Shown one piece after another: positions 1-64,000 of a stretch of DNA of 64,000 bases. The notes beneath the pieces are model-generated. The model was not told the DNA's origin. It saw only the letters and a program-made list of their open reading frames with translations, and ran no database searches. A program made the translations under genes and the position numbers. Positions within the stretch are counted from its first letter, which is position 1; every line of letters begins with the position of its first letter. The stretch comes from a virus. The DNA is taken from positions 38,948 to 102,947 of IMG/VR virus record IMGVR_UViG_3300025120_000025; one strand, written 5' to 3'.

Positions 1-303
1 GGCAATACTCTTGCTGGTACTATCAACGGTGGATTGAAAGTTTACATCGATCCTTATTCAGCAAACGATTCTGATAGCAACCAGTTCTACTGTGTTGGTT
101 ATAAAGGTGCTAACGCATATGACGCTGGTATGTTCTACTGCCCATATGTACCTCTACAGATGGTAAGAGCAGTTGGAGAAAATACTTTCCAACCTAAGAT
201 TGGATTTAAGACAAGATACGGTCTTGTTTCTAACCCATTCACTTCTATCTCTGCAGACAGCAACGCATACTACAGATTGACTAAAGTTACTAACTTAATG
301 TAA
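1..303 (+). CDS. 23: Major capsid protein gp23, C-terminal part (5' truncated by the window edge)
   Basis: The reading frame is open from base 1 and gives the last 100 residues of a T4 gp23-type capsid protein, the shell-forming HK97-fold subunit. Segments matching my knowledge of T4 gp23 are KVYIDPY, YCVGYKGAN, DAGMFYCPYVP and the FQPKIGFKTRYG block, followed by a short tail ending NLM. The true start lies upstream of the window, so an internal TTG at 34 should not be taken as the start. It is followed directly by a strong terminator, as expected for the end of a head-gene operon. Identification is firm; only the C-terminal part is visible. Confidence 0.95.
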   Translation, partial: GNTLAGTINGGLKVYIDPYSANDSDSNQFYCVGYKGANAYDAGMFYCPYVPLQMVRAVGENTFQPKIGFKTRYGLVSNPFTSISADSNAYYRLTKVTNLM

Positions 304-332
304 TCTAAGTTGCTCCAATAAAGGGAGAGATT

Positions 333-364
333 AAAGGGGTGGTCTTCGGATCGCCCCTTTTTTT
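333..364 (+). terminator. Rho-independent terminator after gp23, UUCG tetraloop
   Basis: A 12-base-pair stem (333-344 with 349-360, two G-U pairs) closes on a TTCG loop and runs into a T tract (358-364). It lies 30 bases after the gp23 stop and just before a late promoter, so it separates the head operon from the next late transcript. Confidence 0.92.
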
Positions 365-368
365 ATGA

Positions 369-376
369 TATAAATA
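369..376 (+). promoter_or_regulatory. T4-type late promoter (TATAAATA)
   Basis: An exact TATAAATA octamer sits 28 bases before the ATG at 404, directly after the terminator. This is the T4 late -10 consensus recognised by gp55, which is encoded at 3646-4203. There is no TTGACA partner upstream, as expected for a late promoter. Confidence 0.85.
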
Positions 377-403
377 GTAGTATCAATAAAGATAGGAACT
401 ACT

Positions 404-985
404 ATGGCATATGATAAGAATATAACTATAACGAATTGGACCGATAACCCAGCGGCATCTAATCTCAATTTCTTAGCACCATCTCAGTTTGTATTCACAA
501 TGCAAAGATTAGGTGGAGTGGCATTCACTTGTCAAACTGCTAACATTCCTAATATATCGTTACAACCTAGCATACAATATGCAAGAGTAAAAGACACTCC
601 GATTCCTGGAGATACTATTAGTTATGGTGATTTAATAATTACATTTTTGATTGATGAGAATATGACAAACTTCAAAGCACTAGCAGATTGGATGATACAA
701 ATCACTGCAGACTTAGACACAGAAGATTATAATGCTTATATTAATAGACAACCAGGATATCCAGAAGCAGGCAATCAACAACTTAAACCTATTGCGCCTA
801 CGATGTCAGATGCTACGTTGACTATTACCGATAGCAACAACAACGCAAACGTAGAAATTCGCTATAACGACCTATTCCCAACATCTTTAGAAGCACTACA
901 ATTCGACATTACTGATACAAGTATGCCATATCTTACCGCAACTGCATCATTCACCTTCTCTAAATATGAGATGGTTAAAATTTAG
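404..985 (+). CDS. Tail-tube-fold structural protein (T4 gp19/gp54-like)
   Basis: The 193-residue protein has the layout of myovirus tail-tube and tube-initiator proteins: an N-terminal FLAPSQFVFTMQRL strand, a QTANIPNISLQ loop, then PGDTISYGDLIITFLIDENM. The pattern of P-G-D, a beta hairpin and FLIDE followed by W is shared by many tube-like proteins of marine T4-like phages. It sits behind a late promoter immediately after gp23, consistent with a virion component. I cannot decide between the tube protein gp19 and the baseplate tube initiator gp54. The start is fixed by the ATG after AGGAACTACT. Tail structural role likely; exact gene uncertain. Confidence 0.75.
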   Translation: MAYDKNITITNWTDNPAASNLNFLAPSQFVFTMQRLGGVAFTCQTANIPNISLQPSIQYARVKDTPIPGDTISYGDLIITFLIDENMTNFKALADWMIQITADLDTEDYNAYINRQPGYPEAGNQQLKPIAPTMSDATLTITDSNNNANVEIRYNDLFPTSLEALQFDITDTSMPYLTATASFTFSKYEMVKI

Positions 986-988
986 TTC

Positions 989-1017
989 TTGACATTTAAT
1001 TAAACTTCTGTTATAAT
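989..1017 (+). promoter_or_regulatory. Sigma70-type promoter for the uvsY-uvsW unit
   Basis: TTGACA (989-994), a 17-base spacer and TATAAT (1012-1017) form a perfect host-type promoter directly after the tail gene. Transcription would begin near 1024, ahead of a GAGGT ribosome site and the uvsY ATG at 1040. It switches the region from late to early/middle expression. Confidence 0.88.
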
Positions 1018-1039
1018 GATAGTTTGAAATGAGGTACAT

Positions 1040-1483
1040 ATGGTAGATTTAGATAAATTACAGACAATGTGGCGTGAAGATGCTAAGTTAGATGATATCG
1101 AATTGGGTAAAGAAGCACTGAATGTAGCAAGTCTACACGCTAAATACATTACCATTCTAAGCACTGCTAAACTCAATTTAAGAAAAGAACAAAGCGACTA
1201 CGCTAAGTTAAGAAGATATAAGTGGCGATACTATAGGGGCGAACTAAATCAGTATGAATTAAAAGACCTAGGTTGGGAACAATGGCAAGGTGCTAAACCA
1301 CTAAAGAATGAAATGGATGAACAGTTAGAAGGCGACTTTGATTTAATTAAAAAGAAAGACAAAGTTGCATATTGGGAAACTATTGTGAGTTTTCTAGAAT
1401 ATGTCATGCGAAGTATCAACTCAAGAGGTTGGGATATTAAGAATGCAATCGAATGGCATAAATTTACGAATGGAGTAATGTAA
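1040..1483 (+). CDS. uvsY: UvsY recombination mediator
   Basis: UvsY loads UvsX recombinase onto gp32-coated single-stranded DNA during phage recombination. The 147-residue product is close to the 137 residues of T4 UvsY and shares its helical plan: an N-terminal MWREDAKLD segment, the LRRYKWRYYRGE basic region, and the C-terminal YWETIVSFLEYVMRSIN followed by SRGWDIKNAIEW (W-x-I, S-R-G-x-x-I-K). It begins a transcription unit with a clear promoter, has GAGGT before its ATG, and its stop overlaps the next ATG. UvsW follows two genes later, as in other T4-like phages. UvsX is encoded at 26569-27591. Confidence 0.9.
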   Translation: MVDLDKLQTMWREDAKLDDIELGKEALNVASLHAKYITILSTAKLNLRKEQSDYAKLRRYKWRYYRGELNQYELKDLGWEQWQGAKPLKNEMDEQLEGDFDLIKKKDKVAYWETIVSFLEYVMRSINSRGWDIKNAIEWHKFTNGVM

Positions 1484-1668
1484 TGGGAATGACAACATCT
1501 GCCCTTTCGGGTACACCTAAAATCTGGCAATGCAGTGTTTGTGGAGAATATTATTTTGAAAGTGAAAAGGGAGAACTACAAGAAGATTACATCTGCGAAA
1601 ATTGCGGTGCGTCTTATACTAGTTTTATCGATATAACAGATGATTACAATAATCGTATCAAAGATTAA
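1483..1668 (+). CDS. Small zinc-ribbon protein
   Basis: This 61-residue product contains two CxxC knuckles, CSVC (about residues 17-20) and CENC (about 38-41), separated by an acidic turn. That is the pattern of a rubredoxin-like zinc ribbon. Its ATG overlaps the uvsY stop (taatg) and its 3' end overlaps uvsW by 29 bases, so it is translationally coupled between two recombination genes. A second ATG two codons in is also possible. Function unknown; zinc binding is inferred from the cysteines. It may be the local counterpart of small ORFs near uvsY in T4, but sequence identity was not established. Confidence 0.75.
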   Translation: MGMTTSALSGTPKIWQCSVCGEYYFESEKGELQEDYICENCGASYTSFIDITDDYNNRIKD

Positions 1669-3091
1669 TGATGTCTTTATGACAGTTGATTGTGAAGATG
1701 CTGGTGTAAAATACGAGTTATCTGACTTCTTCACGTTCAAAGTTCCAGGCGCAGAATTCATGCCTACTTTTCGTAATAAGATGTGGGATGGAAAAATACG
1801 TCTATTTAATATGTGGACTAGTCAACTGTATATAGGTCTCACAGAGCATCTAGAAGAGTTTTGCAAAACTAGAGGTTACACTCTGGTGGGTCAAGATACA
1901 GTTATACCTAAACAAAACATATCTACAGAAGATGTAGTAAAAGCACTAGTTGATTTGAAATTACCTTTCAACCCTAGAAATTATCAAGTAGATGCAATTC
2001 GTGATGGAATCAATGATAAAAGATTAGTCATGCTATCACCTACTGGTTCAGGTAAATCTCTTATAATCTATAGTCTAACTCAACTAGGAACTACAGGTCG
2101 AGTGCTTATAGTTGTACCTACTACATCTCTCGTAGAGCAAATGTATAAAGACTTTGCTGACTATGGATATGATGTAGAGACTAACTGTCATAAGATATAC
2201 TCTGGACATGATAAAAACACAGATAAAAGAATAGTAATCACTACATGGCAATCTGTATACAAATTACCTAAGAAGTGGTTTGCTGATTACAAGATGGTCA
2301 TAGGTGATGAAGCACACTTATTCAAAGCAACATCACTCAAAACACTAATGGAAAAGACAGAGAATGCAGTAATGCGTTTCGGCACTACTGGTACTCTAGA
2401 TGATACTAAAACACATAAGTTAATGCTAGAAGGATTATTCGGTCCTGTTCGTAGATTTACAACATCAAAACAGTTAATGAAAGATGGTCAACTCGCTAAG
2501 TTGAAGATTACTTGCTTAATGTTAAATTATAGTGATGATGTGCGCCAGGCAAATAAGAAACTTTCTTACCAAGAAGAGATGGACTTTTTAGTATCATACA
2601 CACATAGAAATACCTTTATACGCAATCTTGCGTTAGAGCAAACAGGAAATTCACTTCTACTCTTTCAATATGTAGAAAAGCATGGTAGAATTTTATATGA
2701 TATGATTAAAGAAAAAGCAGGAAACAGAAAAGTATTCTTTGTGCATGGTGGAGTAGGAGCAAATGAGAGGGAGGATATTCGTGCGATTACCGAGCAAGAA
2801 CATGATGCAATCATTGTTGCGAGTTATGGTACTTTTAGTACTGGCATTAATATTAGAAATCTTCATAATATCATTTTTGCAAGTCCTAGTAAGTCCAAAA
2901 TCAGAAATCTTCAGTCTATTGGGCGTGGTCTTCGGTTAGGAGATGATAAAGATGAAGCACAATTATTTGATATATCAGATGATATGTCTTGGAAACAAAG
3001 AACAAATTATACGCTTGAACACGCCGTTGAACGTATAAAGATATATAATGAAGAGAAGTTTAAGTACAAAACAGTAAAGGTTAAAATATGA
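1640..3091 (+). CDS. uvsW: UvsW DNA helicase (SF2)
   Basis: UvsW is an ATP-dependent RNA-DNA and branched-DNA helicase. It unwinds R-loops and regresses forks, ending origin-dependent replication in T4. The N-terminal domain shows the UvsW-specific block VDCE, FFTFKVPG and MWDGKIRLFN (residues 15-57). Walker A is SPTGSGKS (133-140), motif II is DEAH (223-226) and motif VI is QSIGRGLRLG near residue 430. At 483 residues it lacks the extra C-terminal part (UvsW.1) found in T4, as in many marine relatives. The start at 1640 gives an N-terminus aligning with T4 UvsW despite overlapping the previous gene. It ends in ATGA overlap with the next gene. Confidence 0.94.
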   Translation: MITIIVSKINDVFMTVDCEDAGVKYELSDFFTFKVPGAEFMPTFRNKMWDGKIRLFNMWTSQLYIGLTEHLEEFCKTRGYTLVGQDTVIPKQNISTEDVVKALVDLKLPFNPRNYQVDAIRDGINDKRLVMLSPTGSGKSLIIYSLTQLGTTGRVLIVVPTTSLVEQMYKDFADYGYDVETNCHKIYSGHDKNTDKRIVITTWQSVYKLPKKWFADYKMVIGDEAHLFKATSLKTLMEKTENAVMRFGTTGTLDDTKTHKLMLEGLFGPVRRFTTSKQLMKDGQLAKLKITCLMLNYSDDVRQANKKLSYQEEMDFLVSYTHRNTFIRNLALEQTGNSLLLFQYVEKHGRILYDMIKEKAGNRKVFFVHGGVGANEREDIRAITEQEHDAIIVASYGTFSTGINIRNLHNIIFASPSKSKIRNLQSIGRGLRLGDDKDEAQLFDISDDMSWKQRTNYTLEHAVERIKIYNEEKFKYKTVKVKI

Positions 3092-3567
3092 CATTACCTA
3101 TCAAACTACTAAAACTATCAAATGGAGATAGTCTAGTTGCACAGATTGACGTTAAAGAGAACGAAGATTATGTAACACTCAAAGCACCAGTTAAGATTGT
3201 ACGATGGATGTCTCCTGGTAAAGAAGGCGCATATGAAAATGCTACTTTTGGTCCATGGGAATCGTTCTCAGATGAGCAAACTTTTCATATTAGCAAAAAT
3301 AAAATTATTACCTTGACAGAACCTCGAAAAGATGTTAAAGTATACTATACTCAACTTCTAGATAAATTAGCAGAAGAACCTGCAGAGAAATTATCTGCAC
3401 CTACATTAGAAGATGAAATAGAGAATGAAGAAGAAAGAAAGATGAAACACCTGAAGAGATTACATAACATGGTAGAAGACCTGAATGAGACCTTAGGGTT
3501 AAACGATACTGATAAGGAAGATGTTCTAGAGTATCTTTATAACAAGGACAAGATAACAGTTCACTAA
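3088..3567 (+). CDS. Sm-like-fold phage protein with acidic C-terminal tail
   Basis: The first 90 residues have the strand pattern of an Sm/SH3-like barrel: LLKLSNGDSLVAQIDV, then VTLKAPVKIVRW, GPWESFSDEQTFHISKNKIITL and a final EPxxxVxxYY strand. The same order occurs in the 99-residue protein at 23334-23633 (KMMNGEEIITKV, KPAIIML, GPYSAFTD, TSIMYVAEP), so the two are likely paralogues. Here a charged helical extension (about residues 90-159) has been added. It overlaps the uvsW stop by four bases. The fold is my inference from the pattern. Function unknown; RNA or protein binding is conceivable for an Sm-like fold but not shown. Confidence 0.7.
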   Translation: MTLPIKLLKLSNGDSLVAQIDVKENEDYVTLKAPVKIVRWMSPGKEGAYENATFGPWESFSDEQTFHISKNKIITLTEPRKDVKVYYTQLLDKLAEEPAEKLSAPTLEDEIENEEERKMKHLKRLHNMVEDLNETLGLNDTDKEDVLEYLYNKDKITVH

Positions 3568-3645
3568 GAAAGGTTATTCTGAAAAGGGAACACCCCTATT
3601 ATACACACGATAACATACGTTGTCAATAGAAAACAAGGAAAGATT

Positions 3646-4203
3646 ATGGCAAAAGCGAAAAGTAAAAAAGAACATTACGTTAACAACAAAGAGTTCTTAG
3701 AAGCACTAATAGACTACAAGAAAGTATGCGATGAGCATAAGGCGAGAGAAGAACTTAAACCACCTGTAACACGATACCTTGGTGAATGTTTCTTGAAGAT
3801 TGCACAACACCTATCATACCGACCTAACTTTATTAATTATACATATAAGCATGATATGATATCAGATGGTATTGAGAACTGCTTAATGTATCTACACAAT
3901 TTCAATCCAGAGAAATCTAAAAACCCATTTGCATATTTTACGCAAATTATTTACTATGCATTCTTGCGTAGAATTCAGAAAGAAAAAAAGCAGACTGAAC
4001 TAAAAAAGAAGTTAATTCAAAACATGGTTGTAGATGATAGTATGGTTACTGCAGACCATGACGATACGCAGTATAGTAATCAATACCTTGAGTTCTTACA
4101 AGATAATATGTACAATGATGACCCTATGGCAGTGCAGGATATGAAAGATGCAGTTAAAGATAAGAAAGAACGCAAAGGTGCTTTAGACGAATTTATGGAG
4201 TAA
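3646..4203 (+). CDS. 55: Late-transcription sigma factor gp55
   Basis: gp55 is the minimal sigma factor that directs host RNA polymerase to TATAAATA late promoters, in T4 together with co-activator gp33 and the sliding clamp gp45. The product is 185 residues, the same length as T4 gp55. It shares YVNNKEFLEALIDYK, the region-2-like HDMISDGIENCLMYLHNF, NPFAYFTQIIYYAFLRRIQKEKK and an acidic tail where T4 gp55 binds the clamp. Four matching late promoters occur in this window (369, 37108, 58535, and 62992 on minus), which supports the assignment. It has AAGGAAAG before its ATG and lies three bases before the halogenase gene. No gp33 was recognised here. Confidence 0.94.
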   Translation: MAKAKSKKEHYVNNKEFLEALIDYKKVCDEHKAREELKPPVTRYLGECFLKIAQHLSYRPNFINYTYKHDMISDGIENCLMYLHNFNPEKSKNPFAYFTQIIYYAFLRRIQKEKKQTELKKKLIQNMVVDDSMVTADHDDTQYSNQYLEFLQDNMYNDDPMAVQDMKDAVKDKKERKGALDEFME

Positions 4204-4206
4204 TAG

Positions 4207-5679
4207 ATGAAAAGCAAAAGAGTATGTGTACTAGGTGCTGGTAACGCAGGATTAATGGCGGCACTTATATTGAAAATAGAACGACCAGGACTTGATGTTT
4301 ATGTTGTAGGTTCATCAGAAATAGGTATCGTAGGTGTTGGCGAAAGTAGCACAGAACACGTTAATTATTTTAGAGACTTACTTGGCGTATCAGTTCAAGA
4401 TTTTGTCACAGAAAGTGGTTGTACCTTTAAGTATGGTGTAGACTTTCAAGGTTGGACCGATAAGAGATATATTCACTCTCTTACTGCGAATGACGATGGT
4501 ATTCGTACAGACCCTTATCACACCGAACCAGAAGAATTATTCATGTATACAAACATGAGTGCGAATTGCGATCCATTAGATTTAGTTCAACCTACACAAT
4601 TAAACTATGAAGTTTCTGAAACAGATAATTTTCCTAATCAGTTTCACTTTGACACACAGAAGTTTAATAAATTTCTTCATACACAGATAAAAAAACGTGG
4701 TATTAGATATTATGATGATATTATTAGTTCAGTAAAGGTAAGTGAATGGGGCGATTGTGAAGCGATTGAAAGTGAAAGTACAAGATATGAGGCAGACATC
4801 TTTGTTGATGCTAGTGGATTTAAAAGAATTATAGCATCAGAAGTGCCTGGTTTTGAATTTCATTCTAGACAAGATGAGATGTTTGTAGATAGTGCATTTG
4901 CATTTCAGTGTCCGCATGATGAACCAGATAACTATCCAGTATTTACTCAAGCACACAAAATGAACTGTGGTTGGATGTGGAGAATACCTACGTCTGAACG
5001 TATGGGTAATGGTTATGCATATAGTTCAAAGCATATCTCATATGAAGATGCAGTCGAAGAAGTAACAGAGAAACTAGGGTTTAGACCAAATGTTGGTAAG
5101 ACTTTCAAATTTGAAGCAGGTAATTATAAAAGAACATGGGTAGGCAATACAGTACTGATTGGTCTATCATCACACTTTTACGAACCTTTAGAAGCAACTG
5201 CAATCGGTGTTGGCATATCACAAGCAAGAGTATTAGCGAACTATATTAATTCGTCTACCATATCTAAAAATACATACAATACAATAATTCAAGATTTATT
5301 TGAACAAGTATTTGCTTTTGTGAGACTACACTATGTAAACTGTCATGCAGATACACCTTTTTGGCAAGATGTATCTAAGTCAATTATACCGCCAGAAGTG
5401 AAAAAATATCTTGACATTACTAGTGAACGTGTGCTATTATTAGAAGATGTTGGAAATATAAGTGGTGCAGTCACCACAGAAAATAGAATATTTGGGGCAC
5501 ATAACTGGAATCAAGTACTGTATGCATTAGGGTTTTTATCAGAAGAAGTTCTTAAAGACCATGTACAAGCATATGGACATATTCCTAGACGTAGAAAATT
5601 TAAAGATTTTGACGATGTGATCCCACATAAACAATTAATTGATAAATGGAACAATAATGAAAATAGCATTAGTAACTGA
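4207..5679 (+). CDS. Flavin-dependent halogenase (tryptophan-halogenase family)
   Basis: The 490-residue protein has every hallmark of FAD-dependent halogenases, which use FADH2, O2 and a halide to make a hypohalous acid that is relayed to the substrate. Visible features are the dinucleotide motif GAGNAG (10-15), GESS (45-48, replacing the family GEAxxP), the FKYGVDFQGW block carrying the catalytic lysine (K75), the GWMWRIP motif that separates halogenases from monooxygenases (about 255-261), and EPLEATAIG (about 326-334) with the active-site glutamate. Cyanophage halogenase VirX1 is a described precedent. Substrate and halide cannot be read from sequence. It sits between gp55 and gp47 and overlaps gp47 by 23 bases. 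Confidence 0.92.
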   Translation: MKSKRVCVLGAGNAGLMAALILKIERPGLDVYVVGSSEIGIVGVGESSTEHVNYFRDLLGVSVQDFVTESGCTFKYGVDFQGWTDKRYIHSLTANDDGIRTDPYHTEPEELFMYTNMSANCDPLDLVQPTQLNYEVSETDNFPNQFHFDTQKFNKFLHTQIKKRGIRYYDDIISSVKVSEWGDCEAIESESTRYEADIFVDASGFKRIIASEVPGFEFHSRQDEMFVDSAFAFQCPHDEPDNYPVFTQAHKMNCGWMWRIPTSERMGNGYAYSSKHISYEDAVEEVTEKLGFRPNVGKTFKFEAGNYKRTWVGNTVLIGLSSHFYEPLEATAIGVGISQARVLANYINSSTISKNTYNTIIQDLFEQVFAFVRLHYVNCHADTPFWQDVSKSIIPPEVKKYLDITSERVLLLEDVGNISGAVTTENRIFGAHNWNQVLYALGFLSEEVLKDHVQAYGHIPRRRKFKDFDDVIPHKQLIDKWNNNENSISN

Positions 5680-6724
5680 TACACACTTTGGAGCAAGAAA
5701 CGATAGCGAAGTCTTTAATAATTATTTCTTTAAGTTTTATGACAATGTTTTCTTTCCATATCTAGAGAAACATAATATCAAAACGTGCATACATCTAGGC
5801 GATATAACAGATAGACGTAAGTTTATAAACTTCAAGACATTACATAAGTTTAGAAAAGATTTTGTATGGCGTCTAGGTAGTATGGGTATAGACACTCATG
5901 TTATTATAGGCAACCACGATACATACTTTAAGAACACAAACGAAGTAAACAGTATGGAAACATTGTTCACATCATTCGATGGTAAGTTAGAACCTTGGAT
6001 TTATACAGAAGCATCTGAAGTAGAATTTGATGGATGTAAGATATTGTTTGTGCCTTGGATATGTGATGATAATCGTGAAAGAACTATGAACACTATTGAT
6101 GAGACTGATGCACAAGTTCTTATGGGTCATTTAGAAGTCAAAGGTTTTACAATGTATCGTGGGTTCACAAACTTTGACCATGGATTAGACAGAAGTATAT
6201 TCAAGAAGTTTGATTGTGCATTTAGTGGTCACTTTCATCATAAATCAACTCAAGACAATATTACATATCTAGGTAATCCATATCAAATGACATGGTCTGA
6301 CTATGGTGATAAACGTGGGTTTCACATATTCGATACAGAAACTAGAGAGATTGAATTTATTGAGAATCCGTATTCTATATTCAAGAAGTTAGAATATAAT
6401 GATAGAGATAAGTCATATGAAGACTTTGATGCAAGTGATTTCAAAGACCATTTTGTAAAGGTGGTAGTAATAAACAAAATCAATGCGAAAATGTTTGACA
6501 AAGTAATAGATAAACTGTATAATGCAGATGTACATGAAATTAATATTATTGAAGATTTTACAGATTTCAATGCTACTTTTGTTGATGATAAGAATTTACA
6601 GTTAGACGATACTTTATCCTTGCTACATAGTTACGTTGATGAAGTTGACACTACTGCGAACAAAGAACGAATAAAAAATGACATGAAACGATTATATGTT
6701 GAAGCGAGTAATCAAACAGTATGA
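5657..6724 (+). CDS. 47: gp47 Mre11-like recombination nuclease subunit
   Basis: gp47 is the calcineurin-like phosphoesterase half of the gp46/gp47 complex that resects DNA ends for recombination-dependent replication and host DNA degradation. Metal-binding motifs are visible in order: VTDTHFG (D8, H10), HLGDITDRR, IGNHD, MGHLE and SGHFHH. DTET and the C-terminal YVEAS resemble T4 gp47. I chose the ATG at 5657 (355 residues) because it starts at the first beta strand, MKIALVTD. A TTG 18 bases upstream would only add six unrelated residues. It overlaps the halogenase upstream and gp46 downstream by four bases. Confidence 0.94.
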   Translation: MKIALVTDTHFGARNDSEVFNNYFFKFYDNVFFPYLEKHNIKTCIHLGDITDRRKFINFKTLHKFRKDFVWRLGSMGIDTHVIIGNHDTYFKNTNEVNSMETLFTSFDGKLEPWIYTEASEVEFDGCKILFVPWICDDNRERTMNTIDETDAQVLMGHLEVKGFTMYRGFTNFDHGLDRSIFKKFDCAFSGHFHHKSTQDNITYLGNPYQMTWSDYGDKRGFHIFDTETREIEFIENPYSIFKKLEYNDRDKSYEDFDASDFKDHFVKVVVINKINAKMFDKVIDKLYNADVHEINIIEDFTDFNATFVDDKNLQLDDTLSLLHSYVDEVDTTANKERIKNDMKRLYVEASNQTV

Positions 6725-8439
6725 TAAAATTTGAATATGTAAGGTGGCGCAATTTTCTATCTACAGGAAATCAATTCACCGAAATTGAAGTATGTAAATC
6801 ACCAACGACACTTGTAGTTGGTTCAAATGGTTCTGGTAAGTCTACATTCATAGATGCTCTATGTTTTGCATTGTTTAATAAACCTTTTCGTAAGATTAAG
6901 ATTGGTCAGTTAATCAATTCAATTAACATGAAAGATGCACTAGTAGAAGTTGAATTCAGTATTGGTTCTTCTCAGTATAAAGTAAGAAGAGGATTAAAAC
7001 CTAATCTGTTTGAAATTTATCAGAACAATATCTTAATTAATCAAGATGCGGCAACGAAAGACTATCAAGAGTTTTTAGAGAAACAGATACTAAAACTAAA
7101 CTATAAGTCTTTCACTCAAATTGTTGTTCTTGGTTCATCGACTTTTATACCCTTTATGCAACTACCAGCACCTCATCGTAGAGAGATTATTGAAGATTTA
7201 CTTGACATTCAAATATTCACACGAATGAATGATATTCTCAAAGGTGAGTTGTTACAAGTTGGTTCAGAGTATAAAGATGCAGAGAGTAAACTGTCGGTTG
7301 TTCGACAGTCAATCGATTTGCAAGAAGACTACTTGGAGCGAATAGATGAGCAACGTAAGAAATCGACAGAGGAAATTAACGAGCGAATTGTCAAGGCGAA
7401 GAACACAATACATGAATACACAGAAGAAGTCTCCGAAAAACAACGAACTATCGCTGAATTACAACGAAGCATTGAAGACGAGGAATCAATTACACGCAGA
7501 AAAAATAAAATAAACTCATTACAAGACCAGATGAAGCGAACACAAAAGAAAGTTGCGAATGATATTACATTCTATAGAGATAATGATGAGTGTAGTACTT
7601 GTAAGCAAGATATTCCTGTATCATTTAAAGAAGATGTAATCAAAGCAAGAACTGCTAAACTACAAGAGATTGAAGTGGCATCTGTTGATTTAGATAGAAA
7701 ATGGGATGATACAAATACTAGATTGAATGAGATACATGAAGTTCAAAAGAAAGTAACTTGGCAACAACAATCTATTAATGATAGACAAGTTCGTATTCAA
7801 GCAGAGAACAGAAGCATTGCAGAATGGAATACAGACATTGAACGTGCGAATGCTATAGCATTAAATGATGAAGAACATCAAAACAAACTTGTTACTATGA
7901 GAGAAGAAGAACGTCAAGTATCTGACACAAAGAATACATTGAACGACAAAAGATATTACTCAGAGATATCAGCAAACTTACTCAAAGATACTGGTATCAA
8001 AACTAAGATTATAAATCAATATCTACCAGTCATCAATCATTATGTAAATCATTTTCTACAAGCACTTGACTTCTTTGTTCAGTTTAATCTTGATGGTTCA
8101 TTCAAAGAAACAATCAAGTCTAGACATAGAGATGATTTTAGTTACGCATCATTCTCTGAAGGCGAGAAGTTGAGAATTGATTTATCACTATTGTTTACTT
8201 GGCGTACTATTGCAAAGATGAAAAATTCAACTAACACAAATCTATTGATACTAGACGAAGTGTTTGATAGTTCATTAGACGCAAATGGTACAGAAGAGTT
8301 TTTAAAAATCCTAAATACTATGGACAAAGGAATCAATGCATTTGTCATATCGCATAAAGGTGACACATTGTTTGACAAGTTTACAAACACAGTTCGTTTT
8401 GCGAAACCAAATAATTATTCTAGAATTGAGGCACAATGA
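6721..8439 (+). CDS. 46: gp46 Rad50-like ATPase subunit
   Basis: gp46 is the SMC/Rad50-type ATPase partner of gp47. The 572-residue protein has Walker A GSNGSGKST (34-42), a central coiled coil interrupted by the zinc hook CSTC (about 291-294), the ABC signature SFSEGEKLR (near 478) and Walker B LLILDEVFDSSLD (near 510). Length and order agree with T4 gp46. It overlaps gp47 by ATGA and the next gene by four bases. Nothing unusual is seen apart from the tight packing. Confidence 0.95.
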   Translation: MIKFEYVRWRNFLSTGNQFTEIEVCKSPTTLVVGSNGSGKSTFIDALCFALFNKPFRKIKIGQLINSINMKDALVEVEFSIGSSQYKVRRGLKPNLFEIYQNNILINQDAATKDYQEFLEKQILKLNYKSFTQIVVLGSSTFIPFMQLPAPHRREIIEDLLDIQIFTRMNDILKGELLQVGSEYKDAESKLSVVRQSIDLQEDYLERIDEQRKKSTEEINERIVKAKNTIHEYTEEVSEKQRTIAELQRSIEDEESITRRKNKINSLQDQMKRTQKKVANDITFYRDNDECSTCKQDIPVSFKEDVIKARTAKLQEIEVASVDLDRKWDDTNTRLNEIHEVQKKVTWQQQSINDRQVRIQAENRSIAEWNTDIERANAIALNDEEHQNKLVTMREEERQVSDTKNTLNDKRYYSEISANLLKDTGIKTKIINQYLPVINHYVNHFLQALDFFVQFNLDGSFKETIKSRHRDDFSYASFSEGEKLRIDLSLLFTWRTIAKMKNSTNTNLLILDEVFDSSLDANGTEEFLKILNTMDKGINAFVISHKGDTLFDKFTNTVRFAKPNNYSRIEAQ

Positions 8440-8993
8440 TACTACCACTAACAAATCCACATGACGTTAAGAACTTAGGCGCACCGCCTGAATTTGATTT
8501 TCTAAACCCTATTGTTGAACCTGTAGAACTTGCAGATAGACTGTGGGAGAACATGAAACACTATAATGGTGTAGGACTATCTGCTACGCAAGTAGGTATT
8601 CATACTAAAGTGTTTGTGATGGGTAGAGATGATTTTCGTATGAATGTTTTTAATCCTAAAGTTATTCAGATATCACCTGAACTACAAGCATTCAAAGAAG
8701 GTTGTTTAACATGGCCATTCTTAATGTTATCAATTAGAAGACCTGTAGATTGCACTATAACATACTACAATGAACACAACGAAGCAAAGAACATCAAACT
8801 ACAAGATATGTCTGCTAGAGTATTCTTACATGAGTATGACCATATGTTAGGCATTGATTTCACACAGAGAGCATCTAAACTAGCACTAGATATTGGTATG
8901 AAGAAAAGAGATAAGATGTTAAAAAAATTGGAGCGATCCGGAAAGTTAGAGAAAGCAGATGGAGACACTTACTCAATACCACAGACTTCCTAA
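8436..8993 (+). CDS. def: Peptide deformylase
   Basis: Peptide deformylase removes the N-formyl group from nascent proteins using a bound metal. All three family motifs are present: GVGLSATQVG (45-54, the GxGxAAxQ motif), EGCLTWP (88-94, metal-binding Cys) and HEYDH (132-136, two His ligands and catalytic Glu). The N-terminal LTNPHDVKNLGAPPEFD is typical of phage versions, and the protein carries a lysine-rich helical tail after residue 140. Phage deformylases are known from cyanophages. It opens the densely overlapping island that ends at 14840 and overlaps the next gene by 35 bases. Confidence 0.93.
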   Translation: MILPLTNPHDVKNLGAPPEFDFLNPIVEPVELADRLWENMKHYNGVGLSATQVGIHTKVFVMGRDDFRMNVFNPKVIQISPELQAFKEGCLTWPFLMLSIRRPVDCTITYYNEHNEAKNIKLQDMSARVFLHEYDHMLGIDFTQRASKLALDIGMKKRDKMLKKLERSGKLEKADGDTYSIPQTS

Positions 8994-9495
8994 AGAAGAC
9001 GAAATCGTATCACAAGGTTTAGAACTGTTTAGTTGGGATACTGCTATTGAAAATTTTGAAGCATCTGTAGCAGAACGAAAAAAGTATTCTGACTTTGTTC
9101 AACGTGGTGTGAGAGTTGTGGGTATTGAGGATGAAGATGATGAAACAAAGTTTAATATGTTACCTACACTTGTTTCTCATCATGCAGAACTAATACCAGT
9201 CGTTCAAGAAATGAGAAAAGTGTTAGAATTTAAACACAATGTCAAAGACCCACATAGAGTTAATTGTCATATGTTTATATCACTGGTATCACACTCACAA
9301 TGCTTTGACTGGCACAGTGATTATGATAACACATACATCTGGCAGATAAAGGGTAGAACAAAATGGTACACTGGTGAAGATGATGCCATACTTGAACCAA
9401 ATGATATGATATATATTCCACACGGAAAGATGCACAGATTAGAAATTATAGAACCAAGAATATCAGTAAGTTTCAGCATTGAGAGAAAGGTATAA
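8959..9495 (+). CDS. JmjC/cupin-type Fe(II) oxygenase-like protein
   Basis: The C-terminal half looks like a double-stranded beta-helix oxygenase of the JmjC/cupin kind. CFDWHSDYDNTYIWQIKGRTKW (in part, residues 115-136) gives a candidate H119-x-D121 metal pair. LEPNDMIYIPHGKMHRLE (145-162) supplies the distal histidine and the turn typical of cupins. The N-terminal 110 residues are helical and not recognised. It lies between deformylase and another oxygenase, overlapping the former by 35 bases. The reaction is probably 2-oxoglutarate-dependent hydroxylation, by inference only; substrate unknown. Confidence 0.75.
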   Translation: METLTQYHRLPKEDEIVSQGLELFSWDTAIENFEASVAERKKYSDFVQRGVRVVGIEDEDDETKFNMLPTLVSHHAELIPVVQEMRKVLEFKHNVKDPHRVNCHMFISLVSHSQCFDWHSDYDNTYIWQIKGRTKWYTGEDDAILEPNDMIYIPHGKMHRLEIIEPRISVSFSIERKV

Positions 9496-9496
9496 T

Positions 9497-10630
9497 ATGG
9501 AAGAAGCAATGAAAGATTGGCAGAAAGGATATCAGTTAGATTATCTAAAAGAGATTACTGCCGAGTACGATAATTATAATAAATACACCGATAGTCCTTT
9601 TGCACAGTTCAAGAAGAATAACGTAGCAGACTTTTTAGATAAAGGTACTCTACGCAAAGCAGGCGATGCTTGGATTAATATTAAAGAAGCAAAAGTTCGT
9701 TCTAAGATTACGATGCATGGAACTGGACCTATCATCGGTTATAAAGAACCTGGTGATGTTATAATTGAAAATATTTCTCAGTACACAGAGAATGTAAAAA
9801 ACTATATCGGAGCATATTCTAATAGAAGTTGCTGGTTGTTTGGTTGGGCAGAAGATGAAAAGTTTATTCATTTTGCTGAAGATTGTGGGTTTGAGTATGT
9901 TGGTAGTAAAATAACGACATTTGCAGAGATTTATAGCGTATACTATCGTAATTCTAGTATATCCTTCGAGGATCGTTCACACACGCTCATAGACGGCGCT
10001 GAGGCGGTTAACATCAAGAAGTGTACATTTGATAACATCGAAACATCGTTTATCGTCACTGAACTAGAAAATATCCAACAAGAATACACAAATCACTACT
10101 CAAATTACAATAAGAAAGGATCATGGTCAGCAATATCTCTCAGAGGTTACAGACCAGATGCATCTTTTATTGCAAAACCAGTAGAGATGAATAAGAAATG
10201 GAAAGCAGATAACGATACATGGGAAGAATGGCAATGTGAAGATACCCCATTGCGTGAAAAGTTTCCTTATGTAAATGAACTTATTTCGAAGATACCTACT
10301 GATAGGGTCGAACGGATTAGATTTATGTCTCTCGTACCAGGAGGTGGAGAATTGAGTAGACATACTGACCAAGTCGATCCTGACTTAGGTGTTGCAGACG
10401 GAAGAATTATGAGACTACATATTCCAGTAATTACAAATCCTAAGATGGAGTTTACTTCATGGAATATGCATGGTCAGAAACATAATGTAAATATGAAAGA
10501 AGGTGAACTGTGGTACCTCGATATTCGAAAACCACACATGGCAGTGAATAATGGTGATGATATCAGAATTCATTTAGTAGTGGATGTAGAAGCAAATGAT
10601 AAATGCAGACGATTATTTAGCGTTAGTTGA
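9497..10630 (+). CDS. Two-domain protein with C-terminal 2OG-Fe(II) oxygenase (Asp/Asn hydroxylase-like)
   Basis: The last 120 residues are an oxygenase domain: MSLVPGGGELSRHTDQ (H289-x-D291), RLHIPVITNP, MKEGELWYLDIRKPHMAVN (distal His near 347) and DIRIHLVVDV (2OG-binding Arg). This resembles aspartyl/asparaginyl beta-hydroxylases. The N-terminal part (about 90-155) contains SCWLFGWAEDEKFIHFAEDCGFEYVG, shown here in part, a pattern reminiscent of the last strands of GNAT acetyltransferases. I chose the ATG at 9497, which follows AAGG, over an in-frame upstream codon at 9479. It starts two bases after the previous stop and overlaps the next gene by 35 bases. Substrate unknown. Confidence 0.75.
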   Translation: MEEAMKDWQKGYQLDYLKEITAEYDNYNKYTDSPFAQFKKNNVADFLDKGTLRKAGDAWINIKEAKVRSKITMHGTGPIIGYKEPGDVIIENISQYTENVKNYIGAYSNRSCWLFGWAEDEKFIHFAEDCGFEYVGSKITTFAEIYSVYYRNSSISFEDRSHTLIDGAEAVNIKKCTFDNIETSFIVTELENIQQEYTNHYSNYNKKGSWSAISLRGYRPDASFIAKPVEMNKKWKADNDTWEEWQCEDTPLREKFPYVNELISKIPTDRVERIRFMSLVPGGGELSRHTDQVDPDLGVADGRIMRLHIPVITNPKMEFTSWNMHGQKHNVNMKEGELWYLDIRKPHMAVNNGDDIRIHLVVDVEANDKCRRLFSVS

Positions 10631-11363
10631 AGATTGGGTCGACCCTTATGATGCACCCGTTATTGAGATGCATGATGACATTCATGTTGTTCGTGACGAT
10701 TTGCTTCCTGCTGGTAGTAAGATTAGGTTCATCGACAAACTCATTAGAGATACCGAATGCGAAGAATGGGTATTTGGAGGAAGCAACAAAGTTGGTTGGG
10801 GTCCTATTTCTTTAGCGTATGTTTGTAAAAAATATAATAAGAATTCAACTTGCTTTTGGGCGGCACGAAAAGAACCAACATGGCATCAAGAAAAATATCT
10901 TGAATACGGAGGTAATATTGAATGGGTGAAGATGGGAATGTTAAATGTTACTCTGTCAAAAGCAGAGCATTATCGCAGAGAGAGTCCGAAGACCCGAAAG
11001 ACGTTGCCTTTAGGACTAGAACACGATTGGGTGCTAGGAAGTATAGTGAAAGTATCGCAGTCGCTACCTCTAGTGCCAGACGTAATATGGACAGTAGGAT
11101 CAAGCGGAACTCTGAACCGAGGGTTGCAACTTGCATTCCCAGAGTCCGAAGTTCATGTGATACAGACGGGTCATAAACTTAGTGAGAGACAGATTGGTAG
11201 AGCAATCTTACATGAAGTACCTTATAAGTTTGATAAACCAGTAAAAGAGGAAGAAGCACCACCTTTTCCTTCTGCGCCTGAATATGATGCGAAAGCATGG
11301 AAAGTGATAAAAGAAAATATGAACAATAGTAAAACTAATTTATTTTGGAATGTAGCGGCATGA
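10596..11363 (+). CDS. PLP-dependent enzyme, ACC deaminase/D-cysteine desulfhydrase-like fold
   Basis: The order of motifs matches fold-type II pyridoxal-phosphate enzymes: HVVRDDLLPAGSKIRF, in which K42 is the candidate Schiff-base lysine (compare G-x-K-x-R in ACC deaminase); WVFGGSNKVGWGPISLAYVC as the substrate/PLP loop; and VIWTVGSSGTLNRGLQLAF as the glycine-rich phosphate loop. At 255 residues it is shorter than the usual 320-340, so the small domain is probably reduced. It sits in the oxygenase island, overlapping the previous gene by 35 bases and the next by ATGA. Substrate unknown; a desulfhydrase, deaminase or lyase role is inference. Confidence 0.7.
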   Translation: MINADDYLALVEDWVDPYDAPVIEMHDDIHVVRDDLLPAGSKIRFIDKLIRDTECEEWVFGGSNKVGWGPISLAYVCKKYNKNSTCFWAARKEPTWHQEKYLEYGGNIEWVKMGMLNVTLSKAEHYRRESPKTRKTLPLGLEHDWVLGSIVKVSQSLPLVPDVIWTVGSSGTLNRGLQLAFPESEVHVIQTGHKLSERQIGRAILHEVPYKFDKPVKEEEAPPFPSAPEYDAKAWKVIKENMNNSKTNLFWNVAA

Positions 11364-11908
11364 GAAAGCAAATCGATTATGTAGATGATTTGTTTACTGA
11401 TGAGTTTATTCAAGAAGTATCAACTAAGTATCATACAAATTTATTTGAATATGGCAACGTATCTAATAATCCTAATGATGCAATCTTTTGGTCATCTAGA
11501 CGTTTGAATGATAATTCACCGATTACAGATTGTTGGCATCAAAAGAAAATACTTGATGTTATATCTGACTATTATAAATTTAAAACTTTCAAAGTAGACA
11601 ATCAAAATATCTATATCAATGGTCAGACATATAAGTTAGATGGTTCAATGCATATCGATAGTGGTCATAGAACTGATCCTGATGCACACATGACAATCTT
11701 GTATATGGTAAACTGGCAAGATGCAGGCATACAAGGTTTTGAAACAAATATGGGTATTGTTCCATTCAAGGCAGGTAGAGTTGTGATTTTCAACTCAATA
11801 ATGTCACATAGAGGACTATCTACTGAAAGCGTGAATAATCTAAGAATGACATTAACTTGGAAAAGTTGCGAAATAGTACTTGACAAAACTAGTCCTTTAG
11901 TGTTATAA
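11360..11908 (+). CDS. 2OG-Fe(II) oxygenase (prolyl-4-hydroxylase-like)
   Basis: The C-terminal half has the family signature: GSMHIDSGH with H98-x-D100, TILYMVNWQDAG, GFETN, then FKAGRVVIFNSIMSHRGLS (distal His) and NLRMTLTWKS with the 2OG-binding Arg. The N-terminal YVDDLFTDEFIQEVS is the usual lead helix of such phage proteins. The ATG at 11360 overlaps the previous TGA, so it is preferred over a TTG at 11345. Its tail contains a TTGACA promoter element and its stop overlaps the next start by one base. Confidence 0.82.
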   Translation: MRKQIDYVDDLFTDEFIQEVSTKYHTNLFEYGNVSNNPNDAIFWSSRRLNDNSPITDCWHQKKILDVISDYYKFKTFKVDNQNIYINGQTYKLDGSMHIDSGHRTDPDAHMTILYMVNWQDAGIQGFETNMGIVPFKAGRVVIFNSIMSHRGLSTESVNNLRMTLTWKSCEIVLDKTSPLVL

Positions 11909-11909
11909 T
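11880..11909 (+). promoter_or_regulatory. Sigma70-type promoter overlapping a start codon
   Basis: TTGACA (11880-11885), an 18-base spacer and TATAAT (11904-11909) overlap the stop of the oxygenase and the ATG of the 75-residue gene at 11908. Transcripts from here would begin near 11916, inside that gene, and could serve the methyltransferase at 12132. The small gene itself must be read from an upstream transcript. Confidence 0.6.
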
Positions 11910-12135
11910 GAAAACTTATATACACGTTAATCAACATAAGATTAGAGCAAACAAAAAACATGGTACCAATGAACCTGTCATCACTATCAAAAAAGGTAGA
12001 ACGAACACATATTGTCATGCAGTTAAAATACATGGCGACAGTGTAGTGAGATATGGTGGTAGCGAAAAACCTATTCTCTCTTGCGGTGCAAGAGTAGTAA
12101 TAGAAACTGACAATGAAGTAGAGGTTATTGAATGA
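11908..12135 (+). CDS. Conserved small phage protein
   Basis: The 75-residue basic protein begins MKTYIHVNQHKIRANKK and ends SCGARVVIETDNEVEVIE. From memory, this N-terminus and the SCGARV block recur in small proteins of marine T4-like phages, but no function is known. It is predicted to be all-beta. It is flanked by one-base and four-base overlaps with its neighbours and directly precedes the DNA methyltransferase, so a linked role is possible but not shown. Confidence 0.7.
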   Translation: MKTYIHVNQHKIRANKKHGTNEPVITIKKGRTNTYCHAVKIHGDSVVRYGGSEKPILSCGARVVIETDNEVEVIE

Positions 12136-13688
12136 AGCATTTTTACGAGAGAAATAGTTATCTATTAGAACACGAAGTCAATAAGACATTCGAAGAAGTT
12201 CTATGGATGTCCGATGAAGATTTTAGAACATGGTTGCGTGATATGCGTAGAGAAGTCGTTTATTCATGGGATACTCTCGGTCTACCCCCTAGAGTTGGTT
12301 GGTCAGAAGATAAGATTATTGACCAGTTTAATAAGATGTCTAGTTTCAACGTAAAAGACTTTGAATGCTTTAATGAAGAAACTAATGACACAGATGTTAT
12401 TAGAAATACTAGTGTTATAGGTAATGCCGCCAATCAGTTCTTTCCTACAATGATGAAGACTAAGATTGTGTATAATGATATAAGTAAAGCAAAGAGCATC
12501 TACGACCATTTTGTAGACGAAGACTTATTTCAAAAGGTATACACATATGGACATAGACATTTCAAGAGAGATAGTTTTTATCACTATTCTAATCCTGTCA
12601 AGTTGGATGATGTACTAGATTTCGAAAATCAAAAGTACAAAGTAAAATCTGGCGTAGACTTTATTAACTGGTTTGAGAAAGTAGGAAGACAATACGATAC
12701 ACACGACTATTGGTTGAAACCTGATAAAGAAGAAGAGTATACAGGTTATGATGATAAACTTAGAGGTGTTAATTGGGCATCTTTAACTAGAGAAGAAATT
12801 GAGAAATTAGATATTCCTGAGAACTGTAAAGTAAACATGAAAGATGATATGAATGTATATCAAATTATGTTTTTTAAAAAAGGTCAAAAGATTTTTCCTC
12901 TAGGTTTCAAACCATTTCGTATTTCATGGTGTCAATATGCCGTGAACTTTCCACCATTAACTGCAAAGTATCTCTATGAAAAATATACCGAACACTTTAA
13001 AGAACAGTCTACTATTCGTATTTGGGATCCTAGTGCTGGTTGGGGTGGTCGTATTCTCGGTGCTATGTCTGTTCGTGATGACCGCTCTATACATTATATT
13101 GGTACTGATCCCAACACTGACCACACTGTTGTATTGGAAGATGGTACCAAATCAACAAAGTATGAAGAACTAGCGAGATTTTTCAATGAAAAAACATACA
13201 GAGGCAACGGACTCTTCCCACACACAAACACATACGAGATACATCAAGTCGGTTCAGAGACCTTTGAGTGTGAGGAAAACTCTCTCGACATGGTATTCAC
13301 TTCCCCACCATATTTCGCCAAAGAGGCGTACAGTGATGACGAAGAACAATCATACAAGAAGTTCGACCAATACGAAACGTGGGTAGAAGGTTTTCTGAGA
13401 CCTACATTAGAGAATGCTTACAAGTATCTTAAAAGCGACAGATACTTGCTCTGGAACATTGCTGATGCTAAATTTGGTAACACTATGCTTCCACTAGAAT
13501 CCGATAGCATAAATATATGTAAGAACCTAGGGTTTGAATATGTGACTATGTTGAAAATGGCACTTGCTCAAATGCCTGGCGGTAATAGAGTAGATGAGGA
13601 GACAGGTAAACCACGAGCAAAGAATTTTTGTAAAGTGAATGGTATCTGGTTAAAATATGAACCAATCTTTGTTTTTAGAAAGTCGTAA
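12132..13688 (+). CDS. SAM-dependent DNA methyltransferase (SPPY type, N4-C/N6-A)
   Basis: The 518-residue protein carries the two diagnostic motifs of amino-methyltransferases: the SAM-binding DPSAGWGGRILGA (motif I, about 299-311) and catalytic FTSPPYF (motif IV, about 389-395). SPPY is most often seen in N4-cytosine enzymes, and N6-adenine specificity is not excluded. The order (motif I before motif IV) with a long N-terminal region (1-290) suggests an unusual recognition domain ahead of the catalytic domain. No restriction partner lies nearby, so it is probably an orphan used for phage DNA protection or regulation. Its recognition site cannot be read from sequence. Confidence 0.83.
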   Translation: MKHFYERNSYLLEHEVNKTFEEVLWMSDEDFRTWLRDMRREVVYSWDTLGLPPRVGWSEDKIIDQFNKMSSFNVKDFECFNEETNDTDVIRNTSVIGNAANQFFPTMMKTKIVYNDISKAKSIYDHFVDEDLFQKVYTYGHRHFKRDSFYHYSNPVKLDDVLDFENQKYKVKSGVDFINWFEKVGRQYDTHDYWLKPDKEEEYTGYDDKLRGVNWASLTREEIEKLDIPENCKVNMKDDMNVYQIMFFKKGQKIFPLGFKPFRISWCQYAVNFPPLTAKYLYEKYTEHFKEQSTIRIWDPSAGWGGRILGAMSVRDDRSIHYIGTDPNTDHTVVLEDGTKSTKYEELARFFNEKTYRGNGLFPHTNTYEIHQVGSETFECEENSLDMVFTSPPYFAKEAYSDDEEQSYKKFDQYETWVEGFLRPTLENAYKYLKSDRYLLWNIADAKFGNTMLPLESDSINICKNLGFEYVTMLKMALAQMPGGNRVDEETGKPRAKNFCKVNGIWLKYEPIFVFRKS

Positions 13689-14337
13689 TCTTTTTGTAAA
13701 CCCTCCAGTTGATTTTGAAGATTGGGGTAATTTCGATTATGATAAAGCGTTTGGCATTGACAAGTATTGTTACAATGCATACAGGCACTTTATCTTACCT
13801 TATCTAACAGACCCAACTAATCAAACTATTGTTGATATTAACACCGGTAAAGGTTGTGGTATCGCTGGACTCAAGAGAGAGTTTGGTTTTAAAAAGTGTA
13901 TCGGATTTACAGGTTCAACTCAATTACTACATCACTGCAAAGATATATGGAATGAAAAAGGTCTATCATTCTATAAAGACTTCATCTTGTCTAAGCAAGG
14001 TAAAGCAGACTTTCTATTTTCATATGAAGCATTCGAAGATTATGATAATAAGAGTGCATTACTACTTAGACTATCACAAGCACTAAATGAAGACGGAATT
14101 TTAGTTATCATACAATCAACTTTCAATGATTATGAATATCACAGTTATGAGAATATTCTAGAGAATGTACATGGACTTAAAAAATTATCATCTCAAGATA
14201 TATCTGCCCATGTACTACAAGGAATCAAACAATTTGAACACCACAACGATGGTTCGATGTCTATTATGCATTCAAGATTTAGTAAAAACTTAACGAGACA
14301 TGAGTATAAAATTATGGCAAGTGTATTTCAGAGATGA
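13657..14337 (+). CDS. Class I SAM-dependent methyltransferase-like protein
   Basis: A Rossmann-type methyltransferase core is visible: TIVDINTGKGCGIAGLKREF (motif I with a glycine-rich loop) near residues 58-77, a KADFLFSYEAFEDYDN motif-IV-like acidic segment, and LNEDGILVIIQSTFND as the post-motif strand typical of small-molecule or protein methyltransferases. No SPPY or cysteine motif for DNA bases is present. It overlaps the DNA methyltransferase by 32 bases and the following oxygenase by ATGA. Substrate unknown; the context suggests modification of a phage or host molecule. Confidence 0.7.
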   Translation: MNQSLFLESRNLFVNPPVDFEDWGNFDYDKAFGIDKYCYNAYRHFILPYLTDPTNQTIVDINTGKGCGIAGLKREFGFKKCIGFTGSTQLLHHCKDIWNEKGLSFYKDFILSKQGKADFLFSYEAFEDYDNKSALLLRLSQALNEDGILVIIQSTFNDYEYHSYENILENVHGLKKLSSQDISAHVLQGIKQFEHHNDGSMSIMHSRFSKNLTRHEYKIMASVFQR

Positions 14338-14840
14338 CAACAGTTTCAGTATTTGAAAATTTTCTATCATACGATGATTTATTTAATGTGAAAGAACTAT
14401 CGAATGAAATCTATTATAGTCCAGACGCTTGTAAAAGTACTAATGCTGGTTGGACTAAAGCAGTAATAGGTAATAGTTTTCCTGTTGTTTGTTGTAAGAT
14501 AGAAGATGAAAAGTTATTAGAAGTTCTACAGAAAAAGATAGATGAAACTGCAAATGAGTATGAGATAAAATCTGCAAGTTTTTTCTATTGGACAGAATTC
14601 AGTTATATACCTTGGCACGATGATGCAGGTCACGATGCGGCAATGACAATATACTTATCCGACCACGATGAAAATGATGGTGGATATTTCATGTATAAAA
14701 GACAAGAAGAGATTGTAGCAATACCACCAGTAATGAATAGAGCAATACTTCAAGTAGAAGGCGTACCACATTCGACCACTGCATTGAATTCTAGGTCACC
14801 TATACGAAAAACAATTCAAATATTTCTTCAAAAAAAGTAA
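14334..14840 (+). CDS. 2OG-Fe(II) oxygenase
   Basis: This 168-residue protein is close to a bare oxygenase domain. It reads YIPWHDDAGHDAAMTIYLS with H95-x-D97, GGYFMYKR, PVMNRAILQVEGVPHSTTAL with the distal His near 146, and PIRKTIQIFLQ with the Arg that would bind 2-oxoglutarate. The N-terminal VFENFLSYDDLFNVKEL is the standard lead-in. It closes the island of overlapping modification-type genes. A new promoter begins ten bases after its stop. Substrate unknown. Confidence 0.82.
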   Translation: MTTVSVFENFLSYDDLFNVKELSNEIYYSPDACKSTNAGWTKAVIGNSFPVVCCKIEDEKLLEVLQKKIDETANEYEIKSASFFYWTEFSYIPWHDDAGHDAAMTIYLSDHDENDGGYFMYKRQEEIVAIPPVMNRAILQVEGVPHSTTALNSRSPIRKTIQIFLQKK

Positions 14841-14849
14841 AAATAGTAC

Positions 14850-14878
14850 TTGACATACTAAATAGTTTATGGTATAGT
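14850..14878 (+). promoter_or_regulatory. Sigma70-type promoter for a small membrane-protein gene
   Basis: TTGACA (14850-14855), 17 bases and TATAGT (14873-14878). The predicted transcription start (about 14885) coincides with the ATG of the 47-residue ORF that follows, so the message would be leaderless. Confidence 0.75.
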
Positions 14879-14884
14879 TTACCT

Positions 14885-15028
14885 ATGATGATATTTAAAA
14901 GTATTTGGTTCGGACTAACTCTTCCCTTTAGACTGATTTATTGGTTGATTTGTTGTATTTTTGCAACATATTTTATGATTTTCAGTTTATTTTGCATTAT
15001 TGCCATAATTAGTGTGGTTTTCGCTTGA
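14885..15028 (+). CDS. Small hydrophobic membrane protein, 47 residues
   Basis: The ORF starts MMIFKSIWFGLTLPFRLIYW and continues with two hydrophobic stretches, LICCIFATYFMIF and LFCIIAIISVVFA, enough for one or two membrane segments. It fills the space between two good promoters, has its own promoter and no ribosome-binding site; the ATG lies at the predicted +1. It has almost no charged residues. The TTGACA of the next promoter overlaps its stop. Existence is supported by context and hydrophobicity rather than homology. Small early membrane proteins of this kind often act on the host envelope, but no function is claimed. Confidence 0.6.
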   Translation: MMIFKSIWFGLTLPFRLIYWLICCIFATYFMIFSLFCIIAIISVVFA

Positions 15029-15053
15029 CATATACATTAAAATATGCGATAAT
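15025..15053 (+). promoter_or_regulatory. Sigma70-type promoter for the zincin-VWA/MoxR unit
   Basis: TTGACA (15025-15030), 17 bases and GATAAT (15048-15053). The predicted +1 is near 15060, where an ATGATGATGAG leader begins. AGAGG (15074-15078) follows and precedes the GTG at 15084. Confidence 0.8.
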
Positions 15054-15083
15054 GTTTACATGATGATGAGAAAAGAGGTTGAT

Positions 15084-17396
15084 GTGAAAAACAATGTTAA
15101 AGAAATAAAGTCAGTACTAGCAAAATTACTTGCCACTGAAAATCTATCTGTAGAATTCGCTAATGTCGAGACTGCAAGTTTCGATGTTGAAAAACGTATT
15201 TTGCGTATTCCTACAATGAAAGATATCAGTGATGAAGTATTAGACTTGTTTGTTGGTCACGAAGTTTCTCACGCACTATACACTCCAATAGAGGGTCTAG
15301 AAAAACTCGCTGACAAACCTAAGAATTTTCACTCTTTTGTAAACGTAGTCGAAGATGTTCGTATTGAGCGACTAATTCAAAAGAAGTATCCTGGTCTGAG
15401 AAAACCTTTCTTTAATGCCTATGCTAAGTTGAAAGCAGATAACTTTTTCAAACTTGATGGTATGAATGTTGCTGACCTTCTTCTTATCGACAGAATGAAT
15501 GTTAAAGCAAAACTCGGTACACAAATCGATATTCCTTTCGATAGTGTAGAAGAAGAGTTTATGACCAGAGCAAAAACTACTGAGACTTTCGATGAAGTCT
15601 TTGCTCTTGCTGAAGAACTTTATGAGTATTGTCAAGATGAGTTAGAGAAAAAAAAGCAAGATGATCCTGAGCAAGTCGACCAGTATTTGACTTCAATGCC
15701 AATGTCTGGTGAGAATGAGAACGAAGAAGATTTTCAAGAACAAGACACTGCACAGTCTGATGACAATCAAGAAGAGACTGGTAGTGAGAGTGAGCAATCA
15801 AAACCTGATACTGAAGAAGATGAAAATTCAAAAGAAGGTACAGATGTTCGTTCAAATGCTACTGAAAAGAGTGATGATGAAGGTGATGAAGGTGCAGAGA
15901 CAAAACCTGTTCCAAAATCAAACATGACCGAAGACATTGCGAAAACAGAAGGTCTTACTCCTGGTGCGAAATCACTAACTGACCTTGCTACTCAACAATC
16001 TACTAAAGATATGGTTGAGACTGACACTAACAAGCAAGTTCGTTATTTTGATGTTCCTAAAGTTCTTAAAATCAATGACTACATTGTTCCTTTTCAAGAG
16101 ATTAAAAAGAAACTTTATGACCATTGGAATGTTACTCCTGGTTCAAAAAATGAGACAACTCTTTCTAAGAATGTAAAAGAATTCAAGAAAGAAAATGAAA
16201 AAGTTATCAACTATTTGCATAAAGAATTCGAAATGAAAAAGCAGGCAGATAGATATGCGAGAGCGACTACTGCCAGAACTGGTGTTCTGAATGTAAATAA
16301 GTTACACTCATACAAGTATAATGATGATATCTTCCTAAAGAAAAATATTATTCCTAATGGTAAAGACCACGGTATGGTTTTCTTTCTTGACTGGTCTGGT
16401 TCAATGGCAGATAATATGCATGGTACTATGCAACAGTTGATTAACCTTGCACTCTTTTGTAAGAAGGCGCAAATTCCTTTCGCCGCTTATGGGTTCTCTT
16501 CTGAGTATGCTAAGAACAACCTTTCACAAGAAGCAAAAATGATGCGTCAATCAAGAAATATGCACGAAGCAAACATTGAAAATATTTCTCTTCTTGAATT
16601 GTTCAGTGAGAAAATGACTTCAAAAGAATTCAATGATGCTCTCGGTGTTGCTAATGCAATCGGTTCTATGTACGATAGAAAAAGCAGAGGCGACTATGCA
16701 TGGTGGGGTCTTCCTCGTGATATGTATCTTGGTGGTACACCTCTTAATCATTGTATCGTACTTGCTACTAGATTAATAAAAGAATTCAAGCAAAGAAATA
16801 ATGTGCAGATTGTTAGTACATCATTTTTAACTGATGGTTCAAGTCACTCTATCGATGGCGTTGTTGGTTATCAAAAAGACCGTGACGATGTTTCCCGAAT
16901 GAGACATAATGATGATACTTATCGTCAAGCAGGTACTTTGATCCTGCGAGATGGTCAAAATCAAGTTGCTATCAAAAACAATAGTAAATGGTCAAGTGTC
17001 GATAGTAATGATATTACAAAAGGTTTGTACAAGTTGCTGAAAATATCAACTGGTGCTAATACAACTGGTTTCTTTGTCGCTGGTCGTAATGAAATTCGTT
17101 ATGCTTGGTCACTGTACTTTGCAGATTGGACTAATAGAGATGATGATATGGCAGTCAGTTTTGACCACTGGAAAAAAGTCTTAACAAGAGATAATGCTAC
17201 CACTTCTACAAAGTCTGGTCTTGATGAACTGTACATAATCAAAGGTGGTAAAGCACTTGAGGTTGTAGATGAAGGTCTTGGTGATGATATGAATGGTGCT
17301 TCAAAGCAAAAACTAACTACCGCATTCAAGAGAATGGGTCGTGGTAAACTAAAGAATAGGGTAATCCTACAAAAGTTTATCGAAAATATAGCATAA
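15084..17396 (+). CDS. CobT-like protein: zincin-type N-terminus plus VWA domain
   Basis: The protein (770 residues from GTG 15084) has three parts. The N-terminal domain carries GHEVSHALYT (HExxH at 59-63) and VVEDVRIERL downstream, as in zinc metallopeptidase-like domains. A highly acidic linker covers about 215-300. The C-terminal VWA domain has a complete MIDAS: FFLDWSGSMAD (D436-x-S-x-S), GGTPLN and SFLTDG. This architecture resembles CobT of aerobic cobaltochelatase and other MoxR-associated VWA proteins. Its MoxR/CobS-like partner follows at 17502. GAGG before GTG decides this start, but in-frame ATGs at 15060-15066 lie at the transcription start. A cobalt role is doubtful; protein remodelling is an alternative. 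Confidence 0.82.
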   Translation: MKNNVKEIKSVLAKLLATENLSVEFANVETASFDVEKRILRIPTMKDISDEVLDLFVGHEVSHALYTPIEGLEKLADKPKNFHSFVNVVEDVRIERLIQKKYPGLRKPFFNAYAKLKADNFFKLDGMNVADLLLIDRMNVKAKLGTQIDIPFDSVEEEFMTRAKTTETFDEVFALAEELYEYCQDELEKKKQDDPEQVDQYLTSMPMSGENENEEDFQEQDTAQSDDNQEETGSESEQSKPDTEEDENSKEGTDVRSNATEKSDDEGDEGAETKPVPKSNMTEDIAKTEGLTPGAKSLTDLATQQSTKDMVETDTNKQVRYFDVPKVLKINDYIVPFQEIKKKLYDHWNVTPGSKNETTLSKNVKEFKKENEKVINYLHKEFEMKKQADRYARATTARTGVLNVNKLHSYKYNDDIFLKKNIIPNGKDHGMVFFLDWSGSMADNMHGTMQQLINLALFCKKAQIPFAAYGFSSEYAKNNLSQEAKMMRQSRNMHEANIENISLLELFSEKMTSKEFNDALGVANAIGSMYDRKSRGDYAWWGLPRDMYLGGTPLNHCIVLATRLIKEFKQRNNVQIVSTSFLTDGSSHSIDGVVGYQKDRDDVSRMRHNDDTYRQAGTLILRDGQNQVAIKNNSKWSSVDSNDITKGLYKLLKISTGANTTGFFVAGRNEIRYAWSLYFADWTNRDDDMAVSFDHWKKVLTRDNATTSTKSGLDELYIIKGGKALEVVDEGLGDDMNGASKQKLTTAFKRMGRGKLKNRVILQKFIENIA

Positions 17397-17441
17397 AAAT
17401 GAAAAAAAATGCATTATTTGCCATAAAAAGTGAAAATAGTG

Positions 17442-17472
17442 CTTGACAAACTACTAAGAATAATGCTATAAT
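17442..17472 (+). promoter_or_regulatory. Sigma70-type promoter for the MoxR ATPase gene
   Basis: TGCTTGACA (TTGACA 17442-17447), a 19-base spacer and TATAAT (17467-17472). An ATGATGAGAAAAGG leader beginning at 17481 resembles those at 15063 and 29532. The spacer is longer than the usual 17. Confidence 0.7.
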
Positions 17473-17501
17473 AAATTATAATGATGAGAAAAGGTGATAA
17501 T

Positions 17502-18674
17502 ATGATGAATAAACGTGATGACTATATTGCGAAAGCAAAAGAACTGTTCAATGGTAAGAATGATTTTACCAGAGCAGAATTGGTTACTGTAGCAAATGAG
17601 ATGGGTATGAAATATGCTCCGTCTTGGATTGTTAAAAATGACGAGTACAAAATAGGTAACGGTTTGTATTCACTAATTGGTGGCAGTGTAATGCCTGAAA
17701 CAAAGGTTGATGCAGTAATGCAAAACATTCAAGTTCCAGAACAACCACAAGCGAAAAAAACTATCGCAGTGAGTGATACTACTATTCACAACTTGATTCC
17801 TCAAGTCTATGCGAACTATGTTCCTTTTGGTCAGTTCCAAGATGTTCGAAGCATCATTCGTTCTAAAATGTTCTACCCTATTTTCTGCACTGGTCTATCA
17901 GGTAATGGTAAGACCATGATGTTCGAACAAGTGTGTGCAATGCTCAAAAGAGAATTCTTTAGAGTTAACATTACTATCGAAACCGATGAAGATGATTTAC
18001 TCGGTGGGTATAGACTTGTCGATGGTGAGACTGTCTGGTATGATGGTCCAGTTATCCAAGCAATGAAAGCAGGCGGTGTTCTGCTTCTAGATGAGATTGA
18101 CCTTGCATCAAACAAGATTATGTGTTTGCAACCAATCCTAGAAGGCGGTGGTGTTCTTCTCAAGAAGATTAACCAGTTCGTAGAACCAACACCTGGTTTT
18201 CAGATTGTAGCAACTGCCAATACTAAAGGTAAGGGTTCAGAAGATGGTCGTTTCATCGGCACTAACATTCTGAACGAGGCGTTCCTTGAAAGGTTCCCTA
18301 TTACAATCGAACAAGATTATCCTGCAGTCGCTATTGAGAAAAAGATTGTCTCAAAAGAACTGATTGCAGTCGATAAAGAAGATGAGGACTTTGCTGATAA
18401 ACTTGTCAAGTGGGCAGATATTATCAGAAAGACTTTCCTCGATGGAGGAATCGATGAGTTGATTGCAACTCGTAGACTAGTCCACATCGTTAAAGCATAT
18501 TCCGTCTTTGGTGACAGAATGAAAGCGATACAAATGTGTATCAATCGTTTTGACGATGAAACAAAATCAGCGTTCATCGACCTTTACACAAAGGTAGATG
18601 CTGATGCAGTCAATACTGATTTCGGTGAAAGTGAAGTTGCACCAAAAGAAGATGTTGACAAAACACCGTTTTAA
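17502..18674 (+). CDS. cobS: MoxR-family AAA ATPase (CobS-like)
   Basis: The 390-residue protein has an N-terminal helical domain (AKELFNGKNDFTRAELVTVA), then an AAA core with Walker A GLSGNGKT (about 131-138) and Walker B GVLLLDEIDLAS (near 195-206). FQIVATANTKGKGS is sensor 1, and an arginine-finger region follows (LNEAFLERFPI). This is the MoxR/CobS pattern. CobS homologues are common in marine myoviruses and are usually listed as cobalamin genes. The adjacent VWA protein supports a MoxR-VWA chaperone-type machine. ATG 17502 follows AAGG at seven bases; an in-frame ATG at 17481 sits near the transcription start. Confidence 0.87.
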   Translation: MMNKRDDYIAKAKELFNGKNDFTRAELVTVANEMGMKYAPSWIVKNDEYKIGNGLYSLIGGSVMPETKVDAVMQNIQVPEQPQAKKTIAVSDTTIHNLIPQVYANYVPFGQFQDVRSIIRSKMFYPIFCTGLSGNGKTMMFEQVCAMLKREFFRVNITIETDEDDLLGGYRLVDGETVWYDGPVIQAMKAGGVLLLDEIDLASNKIMCLQPILEGGGVLLKKINQFVEPTPGFQIVATANTKGKGSEDGRFIGTNILNEAFLERFPITIEQDYPAVAIEKKIVSKELIAVDKEDEDFADKLVKWADIIRKTFLDGGIDELIATRRLVHIVKAYSVFGDRMKAIQMCINRFDDETKSAFIDLYTKVDADAVNTDFGESEVAPKEDVDKTPF

Positions 18675-18697
18675 GAGTATACTTAAAACACTTGATA

Positions 18698-18718
18698 GAG
18701 ACTACATTGTGTAGTCTC
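18698..18718 (+). other. Perfect RNA hairpin upstream of a winged-helix gene
   Basis: GAGACTAC (18698-18705) and GTAGTCTC (18711-18718) form an 8-base-pair stem with a five-base loop, 32 bases before the ATG at 18750. No T tract follows, so it is not a clear terminator. It may be an operator for the winged-helix protein encoded next, or an mRNA structure. Confidence 0.55.
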
Positions 18719-18749
18719 GCAAATACATTATATAAGGAGCGAACTTATA

Positions 18750-19004
18750 ATGACAAAAGCAAAAACGTCTGTAAAGACAAAAATTATGAATGCACTTTCA
18801 ACAGGTGCTTCATTCACCACTAAACAACTTGCAAGAAAAGCAAACACTAATACAGTGAATGTTGCAAGGCGTGTACATGACCTTCGTTTCGAAGGCAACA
18901 TGATTTATGCTAACCCTACCGGTAAAGGTAGCACTGTAGCGTATCGTGTAGGTACACCATCTAAGGCAGTTATCGCCGCTGGTCTTCAAGCACTAGCATC
19001 GTAA
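18750..19004 (+). CDS. Small winged-helix DNA-binding protein
   Basis: The 84-residue protein reads as a compact winged helix: TKIMNALSTGASFTTKQLARKA as helices 1-2, TNTVNVARRVHDLRFEGN as the recognition helix, and a MIYANPTG-YRVG wing. The ribosome site is AAGGAGCG, seven bases before ATG. It stands alone between a hairpin and a terminator-like hairpin, downstream of the MoxR gene. A regulatory role at a phage or host promoter is likely; the target is unknown. The upstream inverted repeat is a candidate autoregulatory site. Confidence 0.75.
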   Translation: MTKAKTSVKTKIMNALSTGASFTTKQLARKANTNTVNVARRVHDLRFEGNMIYANPTGKGSTVAYRVGTPSKAVIAAGLQALAS

Positions 19005-19017
19005 CAGTCTAACGTAT

Positions 19018-19070
19018 GGGCATCGAGGACATCATCTTACATCACCTTTCTCCTCGGTGCCCTTACTATT
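19018..19070 (+). terminator. Probable terminator with a long-loop hairpin
   Basis: A 12-base-pair stem (19018-19029 with 19051-19062, one G-U pair) encloses a 21-base loop and is followed by the T-rich TTACTATTATTTAATTT. It separates the winged-helix gene from the replication cluster. Confidence 0.7.
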
Positions 19071-19082
19071 ATTTAATTTATT

Positions 19083-19391
19083 ATGAAACTAAAAGTGAGA
19101 AATATGAAAAATACTAAGATAGAATACAAGTTCAACGAAAAGAACTTAATAGAAGAATTCCAAACATACATTGATGCGACCTATAACAAGGGTCACTATT
19201 CAAAAGACAAGTTTCAAGCAACCGAGTTCATCATCGATGGTGGACACGGCACAGGTTTTTGTATCGGCAATGTGCTAAAGTATGCACAACGATATGGCAA
19301 AAAGGGTTCTGCTAGTGATGCCCGAAAAGATTTATTAAAAGTCTTACACTATGCAATTATACAACTGCACATACATGATGAGGATTTATAA
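19083..19391 (+). CDS. DUF3310-like protein
   Basis: The central segment resembles phage DUF3310 proteins, sometimes labelled nucleotide kinase without evidence: GFCIGNVLKYAQRYGKKGS (about 59-77) followed by DLLKVLHYAIIQLH. The GN-x-x-KY-x-x-R-x-GKK core is the recognisable part. Start is ambiguous: ATG 19083 has no ribosome site, while ATG 19104 follows AGTGAG. The stop overlaps the gp45 start by one base, so it is co-expressed with the clamp. Function unknown. Confidence 0.7.
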   Translation: MKLKVRNMKNTKIEYKFNEKNLIEEFQTYIDATYNKGHYSKDKFQATEFIIDGGHGTGFCIGNVLKYAQRYGKKGSASDARKDLLKVLHYAIIQLHIHDEDL

Positions 19392-20056
19392 TGAAAATCA
19401 GTAAAAACACTTTTGAGGTTTTGAAAAACTTCAGCGAGATTAATGAGAACCTGCTCATCAAACCAGGTAACACTTTAGAGACTATTTCAGTGATGAAAAA
19501 TGTTCTAGCAACTGCGAAAGTCGAAGAGACTTTTGATAAAGAGTTTGCTATCTATGATTTGAATTCCTTTCTAAGTGTTCTATCACTTTACGAAGCACCA
19601 GACGTTAATTTGTTTGATGACTACTTAACTGTGTCACAAGGCAAAGCAGTTTCTAAGTTCTGGTATGCTGATCCTAGTTTAGTAGTATCACCGACTAAAG
19701 GCATCACTATGCCAAGTAGTGAAGTAAAAGTCCGTATCACTCAATCAACATATTCAGATTTATTGAAAGCATCTAATATCATGCAACTATCTGATATCGG
19801 TTTGATTAGTGATGGTGATACTATTAATCTTATTGCAACTGATAAGAAGAACCAAACTTCAAATCAGTTCAATGTTGAAGTAGCAGAAGGCACTGGTAGT
19901 AAGTTCTCTATGTACTTCAAGCGTGATAATCTGAGAATGATTCCAGGTGAGTATGACTTGATTGTATCAAGTAAGAATATTTCACATTGGGTCAATGCTA
20001 ACAAGAACTTGCAGTATTGGATTGCTCTAGAGGTCGATAGCACATTTGAAGGTTAA
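19391..20056 (+). CDS. 45: Sliding clamp gp45
   Basis: gp45 forms the trimeric ring that tethers the phage polymerase and activates late transcription with gp55. The 221-residue product (T4 gp45 is 228) matches in MKISKNTFEVLKNFSEIN, FAIYDLNSFLSVLSL, FWYADPSLVVSPTKGI and the C-terminal YWIALEVDSTFEG (T4 ends YVIAMEADSTHDF). It is followed by gp44, gp62 and RegA in the conserved T4 order, interrupted only by an oxygenase gene. Confidence 0.95.
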   Translation: MKISKNTFEVLKNFSEINENLLIKPGNTLETISVMKNVLATAKVEETFDKEFAIYDLNSFLSVLSLYEAPDVNLFDDYLTVSQGKAVSKFWYADPSLVVSPTKGITMPSSEVKVRITQSTYSDLLKASNIMQLSDIGLISDGDTINLIATDKKNQTSNQFNVEVAEGTGSKFSMYFKRDNLRMIPGEYDLIVSSKNISHWVNANKNLQYWIALEVDSTFEG

Positions 20057-20070
20057 CACAAAGGATTATT

Positions 20071-21018
20071 ATGGATATTAAAAGTGATGAATTTCTGTGG
20101 GTGGAGAAGTATAGACCACAGACTATACAAGATGCTATCTTACCGAAGCATCTAGAAAATACGTTTCTCCAGTTTGTTGAGAATGGCGAGATTCCTAATC
20201 TATTGCTATGTGGGTCTGCAGGTGTCGGTAAGACAACTGTAGCAAAGGCATTATGTGAGCAAATGGGTTATGATTGGATCATTCTTAACGGTTCAAGTGA
20301 GGGTGATATCGATACCTTACGAACTAAGATTGTCAACTTTGCTAGTACTGTATCCTTCAGTGGCAAGGGAAAGGTAGTCATATATGATGAAGCAGATTAT
20401 TTGACTGCGGTGACGCAACCAGCATTGCGTAACTTCATTGAAGAGTTCAGTAAGAATTGTCGTTTCATCTTCACTTGTAACTATAAAAACAAAATCATTC
20501 CTGCATTGCATAGTAGATGTTCAGTAATTGAGTTTAGTACTCCGAAAGAAGAAAAACAAAAAATTGCTGGTTCATTTTTCAAGCGTGTTCAAGATATTCT
20601 TACTCAAGAGAATGTTCAATTCGAGAATGAGATTGTTGCTAGTATAGTTTCAAAATTCTTTCCTGACTTCCGCCGTACACTCAACGAACTTCAGAAGATT
20701 TCGATTGGTGGTCGCATTGATGCAGAAGCGGCGGGTAATTCAGGCGATGTAGAAGTAAAAACTGTAATTGGTTATTGTAAGACTAAAGACTTCTCTAGTA
20801 TGCGTAAATGGGTCGCTGATACTATTCACACCTCTGGTGCTGATGATATCTATCGCAAAGTATATGACACTATGAGTGAGCATTTACAACCTGCAAGTAT
20901 TCCTGCTTGTGTTCTTAAAATAGCAGATTATCAGTATAAGAATGTTCATGTAGCAGACCAAGAAGTAAATATGGTCGCATTCTTTACGGAAGTGATGGTT
21001 GATTGTGAGTTTGCGTAA
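20071..21018 (+). CDS. 44: Clamp loader large subunit gp44
   Basis: gp44 is the AAA+ ATPase of the gp44/62 clamp loader. The 315-residue protein begins WVEKYRPQTIQDAILP and has Walker A CGSAGVGKTT (about 48-57), Walker B VVIYDEADYLT (about 107-117), sensor-1 FIFTCNYKNKI and the SRC motif HSRC. It is preceded by AAAGGATT and overlaps the next gene by one base. Confidence 0.95.
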   Translation: MDIKSDEFLWVEKYRPQTIQDAILPKHLENTFLQFVENGEIPNLLLCGSAGVGKTTVAKALCEQMGYDWIILNGSSEGDIDTLRTKIVNFASTVSFSGKGKVVIYDEADYLTAVTQPALRNFIEEFSKNCRFIFTCNYKNKIIPALHSRCSVIEFSTPKEEKQKIAGSFFKRVQDILTQENVQFENEIVASIVSKFFPDFRRTLNELQKISIGGRIDAEAAGNSGDVEVKTVIGYCKTKDFSSMRKWVADTIHTSGADDIYRKVYDTMSEHLQPASIPACVLKIADYQYKNVHVADQEVNMVAFFTEVMVDCEFA

Positions 21019-21710
21019 TGATTATACCTTACTTACATCACGAACTTTTTGCACTTAGCAATCAGATATCAACTAGTGTAGAGAACATTGACGGCATTGG
21101 TCCAGTAGTTATCATTGATAACTTCTATGCATATCCTGATGATATTCAGTCTATGTTACATAGTGCATGGGTACCTAGTTATCACTTGAATGCTAAGTCA
21201 CGCAACTTCAAAGATTACTATGATTGTAGACATAACATTCAAGTGACGCCTACAGAGCATTCTACAGAGCATGAAAGTCAAATGCTCATCAGAGATGTAG
21301 CGAAACACAAGTTAAATGTCGAATGTGTAGATAAAGAATATGATTATGCATTCAACTACTTCAAGTGGATGTCTGAAGATGTTCCTGGTCAAAATATTCA
21401 ATCTTATCCTCATCAAGATAGTCTTAATCATATTGCCTCTGTTATCTATATGAATGACAGTGAGAAGCATGGTACTGCATTTTATTATAATGTACATACA
21501 GACCAAGATGAAGTTATTGATATACGAGTAGATGTTGACCAGAATGCAGACTTAGCAACAGTTATTCCTGCTAGAAAGAATAGATGCATTGTCTATCCTA
21601 GTTGGTATGTGCATGGAGCATATATACAAGACCACAGTGAGTGGGTAGATAACTGGAGAATATCTCAAGTTTATTTTATGAAGTGTCTGAATAGAGGACC
21701 AAAGCGATGA
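21018..21710 (+). CDS. 2OG-Fe(II) oxygenase-like protein (DUF6445-like) inside the clamp operon
   Basis: The 230-residue protein has an oxygenase-type core: SYPHQDSLNHIASVIYMN (candidate H-x-D), GTAFYYN, PARKNRCIVYPSWYVHGAYI (distal His) and NWRISQVYFMKC (Arg). The order VVIIDNFYAYPDDI at the N-terminus and the YPSWYVHGA motif resemble the DUF6445 family. It has been inserted between gp44 and gp62, with a one-base overlap upstream and ATGA overlap downstream, so it shares the replication operon. Substrate unknown; expression with the clamp suggests an early role. Confidence 0.75.
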   Translation: MIIPYLHHELFALSNQISTSVENIDGIGPVVIIDNFYAYPDDIQSMLHSAWVPSYHLNAKSRNFKDYYDCRHNIQVTPTEHSTEHESQMLIRDVAKHKLNVECVDKEYDYAFNYFKWMSEDVPGQNIQSYPHQDSLNHIASVIYMNDSEKHGTAFYYNVHTDQDEVIDIRVDVDQNADLATVIPARKNRCIVYPSWYVHGAYIQDHSEWVDNWRISQVYFMKCLNRGPKR

Positions 21711-22087
21711 CACCATTTGATTATATTAAAGCAATCAACTACACAAAAGAACAAATGATAGTTGATGACATAACAGAAAAAGACTACAATCCCTTTATCG
21801 TCAATCGTGGTTTAAGTATGGGTATTGATACTGTACTTCAAGCAAACGAGATGAATATGCGACATGGTCTGCCGAAGCGTTTACAATTTGACTTTTTACT
21901 AAATAGTATTAGTAAGCGAAAGCGATTTGATAAATGGCAAAAAGCAGATAAGAGTGAAGACTTAGAATATGTCAAAGCATACTACAACTACTCATATCCC
22001 AAAGCGATTGCCGCTCTTCAAGTTCTTTCACCTACTCAACTAAATCAGATTAAGAAAAAGATTAGTAATAAAGGTGGAGTAAAATGA
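21707..22087 (+). CDS. 62: Clamp loader small subunit gp62
   Basis: gp62 completes the clamp loader with gp44. The 126-residue protein shows the marine-phage gp62 pattern: FDYIKAINYTKEQM, PFIVNRGLSMGIDTVLQANEMN, LQFDFLLNSISKRKRFDKW and a C-terminal YYNYSYPKAIAALQVLS segment. It is shorter than T4 gp62 (187 residues), as in cyanophages. It overlaps RegA by ATGA. Position between gp44 and RegA strengthens the call. Confidence 0.88.
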   Translation: MTPFDYIKAINYTKEQMIVDDITEKDYNPFIVNRGLSMGIDTVLQANEMNMRHGLPKRLQFDFLLNSISKRKRFDKWQKADKSEDLEYVKAYYNYSYPKAIAALQVLSPTQLNQIKKKISNKGGVK

Positions 22088-22491
22088 ATGAATGGACAGT
22101 TGAAAATATGGTCGAGGTACAACTATCTCAACCTGATGATTTTCTAAAAATTAGAGAAACGCTATCTCGCATAGGGATTGCATCAAAGAAAGATAAGAAA
22201 TTATATCAGTCTTGTCATATTCTACATAAGCAAGGGCGATACTTCATCGTTCACTTTAAAGAATTATTCGGACTAGATGGTAAGCAGACTAACTTTTCAG
22301 AAGAAGACCAAAGTCGTAGAAATACGATTGTGAAGTTGCTCAACGATTGGGGACTTGTAAAAGTTTTATCTGAAGAAAAGATTGTCACACAGGCACCATT
22401 GTCACAAATTAAAGTTATTGCGTTCAAAGAAAAGAGCGAATGGATTTTAGAAACTAAATATAACATCGGTAAGAAAAAGCAAGAAGCATAG
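22084..22491 (+). CDS. regA: RegA translational repressor
   Basis: RegA represses translation of many early phage mRNAs by binding near their start codons. The 135-residue protein contains the strongly conserved run DDFLKIRETLSRIGIASKKD, LYQSCHILHKQGRYFIVHFK, EEDQSRRNTIVKLLNDWGL and EWILETKYNIG, all aligning with T4 RegA (122 residues). An extra 13-residue N-terminus (MNEWTVENMVEVQ) is present. It ends the clamp operon before a hairpin terminator. Confidence 0.95.
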   Translation: MNEWTVENMVEVQLSQPDDFLKIRETLSRIGIASKKDKKLYQSCHILHKQGRYFIVHFKELFGLDGKQTNFSEEDQSRRNTIVKLLNDWGLVKVLSEEKIVTQAPLSQIKVIAFKEKSEWILETKYNIGKKKQEA

Positions 22492-22544
22492 TATTACCGA
22501 CATTGAGACTTGTATTATGATAAAAATTGACTATATAATATGTA

Positions 22545-22574
22545 GCACGATGCCTATGGTAGGGTCGTGTTTTA
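22545..22574 (+). terminator. Hairpin terminator between regA and hsp20
   Basis: CACGA (22546-22550) pairs with TCGTG (22565-22569), and CCTA (22553-22556) with TAGG (22560-22563), giving a bulged 9-base-pair hairpin followed by TTTTAT. A TATATAAT box lies just upstream (22533-22540), so a short transcript could start and end here. Confidence 0.6.
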
Positions 22575-22605
22575 TAAATCAGTCTTGCTTAACAAGGAGG
22601 CAATT

Positions 22606-23061
22606 ATGACTAACCTTACACAATTAAGGTCGGCGCTTAGTGCGTTTGACCATAATCTTCTAACACCATATGCAGTAGGATTCGACCGCACCTTTGATAG
22701 GTTGTGGGACTACGCACAACATCAAGCACAATCTACAGGTTTTCCGCCTTACAATATTGTAAAGGATAAAGAGAACTCTTACAAGTATCATATCAGTATG
22801 GCACTTGCAGGTTTTTCGAAGAAGGACGTTGATGTTCAATTCGAAGATGGATGTCTGACTATCAAATCTGTAAAGCATGATAAAGAAGAAGAGAACGACC
22901 ATCTATGGAAAGGAATTTCTAATAGACAGTTTACTCGTAAATTTACACTTGCTGATGAAGTAGTGGTGAATGGTGCAGAACTTAAAGACGGTATGTTAAA
23001 TATCGAACTTGAACGTATTGTACCAGAAGAGAAGAAACCTAGAACTATTGAAGTTAAATAG
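22606..23061 (+). CDS. hsp20: Small heat-shock protein Hsp20
   Basis: The 151-residue protein is a small heat-shock chaperone with an alpha-crystallin domain (about 45-150): PPYNIVKDKENSYKYHISMA, LAGFSKKDVDVQFEDGCLTI, the family FTRKFTLADEV strand and the GMLNIELER motif. The start is fixed by a strong AAGGAGG six bases before ATG 22606, so an upstream in-frame codon at 22567 is rejected. Hsp20 is a signature gene of marine T4-like phages, and in this lineage it lies between RegA and DNA polymerase, as here. Confidence 0.95.
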   Translation: MTNLTQLRSALSAFDHNLLTPYAVGFDRTFDRLWDYAQHQAQSTGFPPYNIVKDKENSYKYHISMALAGFSKKDVDVQFEDGCLTIKSVKHDKEEENDHLWKGISNRQFTRKFTLADEVVVNGAELKDGMLNIELERIVPEEKKPRTIEVK

Positions 23062-23116
23062 TATCTACTTCCTGAGCATGAAGATAAACTGCTCACTTTA
23101 TAATTAGGAGTATATA

Positions 23117-23341
23117 ATGGCGACAAAAAAAGCGACACCAGTGACAGATAAGTTACAAGCAATGAATGTTCCAATCATTCGTATTAACGACAAAATCACA
23201 CAACTTGAAAATGAATTGCGTGAAAGACAAACAATGTTACAACAGTATCGAAAAGCAATCACACAACTAGAAGCAGAAGCAAATGCTATTCTAGGATCGA
23301 TACAAACTTGTAAAGAATTGACAGAGGTACCAAATGAGTAA
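23117..23341 (+). CDS. Small coiled-coil protein
   Basis: A 74-residue, almost wholly helical protein with heptad spacing from INDKITQLENELRERQTMLQ to LEAEANAILGSI, so a homo-oligomeric coiled coil is likely. It follows AGGAGTATATA and overlaps the next gene by eight bases. Not recognised; it may scaffold or bind its Sm-like neighbour, but that is inference from coupling. Confidence 0.65.
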   Translation: MATKKATPVTDKLQAMNVPIIRINDKITQLENELRERQTMLQQYRKAITQLEAEANAILGSIQTCKELTEVPNE

Positions 23342-23633
23342 TGTAGTAGTGATTAAGATGATGAACGGTGAAGAGATTATCACTAAAGTTCACAAAGAAG
23401 ATGATGAAACAATCCAGTGTGAAAAACCTGCTATCATTATGTTATCCCCAAATCAAAATGGCAAAGGTGTTCAAGTCCAAATGGGTCCGTATTCAGCATT
23501 CACAGATAAACCGATTGCAGTAAACAAAACAAGTATCATGTATGTTGCTGAACCAAACACAGAAATCTTAAATAGTTATAACAAGAACTTTGGAAGTGGA
23601 CTTATAGTTCCAAATCAAACTATTCTTGGTTAA
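23334..23633 (+). CDS. Sm-like-fold phage protein (short paralogue of 3088-3567)
   Basis: The 99-residue protein begins VVVIKMMNGEEIITKVHKED and continues with CEKPAIIMLSP, GPYSAFTD, KTSIMYVAEPNTEILNSY. This is the same strand order as the first 90 residues of the protein at 3088. The N-terminal NGEEIITKV is typical of Sm-like barrels. It overlaps the coiled-coil gene by eight bases and precedes the polymerase promoter. Function unknown. Two copies, both beside replication or recombination genes, suggest a shared partner. Confidence 0.68.
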   Translation: MSNVVVIKMMNGEEIITKVHKEDDETIQCEKPAIIMLSPNQNGKGVQVQMGPYSAFTDKPIAVNKTSIMYVAEPNTEILNSYNKNFGSGLIVPNQTILG

Positions 23634-23654
23634 CACTATTACCGCACATAGGGG

Positions 23655-23683
23655 TTGACTTTATGTGTGTTTTGTTATATAAT
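23655..23683 (+). promoter_or_regulatory. Sigma70-type promoter for DNA polymerase
   Basis: TTGACT (23655-23660), 17 bases and TATAAT (23678-23683), followed by a short leader with GAGG (23698-23701) eight bases ahead of a TTG start codon at 23710. Confidence 0.8.
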
Positions 23684-23709
23684 GAGTTTTTATTATTGAG
23701 GTACATCTA

Positions 23710-26244
23710 TTGAAATTTTATACTAATGTTCAACAATGGGGCAACAACTTACTTGTAAGAGGTGTCAACGATGATGGTCAACGTGTCATGCAAAGATACA
23801 AAGACTTCTCGCCTACATTGTTTCTAAAGTCACAGAAACCTACGCAGTTCAAAACTATTGAGGGTGACTATGTAGAAGATTTCAAACCTGGTTCTATTAA
23901 AGAAGCACGACAGTTTCTTGAAGATTACAAAGATGTATCAAACTTCAAAGTATATGGTCAAACTCAATTTCTCTATCAATGGATTTCAGACAACTTCTAT
24001 GAGCAAGAAGAGATTGCTTTCGATACAAAACAAATATCTGTAATCTCTCTAGATATTGAGACTGAAACAGAGTATGGTTTCCCAAACATTCAGACTGCCA
24101 ATGAAGGCATTCTGCTTATCACAATTCAAGACAATCTAACAAAGAAGTTGATTACATGGGGTACGAGAGAGTATCACGGTAAGAACACTGAAGTCGAGTA
24201 TCGATATTTCGATAGCGAAGCAAAGATGCTGAAAGACTTTATTGCCTGGTTGAATGAATTCAAACCTGATGTTATCACTGGTTGGAATACTCGCTTCTTT
24301 GATATTCCGTATGTTGTCAATCGTGTCGAGAGAGTACTAGGCGAAGAACAAGTTCGTTATATCTCGCCTTGGAAGATTGTCAAAAGCGGTAAGATGACTG
24401 TCAGAGGTCAAGAGCAACAGTACTATGATATCTTTGGTATCGCTGGTATTGACTATCTTGAATTGTTTCGTAAGTATCGTGGTATTGGTTATGAAAGTTT
24501 TGCACTTGCACATATTGCAAATGTAGAACTCGGTTCTGAGAAATTAGACCACTCTGAGTATCAGAACTTCAAAGACTTCTATACTCAAGATTGGACTAAG
24601 TTTGTAGACTATAACATTCGTGACGTTGAATTAGTATCTCAACTTGAAGATAAACTTGGTCTGATTGAATTACAAATGACGATGGCGTATGACTTTCGTG
24701 TGAACTATGAAGATGTATTCTCTCAAGTTCGATGTTGGGATATGCTGATTTACAATTATCTAAGACGAAGAGGCGTTGTAATTCCTCCTAAGTCTTTTCA
24801 TAATAAAGACACTGCTTACGCTGGTGCTTATGTAAAAGACCCTATTGTGGGTCAACATGATTGGGTTATGTCATTCGATTTGAATTCACTATATCCACAC
24901 TTGATTATGCAATACAACATATCTCCTGACACTATTACTAATGAAAGACTAGATGTTAATGTTGATGACTTGTTAGATAAGCAGTTTGACAACTCAGTAT
25001 TGAAGCAAAAGAATTTATCAATGGCGGCGAATGGTCAATGTTTTCGTGCAGATGTGCAAGGGTTTCTTCCTAAGATGATGGAAGAGATTTACGAGACTAG
25101 AACATTCTATAAGAAGAAAATGCTTGAAGCAGAACAAGAGTATCAAATTACAAAGAAACCTGAACTGAAAAACTTTATCTCTCGCTACAATAATATTCAG
25201 ATGGCGAAGAAGATTGCACTAAACTCTGCTTATGGTGCTTTAGGTAATCAGTACTTCAGATACTTTGATATTCGACAAGCAGAAGGTATCACACTATCTG
25301 GTCAACTTTCTATTCGTTGGATTGAAAAAGCACTGAACAAATATTTCAGAAAGTTATTGAAAGATGATGAAGAAAGTAACTACATTATTGCAAGTGATAC
25401 GGATTCAGTATACATTAATCTTAGTAAACTTGTACACAAGGTGTTTAACGATGGAGTCCCATTCACGAAAAGTCAACGTAGTGAACTCACTCCCAAGGTG
25501 GTTAAATTTCTTGATAGAGTGGGTTCTGAGAAAATTGAACCGTTTATCGATAGTTGTTATCAAGACCTTGCTACATATATGAATGCTTATGCACAAAAGA
25601 TGTTTATGAAGCGTGAAGTAATCGCTGACCGTGGCATCTGGACTGCAAAGAAAAGATATGTTCTCAACGTACACAACTCTGAAGGTGTACAGTATGCAGA
25701 ACCTAAACTCAAGATTATGGGTTTAGAAGTTGTCAAGTCAAGTACTCCTGCACCAGTTCGTGTATTTCTAAGAGAAGCAATCTCTGTGATTGTGAATGGT
25801 TCTAATGATGACTTGATTGAGTTTGTAGATAAGACTAGAGAAGAATTCTTTACACTACCACCAGAAGAAATTGCATTTCCTCGTTCGGTGAATGGTATTA
25901 AGAAGTATGCGTCTGAACTGAAAGTTTATACAAAAGGCACACCGATGCACGTCCGTGGCGCACTGATGTTTAATCAGACAGTAAAAGACAAAAAGATATC
26001 TAAGAGATATCCTCAAATCAAAGATGGCGAGAAGATAAAATTCGTTCACTTAAAAATGCCTAACCCTATAGGTGAGAACATTGTTTCCTTCTTGTCAGAT
26101 TTACCAACAGAGTTTGATTTGCATAGATACATCGATTACGATATGCAATTCACAAAATCCTTCCTAGACCCTTTGAGTTTTATCTCACAGAGTATAGGTT
26201 GGCAGTTAGAGAAAGTCGCAACATTAGAAGACTTTTTCGGATAG
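23710..26244 (+). CDS. 43: Family B DNA polymerase gp43
   Basis: Replicative polymerase with proofreading. The exonuclease motifs are SLDIETE (D-x-E near 115), GWNTRFFDIPY and YNIRDVELV. The polymerase motifs are SFDLNSLYPHLIMQYNIS (motif A, about 389), KKIALNSAYGALGNQYF (motif B) and ASDTDSVYIN (motif C, about 563). The C-terminus (SIGWQLEKVATLEDFFG) carries the clamp-binding type LxDFF ending. Length 844 compares with 898 in T4. The start is TTG at 23710, chosen because GAGG precedes it and MKFYTNV is the expected first strand; no ATG is available. The rare start may lower expression. Confidence 0.96.
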   Translation: MKFYTNVQQWGNNLLVRGVNDDGQRVMQRYKDFSPTLFLKSQKPTQFKTIEGDYVEDFKPGSIKEARQFLEDYKDVSNFKVYGQTQFLYQWISDNFYEQEEIAFDTKQISVISLDIETETEYGFPNIQTANEGILLITIQDNLTKKLITWGTREYHGKNTEVEYRYFDSEAKMLKDFIAWLNEFKPDVITGWNTRFFDIPYVVNRVERVLGEEQVRYISPWKIVKSGKMTVRGQEQQYYDIFGIAGIDYLELFRKYRGIGYESFALAHIANVELGSEKLDHSEYQNFKDFYTQDWTKFVDYNIRDVELVSQLEDKLGLIELQMTMAYDFRVNYEDVFSQVRCWDMLIYNYLRRRGVVIPPKSFHNKDTAYAGAYVKDPIVGQHDWVMSFDLNSLYPHLIMQYNISPDTITNERLDVNVDDLLDKQFDNSVLKQKNLSMAANGQCFRADVQGFLPKMMEEIYETRTFYKKKMLEAEQEYQITKKPELKNFISRYNNIQMAKKIALNSAYGALGNQYFRYFDIRQAEGITLSGQLSIRWIEKALNKYFRKLLKDDEESNYIIASDTDSVYINLSKLVHKVFNDGVPFTKSQRSELTPKVVKFLDRVGSEKIEPFIDSCYQDLATYMNAYAQKMFMKREVIADRGIWTAKKRYVLNVHNSEGVQYAEPKLKIMGLEVVKSSTPAPVRVFLREAISVIVNGSNDDLIEFVDKTREEFFTLPPEEIAFPRSVNGIKKYASELKVYTKGTPMHVRGALMFNQTVKDKKISKRYPQIKDGEKIKFVHLKMPNPIGENIVSFLSDLPTEFDLHRYIDYDMQFTKSFLDPLSFISQSIGWQLEKVATLEDFFG

Positions 26245-26254
26245 GAGAAAAACA

Positions 26255-26518
26255 ATGACTACTTTAGATAGGTCTATAGTCATAGACAACCACTTAGTTG
26301 ATGCACTAAGAAAACACGCAGAAGGTCAAATTGCTAAACATAAAGCAAATGTTTTAGTTTATATGAACCGAACTGTAGGAATCGGTGAGCATTCAGATAT
26401 CATCGAAACACTAGAAAAAGAACTAGAACATATGGCGAAATATCACGACCAACTAGACATGATTTCAAAATATATTGATCCAGTACTTTCACCATATCAA
26501 GACAAACATCTACCTTGA
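26255..26518 (+). CDS. Conserved small helical phage protein
   Basis: This 87-residue helical protein sits between DNA polymerase and UvsX, where marine T4-like phages carry a similar small gene. Recognisable segments are DRSIVIDNHLVDALRKHAEG, KANVLVYMNRTVGIGEHSD and KELEHMAKYHDQLDM. It follows TAGGAGAAAAACA. The TTGACA of the uvsX promoter overlaps its stop. No function is known. Confidence 0.75.
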   Translation: MTTLDRSIVIDNHLVDALRKHAEGQIAKHKANVLVYMNRTVGIGEHSDIIETLEKELEHMAKYHDQLDMISKYIDPVLSPYQDKHLP

Positions 26519-26543
26519 CAATTGTAGGTGTTTATGATATATT
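26515..26543 (+). promoter_or_regulatory. Sigma70-type promoter for uvsX
   Basis: TTGACA (26515-26520), 17 bases and TATATT (26538-26543). The leader AAATGAGGTA, which resembles the one before uvsY, supplies the ribosome site for the ATG at 26569. Confidence 0.82.
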
Positions 26544-26568
26544 ATGTATAACAAATGAGGTATAGTAA

Positions 26569-27591
26569 ATGAATGACTTTTTAAAAGAAATAGTCAAAGA
26601 AAGTAAGAATGAGTATGCAGGCATTGTCGATGATGGTGTCGAAGCAGGTGACGTACAAGGTTACATTGATACTGGTTCGTATGCTTTCAATGCACTATTG
26701 AGTGGTAGTATCTATGGTGGTCTACCATCAAATAAAATTACTGCTATTGCTGGTGAATCCAGCACCGGAAAAACATTCTTTGCTCTCGGTTTGGTAAAGC
26801 ATTTTCTAGATAGCAATCCTGATGCAGGCGTTGTTTATTTTGAAACAGAAAGTGCTTTAACAAAAGATATGATTGATGAACGTGGTATTGATACTAAACG
26901 TATTGTAATGATGCCAGTAACTACTATCCAAGAGTTTCGTACTCAAAGTATCAAAATTCTCGACAAGTATATTGAGCAATCAGATGCAGAGCGTAAACCT
27001 CTGTTGTTTGTTCTTGATAGTCTTGGTATGTTGTCTACAACAAAAGAGATTGAAGATACTGCAGATGGTAAAGAGACTAGAGACATGACTAGGGCGCAAC
27101 TTACTAAGGCGGCATTCAGAGTATTGACGTTGAAGTTAGGTAAAGCAAAAGTTCCTATGATTGTGACTAATCACACTTATGACCAAATGGGTACTATGTT
27201 CCCACAGAAAGTAATGGGTGGTGGTTCTGGTCTTCAGTATGCCGCTTCATCAATCGTATTCTTATCGAAGAGAAAAGATAAAGACGGCACAGAAGTAGTA
27301 GGTAATATTATTCACTGTAAACTAAACAAGTCTCGACTAACTAAAGAGAACTCTATGATTGATGTATCTTTACGTTATAAGGGCGGTCTGAATAGATACT
27401 ATGGTCTTATCGAACTTGCTGAAGAAGCAGGTATCTTTAAGAAAGTAGCAACTCGTATTGAAGTTGCTGATGGTTCTAAGAGATATGGTAAAGAGATTTT
27501 GCACTCTCCTGAAGTATATTTTACTGAAGAAGTAATGCAGAAGATTGATGCATATGCAAAGGAGAAGTTTAGTTATGGCGGTGAAATATAG
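26569..27591 (+). CDS. uvsX: UvsX RecA-like recombinase
   Basis: UvsX catalyses strand exchange on single-stranded DNA and works with UvsY. The 340-residue protein has Walker A GESSTGKT (about 62-69), [11 protein letters not shown], the Walker B strand [12 protein letters not shown], and [11 protein letters not shown] followed by the glycine-rich [20 protein letters not shown] loop, all as in T4 UvsX. The acidic and basic C-terminal part ends [16 protein letters not shown]. It overlaps the next gene by 17 bases. Confidence 0.94.
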
Positions 27592-27856
27592 TTACGCTAC
27601 TAAAGACAGAGTATTAGCAACTAAACTACTTGAAGGTAAATACGAAGGTATCATCTATCAAGTAGGTCGTATTCAGTTCGGCGAACCAGATGATACTGGT
27701 CAAAGAGCAATGCGTTTCAAGTATGAGATACTAGAAAACAAAGAAGATATCACTATTGAGAATGACTTTTTATCAGTTGTTGGTGATATTATAGTTGAAC
27801 AGATTGAAGAGAAAATAGAGAAAGGCGAAATGATATATGCAAACGGCACGGATTGA
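27575..27856 (+). CDS. Conserved small phage protein between uvsX and gp41
   Basis: A 93-residue beta-rich protein starting [21 protein letters not shown], with [15 protein letters not shown] and [19 protein letters not shown] 27575 is chosen because AAGGAGAAG lies about nine bases upstream inside the uvsX 3' end. It overlaps uvsX and gp41 by 17 and 20 bases. From memory, marine T4-like phages carry a similar gene in this place. Function unknown, presumably linked to recombination or priming. Confidence 0.72.
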
Positions 27857-29264
27857 GAGAACAATTTTATCTAACTTACTAACGAATGAAGATTTTGTTC
27901 GTAAAGTTATGCCGTTTCTACGTCCTGAGTATTTTCACGATACTTCTGAGAAACTTTTATATACTAGTATTGCATCTTCAGTAGCAAAGTATAATAAACT
28001 TCCTAGCACTGAACAGATTGTGATTGATATGAATACTCAACATAATATACCTGAACCTGAATTCAAGTCTGCAGTAGATATACTAAACACACTTGATACT
28101 CAAAATACTGATAACGAATGGTTGACAGATGCAACTGAAAAGTTCTGTCAAGATAAAGCAATCTACAATGCCATTGCAGAGGGTATTCAGATAATTGAAG
28201 GTAAAGATAAGAAAAGAACACCTGATGCTTTACCTTCTATATTATCTGATGCTCTTTCAGTGTCATTCGATCCTAATGTTGGTCACGATTATTTTGAACA
28301 ATCAAATGATAGATACGATTTCTATCACACTAAAGAAGATAAGATACCTTTCAATCTAAAGTATCTTGATTTAATTACAAAAGGCGGTCTACCTAGAAAG
28401 ACATTGAATGTAGCACTTGCAGGCACAGGCGTTGGTAAATCATTATTCATGTGCCATCTTGCCGCAAACTATATGATGCATGGTAAGAACGTCTTATACA
28501 TCACTATGGAAATGGCAGAAGAAAGAATTGCTGAACGTATTGATGCTAATCTAATGAACATGGACATACAAACTCTAGAAGAATTACCTAAGTCTATGTT
28601 CGATAAAAAATTATCGCAACTCCAAAGAGAGACCCATGGCAAGTTGATAGTCAAAGAGTATCCGACTGCAACTGCACACAAGGGTCACTTTGATGCACTA
28701 TTGAATGAACTGTTATTGAAGAAGAGTTTCAAACCTGATGCTATCTTTATTGACTATCTAAACATCTGTGCATCACAAAGATTTAAAGCAGGCAGTTCTC
28801 ATAACTCCTACACTATTATTAAATCCATTGCAGAAGAATTGAGAGGTCTTGCCGTTGAGCATAATGTACCTATCATCTCTGCTACTCAAACTACGAGACA
28901 AGGTTTCTCAAGTACTGATATTGGTCTTGAAGATACCTCTGAAAGTTTCGGTCTACCAGCAACGTGTGACTTTATGTTTGCACTTATATCGAATGAAGAA
29001 CTAGAACAACATAATCAAATTCTAGTGAAGCAGTTAAAAAATCGATATAATGATCCTACGAAGTATAAGAGATTTGTACTTGGTATTGATAGAGCAAAGA
29101 TGCAGTTGTACGATGTAGAGGATTCTGCACAAGAAGACTTAGTAGAGAATATGAAACAGAAAGCACCAGAGAAAGTCGAAGTAGTAGAACAACATGGATT
29201 TGATAAACTCAAGGAGAACCGCAATGAGAAAAAGTACAAAGACTTCTCGTCATTCAAGATTTAG
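27837..29264 (+). CDS. 41: Replicative DNA helicase gp41 (DnaB-like)
   Basis: gp41 is the hexameric 5'-3' helicase of the phage primosome, partner of primase gp61 (42690-43706). The 475-residue protein has an N-terminal helical domain (ILSNLLTNEDFVRKVMPFL), Walker A AGTGVGKS (about 196-203), the DnaB H2-type strand KPDAIFIDYLNIC, and ISATQTTRQGF as H3. It overlaps both neighbours. T4 gp41 has the same length (475). Confidence 0.95.
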   Translation: MQTARIERTILSNLLTNEDFVRKVMPFLRPEYFHDTSEKLLYTSIASSVAKYNKLPSTEQIVIDMNTQHNIPEPEFKSAVDILNTLDTQNTDNEWLTDATEKFCQDKAIYNAIAEGIQIIEGKDKKRTPDALPSILSDALSVSFDPNVGHDYFEQSNDRYDFYHTKEDKIPFNLKYLDLITKGGLPRKTLNVALAGTGVGKSLFMCHLAANYMMHGKNVLYITMEMAEERIAERIDANLMNMDIQTLEELPKSMFDKKLSQLQRETHGKLIVKEYPTATAHKGHFDALLNELLLKKSFKPDAIFIDYLNICASQRFKAGSSHNSYTIIKSIAEELRGLAVEHNVPIISATQTTRQGFSSTDIGLEDTSESFGLPATCDFMFALISNEELEQHNQILVKQLKNRYNDPTKYKRFVLGIDRAKMQLYDVEDSAQEDLVENMKQKAPEKVEVVEQHGFDKLKENRNEKKYKDFSSFKI

Positions 29265-29451
29265 TCTTGTATTTGACGGAACAGTAAATATTTGGACTGC
29301 ATACGATAAGAAGTTCAAAGATACTATCTATTTACAAAGCGACAAACATAAGTCTGCAGAGACCCTAGAACGATTAAATAGTGGGTGTGGGTTTGGAGAC
29401 TGGCAAATACCTAAATTCTTTCTTGGGTACGAAGTTCCTCATTTCGAATAA
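29224..29451 (+). CDS. Small hypothetical protein
   Basis: A 75-residue protein beginning MRKSTKTSRHSRFSLVFDG, then VNIWTAYDKKFKDTIYLQSD and a C-terminal GFGDWQIPKFFLGYEVPHFE. AAGGAG (29211-29216), seven bases before ATG 29224, decides the start. It overlaps the gp41 tail by 41 bases. Not recognised; basic N-terminus and aromatic C-terminus are the only visible features. Confidence 0.62.
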   Translation: MRKSTKTSRHSRFSLVFDGTVNIWTAYDKKFKDTIYLQSDKHKSAETLERLNSGCGFGDWQIPKFFLGYEVPHFE

Positions 29452-29496
29452 TTCATAAATACTTCTAAGAAGACTACTTTTTTTATTAAAAAGTGC

Positions 29497-29525
29497 TTGA
29501 CAGGTGTGGTAAACTTTGCTATACT
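29497..29525 (+). promoter_or_regulatory. Sigma70-type promoter for the SprT-like operon
   Basis: TGCTTGACA (TTGACA 29497-29502), 17 bases and TATACT (29520-29525). The leader begins ATGATTAGAGAAGAGG at 29532, close to those at 15063 and 17481. A CATAAATA (29454-29461) upstream is one base off the late consensus. Confidence 0.78.
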
Positions 29526-29552
29526 GTAAGCATGATTAGAGAAGAGGTTGAA

Positions 29553-29981
29553 ATGCATATAGTAGAAGTCGTAGGAGGCAACAAAACTCAGCGTAAAATC
29601 GCAGAGAATGTTGTCTTTTATATGATAAAAAAATTGATGCCTCGATTGCGTAATATCGAAATAGAAGTTCAACTGAAAAAGATGAACGAAGATACCGCAG
29701 TGGGTTATTGTATGATGCAAGACAATCGAAGAGAGTATGAGATAGAAGTATCAAAAGATTTATCTATCAAAGATTTTGTAATGACATTGTGCCATGAGAT
29801 GGTACACGTTAAACAGTATGTCCGTAATGAAATGGACGATTGGAATGGTCTAGCAGTTGCACGTTGGAAAAACAAAACTGTTATGCCTGGTACGAATTAT
29901 TACGAACTTCCGTGGGAGAAAGAAGCATATGAATTACAAGCATCTCTTGCGAAAGATTGTTGGAAGAACGATATATTCTAA
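29553..29981 (+). CDS. SprT-like zinc metallopeptidase
   Basis: The 142-residue protein is a minimal SprT/gluzincin-type peptidase. TLCHEMVHVKQYV (about residues 78-90) carries HExxH, and PWEKEAYELQA downstream provides the third metal-ligand region (E-x-x-A-Y). The N-terminal RKIAENVVFYMIKKLMP and the IEVQLKKM strand complete the fold. SprT/Spartan proteins cleave DNA-protein crosslinks, which would suit a phage degrading or repairing DNA, but substrate is inferred. GAAGAGG and five bases precede ATG 29553; an in-frame ATG at 29532 lies at the predicted transcription start. It overlaps the next gene by one base. Confidence 0.82.
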   Translation: MHIVEVVGGNKTQRKIAENVVFYMIKKLMPRLRNIEIEVQLKKMNEDTAVGYCMMQDNRREYEIEVSKDLSIKDFVMTLCHEMVHVKQYVRNEMDDWNGLAVARWKNKTVMPGTNYYELPWEKEAYELQASLAKDCWKNDIF

Positions 29982-31180
29982 TGGCAAATCTTAGTATAAA
30001 CGAAATCACTAGAGACAGTAAAGAGTTCCGTTCAGAGTTACTTGTCGATAAGATATTTGAAGTTGGGGGTAACACACCAAACTTTATGACCGACAACGGA
30101 TTAATGAATGCTACTGCTATCGTCTTGAATGGCGTAAAGTATGTTGTAAGCAATCAATACAAAAATAAGAATTATACACAAGACCTTGCAAACAAAATAC
30201 TTGCAATGAAAGGTCAAGGTAGAAACAACTCTGTAGATATCGTTGGCACTTACGCAGGTAATCCTCGTACAGTTACAATTCCTTTAAGTAAAGTAGAAAA
30301 GTCAGAAGAGTTTGGTGGTCAACCAGCAGGTGGTTCAAAAGAAAATAAAGGTCTAAAGTTTGAAAGAGACTTAACTAATCGTATTGCCGAAATGCTTAGA
30401 GGTGAAAAAGTAGATGGTTCTTTTGCTAACGCCGCTAAACATATTATCGAAGTGACATCAAAAAACATGGGGTCTCCTGCAGTCAGTGTAGAACAACTCG
30501 GTGGTCAAAATCAAAGTAGACCATTTGGTTATGCTGGTGGTAAGATTGTAGTGTTACCTGCAAGACATCAAGAGCATGGTGCAAAACTTACAGATGTAGA
30601 TATCACTCATGCGAATGGTCAGAAATCTCACTTATCACTCAAGTTTGGAGGCACACTGACATTTGTTAATACAGGTGTTGCTGGTGCTGGTAAAGCATTT
30701 CCTAAAGCAGAAGTAGAGAGTGGCACAGTAAAAAATGCTATGGGTGTTGCATTACTTAAAGCATTAGGTATTGATAATCCCTCGTTCTGTAATATCTTCA
30801 ATGCTTTTGGTAAAGGTAAACCTGCAGTCACACCAAACATTGTAGATGTATCAAAAAGTGCAGACAGACAACAACTCAAAGCATTGTTAGCAACTGCTAT
30901 GGGTTCTAATTATTATATGGTTCATGGTAAAGAGAATGGGTCGTTAGACTTCTGGTACATGGATCCGGCAATGGTTGATAGAATGTCAACAATCGCAGGC
31001 GCAATCGAATTAACATACGCTGGTCGTAATGGACTAGCAAAACGTCTAGATATGAGATTCGGAAATTCGTTCTTTGAATTTAAACTAAATATAAGAAACA
31101 AACAATCAGGTGTATATCCTTCTCACTTTCTGATGGACTATACCTCTAAATCAGGTCTAAATAAAACGACACTAAGGTAG
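29981..31180 (+). CDS. Conserved phage protein, possible PD-(D/E)XK nuclease fold
   Basis: The 399-residue protein starts MANLSINEITRDSKEFRSEL. A central segment reads LTDVDITHANGQKSHLSLKFGG (given in part: D-V-D-I, then S-H-L-S-L-K about ten residues later), the spacing of a PD-(D/E)XK nuclease active site. GLKFERDLTNRIAEML upstream could be the usual first helix with Glu. The C-terminal third contains FGNSFFEFKLNIRNKQSG. It is coupled to SprT upstream and followed after three bases by the ligase-like gene. Nuclease assignment is inference from a short motif; a structural role is the alternative. Confidence 0.6.
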   Translation: MANLSINEITRDSKEFRSELLVDKIFEVGGNTPNFMTDNGLMNATAIVLNGVKYVVSNQYKNKNYTQDLANKILAMKGQGRNNSVDIVGTYAGNPRTVTIPLSKVEKSEEFGGQPAGGSKENKGLKFERDLTNRIAEMLRGEKVDGSFANAAKHIIEVTSKNMGSPAVSVEQLGGQNQSRPFGYAGGKIVVLPARHQEHGAKLTDVDITHANGQKSHLSLKFGGTLTFVNTGVAGAGKAFPKAEVESGTVKNAMGVALLKALGIDNPSFCNIFNAFGKGKPAVTPNIVDVSKSADRQQLKALLATAMGSNYYMVHGKENGSLDFWYMDPAMVDRMSTIAGAIELTYAGRNGLAKRLDMRFGNSFFEFKLNIRNKQSGVYPSHFLMDYTSKSGLNKTTLR

Positions 31181-31183
31181 AGA

Positions 31184-32425
31184 ATGTTAAATTTTAAACA
31201 ACAAGTAGAACTAGAAGAAAATCGCAATACGCATTTGACGCACATCGAAGAAACTATCATCACAGATGGTTATGCTGGTGCAGTTAATGCTATTGAGTTT
31301 TTGAAATCTGTAGGCGAAATGCTACAAGGTTCTTCTCGTAGTTCAACAAACATCACAACTAAATGGGATGGCGCACCTGCTATATTCTGTGGGATTGATC
31401 CTGAAGATAAGAAATTCTTTGTTGCAACAAAGTCTGTGTTTAATAAGAGTCCAAAGTTAAATAAAACAAATGCAGACATTCGTAAAAATCATAGTGGTGG
31501 TCTTGTAGAAAAGTTAGAAGTTGCACTAAAAGAACTATCAAAGTTAGGAATCAAAGGTGTCATTCAAGGCGACATGATGTATACTAAAAGCGACTTGAAA
31601 TCAATGTCACATGAAGGTGAGAAATATATTACATTTCAACCTAACACAATCGTATATGCAGTACCAGAAGATGGTCCATTTGGTAAGTTTATCAAGAAAA
31701 CTAACATGGGTATTATCTTTCATACGACATACACCGGTAAGAAATTAGAAGATATGAAAGCATCTTTCAATATAAATATTTCTAAGTTAAGAAAGAGCAA
31801 GTCGATTTGGTTTGATGATGCATCATATAAAGATGTATCTGGTTCAGTAACAATGACTTCAAAAGAAACTGATAAACTTAATGGTTATATCAGTCAAATC
31901 GAGAAGTTATCGAAATCAAACAAGTCTTATCTGAATAAGATGAGTGAAAACTTTGATGAAAAGAACCGTTTCTCTGTCTGGACTAATTATAAAACACACC
32001 TGAACACTTACTTTAGAAGTGAAGGTGATTTTCCTGATGCTACTACAGTTGTTAATGAGTTTAGAACTTATTGGCAAACTAAGATGGATAAAGAGATTGA
32101 TAGTAAAAAAACAGAAGCATCTAAAGAAAAGTATCGTGAGATACTTAAAGATGGTATAAATAAGATTGATAGTGCTAAAACTGAATTAGTATCAGTATCA
32201 GAACTATACGTCAATATTATGGAAGCAAAAAATGTGCTAGTGCAGAAGTTGTCTAAAGTTAAATCTATAGGAACTTTCTTGCGAACAGATGATGGATTAA
32301 AGACTACCGAACCTGAGGGGTTTGTAGCAGTTGATAGAATAAAAGGCAACGCAGTGAAACTCGTAAATCGACTAGAATTCAGTCGTGCGAACTTCACCGC
32401 CGCTAAAAATTGGGTGAGCAAATGA
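31184..32425 (+). CDS. Ligase-superfamily (KxDG) nucleotidyltransferase-like protein
   Basis: The 413-residue protein carries what look like the signature motifs of covalent nucleotidyltransferases (DNA/RNA ligases): motif I TKWDGAPA (K60, D62, G63), a motif III-like GVIQGDMMY (about 125-133), a motif IIIa-like MGIIFHTTYTG, motif IV EGFVAVD (near 379) and motif V AVKLVNR (near 393). An insertion of about 190 residues, rich in lysine and helix, separates III and IV. From memory, similar genes occur in marine T4-like phages as proteins of unknown function. It is ATGA-coupled to a nucleotidyltransferase fusion. A sealing or capping activity is inferred, not shown. Confidence 0.65.
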   Translation: MLNFKQQVELEENRNTHLTHIEETIITDGYAGAVNAIEFLKSVGEMLQGSSRSSTNITTKWDGAPAIFCGIDPEDKKFFVATKSVFNKSPKLNKTNADIRKNHSGGLVEKLEVALKELSKLGIKGVIQGDMMYTKSDLKSMSHEGEKYITFQPNTIVYAVPEDGPFGKFIKKTNMGIIFHTTYTGKKLEDMKASFNINISKLRKSKSIWFDDASYKDVSGSVTMTSKETDKLNGYISQIEKLSKSNKSYLNKMSENFDEKNRFSVWTNYKTHLNTYFRSEGDFPDATTVVNEFRTYWQTKMDKEIDSKKTEASKEKYREILKDGINKIDSAKTELVSVSELYVNIMEAKNVLVQKLSKVKSIGTFLRTDDGLKTTEPEGFVAVDRIKGNAVKLVNRLEFSRANFTAAKNWVSK

Positions 32426-35289
32426 GTTTAAAATTTACAGACCTTTCTAAAAGGTTACAAGAAGCAAAAGACGATACAGTAGTATTTGCATTTGGTCGAT
32501 TTAATCCACCAACTATAGGTCATGCTAAGTTGTTTAAGAAAGTCGAAGCAGAAGGTAAGAATGCGAAAGACCATTTCGTGTTTGGTAGTCACTCTTTCGA
32601 CAATAAGAAAAACCCCTTAAATCCAAAGTTAAAGCAGAAGGTACTTGCGAAAGCATTTCCTAAGTCTAACGTCAAAATCTCCTCGAAACAGACACCTACT
32701 GCACTACACATTGCTTCAATGCTATATGCACAAGGTAAGTATAAGAACCTTGTTATGGTAGCAGGAAGTGACAGAATTCAAGAGTTTCAAACTCTACTAG
32801 ACAAGTACAATGGTAAATCAGGTAGACACGGAGAATATAATTTCGACACTATCAAAGTTGTATCGTCTGGTGAGAGAGATGCAGATGCTACAGATGATAG
32901 TGGTGCATCAGGTACAAAGATGCGTGAATACGCCGCAAGAAATGACTATGAGAGTTTTGCAAAGTATTCCCCACAGACTTTATCAGATAGAGATGTCAAA
33001 TCAATATTCAACGCAGTTCGCAAAGTTATGCCGAAACTTGATAGAGAAGAGTTTGACCCAATCGACAATGTTCGTGAAGATTATCTATTAGGTAACGTAT
33101 TTCAAATAGGCGACCAAGTATTCGATTTGAACGAGAAGAAACAATATAAGATTATTGAACATGGACCAAATTTTGTATACTGTGAAGGAGAAGATGGCAA
33201 TGTATATACCAAGTGGTTATCCGACATTGGGGACATCAGTGAAGTCAGACAAGACAAAGACGTTAAAGATAAAGAAGGTACTCAACCTGCAAAATACTAC
33301 AAAGGACTCGGAAAAGGAACGAAAGACAAACGTGATGCACACTTTAAAAAGGGCGCAAATAAATCCGACAACGATCCCTCTGCTTACGAACCAGCACCTG
33401 GTGATGCAACTGCAAAGACAAAACCTTCAAAGCACACGAAAAAATTCAAGCAAATGTTCGGAGAAGTACGAACAACAGAAGACAAACACTCTAGGTCTGA
33501 TAGTAAATCAGTTAGCGTAGAAGACCTCAATCATTATCCCGGTATGGTAGATGGTGCAAAGTCTAAGAATCCAGATGACTTTGTTGCTGGTGATCCTGAT
33601 GCTGATTATACTGCTCAAGGTTTCGATGGATCGAATGCAAAAGAGATACTTGACAAACTGAACAAACAAGTTGAAAAAGAACGTGGACTTACACTTAAAA
33701 GTTTTATTGATAGACAAGAAATCTTAGAAGGAACACCAGCACAACAAGCGGCGATTGCAATCGCTAAGAAGAAGTCTGGTAAATACGATGAAGATGGTAA
33801 ACGCAAAGACGAAGGATTGTGGGATAACATCAGAAAGAAAAAAGAAAGAATTAAACAAGGTTCTGGCGAAAAGATGAGAAGTAAAGGTGACAAAGGCGCA
33901 CCGACACCTGACCAAATAGCGAGAGCAAGTGAGAGTTATGAAATAGGTAAAGACTATGCAGACCATACAAAAGAAGTAACACCTGGACAGTCTGTAGATG
34001 AAAGAGACTTCAAGACAGATAGAAAACTGAAGAACTTAAAGACGTTCATTGGTAAGTCTTCAGCAGGAGATAGTGCATCTAGAGCAAAGAAAAGAAAAGC
34101 ACAAAGAAGTGGCACATCACTTGCCGCTGGTGTTAAAACTGCAACAAATGCATTTAATCGTCAAATAAGTAAATCACAAAAAATCGCCTCTGATGCCGCC
34201 AGCGAAGAAGTTGAAGAGTGGAACATTGATTTATTTTTAGAAGAAGTAGATGACGCACCAATCAAGAACAATGATGGTGAAGATGAAGATTACGAAGCAT
34301 CATTAGAAAAGATGATTGATGCATACGATGAGTTAGAAGATGTTGCAGATTTATATCCTGATTTAGATAATGATGGTGACCATGATGATGAAGATATGAA
34401 ACTTCAGATAACTAAAGATGCTGAAGAGATGGGTCAAATCGAAGATAACTACAAATGGGTAGATGAAGTACTAACACCAGCACAAAGATTTAAACGTGCC
34501 CAAGCAATGCGTAGAGTAAAAGGTAAGATTGCAAGAGCAAGAATGATTGCCCTAAAGAGACCATCTAGTCCTGAGAAATTAAATCAGAAAGCACAACGTC
34601 ACGCACGAAATTTAATGCGTAAAAAATTCATCAAAGGTCGTAACTATGCAGATTTAAGTTTTGCTGAAAAAGGTGCGATTGAAAAGAGACTACAAGGTAA
34701 GTCAAGTCTTATTGCTCGTATTGCAATGAGAGTGAAACCTAAACTCAAGAAGTTAGAACAACTAAGATTAAAGAATATGAACAAGACAAAAGCACAAAGC
34801 GAAAGCATTGAGTTAGAGTCCGCATTGATTGAGAGTAATCAGTATCGTGTTGGTTCAGAGATGTACTACGAGACTTTCAATGATTGGAAGAATACTGTAG
34901 ACCGGTCAAACTTAGATTACTTTGATAAAGAACTATTAGATTCCGATATAGGATCACACGCATTATATGAAGGTAATCATGTTCCTTTAGATTGTCCTAT
35001 GATGGAAGAAGAGAAACAACCAGAACTAAACAAACCTAAAGCAGGTGGTACGAAGAAGTATTATGTGTATGTAAAAGACCCTAAGTCCGGTAATGTTAAA
35101 AAAGTATCATGGGGCGATACAACAGGTCTCAAGATTAAATTAAATGATCCAGAAGCAAGAAAGTCTTTCGCCGCACGACATAAGTGTGACACTAAGAAAG
35201 ATAAAACGAAACCTGGATATTGGGCGTGTCGTATGCCATACTTTGCAAAGCAGTTAGGATTATCTGGTGGCGGAAACTACTTCTGGTAA
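32422..35289 (+). CDS. Large multidomain protein: N-terminal cytidylyltransferase/NMNAT-like domain fused to virion-type modules
   Basis: The 955-residue protein starts with a HIGH-type nucleotidyltransferase: VFAFGRFNPPTIGHAKLF (TIGH at 31-34), KYKNLVMVAGSDR and SGASGTKMREYAA (about 160-172, ISSTxxR-like). Then follow a small beta module (VFQIGDQVFDLNEKKQYKII), a PAKYYKGLGKGTKDKRDAHF module, a long charged lysine/acid-rich stretch, a basic helical block (KRAQAMRRVKGKIARARM) and a C-terminal ARHKCDTKKDK-x-x-YWACRMPYF motif. The last modules recur, from memory, in structural proteins of marine phages. The ATG at 32422 overlaps the ligase-like stop. Enzyme domain likely; whole-protein role unknown. 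Confidence 0.7.
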   Translation: MSLKFTDLSKRLQEAKDDTVVFAFGRFNPPTIGHAKLFKKVEAEGKNAKDHFVFGSHSFDNKKNPLNPKLKQKVLAKAFPKSNVKISSKQTPTALHIASMLYAQGKYKNLVMVAGSDRIQEFQTLLDKYNGKSGRHGEYNFDTIKVVSSGERDADATDDSGASGTKMREYAARNDYESFAKYSPQTLSDRDVKSIFNAVRKVMPKLDREEFDPIDNVREDYLLGNVFQIGDQVFDLNEKKQYKIIEHGPNFVYCEGEDGNVYTKWLSDIGDISEVRQDKDVKDKEGTQPAKYYKGLGKGTKDKRDAHFKKGANKSDNDPSAYEPAPGDATAKTKPSKHTKKFKQMFGEVRTTEDKHSRSDSKSVSVEDLNHYPGMVDGAKSKNPDDFVAGDPDADYTAQGFDGSNAKEILDKLNKQVEKERGLTLKSFIDRQEILEGTPAQQAAIAIAKKKSGKYDEDGKRKDEGLWDNIRKKKERIKQGSGEKMRSKGDKGAPTPDQIARASESYEIGKDYADHTKEVTPGQSVDERDFKTDRKLKNLKTFIGKSSAGDSASRAKKRKAQRSGTSLAAGVKTATNAFNRQISKSQKIASDAASEEVEEWNIDLFLEEVDDAPIKNNDGEDEDYEASLEKMIDAYDELEDVADLYPDLDNDGDHDDEDMKLQITKDAEEMGQIEDNYKWVDEVLTPAQRFKRAQAMRRVKGKIARARMIALKRPSSPEKLNQKAQRHARNLMRKKFIKGRNYADLSFAEKGAIEKRLQGKSSLIARIAMRVKPKLKKLEQLRLKNMNKTKAQSESIELESALIESNQYRVGSEMYYETFNDWKNTVDRSNLDYFDKELLDSDIGSHALYEGNHVPLDCPMMEEEKQPELNKPKAGGTKKYYVYVKDPKSGNVKKVSWGDTTGLKIKLNDPEARKSFAARHKCDTKKDKTKPGYWACRMPYFAKQLGLSGGGNYFW

Positions 35290-35539
35290 ACCCTACGAAC
35301 AGACTGATGATGTGCGAACTTTTTATAGTACAGTAGCACATCAAGACTTGGTTTGGCATAGAGATAAATACTATAGAGAGATTACTATATTAGAAGGTAA
35401 TGATTGGCAATTACAATTAGATAATGAATTGCCTGTGACACTAGAAAAAGGTAAGATATATCAGATACCAGCAATGGAGTATCACAGAGTAATAAAAGGT
35501 GAAGGCAACCTTAAAATAAAGATTTGGGAAGAGAAATGA
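35267..35539 (+). CDS. Small cupin-like protein
   Basis: A 90-residue single-domain cupin: HQDLVWHRDKYYREITILEG supplies two metal-type histidines and an acidic residue, VTLEKGKIYQIPAMEYHRV the turn and the second-box histidine. The start is GTG at 35267, seven bases after AGGA, overlapping the previous gene by 23 bases. It is coupled (ATGA) to the next gene. Metal binding is probable; reaction unknown. Confidence 0.7.
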   Translation: MAETTSGKPYEQTDDVRTFYSTVAHQDLVWHRDKYYREITILEGNDWQLQLDNELPVTLEKGKIYQIPAMEYHRVIKGEGNLKIKIWEEK

Positions 35540-36084
35540 CAGATATTAGAAAAAGCATGAGAACAGTTCTTGAAGAAATAAATGCTTCATCACTTGACGC
35601 ATTATGCGAAAAGTTAATGGGACTTGAAGAGAACGCAAAAGCATTAAAAAACAAAGCAGATAAGTCTGGTATGCCCTTAGGTATTTTGAAACAAGTATTT
35701 AAGAGAGGCGTTGCCGCTTGGAAAGGCGGACACAGACCAGGAACGAATCCTCAACAATGGGGTCTTGCTAGAGTTAATTCATTTGTCACTAAATCTAGTG
35801 GAACATGGGGTAAAGCAGACGCAGACCTTGCCGCTAAAGTCAAAGGTAAGAGCGAAGAGTTTGTAAAAGAAGACGGACACACTGATGTAGCATCTGCAAA
35901 AAATCAAGTACAGATTGCTATGTCTGCACTAGAAAAGATGCAAACTGAATTAGATAAATTAGGTGAGGAAGAAGAACTACCTACTTGGTGGACTAATAAA
36001 GTCGCAGTAGCAGTAGATAAACTAGATGGTTCTGCGGATTATCTAGACACTAAAGTAGAAAAAAAGGAGAATAACAATGAGTAA
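35536..36084 (+). CDS. Conserved phage virion-type module protein
   Basis: The 182-residue protein contains the segment ALKNKADKSGMPLGILKQVF, GVAAWKGGHRPGTNPQQWG and ARVNSFVTKSSGTWGKADAD. From memory, this module recurs in structural or head-associated proteins of marine phages, often beside or fused to proteins like that at 32422. The C-terminal half is an acidic helix bundle with TWWTNKVAVAVDKLD. ATG 35536 overlaps the cupin stop. Function unknown; likely virion-linked. Confidence 0.7.
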   Translation: MTDIRKSMRTVLEEINASSLDALCEKLMGLEENAKALKNKADKSGMPLGILKQVFKRGVAAWKGGHRPGTNPQQWGLARVNSFVTKSSGTWGKADADLAAKVKGKSEEFVKEDGHTDVASAKNQVQIAMSALEKMQTELDKLGEEEELPTWWTNKVAVAVDKLDGSADYLDTKVEKKENNNE

Positions 36085-36334
36085 TGCACGATTAGTTTTT
36101 GGTCCAAATCCATTTGATTTGACTGAGAACGGAGATAAAAACATCGGAAGTTTTGTCGATGAAGCAAGAAGTAGAGAAGAAGTTAAGTTTGAAGATAAAG
36201 ATTATCAAGCATTCTTTCAGAAGTCACTAAAGAAGTTCGGTGTTAGTTCACCAGCAGAACTTAAAGGTGGCGACAAGAAAAAATTCTACGACTATATTGA
36301 TGCCAATTGGACTGCAGACAAAGAAACTGACTAG
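36077..36334 (+). CDS. Conserved small phage protein (virion-type module)
   Basis: The 85-residue protein ends with YQAFFQKSLKKFGVSS, PAELKGGDKKKFYDYID and NWTADKE, a short module I associate with phage structural proteins. AAGGAGAATAACA precedes ATG 36077, which overlaps the previous gene by eight bases. The stop codon lies within a perfect inverted repeat (36327-36354). Function unknown. Confidence 0.65.
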   Translation: MSNARLVFGPNPFDLTENGDKNIGSFVDEARSREEVKFEDKDYQAFFQKSLKKFGVSSPAELKGGDKKKFYDYIDANWTADKETD

Positions 36335-36354
36335 TACAGTCATTTTCTAGTCAG
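36327..36354 (+). other. Perfect 8-base-pair hairpin spanning a stop codon
   Basis: CTGACTAG (36327-36334, containing the TAG stop) pairs with CTAGTCAG (36347-36354) across a 12-base loop. No T tract follows. It may stabilise or process the mRNA between virion-type genes and the next unit. Confidence 0.5.
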
Positions 36355-36363
36355 GTACAGACC

Positions 36364-36612
36364 ATGGCGAAGATATTTCAAAAGGACGATGTTCCGAAGA
36401 TAGAAGATTTGTGGTTTAACTTTATTAAAAAAACTAGAGATTTAGGTCTTGACTTTTGTGATAAATCTGTTATAATAGAATTGAAGTTGAAAGATACACC
36501 CGACCATGAGATAACCAATAGGTTACAGTGTTCGTTTGTTGATAGCAACAGAGAAACTACTATGAAAGTAAGTCACAACATTAAAGATAAACCAAAAGAG
36601 GACGTAGAATAA
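36364..36612 (+). CDS. Small hypothetical protein
   Basis: An 82-residue alpha/beta protein: VPKIEDLWFNFIKKTRDLGL, SVIIELKLKDTPDHEI, NRLQCSFVDSNRETTMKVSH. It has no recognised domain. It lies between a hairpin and the HAD-type gene, and contains a promoter for the latter. No good ribosome site precedes its ATG. Confidence 0.55.
   Translation: MAKIFQKDDVPKIEDLWFNFIKKTRDLGLDFCDKSVIIELKLKDTPDHEITNRLQCSFVDSNRETTMKVSHNIKDKPKEDVE
36449..36476 (+). promoter_or_regulatory. Internal sigma70-type promoter
   Basis: TTGACT (36449-36454), 16 bases and TATAAT (36471-36476) lie inside the 82-residue gene. They could drive the HAD phosphatase at 36617 independently of the upstream virion genes. Confidence 0.55.
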
Positions 36613-36616
36613 TAGA

Positions 36617-37138
36617 ATGACATTATCACTAAAACAATTTGAAGCGAGAGGTCAAGCAAGAATATACTTAGACATGGACGGAGTACTTTGTGACTTCATC
36701 AAAGGTGTCAAGGATACGACTGGTATTGACTTCACATCACCTGACTTGAATAGCAAAGAAAAAGGTAAGATTAAGCAACAAATTGAAGATAAAGGTGATT
36801 TCTGGCATAATCTACAATGGCAACCTGGAGGTCAAGAACTTTTCAGATATGTCAAATCTTCTCAACCTCATATTCTATCTGCATATGCTCAGTGGGATAA
36901 AAATTGTCGAGACGGTAAGAAGTCGTGGATAAAGCGATACTTAATGATACCGAAACAACGTATTAATCTTGTTCTTAGAGAAGACAAGCAGAAATACGCT
37001 ACGATAGATGGTGTTCAAAACATATTGATTGATGACTATCTCAAAAACATTAAACAATGGGAAGCAAAAGGTGGTATAGGAATACACCATATCAACGCAC
37101 GAACTAGTATAAATAGTCTAAAGAAACTAGGTTTCTAA
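36617..37138 (+). CDS. HAD-superfamily 5'(3')-deoxyribonucleotidase-like phosphatase
   Basis: The 173-residue protein has HAD motif I YLDMDGVLCDF (D19, D21), motif II-like HILSAYA (Ser), a conserved lysine in the helix K-x-x-W, and motif IV NILIDDYLKNIKQWEAKGG. This is the pattern of small deoxyribonucleotidases, which dephosphorylate nucleoside monophosphates and would adjust nucleotide pools alongside NrdA/B and MazG. The first ten residues, LSLKQFEA, resemble leader segments of phage structural proteins. A late promoter for the next gene lies inside its 3' end. Confidence 0.78.
   Translation: MTLSLKQFEARGQARIYLDMDGVLCDFIKGVKDTTGIDFTSPDLNSKEKGKIKQQIEDKGDFWHNLQWQPGGQELFRYVKSSQPHILSAYAQWDKNCRDGKKSWIKRYLMIPKQRINLVLREDKQKYATIDGVQNILIDDYLKNIKQWEAKGGIGIHHINARTSINSLKKLGF
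37108..37115 (+). promoter_or_regulatory. T4-type late promoter (TATAAATA)
   Basis: Exact TATAAATA followed by G, within the 3' end of the HAD gene and 49 bases before the ATG at 37165 of a structural gene. AAAGGAG lies close to that ATG. Confidence 0.75.
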
Positions 37139-37164
37139 GATTAAATTTTAAAAGGAGAAATAAT

Positions 37165-38196
37165 ATGTCTTCATGGGGCGCAACTGATGCAGACGAAGCA
37201 AAACCTAAGTGGTTATCTGCATCTGAAAAAACGAATACATACGCAACTGAGAAAGGTTGGGTATTTAAGAATGGACAAGGGCAAGAAGAAATTCTAGTCG
37301 CTATTGGTAACTTGAGTTCTAAACTGAACGTACCAGATGTGACTGCAATGAACTTTGTGACTGGTCCTCTTGTAAATGGTTCAAGAACTATCACTGTAGA
37401 TGTAACATTCAACGAACAAGTTATTGTTACAGGTACACCTCGGATTACAGTTGCTAACGGCAACCAATCAACTGATGGCGATGGTAACTATACACTAGAC
37501 TACGCAAGTGGTACTGGTACTAACAAGTTGAGATTTTCTAAAGCATCTCAAACAGTATCAACAAATGACGTTCATACAATCGGTGGTGGTTCATCTGCCG
37601 CTATTACATTGAACAGTGGTACTATTAAAGATACAAAGAATGACTTAGTAGCATCAATTACTGTTGCAACTGCAACTGCTGGTTCAACTACATTTCCAAC
37701 TGCCGCAGTAGCGACTGTTGGTGAAGCACCTGCAACTGTAGCAACTGTAAATACACTTGTTGCGAAAGTCTTTAGTGCCGCTGTTACCGCAGGTGGTACT
37801 GGTTATTCAGTAGGACAAGAAATTACTATCGCAAGTAGTTTCGGTACTGGTACTGACGCAGTACTAACTATCGCTTCTGTTGCCGGTGGTGCCGTAACTG
37901 GTGTCACAGTGAAACCTGCCGCACCTGGTGTGTACTCTGCAATCGCAGGTGGTGTAGTAAATATCGGTCAACAATCAGTATCCGCTGGTTCTGGTTCTGG
38001 TGCAACATTTAACTTGACACTTGCTGTCGCTTCACTCGCAGTGAACGCCGCTGGTGCTGGTTATAACGTAGCACCTGCAATTAACCTTTCAGGTACAGGA
38101 CTTACTCAATCTGCAACTGCAGTAATGGGTGGACAACCTGTAGCACTCGCAACAACTGGTGCCGCCGCAGTAACACAAACTGTAGTCGCATCTTAA
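37165..38196 (+). CDS. Virion decoration/adhesin-like protein rich in Gly, Ala and Thr
   Basis: The 343-residue protein begins MSSWGATDADEAKPKWL, an N-terminus I associate with marine-phage structural proteins. Residues about 70-125 form an Ig-like adhesin repeat of the SwmB type: DVTFNEQVIVTGTPRITVAN, then LDYASGTGTNKLRFS. The rest is low-complexity beta (GGTGYSVGQEITIASSFGTG and similar GYxV-type repeats). It is expressed from a late promoter and followed by another KISEL-type structural gene, so a capsid or tail decoration role is likely. No signal peptide is seen. Confidence 0.7.
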   Translation: MSSWGATDADEAKPKWLSASEKTNTYATEKGWVFKNGQGQEEILVAIGNLSSKLNVPDVTAMNFVTGPLVNGSRTITVDVTFNEQVIVTGTPRITVANGNQSTDGDGNYTLDYASGTGTNKLRFSKASQTVSTNDVHTIGGGSSAAITLNSGTIKDTKNDLVASITVATATAGSTTFPTAAVATVGEAPATVATVNTLVAKVFSAAVTAGGTGYSVGQEITIASSFGTGTDAVLTIASVAGGAVTGVTVKPAAPGVYSAIAGGVVNIGQQSVSAGSGSGATFNLTLAVASLAVNAAGAGYNVAPAINLSGTGLTQSATAVMGGQPVALATTGAAAVTQTVVAS

Positions 38197-38200
38197 TAAT

Positions 38201-38228
38201 AGGGGTGCCATTAAGTCGGCGCCCCCCT
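38201..38228 (+). other. GC-rich hairpin after the decoration-protein gene
   Basis: GGGGTGCC (38202-38209) pairs with GGCGCCCC (38218-38225), one G-U pair, eight-base loop. No T tract follows, so termination is uncertain. It may be a partial terminator or a 3' stabiliser. Confidence 0.5.
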
Positions 38229-38290
38229 AGAAAAGTCTATGTCTTGGAATAAAGCATAGAGTGAAAATAACTGCAAAATAGGAGACTAAC

Positions 38291-38755
38291 ATGGCAGACC
38301 AAAAAATCTCAGAACTAACCGCCGCAACAACTGGCGCAAGTGCTGACTTACTTCATGTCGTACAAGGTGGTACGAACAAAAAACTAACAGTTCAAAACTT
38401 GTTAGAGAACATCGCTGGTAACGTCAAAGTTGACGGATTTCTAGCATTCGATGCAACACCAGAAGCAATTACTGCCGCTGGTTCTGCAATCGCTATTAAC
38501 GTAACTTCAGCAATGAGTAACATTACTTCAACTGGTGCAACTACTGGTGGTAATACACTTACTCTTGCAAACGGAGTACAAGGTCAAATCAAAATCATTA
38601 CTATGATTGTTGATGGTGGTGATGTTGATGTAACACCTGCCGCTTTCACGAATGGCACTAAGTTGACATTTGATGCCGCTGGCGAAGCAACGACATTAAT
38701 TTTTAACAATTCGTCTTGGCAAATTTTGGCAAATAATGGCGCAACTGTAGCATAA
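38291..38755 (+). CDS. Small structural protein with KISEL-type N-terminus
   Basis: A 154-residue beta-rich protein starting MADQKISELTAATTGASADLLHVVQ, shown here in part. This leader is widespread among phage tail-fibre and decoration proteins (K-I-S-E-L-x-x, then D-x-x-x-V-x-x-G). The remainder resembles a fibre or trimer-type beta domain ending LIFNNSSWQILANNGATVA. It follows TAGGAGACTAACA. Likely a virion accessory or fibre component. Confidence 0.7.
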   Translation: MADQKISELTAATTGASADLLHVVQGGTNKKLTVQNLLENIAGNVKVDGFLAFDATPEAITAAGSAIAINVTSAMSNITSTGATTGGNTLTLANGVQGQIKIITMIVDGGDVDVTPAAFTNGTKLTFDAAGEATTLIFNNSSWQILANNGATVA

Positions 38756-38767
38756 TAGGAGAGTGGT

Positions 38768-39658
38768 ATGAAATCATTTAAACAACACCTAGAAGAAAGC
38801 ACAGTCAATACAGTCATTGAAATGAATGACAAAGATTTTGATAATCTTCTTGATAATCTTTCAGAACAAGAACTGACAGAAGTTGAAGAAGGTATTATCG
38901 GTGCTATCGCTAAAGGTGTCAAAAAGGTGGGTTCTGCCGCTGTATCTGGTGTAAAGAAAGTTGCAAATAGAGTATCAACTTCTGGACGTGCAGATGCCGC
39001 TCAAGCAAAACTTGCTAAAATTCAAAAGAAGAAAGCAGACGTTCAGCGTCTTGCTAAAGCAAAAACAGATATCGCAAAAGCAAAGTCTGAAGCAGTAGAC
39101 ACACCCAAATATCCTCACATGATGTATGATCCAAAGACCGGTAAAGGTTACGAAGCAAAAGATGAAGCAGAGCATGATAAGTATGCGAAGATGGGTTACA
39201 CACACGATAAACCTGAAGTAAAAGAAAGCAAAAATATTGTTGATACAATCACACAAGTTGTATCACCTGTACTTGCTGAAGATGGTTATTCGCAGAATTC
39301 AACTGGTGATGGTACTGACTTAGCACTAAACGATATTAAAAATGCTGAACATCTAAAACAACTGAATGCTCATGTTGGCATGATTGGTTGTAGAGAATAT
39401 GTGAATCCAAAAGGTGCTTTACTTCAACTACAAGGTAAATTAGCAACGATTGGACTATCTTTTGATATTCCTGCAATGACTGAAGATAAAGGCGTTGACA
39501 AGATGCCACTAAAACAATTTGGTGGTATTACAGGTAAGAGTGTAACAACTCCTATCGATGAATTAGATAATGACAATTATGCCGAAGGTCTTTCACTGCA
39601 GATTGAGTATGAAACACTCAAAACTGGAATGACAAAAGTATACTGTAAAATCGTTTAA
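38768..39658 (+). CDS. Virion-associated protein with cationic helices
   Basis: The 296-residue protein starts MKSFKQHLEES, an N-terminus typical of T4-like head-associated proteins. IIGAIAKGVKKVGSAAVSGV with AKLAKIQKKKADVQRLAKAK forms amphipathic, highly basic helices (about 43-100), and YPHMMYDPKTGKGYEAKDEA a short module. The C-terminal third is a compact alpha/beta region ending TKVYCKIV. It closes a run of late structural genes. DNA or membrane contact by the cationic helices is possible but inferred. Confidence 0.65.
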   Translation: MKSFKQHLEESTVNTVIEMNDKDFDNLLDNLSEQELTEVEEGIIGAIAKGVKKVGSAAVSGVKKVANRVSTSGRADAAQAKLAKIQKKKADVQRLAKAKTDIAKAKSEAVDTPKYPHMMYDPKTGKGYEAKDEAEHDKYAKMGYTHDKPEVKESKNIVDTITQVVSPVLAEDGYSQNSTGDGTDLALNDIKNAEHLKQLNAHVGMIGCREYVNPKGALLQLQGKLATIGLSFDIPAMTEDKGVDKMPLKQFGGITGKSVTTPIDELDNDNYAEGLSLQIEYETLKTGMTKVYCKIV

Positions 39659-39678
39659 CTTTACATTATAAGTATATT

Positions 39679-40044
39679 ATGATGGATGTTGAATTGACAA
39701 ATAAAAATTTCTTGGTCTATGCAATGAAGGCGTATAATAACCCTAATTGCATGGACCTCGATGAGTTTCAAGAAGACTTGAAACGTATTAAGTATATTAA
39801 AAGATTGTTCAAAAAGTATCTAGATACTGATAGTTTGAGAACAAGATTGATTATAAATCATATAATCGTTCTATATAATGTATTTGGACCTGAAGCAACG
39901 AAGAAGATGCTCTTTTTCAAAGTTGAAGACAATATGCTAATTACATTGAAAACATTTCTTGTATTCTTGAATTATATGCGTGATGATGAATATACTGATA
40001 TACAACTGGACCAAAGAATAGTTCAAGAACTGAGAGATTTGTAA
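39679..40044 (+). CDS. Conserved helical phage protein
   Basis: The 121-residue all-helical protein reads LTNKNFLVYAMKAYNNPNC, FQEDLKRIKYIKRLFKKYL, LRTRLIINHIIVLYNVFGPE and MLITLKTFLVFLNYMRDDEY. From memory, this pattern is conserved in marine T4-like phages. It is directly abutted (no gap) by the next conserved gene. Function unknown; a neck, head or regulator role cannot be chosen. No ribosome site is obvious. Confidence 0.7.
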   Translation: MMDVELTNKNFLVYAMKAYNNPNCMDLDEFQEDLKRIKYIKRLFKKYLDTDSLRTRLIINHIIVLYNVFGPEATKKMLFFKVEDNMLITLKTFLVFLNYMRDDEYTDIQLDQRIVQELRDL

Positions 40045-40827
40045 ATGCAAAAGTTACACGAAAGTAAATTAGTAGATAATCTTATTGCACTAAGAATGCT
40101 TAGAATTTTTACTGTCGATTACAAAGAGACACAAGCATTTAAACTTGGTATCATCAATGAAAAAGGTGAACAACTTATCAAGATGCGTGACTTTGTTACT
40201 AACGACCAAGGTAATGCATACACACTTCTACACAGATTAGTATTCAGATTACGTGGACTTTTAGAGAAAGTTCCGTTTGTTAAGTCACGACTTGCAAACT
40301 ATGCCGCCGCTCTATTACTAGTGCGAGAGAAGATTGTTAAAGAAGAAGAATTCTTTGAGACTGATGATGTACTGCTAGAGAAGTTAGAGATGGCAGAGCA
40401 TCGTCCAATGTATGATTTATGTGAACAACAAATACGCAGAGCATGGGAAGACGCCGCCGCTAATGCTACAGGAACATCAGTTTCAGGTACAGGTGACGAT
40501 GCTAGTGTAGGCGTTAGAGTAAACAAGAAAAAACGTAAGACACAGATTTTTAGAGTTACACCTGAAACATTTGCAAGATTTGCAAAGGGTAAGAAGAAAT
40601 TCGAAAGGTGGAACAAATATTTAAATACAGAAGATGAAGTTGAAGCATCACTGTATGCATTCGCAAAACGCAATCCCGATGGAATGATTATTCTGCAATG
40701 TGCAGATACAGGAGACCAAAAAGGTATTCGGTTCAATCCTAACGGTGGAGGTGCGTGGCGCAAAATTTTACGAAAAGGTAAAAAGAATATGTCACTGAAG
40801 GAGTGGTTAGATGATAGCACAGATTAA
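40045..40827 (+). CDS. Conserved phage protein of unknown function
   Basis: The 260-residue protein has an N-terminal alpha/beta part (FTVDYKETQAFKLGIINEKG), a helical segment AYTLLHRLVFRLRGLLEKVP with YAAALLLVREKI, and a basic linker VNKKKRKTQIFRVTPETFARF. The C-terminal domain ends GGAWRKILRKGKKNMSLKEWL. It pairs with the gene upstream, as in other marine T4-like phages, and precedes the lysis cassette with a 17-base overlap. Function unknown. Confidence 0.65.
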   Translation: MQKLHESKLVDNLIALRMLRIFTVDYKETQAFKLGIINEKGEQLIKMRDFVTNDQGNAYTLLHRLVFRLRGLLEKVPFVKSRLANYAAALLLVREKIVKEEEFFETDDVLLEKLEMAEHRPMYDLCEQQIRRAWEDAAANATGTSVSGTGDDASVGVRVNKKKRKTQIFRVTPETFARFAKGKKKFERWNKYLNTEDEVEASLYAFAKRNPDGMIILQCADTGDQKGIRFNPNGGGAWRKILRKGKKNMSLKEWLDDSTD

Positions 40828-41182
40828 AGTTGGACTCATCATTGTAGCACTAGTAGGCGCCGCTGGAGGCGTCTATTATGTTAAGCAACTAAAACATAAC
40901 AACGAAGTATTGAAACTCAATCAAGCAAAACTAGAAACTGCAGTCACCGAACAAAAAGAAGTACTAGCAGAACAAAAGAAATCTTATGAAGAAATAATGG
41001 TAGCAAATTCAGATTTGCAGAAGTTAAACGTAGAACTGAATACTGCAAAAGCAACTCTACAGAAGAAGTTAGCAGACCATGACATAAACTTTCTAGCAAC
41101 TGAGAAACCCAAGTTGATAGAGAGAGTGATTAACAAGGGTTCACTGAAGGTGATGAATGATATCGAAGATATTACTAAGTAG
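40811..41182 (+). CDS. Inner-membrane spanin (Rz-like)
   Basis: The 123-residue protein has an N-terminal membrane anchor (IKVGLIIVALVGAAGGVYYV) and a long periplasmic coiled coil (KLNQAKLETAVTEQKEVLAE through LNTAKATLQKKLADHD). This is the type II layout of an i-spanin, which fuses inner and outer membranes at lysis. The downstream gene is a lipoprotein overlapping it by 26 bases, the usual o-spanin arrangement. The pair implies a Gram-negative host. Confidence 0.78.
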   Translation: MIAQIKVGLIIVALVGAAGGVYYVKQLKHNNEVLKLNQAKLETAVTEQKEVLAEQKKSYEEIMVANSDLQKLNVELNTAKATLQKKLADHDINFLATEKPKLIERVINKGSLKVMNDIEDITK

Positions 41183-41534
41183 TTTACTTGTCGTTGCACT
41201 TACTGGATGCTCATTGTTTCCTAAAGTTCAACAGATAGAAACAGTAAAGACTGCTATTGAAAAACCAAAATTGAACTTGTCTGATCCAGATGCTCTAAAC
41301 TTATCAGAGGTTAAGTGGATTGTTGTTACAAGAGATAATGCTGAACAGATTTTTGCAGAGTTAGAAAAGAGCGGTAAACCTATTGCTCTATTCGGTATGA
41401 CTACAGATACTTACGAAGCATTGACACTAAATATGAATGATATAAAAGCATATCTAGTGACACAAAAACAAATACTAATAAAGTACCGTGAGTACTACGA
41501 AGGAGAAACAGATGGCACAGAAGAAGTGGAATGA
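41157..41534 (+). CDS. Outer-membrane spanin-type lipoprotein (Rz1-like)
   Basis: The N-terminus MISKILLSSLLVVALTGC is a signal peptide ending in a lipobox (LTGC, lipidated C18). It is followed by KPKLNLSDPDALNLSEVKW (residues 37-55) and a compact alpha/beta region. Overlap with the Rz-like gene and the lipobox support an o-spanin role. At 125 residues it is longer than classic Rz1 proteins, and cyanophage counterparts carry the same folded domain. An alternative is a generic phage lipoprotein. Confidence 0.7.
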   Translation: MISKILLSSLLVVALTGCSLFPKVQQIETVKTAIEKPKLNLSDPDALNLSEVKWIVVTRDNAEQIFAELEKSGKPIALFGMTTDTYEALTLNMNDIKAYLVTQKQILIKYREYYEGETDGTEEVE

Positions 41535-41985
41535 TTTACTAGTTGGGGCGTTTAAGCGACCAAAGAAATGGCGTTTAGAAAAACCTTTAACATTTTTATC
41601 AGGTCTGACTGAAGAAGAAATTAAGCACTTAGATGATTGTGGTGTTGATATTAAGATTACAAAGACTGGTAAGATTACAGTTCCATTAGGATATGTTACT
41701 GACTTAGCATCTGTTCCTAGAATTTGTTGGATTGCTATAGCACCATTTGATGTAGCAAGACCAGCAGTTGTACACGATATTCTATATGAAAAGATTAACG
41801 CAATGCGACCTCATACAAGTAAGAAAGATTTCGCAGAGTGTAGAAGAATTGCAGACCTAGTATTTCTACAAGGTATGGAAGCAACTGATCCTTTAGTTGC
41901 ATCTTGGAAGAAATGGTCAGCATATTATGCAGTAAGAATGTTTGGTAGATTTGCTATCAAAAGTTCAGCAAAGAGAACTTGGTAG
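41512..41985 (+). CDS. DUF1353-family protein
   Basis: The 157-residue protein contains the DUF1353 signature PLGYVTDLASVPRICWIAI, then VARPAVVHDILYE and a C-terminal helix pair (CRRIADLVFLQGM, YYAVRMFGRF). DUF1353 proteins are common near phage lysis genes, but their role is not settled. AAGGAG six bases before ATG 41512 fixes the start, inside the lipoprotein gene. Neighbours are the spanin pair and small membrane proteins. Confidence 0.82.
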   Translation: MAQKKWNDLLVGAFKRPKKWRLEKPLTFLSGLTEEEIKHLDDCGVDIKITKTGKITVPLGYVTDLASVPRICWIAIAPFDVARPAVVHDILYEKINAMRPHTSKKDFAECRRIADLVFLQGMEATDPLVASWKKWSAYYAVRMFGRFAIKSSAKRTW

Positions 41986-41988
41986 TAT

Positions 41989-42255
41989 ATGTACTTCTTC
42001 CTTCTCAAAGCAATCGCAGGTTCTATCGTAGGTGACGCATCTGCAGAGTGGTTCAAGAAAACAAAAATAGGTATTTGGTTCTATGCAAAAGTAGAGCGAT
42101 TATATAATTGGGCGGCAAAGCGATACGATATCAAGATAGCAACAGTCGAAGAGAAGTTGCTAAAAAAATATCCTAATATGATGAATAGAATAAATATGTT
42201 AGAACAACGTATAGCAACTTTAGAGGAAGACGATGGCAGACGAAATCAGAACTGA
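41989..42255 (+). CDS. Small membrane-associated protein of the lysis cassette
   Basis: The 88-residue protein has a short hydrophobic N-terminus (MYFFLLKAIAGSIVGDASA), an aromatic amphipathic segment (IGIWFYAKVERLYNWAAK) and a C-terminal helix (MMNRINMLEQRIATLEEDDG). It overlaps the next gene by 23 bases. Not recognised. Holin-like or holin-regulating function is suggested only by position. Confidence 0.6.
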   Translation: MYFFLLKAIAGSIVGDASAEWFKKTKIGIWFYAKVERLYNWAAKRYDIKIATVEEKLLKKYPNMMNRINMLEQRIATLEEDDGRRNQN

Positions 42256-42652
42256 AATTGAACTTGTCAAGAAAGATATCAATCAACTAAACAACGTGAT
42301 TGGTAAACTTGATACGGCAATAGATAAACTTTCTGAAGTTGCAACATCAATAAACAAGATGTTGGCAGTTCAAGAAAATAAAATAGAATATCAAGACCGA
42401 CAGATTGATAAGAATGTCGAGATTATACACGAAAGAATTGAAAAGCATCGTGACGAGGTAACAGTGGAAATTGAAAAATCACATAGAGTGATTATGGATG
42501 AAATTCGTAAGTTAAGAGAAGACCAAGCACTTCACCATCAATTGGTAAGTGACCGTCTCCAGCGTTTAGAACAATGGAGATGGATCGTGGTAGGGGGTGC
42601 CGCCGTTGGAGGTTGGGCACTTGCAAATATACCATGGAATTTGCTTTTTTAA
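42233..42652 (+). CDS. XhlA-like coiled-coil protein with C-terminal membrane anchor
   Basis: The 139-residue protein is a long coiled coil (IELVKKDINQLNNVIGKLDT to HHQLVSDRLQRLEQW) ending in a single membrane segment WIVVGGAAVGGWALANIPW. This is the layout of XhlA/hemolysin-associated phage proteins that assist holins. It ends the lysis cassette immediately before the primase promoter. The holin itself has not been identified; this or the preceding protein could serve. Confidence 0.65.
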   Translation: MADEIRTEIELVKKDINQLNNVIGKLDTAIDKLSEVATSINKMLAVQENKIEYQDRQIDKNVEIIHERIEKHRDEVTVEIEKSHRVIMDEIRKLREDQALHHQLVSDRLQRLEQWRWIVVGGAAVGGWALANIPWNLLF

Positions 42653-42653
42653 C

Positions 42654-42682
42654 TTGACAAACACCTTCAACTAGAGTATATT
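42654..42682 (+). promoter_or_regulatory. Sigma70-type promoter for primase
   Basis: TTGACA (42654-42659), 17 bases and TATATT (42677-42682). The predicted transcription start falls at the primase ATG (42690), so the transcript is probably leaderless. Confidence 0.75.
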
Positions 42683-42689
42683 ATGTATT

Positions 42690-43706
42690 ATGAACCAATT
42701 GACAACAGATTTAGATTATATTCATTCTATATCACACAAACTAAGAAACTTTAAGAAAAAGAAAGATTATCTATATAATTTCTCTTGTCCTGTTTGTGGT
42801 GATAGTTCTAAGAAAAAAACTAAAGCAAGAGGGTACTTCTTTCGTGTCAAAGACATGATGTTGTATCGTTGCCATAACTGTGGTCTATCGACTACGTTTG
42901 GTAAACTCTTAGAACGTATCGATGCAGAATCCTATAAACGCTATATCATGGCACGATACAGTAACGGCGAAACGAAGCACACAATGCACGATACTGTAGA
43001 GTATACATCTGTTAAGATGAAGCAGACAACCCTCCTAGACACCGTTAAAACCGTCTCTAGACTATCTCCTGAGCATCCAGTACGAGACTATCTCAACAAG
43101 CGTATGATACCAGAAGAGCAATGGGATGAACTACGATTAGTGAATAAATTCTGTACATTTGTTAATAGAGTTGTACCTGGCACGTTTCAAAACATCAAAG
43201 AAGACCACCCTAGACTTATTATACCTTTCTATGATAAGACAGGTAAATGCGTAGGGTTTCAAGGTAGAGCATTCGGTAAAGAAACACCTAAGTATCTTAC
43301 AATTATGCTAGATGTTGATGCCCCAAAACTATATGGTCTAGATAAAGTAAATTTTACCGAAAAAGTTTACGTTTTAGAGGGTCCTATCGATTCCATGTTT
43401 ATAGATAATAGTATCGCAATGGCAGGCGCAGATGCATCTGGTCTCGACAAATTATCTTCTACAAATGACTACGTTTTCGTGTATGATAATGAACCACGAA
43501 GTCCCGAGATTGTTAAAAGAATGAAACGTCATATTGACAATAATGATGCTATTGTCATATGGCCAGAAAAGATTGGCGAAAAAGATATTAATGATATGAT
43601 AATGTCTGGAATAAGCAAATCAGAGATTATGAATATTATAAGTAACAACACACATAGAAATCTAAGTGCAAAAATGAGGTTTACAGAATGGAAGAAATGC
43701 GAATAG
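42690..43706 (+). CDS. 61: DNA primase gp61
   Basis: gp61 makes RNA primers with helicase gp41. The 338-residue protein has a zinc-binding domain with CPVC (about 33-36) and CHNC (about 64-67), and a TOPRIM-like core: VYVLEGPIDSMFIDN (catalytic Glu) and NDYVFVYDNEPRS (D-x-E). YLTIMLDVDAPKLYGLD and IIPFYDKTGKCVGFQGRAF match phage primases. No ribosome site precedes ATG 42690; it lies at the predicted +1 of a promoter. It overlaps the next gene by 19 bases. Confidence 0.92.
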   Translation: MNQLTTDLDYIHSISHKLRNFKKKKDYLYNFSCPVCGDSSKKKTKARGYFFRVKDMMLYRCHNCGLSTTFGKLLERIDAESYKRYIMARYSNGETKHTMHDTVEYTSVKMKQTTLLDTVKTVSRLSPEHPVRDYLNKRMIPEEQWDELRLVNKFCTFVNRVVPGTFQNIKEDHPRLIIPFYDKTGKCVGFQGRAFGKETPKYLTIMLDVDAPKLYGLDKVNFTEKVYVLEGPIDSMFIDNSIAMAGADASGLDKLSSTNDYVFVYDNEPRSPEIVKRMKRHIDNNDAIVIWPEKIGEKDINDMIMSGISKSEIMNIISNNTHRNLSAKMRFTEWKKCE

Positions 43707-44290
43707 ACGATGCCCGAATATCAGTAGTAGATAACTTCTTACTACCTGATGAAATAATTAAATTAAGACAAGACGTACATTCGTTCCCTTGGAACCCTTT
43801 TGAGACTGACATATACAAAGGTCAAAAAGTTCAGAGCGGAATGATAGCAGACTTGCCTGTGTCATGGAGACAACATTTAGATGAGCGAATTATTGCTCAA
43901 GCAAATGCTATTTCTAAGCAAGACTATAGTATTTTTCGTGGGTATATAAACGCATGGAAATGTGATGAAGTGAGTTTACCTCACTTTGATGGTAATCATA
44001 CTACTTGTGTAATCTACTGCAATAGAGATTACAATGTGAAGTATGGTGGAGAAACACTTTTTTATGATGACAATGAAGATGTAATACAAGCAGTTTCACC
44101 TAAAGCAGGTAGAGCAGTTTTCTTTAATGGATGGATGTTGCATAAAGCAGGTTCATTCAATCGATTGTATCAACATGACTATCGCTACACAGTAGCATAT
44201 AAGTTGACGATACCAGGCGATGAAGAATATGCTCACTCAGGTGAAGATGTTTTCAATAATATAGGAGTTGATAATGAACGAGTTCACTAA
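43688..44290 (+). CDS. 2OG-Fe(II) oxygenase
   Basis: A 200-residue oxygenase: NAWKCDEVSLPHFDGNHTTC gives H-x-D, CVIYCNRDYNVKYGGETLFY the core strands, AGRAVFFNGWMLHKAGSF the distal His, and YRYTVAYKL the Arg. The N-terminal ISVVDNFLLPDEIIKLRQ is the standard lead helix. It overlaps primase by 19 bases and the following related protein by 17. Substrate unknown. Confidence 0.83.
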   Translation: MEEMRIDDARISVVDNFLLPDEIIKLRQDVHSFPWNPFETDIYKGQKVQSGMIADLPVSWRQHLDERIIAQANAISKQDYSIFRGYINAWKCDEVSLPHFDGNHTTCVIYCNRDYNVKYGGETLFYDDNEDVIQAVSPKAGRAVFFNGWMLHKAGSFNRLYQHDYRYTVAYKLTIPGDEEYAHSGEDVFNNIGVDNERVH

Positions 44291-44783
44291 AGGCAATAGA
44301 AGAAATCAAGAACCAGGTCACAAGACATTATGGGATGAGACAAGAACAGAACCTTATCTAGAATTTTATGATAATGTTATAACGCAAATGGATTTAGAAG
44401 CATTTGATATTAAGACTATGGAGACTAGAGACCTTGCTGAACTTGCTGAGAATGTATTAGAAAATCTGAAACAAACAGATATCAAGTTTCGCAACTATTC
44501 TAAAGTACATTTTCCTATGGCGATGATTATGAATTATGAGAGTTATCCAGACCCATTTCACGCAGGAGATGGATTAGTAGTATCAGTGATGATGAGTAGG
44601 TATTGGAATAAAACATGGGGTGGTGAGATAATTACTTATCACGATACTGAACCAGAAGATATTGTATCAGCATTTCCTGGTCGTATCTATGTCAGTCATG
44701 GAACACCTTGGGTTAGAATACAACAACCAAATATAAAAGCAGAAATAGAATTAGAAATTTTACAGTTTAGATTAGCAAATTAG
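44274..44783 (+). CDS. 2OG oxygenase-like beta-helix protein, possibly divergent active site
   Basis: The 169-residue protein mirrors the fold of its upstream neighbour: YLEFYDNVITQMDLEAF lead-in, PDPFHAGDGLVVSVMMSRYW, WGGEIITYHDTEPEDIVSAF, PGRIYVSHGTPWVRI and EIELEILQFRL. The usual H-x-D is replaced by H-A-G-D, so iron binding is uncertain; H-G-T may be the distal histidine. AGGAG precedes ATG 44274. It could be a degenerate partner of 43688 or a distinct subfamily. Confidence 0.6.
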   Translation: MNEFTKGNRRNQEPGHKTLWDETRTEPYLEFYDNVITQMDLEAFDIKTMETRDLAELAENVLENLKQTDIKFRNYSKVHFPMAMIMNYESYPDPFHAGDGLVVSVMMSRYWNKTWGGEIITYHDTEPEDIVSAFPGRIYVSHGTPWVRIQQPNIKAEIELEILQFRLAN

Positions 44784-44792
44784 GGAGCAGTT

Positions 44793-47102
44793 ATGGTATC
44801 AGATAAAATTAGTGTCGTAAAGAGTGACGGCAGAACGGAATCACTAGACATTAGAAAGATACAGAAGATTACACAAGAAGCGTGTGAAGGTCTATCTGGT
44901 GTATCTTCATCACAAGTAGAGATGAATTGTGGCATTCAATTCTATGATGGTATTGAAACTTCTGATATTCAGAAAATCCTAGTTAAGTCATCTGCAGATT
45001 TGATTGATTTAGATAATCCTAACTATGAATACGTTGCCGCACGTTTGCTATTGTATGGACTACGAAAAAATGTATTTCAAGAGTTTGACTATCCTGTATT
45101 GATAGACCATGTTAGACATAACATTGACCGTAATGTTTATGACAAAGATTTGCTAACTTATTACGATGATGATGAGTGGGCAAAACTAGATGGTATGATA
45201 AATCATAAGCGTGACTTAGATTTCACATATGCTGGTCTACAACAAGTAGTAGACAAGTATCTAGTTCAAGACAGAAGCAGTGGTGATATATACGAAACAC
45301 CACAGTTTATGTATATTCTTATTGCCGCAACTTTGTTTGCACAGTATCCAAAAGAAACGAGATTACAATATGTTCGAAGATATTATAATGCAATTTCGCA
45401 ATTTAAAATCAATATTCCTACACCTGTTATGGCGGGTGTGCGGACTCCTATTCGCCAGTTTGCTTCTTGTGTACTGGTCGATGTTGATGATACTCTTAAC
45501 TCCATATTTAATTCTGACAGTGCTATTGGTTATTATGTCTCGCAACGAGCAGGAATCGGTATCAACGCAGGTCGAATTAGGGGAATCAATGCAAAAATTA
45601 GGGGTGGAGAAGTTCAACATACTGGTGTTATTCCTTTCCTCAAAAAGTTCGAAGCAACTGTACGATGTTGCACACAGAATGGCGTCAGAGGTGGGTCAGC
45701 GACTACACACTTCCCTATCTGGCATAAAGAAATTAGTGATATCATTGTACTCAAAAATAACAAAGGTTCTGAAGATAACAGAGTAAGAAAGTTAGACTAT
45801 TCTATTCAGTTGTCAGAACTCTTCTATAAGAGATTTTTGAACAGTGAAGATATCACTTTGTTTTCGCCTCACGATGTACCTGGATTATATGAAGCATTCG
45901 GTACGACAGAATTTGATGCGTTGTATGAGAAATATGAGAGAGCATATTCTGTACCTAAGAAAACTGTACCAGCAAGAGAATTGTTTATCAACATTCTCAA
46001 AGAACGTGCAGAGACAGGTCGTATATATCTTATGAATATTGACCATACAAATACACACAGTTCATTTCAAGACAGAGTGTATATGTCAAATTTGTGTCAA
46101 GAGATTACTCTGCCTACTAAACCTATTCAGCATATCGATGATGAAGATGGTGAGATTGCATTGTGCATTCTATCTGCAGTAAATGTGGGTAGTCTAAAAT
46201 CTACTGATGAATTAGAAGACTTATGTGAACTTGCAGTTCGTTCTCTTGATGAGATTATTGACTATCAAAAGTATCCAGTACTTGCCGCAGAGAAGTCTAC
46301 TAAAGCAAGACGTAGTTTAGGAGTTGGATATATAGGTCTAGCACACTACCTAGCAAAGCATCGTGTGAAGTATGATGATGCAAAAGCACATGAGATTGTT
46401 GATGAGTTGTCAGAGAGTTTTCAGTATTTTCTATTGAAAGCATCTAACGAATTAGCACAAGAGAAAGGTGCTTGTGAGTTATACAACAGAACAAAGTATG
46501 CTCTAGGCATATTACCTATCGACACTTATAAGAAAGATGTTGATGACATTGTAAATAGAAAGTTAAGTCGTGATTGGATTACTCTACGCAAGAACATTAA
46601 GTCACACGGTCTCAGGAACTCAACTCTGTCCGCACAGATGCCATCAGAGAGCAGTTCCGTTGTGTCAGGAGAAACTAACGGAATCGAACCTCCTAGAGGA
46701 TATCTGTCCGTTAAAAAGTCAAAAAAAGGGACTCTTAAACAGATTGTTCCGCAGTATTCTACATTAAAGAATGCTTATACTTTGTTATGGGATATGCCTT
46801 CAAACGAGGGGTATATCAAAGTAGTAGCAGTGATGCAAAAATACTTTGACCAAGCAATCAGTGGTAACTGGTCATACAATCCAGAGAACTACGAGAATAA
46901 CGAAGTGCCAATCTCAGTGATGGCACAAGACTTATTGACAACTTACAAGTATGGTTGGAAGACTTCATATTATCAGAATACTTACGATGGTAAGACTGAT
47001 GATGATGTAGAAGTTTTACCAGAAAAAGCATTGACAAATACACAAGAAATGATGTATAATAAAGACAATGAAGAAGAAGCGTGTGACGCTTGTGCAATAT
47101 AG
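44793..47102 (+). CDS. nrdA: Ribonucleotide reductase class Ia alpha subunit
   Basis: NrdA reduces ribonucleotides to deoxyribonucleotides. The 769-residue protein has an N-terminal ATP cone (SVVKSDGRTESLDIRKI), ASCVLVDVDDTL with an active-site Cys, NLCQEITLPTKP (N-x-C-x-E radical site), ESSSVVSGETNGIEPPRG, and the C-terminal redox pair in EEACDACAI. All catalytic elements are intact. It follows AGGGAGCAGTT and sits directly upstream of NrdB, whose extra promoter lies inside its 3' end. Confidence 0.95.
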   Translation: MVSDKISVVKSDGRTESLDIRKIQKITQEACEGLSGVSSSQVEMNCGIQFYDGIETSDIQKILVKSSADLIDLDNPNYEYVAARLLLYGLRKNVFQEFDYPVLIDHVRHNIDRNVYDKDLLTYYDDDEWAKLDGMINHKRDLDFTYAGLQQVVDKYLVQDRSSGDIYETPQFMYILIAATLFAQYPKETRLQYVRRYYNAISQFKINIPTPVMAGVRTPIRQFASCVLVDVDDTLNSIFNSDSAIGYYVSQRAGIGINAGRIRGINAKIRGGEVQHTGVIPFLKKFEATVRCCTQNGVRGGSATTHFPIWHKEISDIIVLKNNKGSEDNRVRKLDYSIQLSELFYKRFLNSEDITLFSPHDVPGLYEAFGTTEFDALYEKYERAYSVPKKTVPARELFINILKERAETGRIYLMNIDHTNTHSSFQDRVYMSNLCQEITLPTKPIQHIDDEDGEIALCILSAVNVGSLKSTDELEDLCELAVRSLDEIIDYQKYPVLAAEKSTKARRSLGVGYIGLAHYLAKHRVKYDDAKAHEIVDELSESFQYFLLKASNELAQEKGACELYNRTKYALGILPIDTYKKDVDDIVNRKLSRDWITLRKNIKSHGLRNSTLSAQMPSESSSVVSGETNGIEPPRGYLSVKKSKKGTLKQIVPQYSTLKNAYTLLWDMPSNEGYIKVVAVMQKYFDQAISGNWSYNPENYENNEVPISVMAQDLLTTYKYGWKTSYYQNTYDGKTDDDVEVLPEKALTNTQEMMYNKDNEEEACDACAI
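47031..47060 (+). promoter_or_regulatory. Internal sigma70-type promoter before nrdB
   Basis: TTGACA (47031-47036), an 18-base spacer and TATAAT (47055-47060) within the last codons of nrdA, about 58 bases before the nrdB ATG. It could raise beta-subunit expression independently. Confidence 0.6.
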
Positions 47103-47117
47103 GAGCAACAAAAAGAA

Positions 47118-48218
47118 ATGGTAAGCGTATTTAATCAGAAGAAAATAGACTACACGAAACAACCAATGTTCTTTGGTGAGGACCAAGGAATGCAGAGATA
47201 TGATGAATTTAAGTATCCTATCTTTGATAAGTTGACACAGAAGCAGTTAGGATTCTTCTGGAGACCAGAAGAGATTTCGTTGCAGAAAGACCGTAATGAC
47301 TATAATGAGTTGCGTCCTGAACAAAAGCATATCTTCACATCTAATCTGAAGTATCAGATTTTACTTGATAGTGTACAAGGTAGAGGTCCTGCATTAGCAT
47401 TCATGCCTTACTGTTCTATACCAGAACTAGAAGGTTGTATTATTGCATGGGACTTCATGGAGACAATTCATAGTCGCAGTTATACATACATGATTAAGAA
47501 CTTGTACAGTCACCCATCAGATGTATTCGATACAGTAATTGATGACGTACATATCATGGAACGTGCAGATAGCATTACAAAGTGTTATGATGACTTCATC
47601 AACTATGCACAGAGATATCAAGTGACTGGTGAAGGTACTACAAAAGAATTAAAACGTCTACTATGGAGAGCATTAGTAACAGTTAACATTCTTGAAGGTA
47701 TACGTTTTTATGTATCATTTGCTTGTACATTTGCATTCGGTGAATTGAAGTTGATGGAAGGCAGTGCAAAGATTATATCTTTTATTGCAAGAGATGAAAG
47801 TCAACATCTTGCGATATCGCAACATATAATTAAAGCATATAAGAATGCTGAACAAGATAAAGAGATGCTTGAAGTTATCAAAGAAGAAGAACAATTCATG
47901 TACGATATGTATCGTCAAGCAGTAGATGAAGAAAAGAAATGGGCACAGTATCTTTTCAAAGATGGATCAATGATTGGTCTTAATGAGAAGTTATTGTCAG
48001 ATTATGTCGAGTGGGTCGCTAATAAAAGAATGAAAGCGATTGGACTTGACCCTATCTATCCGATTAAACCAGGTGACAATCCATTACCTTGGACAATGCA
48101 CTGGTTAAATAGTAGTGGTTTGCAAAATGCACCTCAAGAAACTGAAATCGAATCCTATGTCATTGGAGGAATTAAGCAAGATGTTGAGACGGATACATTT
48201 AAGGACTTCAAGTTATAG
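47118..48218 (+). CDS. nrdB: Ribonucleotide reductase class Ia beta subunit
   Basis: NrdB carries the di-iron centre and tyrosyl radical for NrdA. The 366-residue protein contains WDFMETIHSRSYTYMI, in which E, H (+3) and Y (+7) match the E115-H118-Y122 ligand/radical set of E. coli NrdB, plus LEGIRFYVSF and IARDESQHLAI (E-x-x-H ligands). The C-terminal tail ends DTFKDFKL, the segment that docks on NrdA. Preceded by TAGGAGCAAC. Confidence 0.95.
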   Translation: MVSVFNQKKIDYTKQPMFFGEDQGMQRYDEFKYPIFDKLTQKQLGFFWRPEEISLQKDRNDYNELRPEQKHIFTSNLKYQILLDSVQGRGPALAFMPYCSIPELEGCIIAWDFMETIHSRSYTYMIKNLYSHPSDVFDTVIDDVHIMERADSITKCYDDFINYAQRYQVTGEGTTKELKRLLWRALVTVNILEGIRFYVSFACTFAFGELKLMEGSAKIISFIARDESQHLAISQHIIKAYKNAEQDKEMLEVIKEEEQFMYDMYRQAVDEEKKWAQYLFKDGSMIGLNEKLLSDYVEWVANKRMKAIGLDPIYPIKPGDNPLPWTMHWLNSSGLQNAPQETEIESYVIGGIKQDVETDTFKDFKL

Positions 48219-48226
48219 GAGAGAAA

Positions 48227-48373
48227 ATGTCGAAACAAAAACAATACCACTGTACAGATTGCGAAGCAGAATTTAAGATATCGCATAACATGGACGAAGA
48301 CTATTATAAGATAGAAATGTGTCCATTCTGTGGTGCAGAGGTAGAACAAGAATTAGATTTTGAAGAGGATTAG
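48227..48373 (+). CDS. Small zinc-ribbon protein, 48 residues
   Basis: The ORF reads MSKQKQYHCTDCEAEFKISH and later MCPFCGAEVEQELDFEEDstop. CxxC (CTDC) and CxxCG (CPFCG) pairs define a zinc ribbon. TAGGAGAG lies just before the ATG at 48227. It fills the space between nrdB and mazG, where, from memory, marine T4-like phages carry a like protein. Function unknown. Confidence 0.72.
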   Translation: MSKQKQYHCTDCEAEFKISHNMDEDYYKIEMCPFCGAEVEQELDFEED

Positions 48374-48376
48374 AAT

Positions 48377-48775
48377 ATGAACTTAAATGATTATGAAGAA
48401 TTTGTCAGTACTGTGACATCAGAAGAGAGTAATGAAACTTTTGCAATGACAAAGCGTATTGAGAAAATGTCAAGTGAGAATGTTAATTTTGCATTGCTAC
48501 TTACGGGTGCAATGGGTATGAGTAGTGAAGGAGGCGAGTTTGCAGAAATTGTTAAGAAGTGCTTGTTCCAAGGTAAACCCCTTGATACAGACACACAATA
48601 TCATCTCAAGCGAGAACTTGGTGATGTTATTTGGTATTGGATTAATTCATGCCGAGCATTGGGTCTCGACCCTAACGAAGTGATTAAAGAGAACGTATTC
48701 AAACTAGAAAGTCGATATCCTGGCGGTAAGTTTGATGCATATTTTAGTGAAAACAGAAAACAAGGAGACTTATAA
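48377..48775 (+). CDS. mazG: MazG-type nucleotide pyrophosphohydrolase
   Basis: The 132-residue protein has the all-alpha NTP pyrophosphatase pattern: GMSSEGGEFAEIVKKCLFQG (E-x-x-E metal site), then LKRELGDVIWYWINSCRALG (E-x-x-D) and NVFKLESRYPGGKF. MazG hydrolyses NTPs/dNTPs or (p)ppGpp and is a signature gene of marine phages. It lies in the nucleotide-metabolism block beside nrdAB and overlaps the next gene by one base. Confidence 0.92.
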   Translation: MNLNDYEEFVSTVTSEESNETFAMTKRIEKMSSENVNFALLLTGAMGMSSEGGEFAEIVKKCLFQGKPLDTDTQYHLKRELGDVIWYWINSCRALGLDPNEVIKENVFKLESRYPGGKFDAYFSENRKQGDL

Positions 48776-49206
48776 TGATAAAAACTATTTTAGTAATAAC
48801 TGCAGTTATTGCTTTATCTGCTTGTAACTATGCTAATGCAAATGAAATTGGTAGAGTTGCAGTAAGTGACGTTAATAAAACAATCATCAACAAAGAACCA
48901 TATCAAGTAGAAGTGTGTACAAATCAAACAGTGCGTAATGATACTACAGGTGATATGATTGTTGGTGGACTAATTGGTGGACTCATCGGCAATCAAATTG
49001 GTAAAGGTGGGGGTAAGAACGCCGCTACTGGTATCGGTGCATTGACAGGTGCAATTATTGCAAACGATAAGAACGCTGGTTCAAGAAATCAACGAGTGTG
49101 CAATCTAGAAACTAGATACAATGAAAGTCAAGTCACAGTATACAGTCATTCTATTGCGTCATTCGAATATAATGGACGATCCTACTCTCTCAGTTTTAAG
49201 AAGTAG
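48775..49206 (+). CDS. Glycine-zipper lipoprotein (17-kDa surface-antigen-like)
   Basis: The 143-residue protein has a signal peptide with a possible lipobox (VIALSAC, Cys near 17). A glycine zipper GGLIGGLIGNQIGKGGGKN, AATGIGALTGAIIAND spans about residues 63-98, as in the Rickettsia 17-kDa antigen/SlyB family of outer-membrane proteins. QRVCNLETRYN and a C-terminal beta pair follow. Envelope insertion is likely. It may alter the host surface (superinfection exclusion) or its stability, which is inference. It lies between mazG and the resolvase. Confidence 0.75.
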   Translation: MIKTILVITAVIALSACNYANANEIGRVAVSDVNKTIINKEPYQVEVCTNQTVRNDTTGDMIVGGLIGGLIGNQIGKGGGKNAATGIGALTGAIIANDKNAGSRNQRVCNLETRYNESQVTVYSHSIASFEYNGRSYSLSFKK

Positions 49207-49214
49207 TGCGTACA

Positions 49215-49745
49215 ATGTACGCTGGTATTGACTATTCATTAAGCAGTCCAGGTATATGCATATCAACCTCAGAAGAGATGAAGTTTGATGACTGTAAGTT
49301 TTTCTTTCTAACATCGAAGAAGAAGTATGAGGGTACCTGGAAGAATATCTATGGTGACTTGCATAAACCATGGACTACACCTGAAGAGAGATATCACAAT
49401 ATATCTACATGGGCATTGAGTATTCTGCGACACGAATATGAAACTATCACAATCGAAGACTATTCAATGGGGTCAAGAGGTCGTGTATTTCATATAGGTG
49501 AGAACGCAGGTATTCTAAAGTATAGATTATGGAGAAACAAACACGAAATTACTACACTATCACCTAGTTCAGTTAAACAGTTTGCTACAGGCAAAGGTAA
49601 TGCTAATAAAGATAAGATGTATGAAGCATTTTTGAGTGAGCATAAATATGATATAAGAGAGGTCATGGGACAAGACACTTTAGATAGTCCTGTTACTGAT
49701 ATCGTAGACGCTTATTACGTCTGTAAAGCAGGAATTAATATATGA
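49215..49745 (+). CDS. RuvC-like Holliday junction resolvase/nuclease
   Basis: The 176-residue protein has an RNase H-like resolvase core: MYAGIDYSLSSPGICI (catalytic Asp, D6), ETITIEDYSMGSRGRVFHIG (catalytic Glu) and a C-terminal SPVTDIVDAYYVC with D-x-x-D. This matches phage RuvC-type resolvases of marine T4-like phages, which may replace T4 gp49. The ATG at 49215 is chosen over a GTG at 49206, which overlaps the previous stop; no strong ribosome site is visible for either. Confidence 0.82.
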   Translation: MYAGIDYSLSSPGICISTSEEMKFDDCKFFFLTSKKKYEGTWKNIYGDLHKPWTTPEERYHNISTWALSILRHEYETITIEDYSMGSRGRVFHIGENAGILKYRLWRNKHEITTLSPSSVKQFATGKGNANKDKMYEAFLSEHKYDIREVMGQDTLDSPVTDIVDAYYVCKAGINI

Positions 49746-50782
49746 TACTAATATTCTTAACTTTTCTATCGGCATTGTCAATCTCAGCAATCGCCGCATT
49801 ATATTCACTACTAGGACTTGCCGCTATCTTTAGTGCGGCAAAACTACCTGTGTTACTTATGGGTGGTGTATTAGAAGTAGGTAAACTTGTAACTGCAACG
49901 TGGTTATATCACAACTGGAAAAAGACACCTATACTACTTAAATCGTATTTGTCTATCTCAGTTGTAGTTCTAATATTTATAACCTCAATGGGAATCTTTG
50001 GTTTTTTATCAAAAGCACACATTGACCAGACAATCACAGTAGGTGATAATTCTTTAGAAATAACACAAATAGAAACTCGTATTGATAGACAAGAAAAGCG
50101 TGTAGATGATGCAGAACTTGTCATATCACAGTTAGATAATCAAATACAAACACTCATCGAATATGACAGAATACGAGGTGATGATGGGTCTATTGCTACA
50201 AGAGAAAAGCAGAAAGATGAACGTGCAGAACTAAACAGTATTATTGATAGTTCTATGGAAGAGATAGCAACTCTTAATAAACAGAAACTTGTATTAAGCA
50301 AAGAACAAATAGAACTAGAAGCAGAAGTTGGTCCACTTAAATATATTGCAGAACTTATCTATGGTGATGATGCGAAAGACCATTTTGATGAAGCAGTTCG
50401 TTGGGTTATTCTATTGCTCATATTTGTATTCGACCCTCTTGCAGTCTTACTTTTGATAGCGGCAAATCAGTCGTTAAGAGAGATAAGAAGAGTAAAGATT
50501 GATAATGAGAATATTACAAACTTTACGGAGGTTGATAGCAATGATATTGAAACCGTACAAACGCCGGAGACACAAGAATCCAATACAGAGACCGAGAGTA
50601 AACCTGATGAAATTAAAACAGAGAATACAACAGTCGAAGAAGAAACCTCTGAAGTAAAAATGATAGTCACAGAAGATGAACGTGAGTTGTGGGAGAAGTT
50701 TAAGACAAGAACTGAAACTCCAGTAGAAAACTCAGGTATCAAAAAAGTTGACTATATAGAAGAGCAACAAAGGAAAACATAA
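49742..50782 (+). CDS. Multipass membrane protein with coiled coil
   Basis: The 346-residue protein has hydrophobic segments at about 1-20, 24-48, 68-90 and 218-245, a coiled-coil region between the last two (LEITQIETRIDRQEKRVDDA to LNKQKLVLSKEQIELEAEVG) and a long acidic, Thr/Glu-rich cytoplasmic tail after 250. ATGA overlap with the RuvC stop and one-base overlap with the next gene. From memory, similar proteins occur in marine T4-like phages. Function unknown; early host-membrane modification is possible. Confidence 0.68.
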   Translation: MILIFLTFLSALSISAIAALYSLLGLAAIFSAAKLPVLLMGGVLEVGKLVTATWLYHNWKKTPILLKSYLSISVVVLIFITSMGIFGFLSKAHIDQTITVGDNSLEITQIETRIDRQEKRVDDAELVISQLDNQIQTLIEYDRIRGDDGSIATREKQKDERAELNSIIDSSMEEIATLNKQKLVLSKEQIELEAEVGPLKYIAELIYGDDAKDHFDEAVRWVILLLIFVFDPLAVLLLIAANQSLREIRRVKIDNENITNFTEVDSNDIETVQTPETQESNTETESKPDEIKTENTTVEEETSEVKMIVTEDERELWEKFKTRTETPVENSGIKKVDYIEEQQRKT

Positions 50783-50973
50783 TGTTAGAAATGATAGCGG
50801 CAGGTGTATTAGCACACGGAATATACCATAAAACTATGGGTATAATGCATGACGAAAATGAAGTAAATCATGTCGAAATGGTTATGCCAGTTCAAACAAA
50901 TAAACCTACTGACCAAGACCAAAGTCAAGTATCATTTGTTTTTGAAGTGTGCAATCCTTCTTGTGATAACTAA
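50782..50973 (+). CDS. Small hypothetical protein
   Basis: A 63-residue protein with a short hydrophobic N-terminus (MLEMIAAGVLAHGIYHKTMG) and a polar tail ending EVCNPSCDN with two cysteines. It overlaps the membrane-protein stop by one base. Not recognised. Confidence 0.55.
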   Translation: MLEMIAAGVLAHGIYHKTMGIMHDENEVNHVEMVMPVQTNKPTDQDQSQVSFVFEVCNPSCDN

Positions 50974-50984
50974 AAGGAGTTAAG

Positions 50985-51419
50985 ATGCACGAATATAAAG
51001 CGACTATGCTTAGAATTGTTGACGGAGACACAGTAGACGTTGACATAGACTTAGGGTTTGGCGTATGGTTACGCAAACAGAGAATTAGACTATATGGTAT
51101 GGATACGCCAGAAAGTCGTACAAGAGATTTAGAAGAAAAACACTACGGCAATCTTGCAAAGAACTTTATCAAAGACAGACTGCCTGTAGGTACAGTATTT
51201 AAGATTAGAACAGAGAAAGATAGTAAAGGTAAGTTTGGTCGTATTCTAGGCATACTATTAGATAGCAATGATGTATCATTAAACGATACTATGATTGCAC
51301 AAGGATATGCAGTACCCTATCACGGACAATCTAAAGAAGAAATTGAAGAGCAACATCTAGAAAATCGCAAAATACTTGCATCAAAAGGTTACGCATACGA
51401 CTTTAACGTGGATAAATAG
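50985..51419 (+). CDS. Staphylococcal-nuclease-like (SNase) thermonuclease
   Basis: The 144-residue protein is an OB-fold SNase: ATMLRIVDGDTVDVDIDLGF (catalytic Asp region), QRIRLYGMDTPESRTRD (Arg-35 and Glu-43 equivalents), KDSKGKFGRILGIL (Arg-87 equivalent) and LNDTMIAQGYAVPYHG. The catalytic residues appear intact. No signal peptide, so it acts in the cytoplasm, probably in degradation of host nucleic acid. AAGGAGTTAAG precedes the ATG. Confidence 0.9.
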   Translation: MHEYKATMLRIVDGDTVDVDIDLGFGVWLRKQRIRLYGMDTPESRTRDLEEKHYGNLAKNFIKDRLPVGTVFKIRTEKDSKGKFGRILGILLDSNDVSLNDTMIAQGYAVPYHGQSKEEIEEQHLENRKILASKGYAYDFNVDK

Positions 51420-51423
51420 TACC

Positions 51424-51774
51424 ATGACACATAGACTTTCAAACCATAACGCTAGAGTTATAGACTTTAAGCGTAGTAGCGATGATAAAGAATTTCCTGC
51501 AGAGATACGCTCGTATCCTAATCGCTTTGTAGAAACTCTAGTGGGTCAGACTATCACAGTTGCATGGAATGATGCAGAAGACGGATTTACTAATAAAACA
51601 GTAGTACTAACATGGGATAAAACTTCAAGCGATCCTTGGGATTGGAAGAATGACACATTTGAATGTACGTTTGTTATACCTGAGGTCACGCAAGAAGTAG
51701 ATATGCAGAGTCCACGAAGTACCAGTCCAATATTGACAAAAGGTACACAGATGGAAGTCACAACAACAAAATAA
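51424..51774 (+). CDS. Hypothetical beta-rich protein
   Basis: A 116-residue protein beginning MTHRLSNHNARVIDFKRSSD, with FVETLVGQTITVAWNDAEDG and TVVLTWDKTSSDPWDWKNDT. It starts four bases after the SNase stop; an in-frame codon at 51376 within SNase is rejected. Rich in Thr and Trp; not recognised. GATAAATA just upstream is one base off the late consensus. Confidence 0.6.
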   Translation: MTHRLSNHNARVIDFKRSSDDKEFPAEIRSYPNRFVETLVGQTITVAWNDAEDGFTNKTVVLTWDKTSSDPWDWKNDTFECTFVIPEVTQEVDMQSPRSTSPILTKGTQMEVTTTK

Positions 51775-51797
51775 TCCCATTATTACCGTCTTTTTAC

Positions 51798-51826
51798 TTG
51801 ACAAACATATATTATTGTAGTATAAT
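51798..51826 (+). promoter_or_regulatory. Sigma70-type promoter
   Basis: TTGACA (51798-51803), 17 bases, TATAAT (51821-51826), then AAGGAG (51847-51852) and the ATG at 51860. Confidence 0.85.
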
Positions 51827-51859
51827 GTATATGTAAGATTGAGAATAAGGAGATATATT

Positions 51860-52060
51860 ATGTTAGCATATTGTGATAAGATAGCAGATACAGTGAGAAA
51901 ATCACTGTTGAAGTACGATCCTGATGGTATTATCGGGTTGATTGAACCAACACAGTGGGATTTACATCCTACAGAAGGTTACTTTCAGTCAACTAAAAAG
52001 ACTATTGAGATGTGTGATATGAATGGTAAGAAATACGTTATAACTATCGCTGAAAAGTAA
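51860..52060 (+). CDS. Small hypothetical protein
   Basis: A 66-residue protein starting MLAYCDKIADTVRKSLLKYD, with GIIGLIEPTQWDLHPTEGYF and a C-terminal strand pair (IEMCDMNGKKYVITIAEK). AAGGAG seven bases before ATG and a perfect promoter leave little doubt it is expressed early. Not recognised. The candidate structured RNA follows in its 3' region. Confidence 0.65.
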   Translation: MLAYCDKIADTVRKSLLKYDPDGIIGLIEPTQWDLHPTEGYFQSTKKTIEMCDMNGKKYVITIAEK

Positions 52061-52070
52061 TATATATAAT

Positions 52071-52200
52071 ATACTGCCCCACTTGCTAGGACTCTTAGAG
52101 ACAAGCAGAAGTGGCGACTAGAGTTTCTGCCATTGCGGCACAGTTCTACTAGTCTTAATGTGAGAAAACTGAACGATGCTGGTGCTTTTTTGCATATTTT
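52071..52200 (+). ncRNA. Candidate structured RNA with two hairpins and a T-rich end
   Basis: In the longest gene-free stretch, CCACTT (52079-52084) pairs with AAGTGG (52109-52114), enclosing CTC/GAG (52092-52094 with 52098-52100). GACTAG (52116-52121) pairs with CTAGTC (52149-52154), enclosing TGCC/GGCA (52128-52131 with 52137-52140). A weak ATGC/GCAT hairpin and runs of T (TTTTTT at 52186-52191, TTTTTTT at 52197-52203) follow. No tRNA features are present and no promoter is obvious immediately upstream, so it could be a processed 3' RNA of the 51798 transcript, a small RNA or a leader. Computed folding was not possible. Confidence 0.5.
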
Positions 52201-52238
52201 TTTCACCTTATAAATTTAAAAAATATGCACTTTTACCC

Positions 52239-52267
52239 TTGACAAGAGAAAGAACCTGTGCTATAAT
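52239..52267 (+). promoter_or_regulatory. Sigma70-type promoter for a membrane-protein gene
   Basis: TTGACA (52239-52244), 17 bases and TATAAT (52262-52267), followed by AAGG (52291-52294) and the ATG at 52303. Confidence 0.85.
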
Positions 52268-52302
52268 GATAGTATAATTAATAATGAAATAAGGTGAAAA
52301 TT

Positions 52303-52575
52303 ATGAATAATGTGAAAAATAAAATCCCAGAAATATGTGGGTGGGTCGGAATGATCCTAATACACGGAGCAACTGCTCCAACATCTATCTCAGTTCTAAT
52401 GGGTTGGTCGACTAATCTACCTCCATTGAACTTCATACTACTAGTATGGTTAGGACTATTCTTGTTCTTAGTGAGAGCAATCTATGCAAAAGATACGCTA
52501 TACATTGTATCAAATGCAATAGGATTTGCACTAAACTCTTTACTACTAAGTTTGATAGCATTTAACGGAATTTAA
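52303..52575 (+). CDS. Three-TM small membrane protein
   Basis: The 90-residue protein has three hydrophobic segments: EICGWVGMILIHGATAPTSI, NFILLVWLGLFLFLVRAIYA and LYIVSNAIGFALNSLLLSLI. Length and spacing, with a short loop before the last helix (AKDTLYIVSNAIG), resemble SemiSWEET/PQ-loop half-transporters, but this is only a pattern likeness. It has its own promoter; ATG 52303 follows AAGG by eight bases. Likely an early inner-membrane protein. Confidence 0.7.
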   Translation: MNNVKNKIPEICGWVGMILIHGATAPTSISVLMGWSTNLPPLNFILLVWLGLFLFLVRAIYAKDTLYIVSNAIGFALNSLLLSLIAFNGI

Positions 52576-52578
52576 TGC

Positions 52579-52607
52579 TTGACACAGTTATGATGTTGTG
52601 TTATAAT
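52579..52607 (+). promoter_or_regulatory. Sigma70-type promoter
   Basis: TGCTTGACA (TTGACA 52579-52584), 17 bases and TATAAT (52602-52607), then GAGAGGTAA and the ATG at 52634. Confidence 0.85.
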
Positions 52608-52633
52608 GATAATATAATTGAGAGGTAAATGAT

Positions 52634-52840
52634 ATGGATTATGTTGAAGCAAATGATATTCTTGATGAGTTAACACTAATTATGTTGCACGTTCCATCTA
52701 GTTCGCCAGAGTTTACTACTATTGTAAAACGTATGGCGAAATTGCAGATATTTATTCAAGAGTATGATAAATGGGCAGATGAGCAGTCGGCGAAGTGGGA
52801 CTATCTCAATAAATATGAACAAGGTATCGCTAATGTATAA
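52634..52840 (+). CDS. Small hypothetical helical protein
   Basis: A 68-residue acidic helical protein: MDYVEANDILDELTLIMLHV, then TIVKRMAKLQIFIQEYDKWA and WDYLNKYEQ. A promoter and GAGAGG ribosome site make expression likely. It overlaps the cysteine-rich gene by eight bases. Not recognised. Confidence 0.62.
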   Translation: MDYVEANDILDELTLIMLHVPSSSPEFTTIVKRMAKLQIFIQEYDKWADEQSAKWDYLNKYEQGIANV

Positions 52841-53006
52841 ATGCTCATCATGTGGTAGCGATTGTAAGGCAGATGAATTCAGTTGCTATAAATGTGATAC
52901 TTGTATAGATTGTGGCGATTGTAAATGCGAAGGAGACTATGATGAAAGTGCGGACTATGGCGATAACGATTACGGACAAAACGGATTCGTACCCAGGAAA
53001 CACTGA
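52833..53006 (+). CDS. Cysteine-rich zinc-binding miniprotein
   Basis: The 57-residue protein contains nine cysteines in its first 36 residues: CSSCGSDC, then CYKCDTCIDCGDCKC. This suggests two interleaved zinc knuckles or a zinc cluster. An acidic tail follows (EGDYDESADYGDNDYG). ATG 52833 has AAGG upstream, inside the previous gene. It shares 65 bases with the next gene in another frame. Function unknown. Confidence 0.6.
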   Translation: MYKCSSCGSDCKADEFSCYKCDTCIDCGDCKCEGDYDESADYGDNDYGQNGFVPRKH

Positions 53007-53661
53007 CTTAGTAACACTACTTGCTAGAGCGATTTGGCAAATAGAAACTGATGGTGGGTTTATAGGTAACGGTAATACTGGTTATCGTGGGGATTCTGCA
53101 CATGGTGTACAGTCTACAAAAGACAAGGTCGCACATTACTATAATAATCCTGTCGAACTAGGTGTTGAAGAAGCAATCTATGATGAAGCACATAAGATTG
53201 TAAAATACTTTCGTGAGATGTCAACGCCAACAAAAGACTTCATATTAGAATGTCACAACATAGCACAAGAACCTCAAGTATCTATGAAGAAGATTGGGTT
53301 CGTAGTCGCTATGGTACCTACATATCGTAAAACAATAGAAATACAAAATTACAATAAAGAATACGAGAACAGTGACTATGTTGGTGTTGCAGGTAAGAGA
53401 CAAAATTTCTTTGTCAAGTTCTTAGAGAAAAGATTTATACCTAACAATGATAGTTATCTATATACGTTCATTGACCGAAGAAAGAACCTCATTAAAACAT
53501 GGGTCACTTCAGACAAGAATGAAGCATGGGAATGGAATGTCAACGACTGTATTGACTTAGATGCATTTGTACGAAAGCACGAAGCAAACAAGTTCAGTGG
53601 TCTAAGAGAGACATACATCAACAGAATTAAATTGATTGAGAATAAAGGTAGCACAACATGA
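52942..53661 (+). CDS. Phage protein with possible C-terminal OB-like domain
   Basis: The 239-residue protein has an N-terminal part TLLARAIWQIETDGGFIGNG, GYRGDSAHGVQS, a helical middle (AHKIVKYFREMSTPTKDFIL) and a C-terminal stretch YVGVAGKRQNFFVKFLEKRF, SYLYTFIDRRKNLIKTWVTS. The last part resembles the OB-like tail seen in various phage DNA-associated proteins. AAGGAG (52930-52935) precedes ATG 52939 and ATG 52942; the latter has better spacing. It overlaps the cysteine-rich gene by 65 bases and glutaredoxin by four. Function unknown. Confidence 0.6.
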   Translation: MKVRTMAITITDKTDSYPGNTDLVTLLARAIWQIETDGGFIGNGNTGYRGDSAHGVQSTKDKVAHYYNNPVELGVEEAIYDEAHKIVKYFREMSTPTKDFILECHNIAQEPQVSMKKIGFVVAMVPTYRKTIEIQNYNKEYENSDYVGVAGKRQNFFVKFLEKRFIPNNDSYLYTFIDRRKNLIKTWVTSDKNEAWEWNVNDCIDLDAFVRKHEANKFSGLRETYINRIKLIENKGSTT

Positions 53662-53900
53662 TTGAAGTATACACTAAAGACGGGTGTGTATTTTGCACTA
53701 GAGCAAAAGCACTCGCAGAAGAAAGTGGTTATGAGTATAAGATTATTCATATGCCAAGAGATATAAGCAGAGAAGACTTGATGGCGAAATTCCCTACAAG
53801 TAGAACTATGCCCATAATAACTATTGACAATGAGAACGTAGGAGGGTATAATGAACTTAAATACATTATTGAAGAGAGGAAAGCAAATGACGAATTATAG
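53658..53900 (+). CDS. grx: Glutaredoxin
   Basis: The 80-residue protein has the CxxC site CVFC (10-13), the cis-proline loop TMPII (50-54) and the glutathione-site VGGYNEL. It probably reduces ribonucleotide reductase or other phage enzymes. It is coupled by ATGA to the preceding gene and by 14 bases to the next. Confidence 0.92.
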   Translation: MIEVYTKDGCVFCTRAKALAEESGYEYKIIHMPRDISREDLMAKFPTSRTMPIITIDNENVGGYNELKYIIEERKANDEL

Positions 53901-54198
53901 TAAGGAGAATATCATCGTGCGTGAAGAATTGTTAGAAGATTTACATGAGGGTGTTGTCAAGGTGACGTTTACTAAGAAAGATGGTACAGAGCGAGTTATG
54001 AACTGTACACTAGTACCTTCATATCTACCTGAAGCATATCGAACTGATGTGCGTGATGATGAAGATAAAAAGGTCAATGAGAATGTTCTTGCAGTGTGGG
54101 ATACTGATGCTGATGGTTGGCGTTCATTTCGTCTTGATAGCGTCAAGATTGCGTATCTAGTTGATCCCTCTGTAGAAGTAGAAGGTCATCCTGTATGA
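53887..54198 (+). CDS. DUF2693/WYL_2-like SH3-barrel protein
   Basis: The 103-residue protein shows the pattern of this phage family: GVVKVTFTKKDGTERVMNCT, LVPSYLPEAYRTD, then NVLAVWDTDADGWRSFRLDS. AGAGGAAAG and ATG 53887 fix the start inside the glutaredoxin 3' end; an in-frame codon at 53851 is rejected. Function unknown in phages; an SH3-like fold is expected. Confidence 0.78.
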   Translation: MTNYSKENIIVREELLEDLHEGVVKVTFTKKDGTERVMNCTLVPSYLPEAYRTDVRDDEDKKVNENVLAVWDTDADGWRSFRLDSVKIAYLVDPSVEVEGHPV

Positions 54199-54707
54199 GT
54201 GATGAGATGCTAGATGTTCCTGAATTACTCAAGCGTGAGAAAGACAAGGCACTAGGTAATCGCATTCATAGACCTGCAAGGTATGAGCAAAAACTCATCC
54301 GTGTGCGTGATGATGGTACTAAAGTGTATATGTTTCAAATAGTCGAAGAAGCACACTATATCAATGAAGATGGGTCTAAGACTTACGAAGGTGCCAATAA
54401 AAAGACCGAATGGGTTATGTCTAAGTTTGTACCAAAGGTCAAACGTAGAGATATACATACTACTATAGACAAAGAAATCTTCAAAGCGATTGATAATCTA
54501 AAGTATGCTAAGAAAAGACTAGTCATTGCAGAAGTACGAAGAGTGATGTTATTAGACGATAACATTGTAGACAAATTGCCGAAGAACCTCGGCACATCAA
54601 TCTCTAGACGAATTGGTCATCTTGTAGATAAAAGAAATCTTGCTTATGAACAACAAACAAAAGCAAGACGAGTGTTAGTAAAGGGTAAGTATAGGTATGT
54701 CGGATAA
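54195..54707 (+). CDS. Hypothetical basic protein
   Basis: The 170-residue basic protein includes RIHRPARYEQKLIRVRDDGT, TEWVMSKFVPKVKRRDI and LGTSISRRIGHLVDKRNLAY. It overlaps both neighbours (four and 11 bases), in an operon with the SH3-type gene. Charge suggests nucleic-acid contact, which is inference. Not recognised. Confidence 0.6.
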   Translation: MSDEMLDVPELLKREKDKALGNRIHRPARYEQKLIRVRDDGTKVYMFQIVEEAHYINEDGSKTYEGANKKTEWVMSKFVPKVKRRDIHTTIDKEIFKAIDNLKYAKKRLVIAEVRRVMLLDDNIVDKLPKNLGTSISRRIGHLVDKRNLAYEQQTKARRVLVKGKYRYVG

Positions 54708-55098
54708 CGTGATTGAATTCCCTAAGGTAAATAAACCTGAAAATGACAATACTGACGATAGTATGGATGCAGTACATAATATTATCGAAGATATGCAACA
54801 ACAAAAAGTTTCAGACATGAGTAACTATCTTGCAGAAAGTATTCTTATGGCAGGTGCTAAAGAGATGGTTGCTAATGGCGTAGATGTAAGTGATCCTGAG
54901 TTTCTAAAAGATTATGCATTTGCTCTTGAAGCAATACGAAGTTGTCTTTATCGTCATGGTAAAGTGCATCACGACTTTCAAGATTTAGTTGATAGATATT
55001 GCAAGTTTACATTGAAGAAGAACCGTGCTGGTGAAATAGCACAAGTTGGTCTTGAACTGCTGATGCAAGAGTTAGAAGAAGATGAGGATAACACTTGA
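54697..55098 (+). CDS. Conserved helical phage protein
   Basis: The 133-residue acidic protein starts MSDNVIEFPKVNKPENDNTD and has the helical block DFAL-like KDYAFALEAIRSCLYRHGKV, DFQDLVDRYCKFTLKKN. The N-terminal V-x-x-F-P-K-x-N pattern occurs, from memory, in small proteins of marine T4-like phages. It ends within the next promoter. Function unknown. Confidence 0.62.
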   Translation: MSDNVIEFPKVNKPENDNTDDSMDAVHNIIEDMQQQKVSDMSNYLAESILMAGAKEMVANGVDVSDPEFLKDYAFALEAIRSCLYRHGKVHHDFQDLVDRYCKFTLKKNRAGEIAQVGLELLMQELEEDEDNT

Positions 55099-55123
55099 CA
55101 TTTGCATATACCTGTGATATAAT
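55095..55123 (+). promoter_or_regulatory. Sigma70-type promoter for the RNase H unit
   Basis: TTGACA (55095-55100), 17 bases and TATAAT (55118-55123), followed by GAGAG and the ATG at 55153. Confidence 0.85.
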
Positions 55124-55152
55124 ATATACTTAATAATGATAGAGAGAATATT

Positions 55153-55989
55153 ATGATTTTAGTTGACTTAAACCAAGTGATGATTTCAAACCTTATGATG
55201 AACCTTCAAGGTAATCAAGGCGCAGTAGATGAAAATCTAGTGCGTCATATGGTGTTCAACTCACTACGAATGTACAAGCAGAAGTTTAACAAGCAATATG
55301 GCGACTTAGTTATTTGTTGCGATGATATGAACTACTGGCGCAAAGACATATTTCCTTTCTATAAAGCATCACGAAAGACTGACCGTGAGAAGAGTCCATA
55401 CGATTGGAATGAAATCTTTACTGCATTGAATAATATTCGTGAAGAGATAAAAGAGAATGCGCCATATAAAGTCATTCAAGTAGAACGTGCAGAAGCAGAT
55501 GATATCATTGGTACGATATGTCACGAACTTGGTCAGCAACTAGGGGGCGACCCTATTCTTATTCTATCAGGCGATAAAGACTTTCAACAGTTACAAGTGT
55601 ATAGTAATGTCACGCAGTTCTCGCCTATCTTAAAGAAGTTTCTGAAGTGTAATGACCCTACTGGTTATCTATTCGAACACGCTATCAAAGGTGATAGAGG
55701 TGATGGTGTACCAAACATCTTATCTGAACCTGATGTATTCGTAAATGGTGGTAGACAGAAACCTATCACTAAGAAGAAGTTGAAATCATATGAAGAAAAT
55801 CATCCTACTGATAATGAAAGATTTACGACTAATATGCAGTTAGTCAATTTAGAACTCGTACCTGATAATATAAAAGCATCTGCTTTAGAACAACTATATA
55901 GTACTGTACAAGGCAGTAAGCGTAAACTATTAGACTTGTTTATTGCAAAGCGAATGAATTTATTAATAGAAAGTATTGAAGAGTTTTAA
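55153..55989 (+). CDS. rnh: T4-type RNase H (5'-3' flap exonuclease family)
   Basis: This FEN-family nuclease removes RNA primers from lagging-strand fragments. The 278-residue protein has MILVDLNQVMISNLMMNL (first catalytic Asp), YGDLVICCDDMNYWRKDIFP, KASRKTDREKS, the AEADDIIGTICH and ILSGDKDFQQL acidic clusters, and HAIKGDRGDGVPNI, the helix-hairpin region with catalytic Asp. T4 RNase H is 305 residues. It starts a transcript with a perfect promoter. Confidence 0.94.
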   Translation: MILVDLNQVMISNLMMNLQGNQGAVDENLVRHMVFNSLRMYKQKFNKQYGDLVICCDDMNYWRKDIFPFYKASRKTDREKSPYDWNEIFTALNNIREEIKENAPYKVIQVERAEADDIIGTICHELGQQLGGDPILILSGDKDFQQLQVYSNVTQFSPILKKFLKCNDPTGYLFEHAIKGDRGDGVPNILSEPDVFVNGGRQKPITKKKLKSYEENHPTDNERFTTNMQLVNLELVPDNIKASALEQLYSTVQGSKRKLLDLFIAKRMNLLIESIEEF

Positions 55990-55990
55990 T

Positions 55991-56203
55991 ATGAAAGAAT
56001 TTATATTAGTCATTAGTATGTGGGGTAACGATGGTGCAACTGACCACTACATAGGACAAATTTCACTACAACAACCATTTTCAGAAGCACAGTGTAATAT
56101 GCTCATAGAAGATAAGATGTGGGCGAGTAGTTACGATAACGACCACTATCATATGAAAGGTCACTGCTTTCCAGCAGAATGTGCAGGAAAAGAGACCTGC
56201 TAA
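55991..56203 (+). CDS. Conserved small phage protein
   Basis: A 70-residue protein starting MKEFILVISMWGNDGATDHY, with IGQISLQQPFSEAQCNMLIE and a C-terminal CFPAECAGKETC holding three cysteines. The start at 55991 directly follows the rnh stop. It overlaps the carbamoyltransferase by one base. Not recognised beyond its likeness to small proteins of marine T4-like phages. Confidence 0.65.
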   Translation: MKEFILVISMWGNDGATDHYIGQISLQQPFSEAQCNMLIEDKMWASSYDNDHYHMKGHCFPAECAGKETC

Positions 56204-57924
56204 TGAATATATTATCACTTCACTTAATCAATCACGATGCAAATGTGACATACTACTCTGACGAAACAGTTGTCAATGGTAAGAAGTCAACGTATCTCAA
56301 TATAGAACGTGTCAAAGGTATCAAGAAATATCACTATTACAAATGGGACTTTGCTAAGTTAGCAGATGACTTAGAAGGTATGGGTGTGCCATTAGAATTA
56401 GATGCTATTGTTGTAACTGTCGGTGAACAGACTGGTACAGAGCAACAAGAGATACTAATGGACTGGCGATATCCAGATGATGAACAGATACTAGAGATTA
56501 CTGAAAGACAGTTTGAAAACGTATTTGAGAACTTACCTTATCGTGCTAAGAAATACTACAGATGCGAACATCACTATGCACATTATATGAATGGCGTATG
56601 GTTGTATGGTTCAGATAGTGGACTTGTCATCGATGGTTGTGGTGACTATGGTGTGCATATAAGCGTATATAAAGGTCGTGAAAGAGTACTTACATATACT
56701 CAAAAAGATATGTGTTCAATAGGCGACTTGTATTACGATACCTCTGCAGACCTACTTGGTCGAGGTGATAAAAGCGAATGGGGTAATTCATTTGCAGATA
56801 GAAGTGGTAACTTCATGGGTCTTATCTCTTATGGTAAAGTGAATGAGACATATGCAAATCATCTAAGACAATATGAATTCACAGAGTTTGTAGGTGAAGC
56901 ATTCAATAAGAACAAATATTTTCAAAAAGCAGGATTGACTGACAGACAACTATACTTTGGTCATGGTCAGAAAGCAATAACTGATGATGGTCGTGGTAGC
57001 ACATCTGATAGTGAGTATTCGTGGTCTATGGTTCATGTGCATAAAGATGGACATCCATACGTTGTTCAGTGGCATCTCGACTGGTTTCGCACAGTGCAAA
57101 CAGTACTAGCAGAGAAACTAGTACAATTTTGTGCAGAGCATTTCAAACATGATGAAGATTTCGTATATAGTGGCGGCGTTGCACACAATGTTGTCGTTAA
57201 CGAAGTTTTGAGTGCTATGTTCACTAACATGAAAATCCCTCCTAGCATAGGTGATGAAGGTCAAAGCATCGGATCGATGTATGCGTTACTAGACCACTTA
57301 GGTATCGAAGCAGATGATTGTCCTACTACTAATTGGCAACGTGAAGATATACCTATGATGGACGACCAGACAGTAGCAAATGTAGCAGATATGTTAATAC
57401 ATGATAAAATCATTGCAGTATGTCAAGGAGAAAGTCATGTAGGTCCAAGAGCATTAGGAAATCGTTCATTGTTGTATCTGCCTAATCGCAAGTATGCCGC
57501 ACACTATTTGAATGAACGTAAAATCAAACAACGTGAGTGGTGGCGCCCATATGGAGTGATGATACTAGAAGAATATATCTCACAGTACTTTGAGACAGAT
57601 ACATTATCACCACATATGCTTCATACGGCAAAACCTACTGCATTAGGTAGAGAAGCAATGTCTGGCGTTATACATACAGATGATACAGTTAGATATCAGA
57701 CGATAGGACAAGAAGGTCCATATAGAAAACTATTAGAACGATTACAAGATTTAGGATGTCCACCTATAGTGATTAATACATCACTCAACGCACCTGGTAA
57801 ACCCATGTGTCATACAATAGGTGATGTAAAGTCATTCGCAGATGAGTATGGTCCTGATTGCGTAGTGATTGGTGATGAAATGTATATGACTAATCACAGA
57901 GGAGTATTATGGTCAAGCAACTAA
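56203..57924 (+). CDS. Carbamoyltransferase (NodU/TobZ family)
   Basis: These enzymes transfer a carbamoyl group from carbamoyl phosphate, via a carbamoyladenylate, to a hydroxyl. The 573-residue protein has an N-terminal Kae1-like domain with the metal histidines in CEHHYAHYMNG and VIDGCGDYGVHIS, DEGQSIGSMYALLDHLG, and the C-terminal carbamoyltransferase signature GESHVGPRALGNRSLLYLPN with REWWRPYGVMILEEY and INTSLNAPGKPM. The full two-domain layout is intact. The acceptor is unknown; modified nucleotides, DNA or surface sugars are options. ATG 56203 overlaps the previous stop. An oxygenase follows at once, which could create the hydroxyl acceptor (inference). Confidence 0.88.
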   Translation: MNILSLHLINHDANVTYYSDETVVNGKKSTYLNIERVKGIKKYHYYKWDFAKLADDLEGMGVPLELDAIVVTVGEQTGTEQQEILMDWRYPDDEQILEITERQFENVFENLPYRAKKYYRCEHHYAHYMNGVWLYGSDSGLVIDGCGDYGVHISVYKGRERVLTYTQKDMCSIGDLYYDTSADLLGRGDKSEWGNSFADRSGNFMGLISYGKVNETYANHLRQYEFTEFVGEAFNKNKYFQKAGLTDRQLYFGHGQKAITDDGRGSTSDSEYSWSMVHVHKDGHPYVVQWHLDWFRTVQTVLAEKLVQFCAEHFKHDEDFVYSGGVAHNVVVNEVLSAMFTNMKIPPSIGDEGQSIGSMYALLDHLGIEADDCPTTNWQREDIPMMDDQTVANVADMLIHDKIIAVCQGESHVGPRALGNRSLLYLPNRKYAAHYLNERKIKQREWWRPYGVMILEEYISQYFETDTLSPHMLHTAKPTALGREAMSGVIHTDDTVRYQTIGQEGPYRKLLERLQDLGCPPIVINTSLNAPGKPMCHTIGDVKSFADEYGPDCVVIGDEMYMTNHRGVLWSSN

Positions 57925-58553
57925 GAAGATACGAGAGACCTTTAATTAAAGATGGCACTCATAGATATATGGGTCCATCAATCTATAAAGGTGTACTCAC
58001 AGACAAAGTATTCAAGACGATGTGTGATATGGTTAAACAGTCACAAGAAAGCGTTAAAGATATGCTATGTCACACGACAACTGAAAACAATAGACTAGAG
58101 TTTCAAGAGAAACCTGAACACTATGAAGCATTAGAAGAAATATTTGTACACATTTCAAACTTTACACAAGCACATAATCCTATAGACCACAGAGATGTTG
58201 ATGAGTTAGATTTAGATAATGTATGGATGAACGTGCAACATGAAAATCAAACGATTGGACAACATACACACGAAGAGTCCGACTACGCATTCGTAATATA
58301 TGTAAAGAACACACTACTTGATCCATCTGCTGGTCATGTATATGAAGATAGAAGCGTCAATGATCCTCAAGACGGTATGATTGAATGGCGATACGGCGAG
58401 ACACATTTCTTGTCGCCTAATCGTATGTTACACTTTCCTGTTGAAGGTGAAATAGTAATATTTCCTGGTTGGTTAGAGCATATGGTACACCCATTCAAGG
58501 GTAAGAACCATGAGCGTATCAGTGTAGCAGGCAATATAAATAGCAGTAGATAA
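57909..58553 (+). CDS. 2OG-Fe(II) oxygenase (2OG-FeII_Oxy_5-like)
   Basis: The 214-residue protein matches the family whose iron site reads H-x-H-x-x-S: NVQHENQTIGQHTHEESDYA, FVIYVKNT, then GEIVIFPGWLEHMVHPFKGK and ERISVAGNI (R for 2OG). It overlaps the carbamoyltransferase by 16 bases, so the two are translationally coupled and may act on one substrate. A late promoter lies inside its 3' end. Confidence 0.82.
   Translation: MVKQLRRYERPLIKDGTHRYMGPSIYKGVLTDKVFKTMCDMVKQSQESVKDMLCHTTTENNRLEFQEKPEHYEALEEIFVHISNFTQAHNPIDHRDVDELDLDNVWMNVQHENQTIGQHTHEESDYAFVIYVKNTLLDPSAGHVYEDRSVNDPQDGMIEWRYGETHFLSPNRMLHFPVEGEIVIFPGWLEHMVHPFKGKNHERISVAGNINSSR
58535..58542 (+). promoter_or_regulatory. T4-type late promoter (TATAAATA)
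   Basis: Exact TATAAATAG within the last codons of the oxygenase gene, 25 bases before the ATG at 58568. Spacing is nearly the same as at 369-376. It would drive 58568 and the histone H1-like gene late. Confidence 0.65.
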
Positions 58554-58567
58554 ACAATGGAGTTATA

Positions 58568-59023
58568 ATGCAAAAGTTCGTACCTGAGATACTACAACAA
58601 GTGAATGATGCTAAGACAAAGGCAGAGAGAATTCGACTGCTAGAAGCGAACAACATAAGACCTATTCGCAATATGTTAGCATTGAATTTTGACAAGAACA
58701 TAGAAATAGACTTACCAGAAGGTGCGCCACCATATAGTCGTGACGAAAAAGAACCAATTGGTATGTCTAATGCTTCTCTATTTGTCATTGGTAGAAGACT
58801 AGCAAGATGCTTGAAGTCTGACCCACTACCTAAGACACGCAAAGAAGCAGTGTATATACAGATTTTAGAGGGAGTACATTGGCAAGAAGCAGATTTACTC
58901 AATCTAATTAAAGATAGGAAGATGGAAGAAAAGTTTCCTAACATCACTAGAGAGATAGTGCGTAAAGCATTTCCTACTCTACTTACTGATGTGCAACCTA
59001 ATCAATTTACTAAGGAGAAATAG
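58568..59023 (+). CDS. DUF6433-like conserved phage protein
   Basis: The 151-residue helical protein reads MQKFVPEILQQVNDAKTKAE, IRPIRNMLALNFDKNIEIDL, LPEGAPPYSRDEKEP and YIQILEGVHWQEADLLNLIK. This resembles the DUF6433 family of T4-like phages. A late promoter and GGAGTTATA precede it. Function unknown. Confidence 0.75.
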   Translation: MQKFVPEILQQVNDAKTKAERIRLLEANNIRPIRNMLALNFDKNIEIDLPEGAPPYSRDEKEPIGMSNASLFVIGRRLARCLKSDPLPKTRKEAVYIQILEGVHWQEADLLNLIKDRKMEEKFPNITREIVRKAFPTLLTDVQPNQFTKEK

Positions 59024-59026
59024 ACT

Positions 59027-59215
59027 ATGAAAGAAATATTTGAACTAGACGATATGGTTCGTGAATTCAAACTAGAGTTTACGACATTTAAAGAAAAAGG
59101 TAATAAGTCTGCTGGCACAAGAGCAAGAAAGAAGTTGTCAGAGTTAGCAAAGTTCTGTGCTACAGTGCGTAAAGAAATCCAAGAGTCCAAGAACAATCCG
59201 GAACCTACTGTCTAA
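59027..59215 (+). CDS. Histone H1-like (Hc1-type) small protein
   Basis: The 62-residue protein MKEIFELDDMVREFKLEF continues with TFKEKGNKSAGTRARKKLSE and FCATVRKEIQES. The core E-K-G-N-K-x-A-x-x-R-A-R-K followed by an amphipathic helix matches the bacterial histone H1-like/chlamydial Hc1 N-terminal region, but the lysine-alanine-rich tail is absent. It lies behind a late promoter and overlaps the next start by one base. DNA compaction or packaging is inferred. A short coiled-coil protein is the alternative. Confidence 0.62.
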   Translation: MKEIFELDDMVREFKLEFTTFKEKGNKSAGTRARKKLSELAKFCATVRKEIQESKNNPEPTV

Positions 59216-59799
59216 TGATAGAAGTGTTTGATGATTTGTTAGATAAAGACACTTTCGACACTATCAATCGTGTCGTTAGTGACCCTTTATTTACTTGGAT
59301 GTATAACTCAAACACATTAACGGGTTTTGATATACCTGACGATAAAGACGTACCACAGATGGTCAGATGCATTATGTTAAACACAGGTGCAGAAGAACAT
59401 ACAGATACAGAGACACAAATACTCAACGAGTACATTAAGAAGTATCCAGAGTTTTATAGCATAGCAGAGAAAGCAATAGAACGTAGTGAACAGTTGTTCT
59501 CAGGTATAGATAGTTTTTTACGCATCAAGTGTAATATGACTATGCCTTTTTTTAACGCACCAACATTTAATCCTCCTCATTGTGATACAGATGGTGAGGG
59601 ATACAAGTCATTAATATTTTATTTGAATGACAGTGATGGTGATACGTTCTTCTTTGGCGAAGATAATAGAACAGTAACGCCAAAAGCAAATAGAGGTGTA
59701 TTTTTCGATGCATATCATAAGCATTCGTCATCATCACCTAAACAGACAAGACGAAGACTTATAGTAAATTCAGTCTTCAAACCTATATCAGGAGAATAG
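59215..59799 (+). CDS. 2OG-Fe(II) oxygenase
   Basis: The 194-residue protein has FNPPHCDTDGEGYKSLIFYL (H-x-D), GDTFFFGED, the strand RGVFFDAYHKHSSSSPKQTR (distal His) and RRRLIVNSVF (2OG Arg). The N-terminal IEVFDDLLDKDTFDTI is the usual lead. One-base overlap with the H1-like gene. Among the best-formed iron sites in the window. Substrate unknown. Confidence 0.82.
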   Translation: MIEVFDDLLDKDTFDTINRVVSDPLFTWMYNSNTLTGFDIPDDKDVPQMVRCIMLNTGAEEHTDTETQILNEYIKKYPEFYSIAEKAIERSEQLFSGIDSFLRIKCNMTMPFFNAPTFNPPHCDTDGEGYKSLIFYLNDSDGDTFFFGEDNRTVTPKANRGVFFDAYHKHSSSSPKQTRRRLIVNSVFKPISGE

Positions 59800-59800
59800 T

Positions 59801-60001
59801 ATGGATGCAATTACTCACACAATTATCGCTTGTTTAACGATTTACATATCGTTTAGAATAGGCAGGTCAATGTCAACTAAAGGGGCAATACAGAAGTATA
59901 CAAAACACCTTGAAGATGAAGGTTATGTGTATATTGAAAAAATGAGGGATGGCGGATATGAATTCATCAAACACTGGAAAAGACAAGAGGACAACACCTG
60001 A
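59801..60001 (+). CDS. Small membrane-anchored protein
   Basis: A 66-residue protein with an N-terminal membrane segment (AITHTIIACLTIYISFRIG) and a charged cytoplasmic tail (KYTKHLEDEGYVYIEKMRDG). CAGGAG precedes it. It overlaps the next gene by 44 bases. Not recognised. Confidence 0.6.
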   Translation: MDAITHTIIACLTIYISFRIGRSMSTKGAIQKYTKHLEDEGYVYIEKMRDGGYEFIKHWKRQEDNT

Positions 60002-60164
60002 TATTGCACAACTTGCAAAAGATGTAATAACTAAACACTACACTCAACGTCAATGGGACAGAACAGTAGGCATCGGTAAAGTACCGAACGAGTATAAGGA
60101 GACTGGTCAAGATGACAGTACAAATAACAGAGAAAGCGAAGAGTTACCTAAAAGAAGTAGGTAA
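59958..60164 (+). CDS. Small hypothetical protein
   Basis: The 68-residue polar protein includes TTPDIAQLAKDVITKHYTQR, QWDRTVGIGKVPNEYKE. The H-Y-T-x-x-Q-W-x-R-T-V-G core resembles small marine-phage proteins. Start is uncertain between ATG 59949 and 59958. It overlaps the membrane protein and, by 53 bases, the IscA-like gene. Confidence 0.5.
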   Translation: MNSSNTGKDKRTTPDIAQLAKDVITKHYTQRQWDRTVGIGKVPNEYKETGQDDSTNNRESEELPKRSR

Positions 60165-60396
60165 ACCTAACGTGTTTCTATCAGTAAAAGGTGGAGGTTG
60201 TTCAGGTTTTCAATATGTGTGGGATACAACTGAAGACACACCCACAATAGAGAACCTTGTGGTAGACCCCATAGCAGAGATGTATGTGCTAGGTTGTACA
60301 GTCGATTATGTGACTGAACTAGGTGGGTCGTATCTCAAAGTCTCTAATCCTAATGCTACTGCATCGTGTGGGTGTGGTGAGAGTTTTGCAGTCTAG
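60112..60396 (+). CDS. IscA/HesB-type A-type Fe-S carrier
   Basis: The 94-residue protein is a complete A-type carrier: VQITEKAKSYLKEV, SVKGGGCSGFQYVW with C30, and the C-terminal SCGCGESF with C86 and C88. These three cysteines bind the cluster that is passed to client proteins. Phage versions are known in cyanophages. Possible clients include NrdB (di-iron) or other iron enzymes of this genome, by inference. AAGGAG lies 11 bases upstream. It is convergent with the next gene and shares a CTAG with its stop. Confidence 0.9.
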   Translation: MTVQITEKAKSYLKEVGKPNVFLSVKGGGCSGFQYVWDTTEDTPTIENLVVDPIAEMYVLGCTVDYVTELGGSYLKVSNPNATASCGCGESFAV

Positions 60397-60923
60397 TTAG
60401 CAAGAGGGTTATCTAATGCTCTCTGTAACTTCTTATTTAATCTATCTTCTAAATCTTTCAGTTGTCTATCAACATCAGTAGTAACTCTATCACGCTTATT
60501 ATCGAAGCGTTGGTCAGCAATGTCTATCATCTCACGAACATCTGCTTCAACTTCTTTGATATCATCTTCAACCTCATCAACGACCTTCTCTATACGAGTT
60601 AAATCATCTCTTACGCTGTGCTTGATATCTCTTGCATAACCTACGGACTCCGTGATGGACTCTTTGATTATTGCTAATTCTTCTTTGAACAGCGTGACTT
60701 CTTCAGTCACTAGTCTCATGTCATTGTGTACTAAAGCGAGTTTCTTATCGAATTCTGATAAGTCCGGCGCAACGTATTCATCTATCTTTGCTTCCATTGC
60801 GGTATACCTAGAGAATAGTTCAAAACCACCCCATAATCCACCGCCGAGCATAGAGATAAGTGGTATAATCAACATCAGTTTACCGCCTCTTATCTTTGCT
60901 CCTGCTAGTTCTATTTCTGCCAT
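60393..60923 (-). CDS. Membrane-anchored coiled-coil protein
   Basis: The 176-residue protein has an N-terminal membrane segment (LMLIIPLISMLGGGLWGGFE) and a long coiled coil from LSEFDKKLALVHNDMRLVTE to DRQLKDLEDRLNKKLQRALD. AAGGAG stands before its ATG. From memory, this layout is common in marine T4-like phages. It is third in a minus-strand cassette with two exported proteins, so it probably acts at the host inner membrane late in infection. It recalls the XhlA-like protein at 42233 with anchor and coil reversed. Confidence 0.75.
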   Translation of the reverse strand: MAEIELAGAKIRGGKLMLIIPLISMLGGGLWGGFELFSRYTAMEAKIDEYVAPDLSEFDKKLALVHNDMRLVTEEVTLFKEELAIIKESITESVGYARDIKHSVRDDLTRIEKVVDEVEDDIKEVEADVREMIDIADQRFDNKRDRVTTDVDRQLKDLEDRLNKKLQRALDNPLAN

Positions 60924-60933
60924 TTTAGTCTCC

Positions 60934-62472
60934 TTATTTGTATTGCATATCTACCATTTTTTCATGTAGAATTTGTTGTGCTAGTCCGTTTAACAGTCCA
61001 CTATTACTATCGCCCATTTGTTCTGTGCTGTAGGGTATCTCAGACGCACCTAAGTCACCACCAGGCATCTTATAACGATATGCACCGAACCCTTGATTGA
61101 AGTTAATCAATGCTAGTGCTAGGTTCTGTGCTTCAATTTGTTGTTCTAAAGACACCGCCAGTGCTAGTCGCTCAGTCATTTCTGCCGATTTCTTTGCAAT
61201 GATATTTTTAACTTTAGATTTCTTGCTAGACTTCTTATCGTTGTCTTTCTTTTTATCTTCTTTTTGTTGTTCGACCTCTGCTTCTTCAGTTTCAGTCTCC
61301 TCTACTACTATGTCTTCAGGTGCTTGTTCCTCTTCAATAGGTTCTTCTACTAGTTCTTCAGTAGTTTCTTCTTCAATCTCTTCTGGCGCCTCATCTATCT
61401 CACGCTCATCAATCTCATCATCGGTGCTTTCGGGTAGTTCTAGCATAGTAATCTCTGTTTCTTCTTCTGGCGCCTCATCTGGTATCTCTACAATCTCTAT
61501 CTCAACAGGCGCTATATCAATTTCTGGTATAGCGAAGTTAAAATCATCAAATTCAAATGAAATGATATCATCAACGATACTATCGCCAGTCACATCAGGT
61601 GTATCAAACGAGAAATCACCTGATATATCATCAGTACTACTATCTATAGCGTTTGCAATATCGTATCCCGGACAACCTGGATCGTATGTAGCGTCTACTG
61701 AGCATTGAAAGTTATACTCTTGATTACCAAGTGCTTCAGCATAACCATCACATAGAGGGTCAGATAGAGGTTGTGCTTCACATATAGATGCATTCTCAGG
61801 TACCCATACAGGTTGACTACCTTCTTCAGATGTCCAATAGTACCCACCATCTACTCTTGCATTGTGCAGAAAGTACTGCTTATACTGATTTTGTTGCAAA
61901 TCACCTACAGTACCTACGAATATCTGATGGTTCTTTATGTCTAATTTTGTGTAATTGTATGCTATATCGCCATCAGGTCTGATAGTCAAGTCGAATGTAT
62001 TCTCTGTATTAGTGTCATAGTACTCCATGACATTTTCCCAAAAGTAACGCTGAAATGTCTCATCACCTTGTATATAAAACTTACCTTGACCATTACGTTG
62101 TATCAAGTCAGTCAGAAAGGGTGATATAGAGAAGTTCAACGCATTCAAATTGCGATTAAGAATATAGTTCTGATTGCCTGTTGCAGTACCATTCAATAGA
62201 CCTTCTACATCAGGTCCACTGCAACATAGACCATATGAAGTATTAGTATTAGGGTGTACAAACATAACTACGCCATTACTGAACATGAATGACGTAGTAA
62301 AATTCTGTCCGTAGAAAGGGAATGCGAAGTCTAAAGGGACTTCAACATAACCGTCATCTGATATAGTGACTTCTTCTTTGACTGGATCAGCAAGACTGCT
62401 ATAAGAGTAGAAGCAGAAGACCCAAGGCACCAGCGCCAAACAGACCGCCTTTAACCATTGCTTTTGTTTCAT
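60934..62472 (-). CDS. Exported NIDO-like protein with long acidic linker
   Basis: The 512-residue protein has a signal peptide (KAVCLALVPWVFCFYSYSS, cleavage near 28). A NIDO-like beta domain starts DDGYVEVPLDFAFPFYGQNF, SFMFSNGVVMFVH and contains several cysteines (GLCCSGPD). A very acidic Glu/Ile/Pro repeat linker covers about 310-410, followed by a lysine-rich patch (KKDNDKKSSKKSKVKN) and a conserved C-terminus GFGAYRYKMPGGDLGAS. From memory, related proteins occur in marine T4-like phages. It overlaps the upstream gene by 74 bases and follows AAGGA. Export to the periplasm or envelope is likely; role unknown. Confidence 0.75.
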   Translation of the reverse strand: MKQKQWLKAVCLALVPWVFCFYSYSSLADPVKEEVTISDDGYVEVPLDFAFPFYGQNFTTSFMFSNGVVMFVHPNTNTSYGLCCSGPDVEGLLNGTATGNQNYILNRNLNALNFSISPFLTDLIQRNGQGKFYIQGDETFQRYFWENVMEYYDTNTENTFDLTIRPDGDIAYNYTKLDIKNHQIFVGTVGDLQQNQYKQYFLHNARVDGGYYWTSEEGSQPVWVPENASICEAQPLSDPLCDGYAEALGNQEYNFQCSVDATYDPGCPGYDIANAIDSSTDDISGDFSFDTPDVTGDSIVDDIISFEFDDFNFAIPEIDIAPVEIEIVEIPDEAPEEETEITMLELPESTDDEIDEREIDEAPEEIEEETTEELVEEPIEEEQAPEDIVVEETETEEAEVEQQKEDKKKDNDKKSSKKSKVKNIIAKKSAEMTERLALAVSLEQQIEAQNLALALINFNQGFGAYRYKMPGGDLGASEIPYSTEQMGDSNSGLLNGLAQQILHEKMVDMQYK

Positions 62473-62944
62473 CGTTGTCCTTCATATGTTGAGGTCGTAG
62501 TTCAGGATATGTGTCCCATAGAGTTTTTGCTTCTTCACCGATTTTACCCATAAACGGGCAAGGTGTACCTGCCATTTCCATTGCTGAAAATACTCTCTCA
62601 TCTTGACACATATTTGACACGGCCGCTACCTTCATACCCATATCGTAGAGGACTTTTGATAGTTTCAAACGCTCACAGTTCATATCTCTTACTGCTGAAC
62701 CGCCTGATATGCCAAGAACTTGTGTCTGCACTGCACCACTAAAACCAATGGTACATACATCTGAATTTGAGTTGTTGATACTAGGCGATATCGCACTAGG
62801 TGGTGGAGACTTCACCGTAGTCTCTGTCTCTCCTTTAGAATTCACAGTGCTATTAGTAGTGGACTCAGTGACGATTGGATCGGCAGAGAATGCAGTCGTA
62901 GATAGCAGAAACATAACGAATACAGATAATATAATTCTATACAT
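62399..62944 (-). CDS. Exported protein with C-terminal membrane tail
   Basis: The 181-residue protein has a signal peptide (MYRIILSVFVMFLLSTTAFS), a Thr/Ser/Pro-rich stretch, the conserved block VCTIGFSGAVQTQVLGISGG with CERLKLSKVLYDMGMKVAAV and AMEMAGTPCPFMGKIGEEAK, and a C-terminal membrane segment (GGLFGAGALGLLLLLL). I recognise this block from marine T4-like phages, where the function is unknown. AAGGAA six bases before ATG 62944 fixes the start. A late promoter lies 48 bases upstream. Confidence 0.78.
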   Translation of the reverse strand: MYRIILSVFVMFLLSTTAFSADPIVTESTTNSTVNSKGETETTVKSPPPSAISPSINNSNSDVCTIGFSGAVQTQVLGISGGSAVRDMNCERLKLSKVLYDMGMKVAAVSNMCQDERVFSAMEMAGTPCPFMGKIGEEAKTLWDTYPELRPQHMKDNDETKAMVKGGLFGAGALGLLLLLL

Positions 62945-62991
62945 CGTTGATTCCTTCTTATTATAGTAATGCTCTAGCGTCATTACAAAGA

Positions 62992-62999
62992 TATTTATA
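62992..62999 (-). promoter_or_regulatory. T4-type late promoter on the minus strand (TATAAATA)
   Basis: TATTTATA on the plus strand is TATAAATA on the minus strand, 48 bases ahead of the ATG at 62944. It is the only visible promoter for the three-gene minus cassette, making these exported proteins late products. Confidence 0.8.
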
Positions 63000-63000
63000 T

Positions 63001-63075
63001 ACTGCCGTCAACATATTGACAGTAAATAATAACTAATTACCAATTAAATTTGACAAAACATAGTGTCAATTATAC
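63001..63075. promoter_or_regulatory. Divergent intergenic region with TTGAC inverted repeats
   Basis: GTCAA (63007-63011) and TTGAC (63016-63020) form one inverted repeat; TTGACA (63050-63055) and TGTCAA (63064-63069) form a second with an eight-base loop. The second TTGACA could be a -35, but no good -10 lies 17 bases on (TATACG at 63071 is 15 bases away). The repeats separate the late minus promoter from the plus-strand genes and may be an operator. Confidence 0.5.
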
Positions 63076-63118
63076 GTTTCGATGATAATTTGACTAAATA
63101 CTTGCAAGAAAGGTGCAA

Positions 63119-63346
63119 ATGATGATACACGCATTCATGTTAATGGTAGTGATAGGCACAGGTCCTCATCGTCAACTGCAACCTGATTCCATGTATTTTC
63201 GTGATATCAACGACTGTCTCTACTATGCAAGAAAGATACCACAGAAGTTCAGTAACTTTGAATCCTATGTTGATCCGAAAGACCGTGTCGTTGCATACTG
63301 TAAACCAGTCAAGATACAAGACGGAGTACACATATATGACCATTGA
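63119..63346 (+). CDS. Small exported or membrane-anchored protein
   Basis: A 75-residue protein with a hydrophobic N-terminus (MMIHAFMLMVVIGTG) and a soluble part MYFRDINDCLYYARKIPQKF, DPKDRVVAYCKPVKI with two cysteines that could pair. AAAGG five bases before ATG 63119. From memory, like proteins occur in marine T4-like phages. Periplasmic location is inferred; function unknown. Confidence 0.65.
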   Translation: MMIHAFMLMVVIGTGPHRQLQPDSMYFRDINDCLYYARKIPQKFSNFESYVDPKDRVVAYCKPVKIQDGVHIYDH

Positions 63347-63560
63347 GAGCAAGACAATGGCGATTAAAACAGCAATAGCATCATTCAAGAAAAGACATAT
63401 ATATCTGTATCAGAGTGGTGATACACTGCATCAGCACCAAAAGCAACAGCATAAACCTATCACAGAAGACAATGTTGCTCAAGTAAAGAACGACATAGAC
63501 AAAATGTCAGACGAGGAATATCATGCATACCGTAACCGTGAACCGACTAGAAGAAAATAA
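63336..63560 (+). CDS. Small hypothetical protein
   Basis: The 74-residue protein contains MAIKTAIASFKKRHIYLYQS, HQHQKQQHKPITEDNVAQVK and DIDKMSDEEYHAYRNREPTR. Start uncertain: ATG 63336 (used here) or ATG 63357. It overlaps the previous gene and, by 38 bases, the Fis-like gene. Histidine- and glutamine-rich middle; not recognised. Confidence 0.55.
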   Translation: MTIESKTMAIKTAIASFKKRHIYLYQSGDTLHQHQKQQHKPITEDNVAQVKNDIDKMSDEEYHAYRNREPTRRK

Positions 63561-63804
63561 CATCGAACAAGACATATGGTACGATGAACTCATCAAACTA
63601 GGTGAGTTATGGAGCAAACCGAATGTCACTGCACTCGCAGATGAAGTAGAAGAACTAGAGCAACATCGTATACACGATGCTCTACAGATGAGCAATGGCA
63701 ATAAGACACACGCCGCTAGTTATCTAGGCATAGGTCGAACACTACTACTTCACAAAATCAAGAAGTATCACATAGAGGAGACTAGCAATGCTGATACGAA
63801 TTAA
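63523..63804 (+). CDS. Fis-type helix-turn-helix protein
   Basis: The 93-residue protein ends in a Fis/NtrC-type DNA-binding domain: VEELEQHRIHDALQMSNGNK, THAASYLGIGRTLLLHKIKK (in part, about 42-82). The order A-x-x-L-G-I-x-R-x-x-L-x-x-K-I-K is the HTH_8 hallmark. The N-terminus (MHTVTVNRLEENNIEQDIWY) is unrelated. It may regulate phage or host promoters. It overlaps both neighbours. Confidence 0.75.
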   Translation: MHTVTVNRLEENNIEQDIWYDELIKLGELWSKPNVTALADEVEELEQHRIHDALQMSNGNKTHAASYLGIGRTLLLHKIKKYHIEETSNADTN

Positions 63805-63949
63805 AGACTATTACTACTTCATACTAGAGCGATACTGTGGTAAGATAAGCAACTATGCATGGTGTAAACGATGGCAAAATAGAGAACGAGGCACAGGATA
63901 TCTCGCATCGAAAGAGAGAGAAGATTCCTTCTCAGGTTGGGGATCGTGA
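63788..63949 (+). CDS. Small basic protein, 53 residues
   Basis: The ORF reads MLIRIKDYYYFILERYCGKI and ends REDSFSGWGS. It overlaps the Fis-like gene by 17 bases and its TGA is covered by a GTGA junction to the next frame. Basic and aromatic; not recognised. Accepted because the coupling pattern continues through it. Confidence 0.5.
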   Translation: MLIRIKDYYYFILERYCGKISNYAWCKRWQNRERGTGYLASKEREDSFSGWGS

Positions 63950-64000
63950 CTTCTCGTTGGCAACTGTTAAAGCAACAGTATAGAAAACTTGATGAGCAGG
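63946..64000 (+). CDS. Start of a gene running out of the window
   Basis: A GTG at 63946 overlaps the previous TGA (GTGA), and the frame stays open to the last base, giving MTSRWQLLKQQYRKLDEQ. The coupling resembles other junctions here. Too short to identify. Confidence 0.4.
   Translation, partial: MTSRWQLLKQQYRKLDEQ

What the first reader, a model, noticed from the sequence alone, without database searches (positions are those of the whole stretch)
31184..35289. Ligase-like KWDG protein coupled to a TIGH nucleotidyltransferase fused to virion-type modules
The 413-residue protein carries motif I KWDG plus plausible motifs III, IV (EGFV) and V (KLVN) of covalent nucleotidyltransferases, with a large insertion between III and IV. 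Its stop overlaps the start of a 955-residue protein with an NMNAT/cytidylyltransferase domain (TIGH; GTKMRE) followed by modules otherwise seen in phage structural proteins. A SprT-like peptidase and a nuclease-like protein sit just upstream. The group could be a nucleic-acid end-processing or repair system, possibly carried in the virion.
Basis: inference. Interest (0 to 1): 0.72.

Follow-up and report, generated by a model that had tools for sequence, protein, structure and literature searches.

The report
Hidden ligase-like enzyme in ocean phages
A gene of unknown function carried by almost every T4-like ocean cyanophage looks like a very divergent enzyme of the DNA/RNA-ligase superfamily, usually paired or fused with an NMNAT-like enzyme that other groups have already found in phage particles; it could be the ligase these phages otherwise seem to lack.

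Summary
ORF 31184-32425 (413 aa) is Pfam DUF6267, a family I found in no paper. Its stop overlaps the start (ATGA) of a 955-aa protein whose first ~205 residues are an NMNAT-like nucleotidylyltransferase. K60, D62, G63, D130, E378, G379 and K392 are invariant in alignments of 58 and 96 homologues. AlphaFold models are confident (pLDDT 90-92). For a short natural homologue, 39 of the 50 best PDB matches are DNA ligases, RNA ligases or capping enzymes. Each match is individually weak (best E 0.085) and profile-profile comparison is not significant, so DUF6267 is at best a very divergent member. In 213 of 258 loci with room to judge, the NMNAT-like domain is fused to it or lies just downstream. 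DUF6267 is near-universal in T4-like cyanophages (371 Synechococcus-phage records against 375 with UvsX), and 8 of 9 complete carriers have no recognisable DNA ligase. Published proteomics detected the NMNAT-like partner in virions of several cyanophages; DUF6267 is absent from the S-SZBM1 virion list. Best guess: a lysyl-nucleotide end-joining enzyme of the replication module. The activity is unproven.

The parts
31184..32425 (+). DUF6267 protein, 413 aa: proposed covalent nucleotidyltransferase (ligase superfamily). N-terminal HxxHxE segment (residues 17-22); motif I KWDG (60-63); K83; QGD (128-130); F-x-P-N-x-x-x-Y (151-158); helical insertion (~226-357); motif IV EGFV (378-381); motif V KLVNR (392-396)
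   Evidence: Pfam DUF6267 E 1.9e-116; invariant residues; AlphaFold pLDDT 89.7; short homologue pLDDT 92 and PDB matches
31361..31372 (+). Codons for K60-W-D-G63, the proposed nucleotide-accepting lysine and motif I
   Evidence: Positions; K, D and G invariant
31565..31573 (+). Codons for Q128-G129-D130, proposed counterpart of the (D)GE motif of ligases
   Evidence: Q and D invariant, G or A in the middle; assignment to the ligase motif is inference
32315..32371 (+). Codons for E378 to R396: proposed motifs IV (EGFV) and V (KLVNR)
   Evidence: E378, G379, V381, K392, V394, R396 invariant; this stretch alone aligns to T4 RNA ligase 1 motifs IV/V in profile comparison (E 0.031)
32422..35289 (+). 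955-aa NMNAT-like protein; start overlaps the DUF6267 stop (ATGA)
   Evidence: CTP_transf_like 1.3e-5 at residues 23-168; phrog_3041 1.1e-77 and phrog_395 1.4e-49, both cytidyltransferase; TIGR00482 3.8e-4
32491..32928 (+). Stretch bounded by the catalytic signatures of the NMNAT-like domain: FGRFNPPTIGH and SGTKMRE
   Evidence: Located; FNPPT[VIT]GH is the prevalent form in relatives
33286..35289 (+). C-terminal extension (about residues 289-955): weak DUF5824-like module, phrog_16028, phrog_23027 and phrog_7595 modules; lineage-specific
   Evidence: many relatives have only ~200 aa of NMNAT-like domain
35524..36084 (+). DUF5824 protein; in phrog_3041 members this module is fused to the NMNAT-like domain
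   Evidence: Pfam DUF5824 1.3e-15; phrog_3041 positions 579-678, 4.5e-27
29957..31180 (+). Upstream 407-aa protein (phrog_8438, unknown function); one D-x(14)-SLK stretch that could be a PD-(D/E)xK-like nuclease motif, untested
   Evidence: conserved only in the close relatives and S-CAM1 type
29493..29981 (+). SprT-like metallopeptidase candidate with HEMVH; accessory, not part of the conserved pair
   Evidence: SprT-like 6.2e-5, below cut-off; found in 31 ORFs of the loci then held, nearly all close relatives

Best explanation
The 413-aa protein (DUF6267) is a very divergent covalent nucleotidyltransferase. K60 attacks an ATP (or NAD+) alpha-phosphate to form a lysyl-nucleotide, which is passed to a nucleic-acid end and used for joining. 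It sits in the replication module (DNA polymerase, UvsX and helicase before it; primase and NrdA after it) of marine T4-like phages that mostly lack a recognisable DNA ligase, so its most likely job is sealing phage DNA (Okazaki nicks or recombination joints), with RNA joining as second choice. The adjacent or fused NMNAT-like protein makes a nucleotide cofactor, most likely NAD, and in several cyanophages is also carried in the particle. Shown: the genes, the conserved motifs, the trend of the predicted fold, the linkage, the lack of other ligases in most carriers examined, and published virion detection of the partner. Inferred: catalysis, substrate, and any functional coupling.
For: Invariant K60, D62, G63, D130, E378, G379, K392 and R396. 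Confident models. 39 of the 50 best PDB matches of the short homologue are ATP- or NAD-dependent DNA ligases, RNA ligases (Naegleria, trypanosome REL1) or capping enzymes. Replication-module context in the window and in annotated relatives. DUF6267 near-universal in T4-like cyanophages. No PF01068 or PF01653 ligase in 8 of 9 complete carriers, while T4's gp30 is found by the same search and T4 has no credible DUF6267. Natural fusions with the NMNAT-like domain.
Against: No individual structural match reaches significance (best E 0.085), and the full-length model gave mainly spurious helical matches. Profile-profile comparison with T4 Rnl1, Rnl2, DNA ligases and NAD ligases is not significant, while known ligase pairs scored down to 5.5e-6. 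The second motif V lysine is absent and there is almost nothing after motif V, so no OB-fold or motif VI. Stenotrophomonas phage DLP6 carries both DUF6267 and a DNA ligase, so it is not a simple replacement. The host's own ligase could serve the phage.
Confidence: 0.5

Rival explanations
1. DUF6267 is an RNA-directed enzyme: an RNA ligase that repairs tRNA or mRNA cut by host defences, or an RNA 5'-end modifier, with the NMNAT-like protein supplying NAD for metabolism or RNA capping.
For: RNA ligases and capping enzymes are among the structural matches. The only profile alignment that lines up motifs falls on T4 Rnl1 motifs IV/V, and one of 96 homologues hits PF09511 RNA_lig_T4_1 at E 0.017. 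No OB-fold after motif V.
Against: No PF09414 RNA ligase relationship. Position in the DNA replication module. No polynucleotide kinase partner was recognised beside it in the neighbourhoods examined.
Confidence: 0.22
2. DUF6267 uses NAD+ as nucleotide donor and releases NMN, and the paired NMNAT-like enzyme regenerates NAD+ from NMN and ATP, giving a self-sustaining two-enzyme cycle. The invariant N-terminal HxxHxE would play the role that domain Ia plays in bacterial LigA.
For: Fusion or close linkage with an NMNAT-like domain. Best named family for the partner is NMNAT, TIGR00482. LigA adenylation domains are among the matches. H17, H20 and E22 show no substitution in 58 homologues, only gaps in one or two. 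That LigA releases NMN and NMNAT consumes it is established knowledge.
Against: No significant similarity to LigA. A clade with DUF6267 and no nearby NMNAT exists, and a 131-kb record of it (L074) has no phrog_395 match. In S-SZBM1 the NMNAT-like protein was detected in the virion but DUF6267 was not. The role of HxxHxE is guesswork.
Confidence: 0.12
3. The fold is nucleotidyltransferase-like, but the enzyme transfers a nucleotide to a protein or small molecule, or is a non-catalytic assembly factor, and the pair serves virion assembly or host take-over.
For: The partner is found in virions. Several invariant residues (H180, Y183, F399, N403) have no counterpart in ligases that I could assign.
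Against: Complete invariance of the catalytic motif residues argues against a scaffold. Location among replication genes.
Confidence: 0.11
4. The resemblance to ligases is superficial (convergent motifs in an unrelated fold).
For: Weak individual E-values and no significant profile match.
Against: Non-ligase matches in the top 50 are scattered among unrelated folds, while ligases, RNA ligases and capping enzymes make up 39 of 50. Motifs lie in the expected order on the expected strands.
Confidence: 0.05

Closest known systems
Pfam PF19782, DUF6267
   Same: The 413-aa protein is a clear member (E 1.9e-116)
   Different: Nothing; the family has no assigned function and no paper in the held library names it
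Covalent nucleotidyltransferase superfamily (ATP- and NAD-dependent DNA ligases, RNA ligases, mRNA capping enzymes)
   Same: Ordered KxDG, a GD counterpart of the GE motif, EGxV and K motifs; the superfamily dominates the structural matches
   Different: No significant sequence or profile match, QGD for GE, no second motif V lysine, helical insertion of ~130 residues, N-terminal HxxHxE, no C-terminal OB domain
T4 RNA ligase 1 (RnlA, PF09511)
   Same: Short motif IV/V similarity, EGYVAVMKDGSHFKIK against EGFVAVDRIKGNAVKLV
   Different: The rest does not align; E 0.031 only
T4 gp30 ATP-dependent DNA ligase
   Same: Possible same role in the replisome of T4-like phages
   Different: Not related by Pfam PF01068; found in T4, where DUF6267 is absent
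Cyanophage cytidyltransferase/NMNAT-like core protein T4-GC190, detected in virions
   Same: The N-terminal ~270 residues of the 955-aa protein match its P-SSM2 and S-SZBM1 orthologues at 29-32% identity
   Different: Here it carries ~670 extra residues of lineage-specific modules

Membership tests
Pfam DUF6267 | Match to the family profile over its curated cut-off | tested here: met
   389.9 bits against a 27-bit cut-off, profile positions 1-376 of 376
Covalent nucleotidyltransferase superfamily | Invariant motif I KxDG | tested here: met
   K60, D62, G63 invariant in 96 and 58 sequences; one degenerate relative reads KYNG (L199)
Covalent nucleotidyltransferase superfamily | Motif IV EGxV and motif V lysine | tested here: met
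   E378, G379, V381, K392 invariant
Covalent nucleotidyltransferase superfamily | Second lysine of motif V (KxK) | tested here: not met
   V394 invariant at that place; R396 invariant nearby
Covalent nucleotidyltransferase superfamily | Nucleotidyltransferase fold | tested here: inconclusive
   39 of 50 best PDB matches belong to it, but none is significant alone; full-length model uninformative
Covalent nucleotidyltransferase superfamily | Lysyl-NMP adduct at the motif I lysine | not testable with these tools
   Needs biochemistry
ATP-dependent DNA ligase (PF01068) | Match to the family profile and C-terminal OB domain with motif VI | tested here: not met
   No Pfam match; only about 17 residues after motif V
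NAD-dependent DNA ligase (PF01653) | Match to the adenylation-domain profile | tested here: not met
   No match in any of 9 carrier genomes; profile comparison E 0.098
T4 Rnl2-like RNA ligase (PF09414) | Match to the family profile | tested here: not met
T4 Rnl1 RNA ligase (PF09511) | Match to the family profile | tested here: not met
   One of 96 members at E 0.017; profile comparison E 0.031 over 22 columns
NMNAT / CTP_transf_like (955-aa protein, N-terminus) | (T/H)xGH and SGTxxR-type signatures with the family profile | tested here: met
   FNPPTIGH and SGTKMRE; CTP_transf_like 25.9 bits against a 21-bit cut-off; TIGR00482 below its cut-off
NMNAT / CTP_transf_like (955-aa protein, N-terminus) | NMN adenylyltransferase activity rather than another nucleotidyl transfer | not testable with these tools
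   The substrate cannot be read from these data

The most novel reading that the evidence does not exclude
DUF6267 is the missing replicative ligase of marine T4-like phages, powered by NAD+, and its fused or adjacent NMNAT partner turns the released NMN back into NAD+ on the spot: a ligase with a built-in cofactor-recycling partner, a combination I know of in no described ligase.
Probability: 0.1. Interest if true: 0.88.

Novelty: new variant of a known kind. Interest (0 to 1): 0.62.

Why it matters
T4-like cyanophages and their pelagiphage relatives are among the most abundant myoviruses in the sea, and DUF6267 is present in nearly all sequenced T4-like cyanophages yet has no assigned function. 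If it is a nucleic-acid joining enzyme, it fills an apparent gap: eight of nine complete carrier genomes examined encode no recognisable DNA ligase. It would also extend the ligase superfamily beyond the reach of present profile searches, and it would suggest a reason for the puzzling NMNAT-like protein that several groups have found in cyanophage particles.

Tried and rejected
Full-length model against PDB: top matches are spurious helical alignments caused by the insertion; replaced by a short natural homologue. Full-length model against viral models: own family first, then isolated weak RNA/DNA ligases. Sequence profile against PDB sequences: only helical noise. Profile-profile comparison with the ligase sets: not significant, though several known ligase pairs did better. 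Scan of 96 homologues against Pfam: DUF6267 in all, otherwise scattered noise. Upstream genes as a conserved nuclease partner: several unrelated-looking families, except that HTVC008M and Melnitz types match each other and are weakly like DLP6's. P-SSM2 'tRNA ligase' as an RNA ligase lead: it matches class II aminoacyl-tRNA synthetases instead. Cellular homologues: genome-collection hits carry mostly MAG titles and I read them as phage contigs, without testing each. Papers naming DUF6267 or DUF5824: none held.
Full report
What is there. The window is bases 38948-102947 of a 102,947-base virus record and carries a marine T4-like phage replication module: clamp (19391), clamp loader (20071), DNA polymerase (23710), UvsX (26569), helicase (27837), then the cassette in question, then primase (42690) and NrdA (44793). 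ORF 31184-32425 encodes 413 aa. Its TGA stop overlaps the ATG at 32422 that opens a 955-aa protein. The first is Pfam DUF6267 (E 1.9e-116). The second begins with a CTP_transf_like domain whose closest named equivalog is NMNAT, though below that model's cut-off.

Conservation. Relatives were collected from viral contigs, annotated phages and genome contigs. In an alignment of 96 homologues K60, D62, G63, Q128, G129, D130, P153, N154, Y158, E378, G379, V381, K392 and R396 are among the invariant columns. In a second alignment of 58 that mixes natural short forms with long ones, all of these stay invariant except G129, which is G or A. Among 350 related ORFs collected by script, four of more than 250 aa lacked KxDG: two start inside a truncated contig, one is the C-terminal half of a split gene, and one (L199) is degenerate, reading KYNG.

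Fold. AlphaFold on the 96-row alignment gave mean pLDDT 89.7 and pTM 0.85, with a strand ending at K60, a strand after WDG, and the EGFV and KLV strands after a helical insertion. Against PDB this full-length model produced no match at E <= 0.001; the list was led by spurious helical alignments, with one DNA ligase at rank 20. A 298-aa natural short form (pLDDT 92.0, pTM 0.87) gave a different picture. By my count of the printed table, 39 of the 50 best matches are covalent nucleotidyltransferases: archaeal and human ATP-dependent DNA ligases, NAD-dependent ligases, Naegleria RNA ligase, trypanosome RNA editing ligase and capping enzymes. Two of the 39 (7lsy_Y, 9n82_F) are counted as ligase IV from the entry description and chain length. 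No match is significant alone (best E 0.085), and many hits are the same protein, so this is enrichment evidence rather than a formal family assignment. Profile-profile comparison is not significant: the best is 22 columns of motif IV/V with T4 Rnl1 at E 0.031, against 5.5e-6 for the best known ligase pair in the same test; some known ligase pairs also failed that test, so it has limited power.

Partner. Among 258 DUF6267 loci with at least 1.5 kb downstream (or fused), 8 are fused to the NMNAT-like domain and 205 have it downstream on the same strand within 4.5 kb, 61 of them overlapping. PHROG 455 is itself a fused DUF6267-cytidyltransferase family. These loci are not independent. The other 45 loci show no partner in that span; a 131-kb record of that kind (L074) has no phrog_395 match, though it may be incomplete. 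In P-SSM2 the two genes lie about 100 kb apart in the record.

Phylogenetic pattern. tblastn finds DUF6267 in 371 Synechococcus-, 61 Cyanophage- and 24 Prochlorococcus-named records, against 375 and 61 for UvsX and 374, 61 and 24 for the cytidyltransferase. Nine complete carriers and T4 were searched for ligases. PF01068 is found in T4 and DLP6 only, PF01653 in none, PF09414 in T4 only. DUF6267 is in all nine carriers; the T4 match (E 0.003, one stop inside) I read as noise. T4 gp30 tblastn lists no Synechococcus phages among its ten commonest names, the tenth of which has 53 records, so most T4-like cyanophages have no gp30 detectable this way; exact numbers were not printed. A review notes that many genes of the group that includes gp30 are absent from one or more cyanophages (PMC2993671).

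Virion link. Published mass spectrometry detected the cytidyltransferase/NMNAT-like protein in purified virions of S-SM1, as T4-GC190 (PMC3037559), S-SZBM1 (PMC9146016), S-SCSM1 (PMC9602691) and S-CREM2 (PMC10665884); PMC9602691 and PMC10665884 also report it for S-CBWM1 from an earlier paper. The authors themselves note that such proteins may be highly expressed carry-over. In S-SZBM1 the DUF6267 gene is 141, and it is absent from the list that holds 140 and 139. In S-SM1 it is T4-GC 71, next to T4-GC190; that paper's supplementary table was not read. Virion carriage is therefore supported for the partner and unsupported for DUF6267.

Surroundings. The C-terminal extension of the 955-aa protein is modular. 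Parts recur in Melnitz, HTVC008M and DLP6 proteins, and short modules recur in marine podo- and siphoviruses, mostly as hypothetical proteins, with a 'putative scaffolding protein' label overlapping in three related Pelagibacter phages. The SprT-like gene and phrog_8438 protein upstream belong mainly to the window's clade.

Verdict. I put the nucleotidyltransferase fold at about 0.85, nucleic-acid joining at about 0.7 (DNA more likely than RNA), and an NAD+-recycling coupling at about 0.1. These are my estimates, not computed values.

Noticed in passing
L214:4449-5748, L215:4866-6165, L217:1553-2732, L220:3-1086, L218:106-1962: DUF6267 is split into two ORFs between the QGD and FTPN motifs, overlapping by 5 bases in most and separated by about 650 bases in L218; the halves keep their motifs.
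   Followed up: partly
L199:5001-6059: A degenerate DUF6267 relative reads KYNG instead of KxDG and has lost the QGD motif; it may be an inactive copy.
   Followed up: no
L051-L074 clade: DUF6267 without a nearby NMNAT-like gene; the 131-kb record holding L074 has no phrog_395 match.
   Followed up: partly
window 35524-36084: DUF5824 protein that in other phages is fused to the NMNAT-like domain; no paper in the library names DUF5824.
   Followed up: partly
window 36617-37138: 5'-deoxynucleotidase-like protein (NT5C, E 9.5e-7) just downstream.
   Followed up: no
L083:10780-11583 (PSSM2_198): Annotated 'tRNA ligase'; matches class II aminoacyl-tRNA synthetases rather than RNA ligases.
   Followed up: partly
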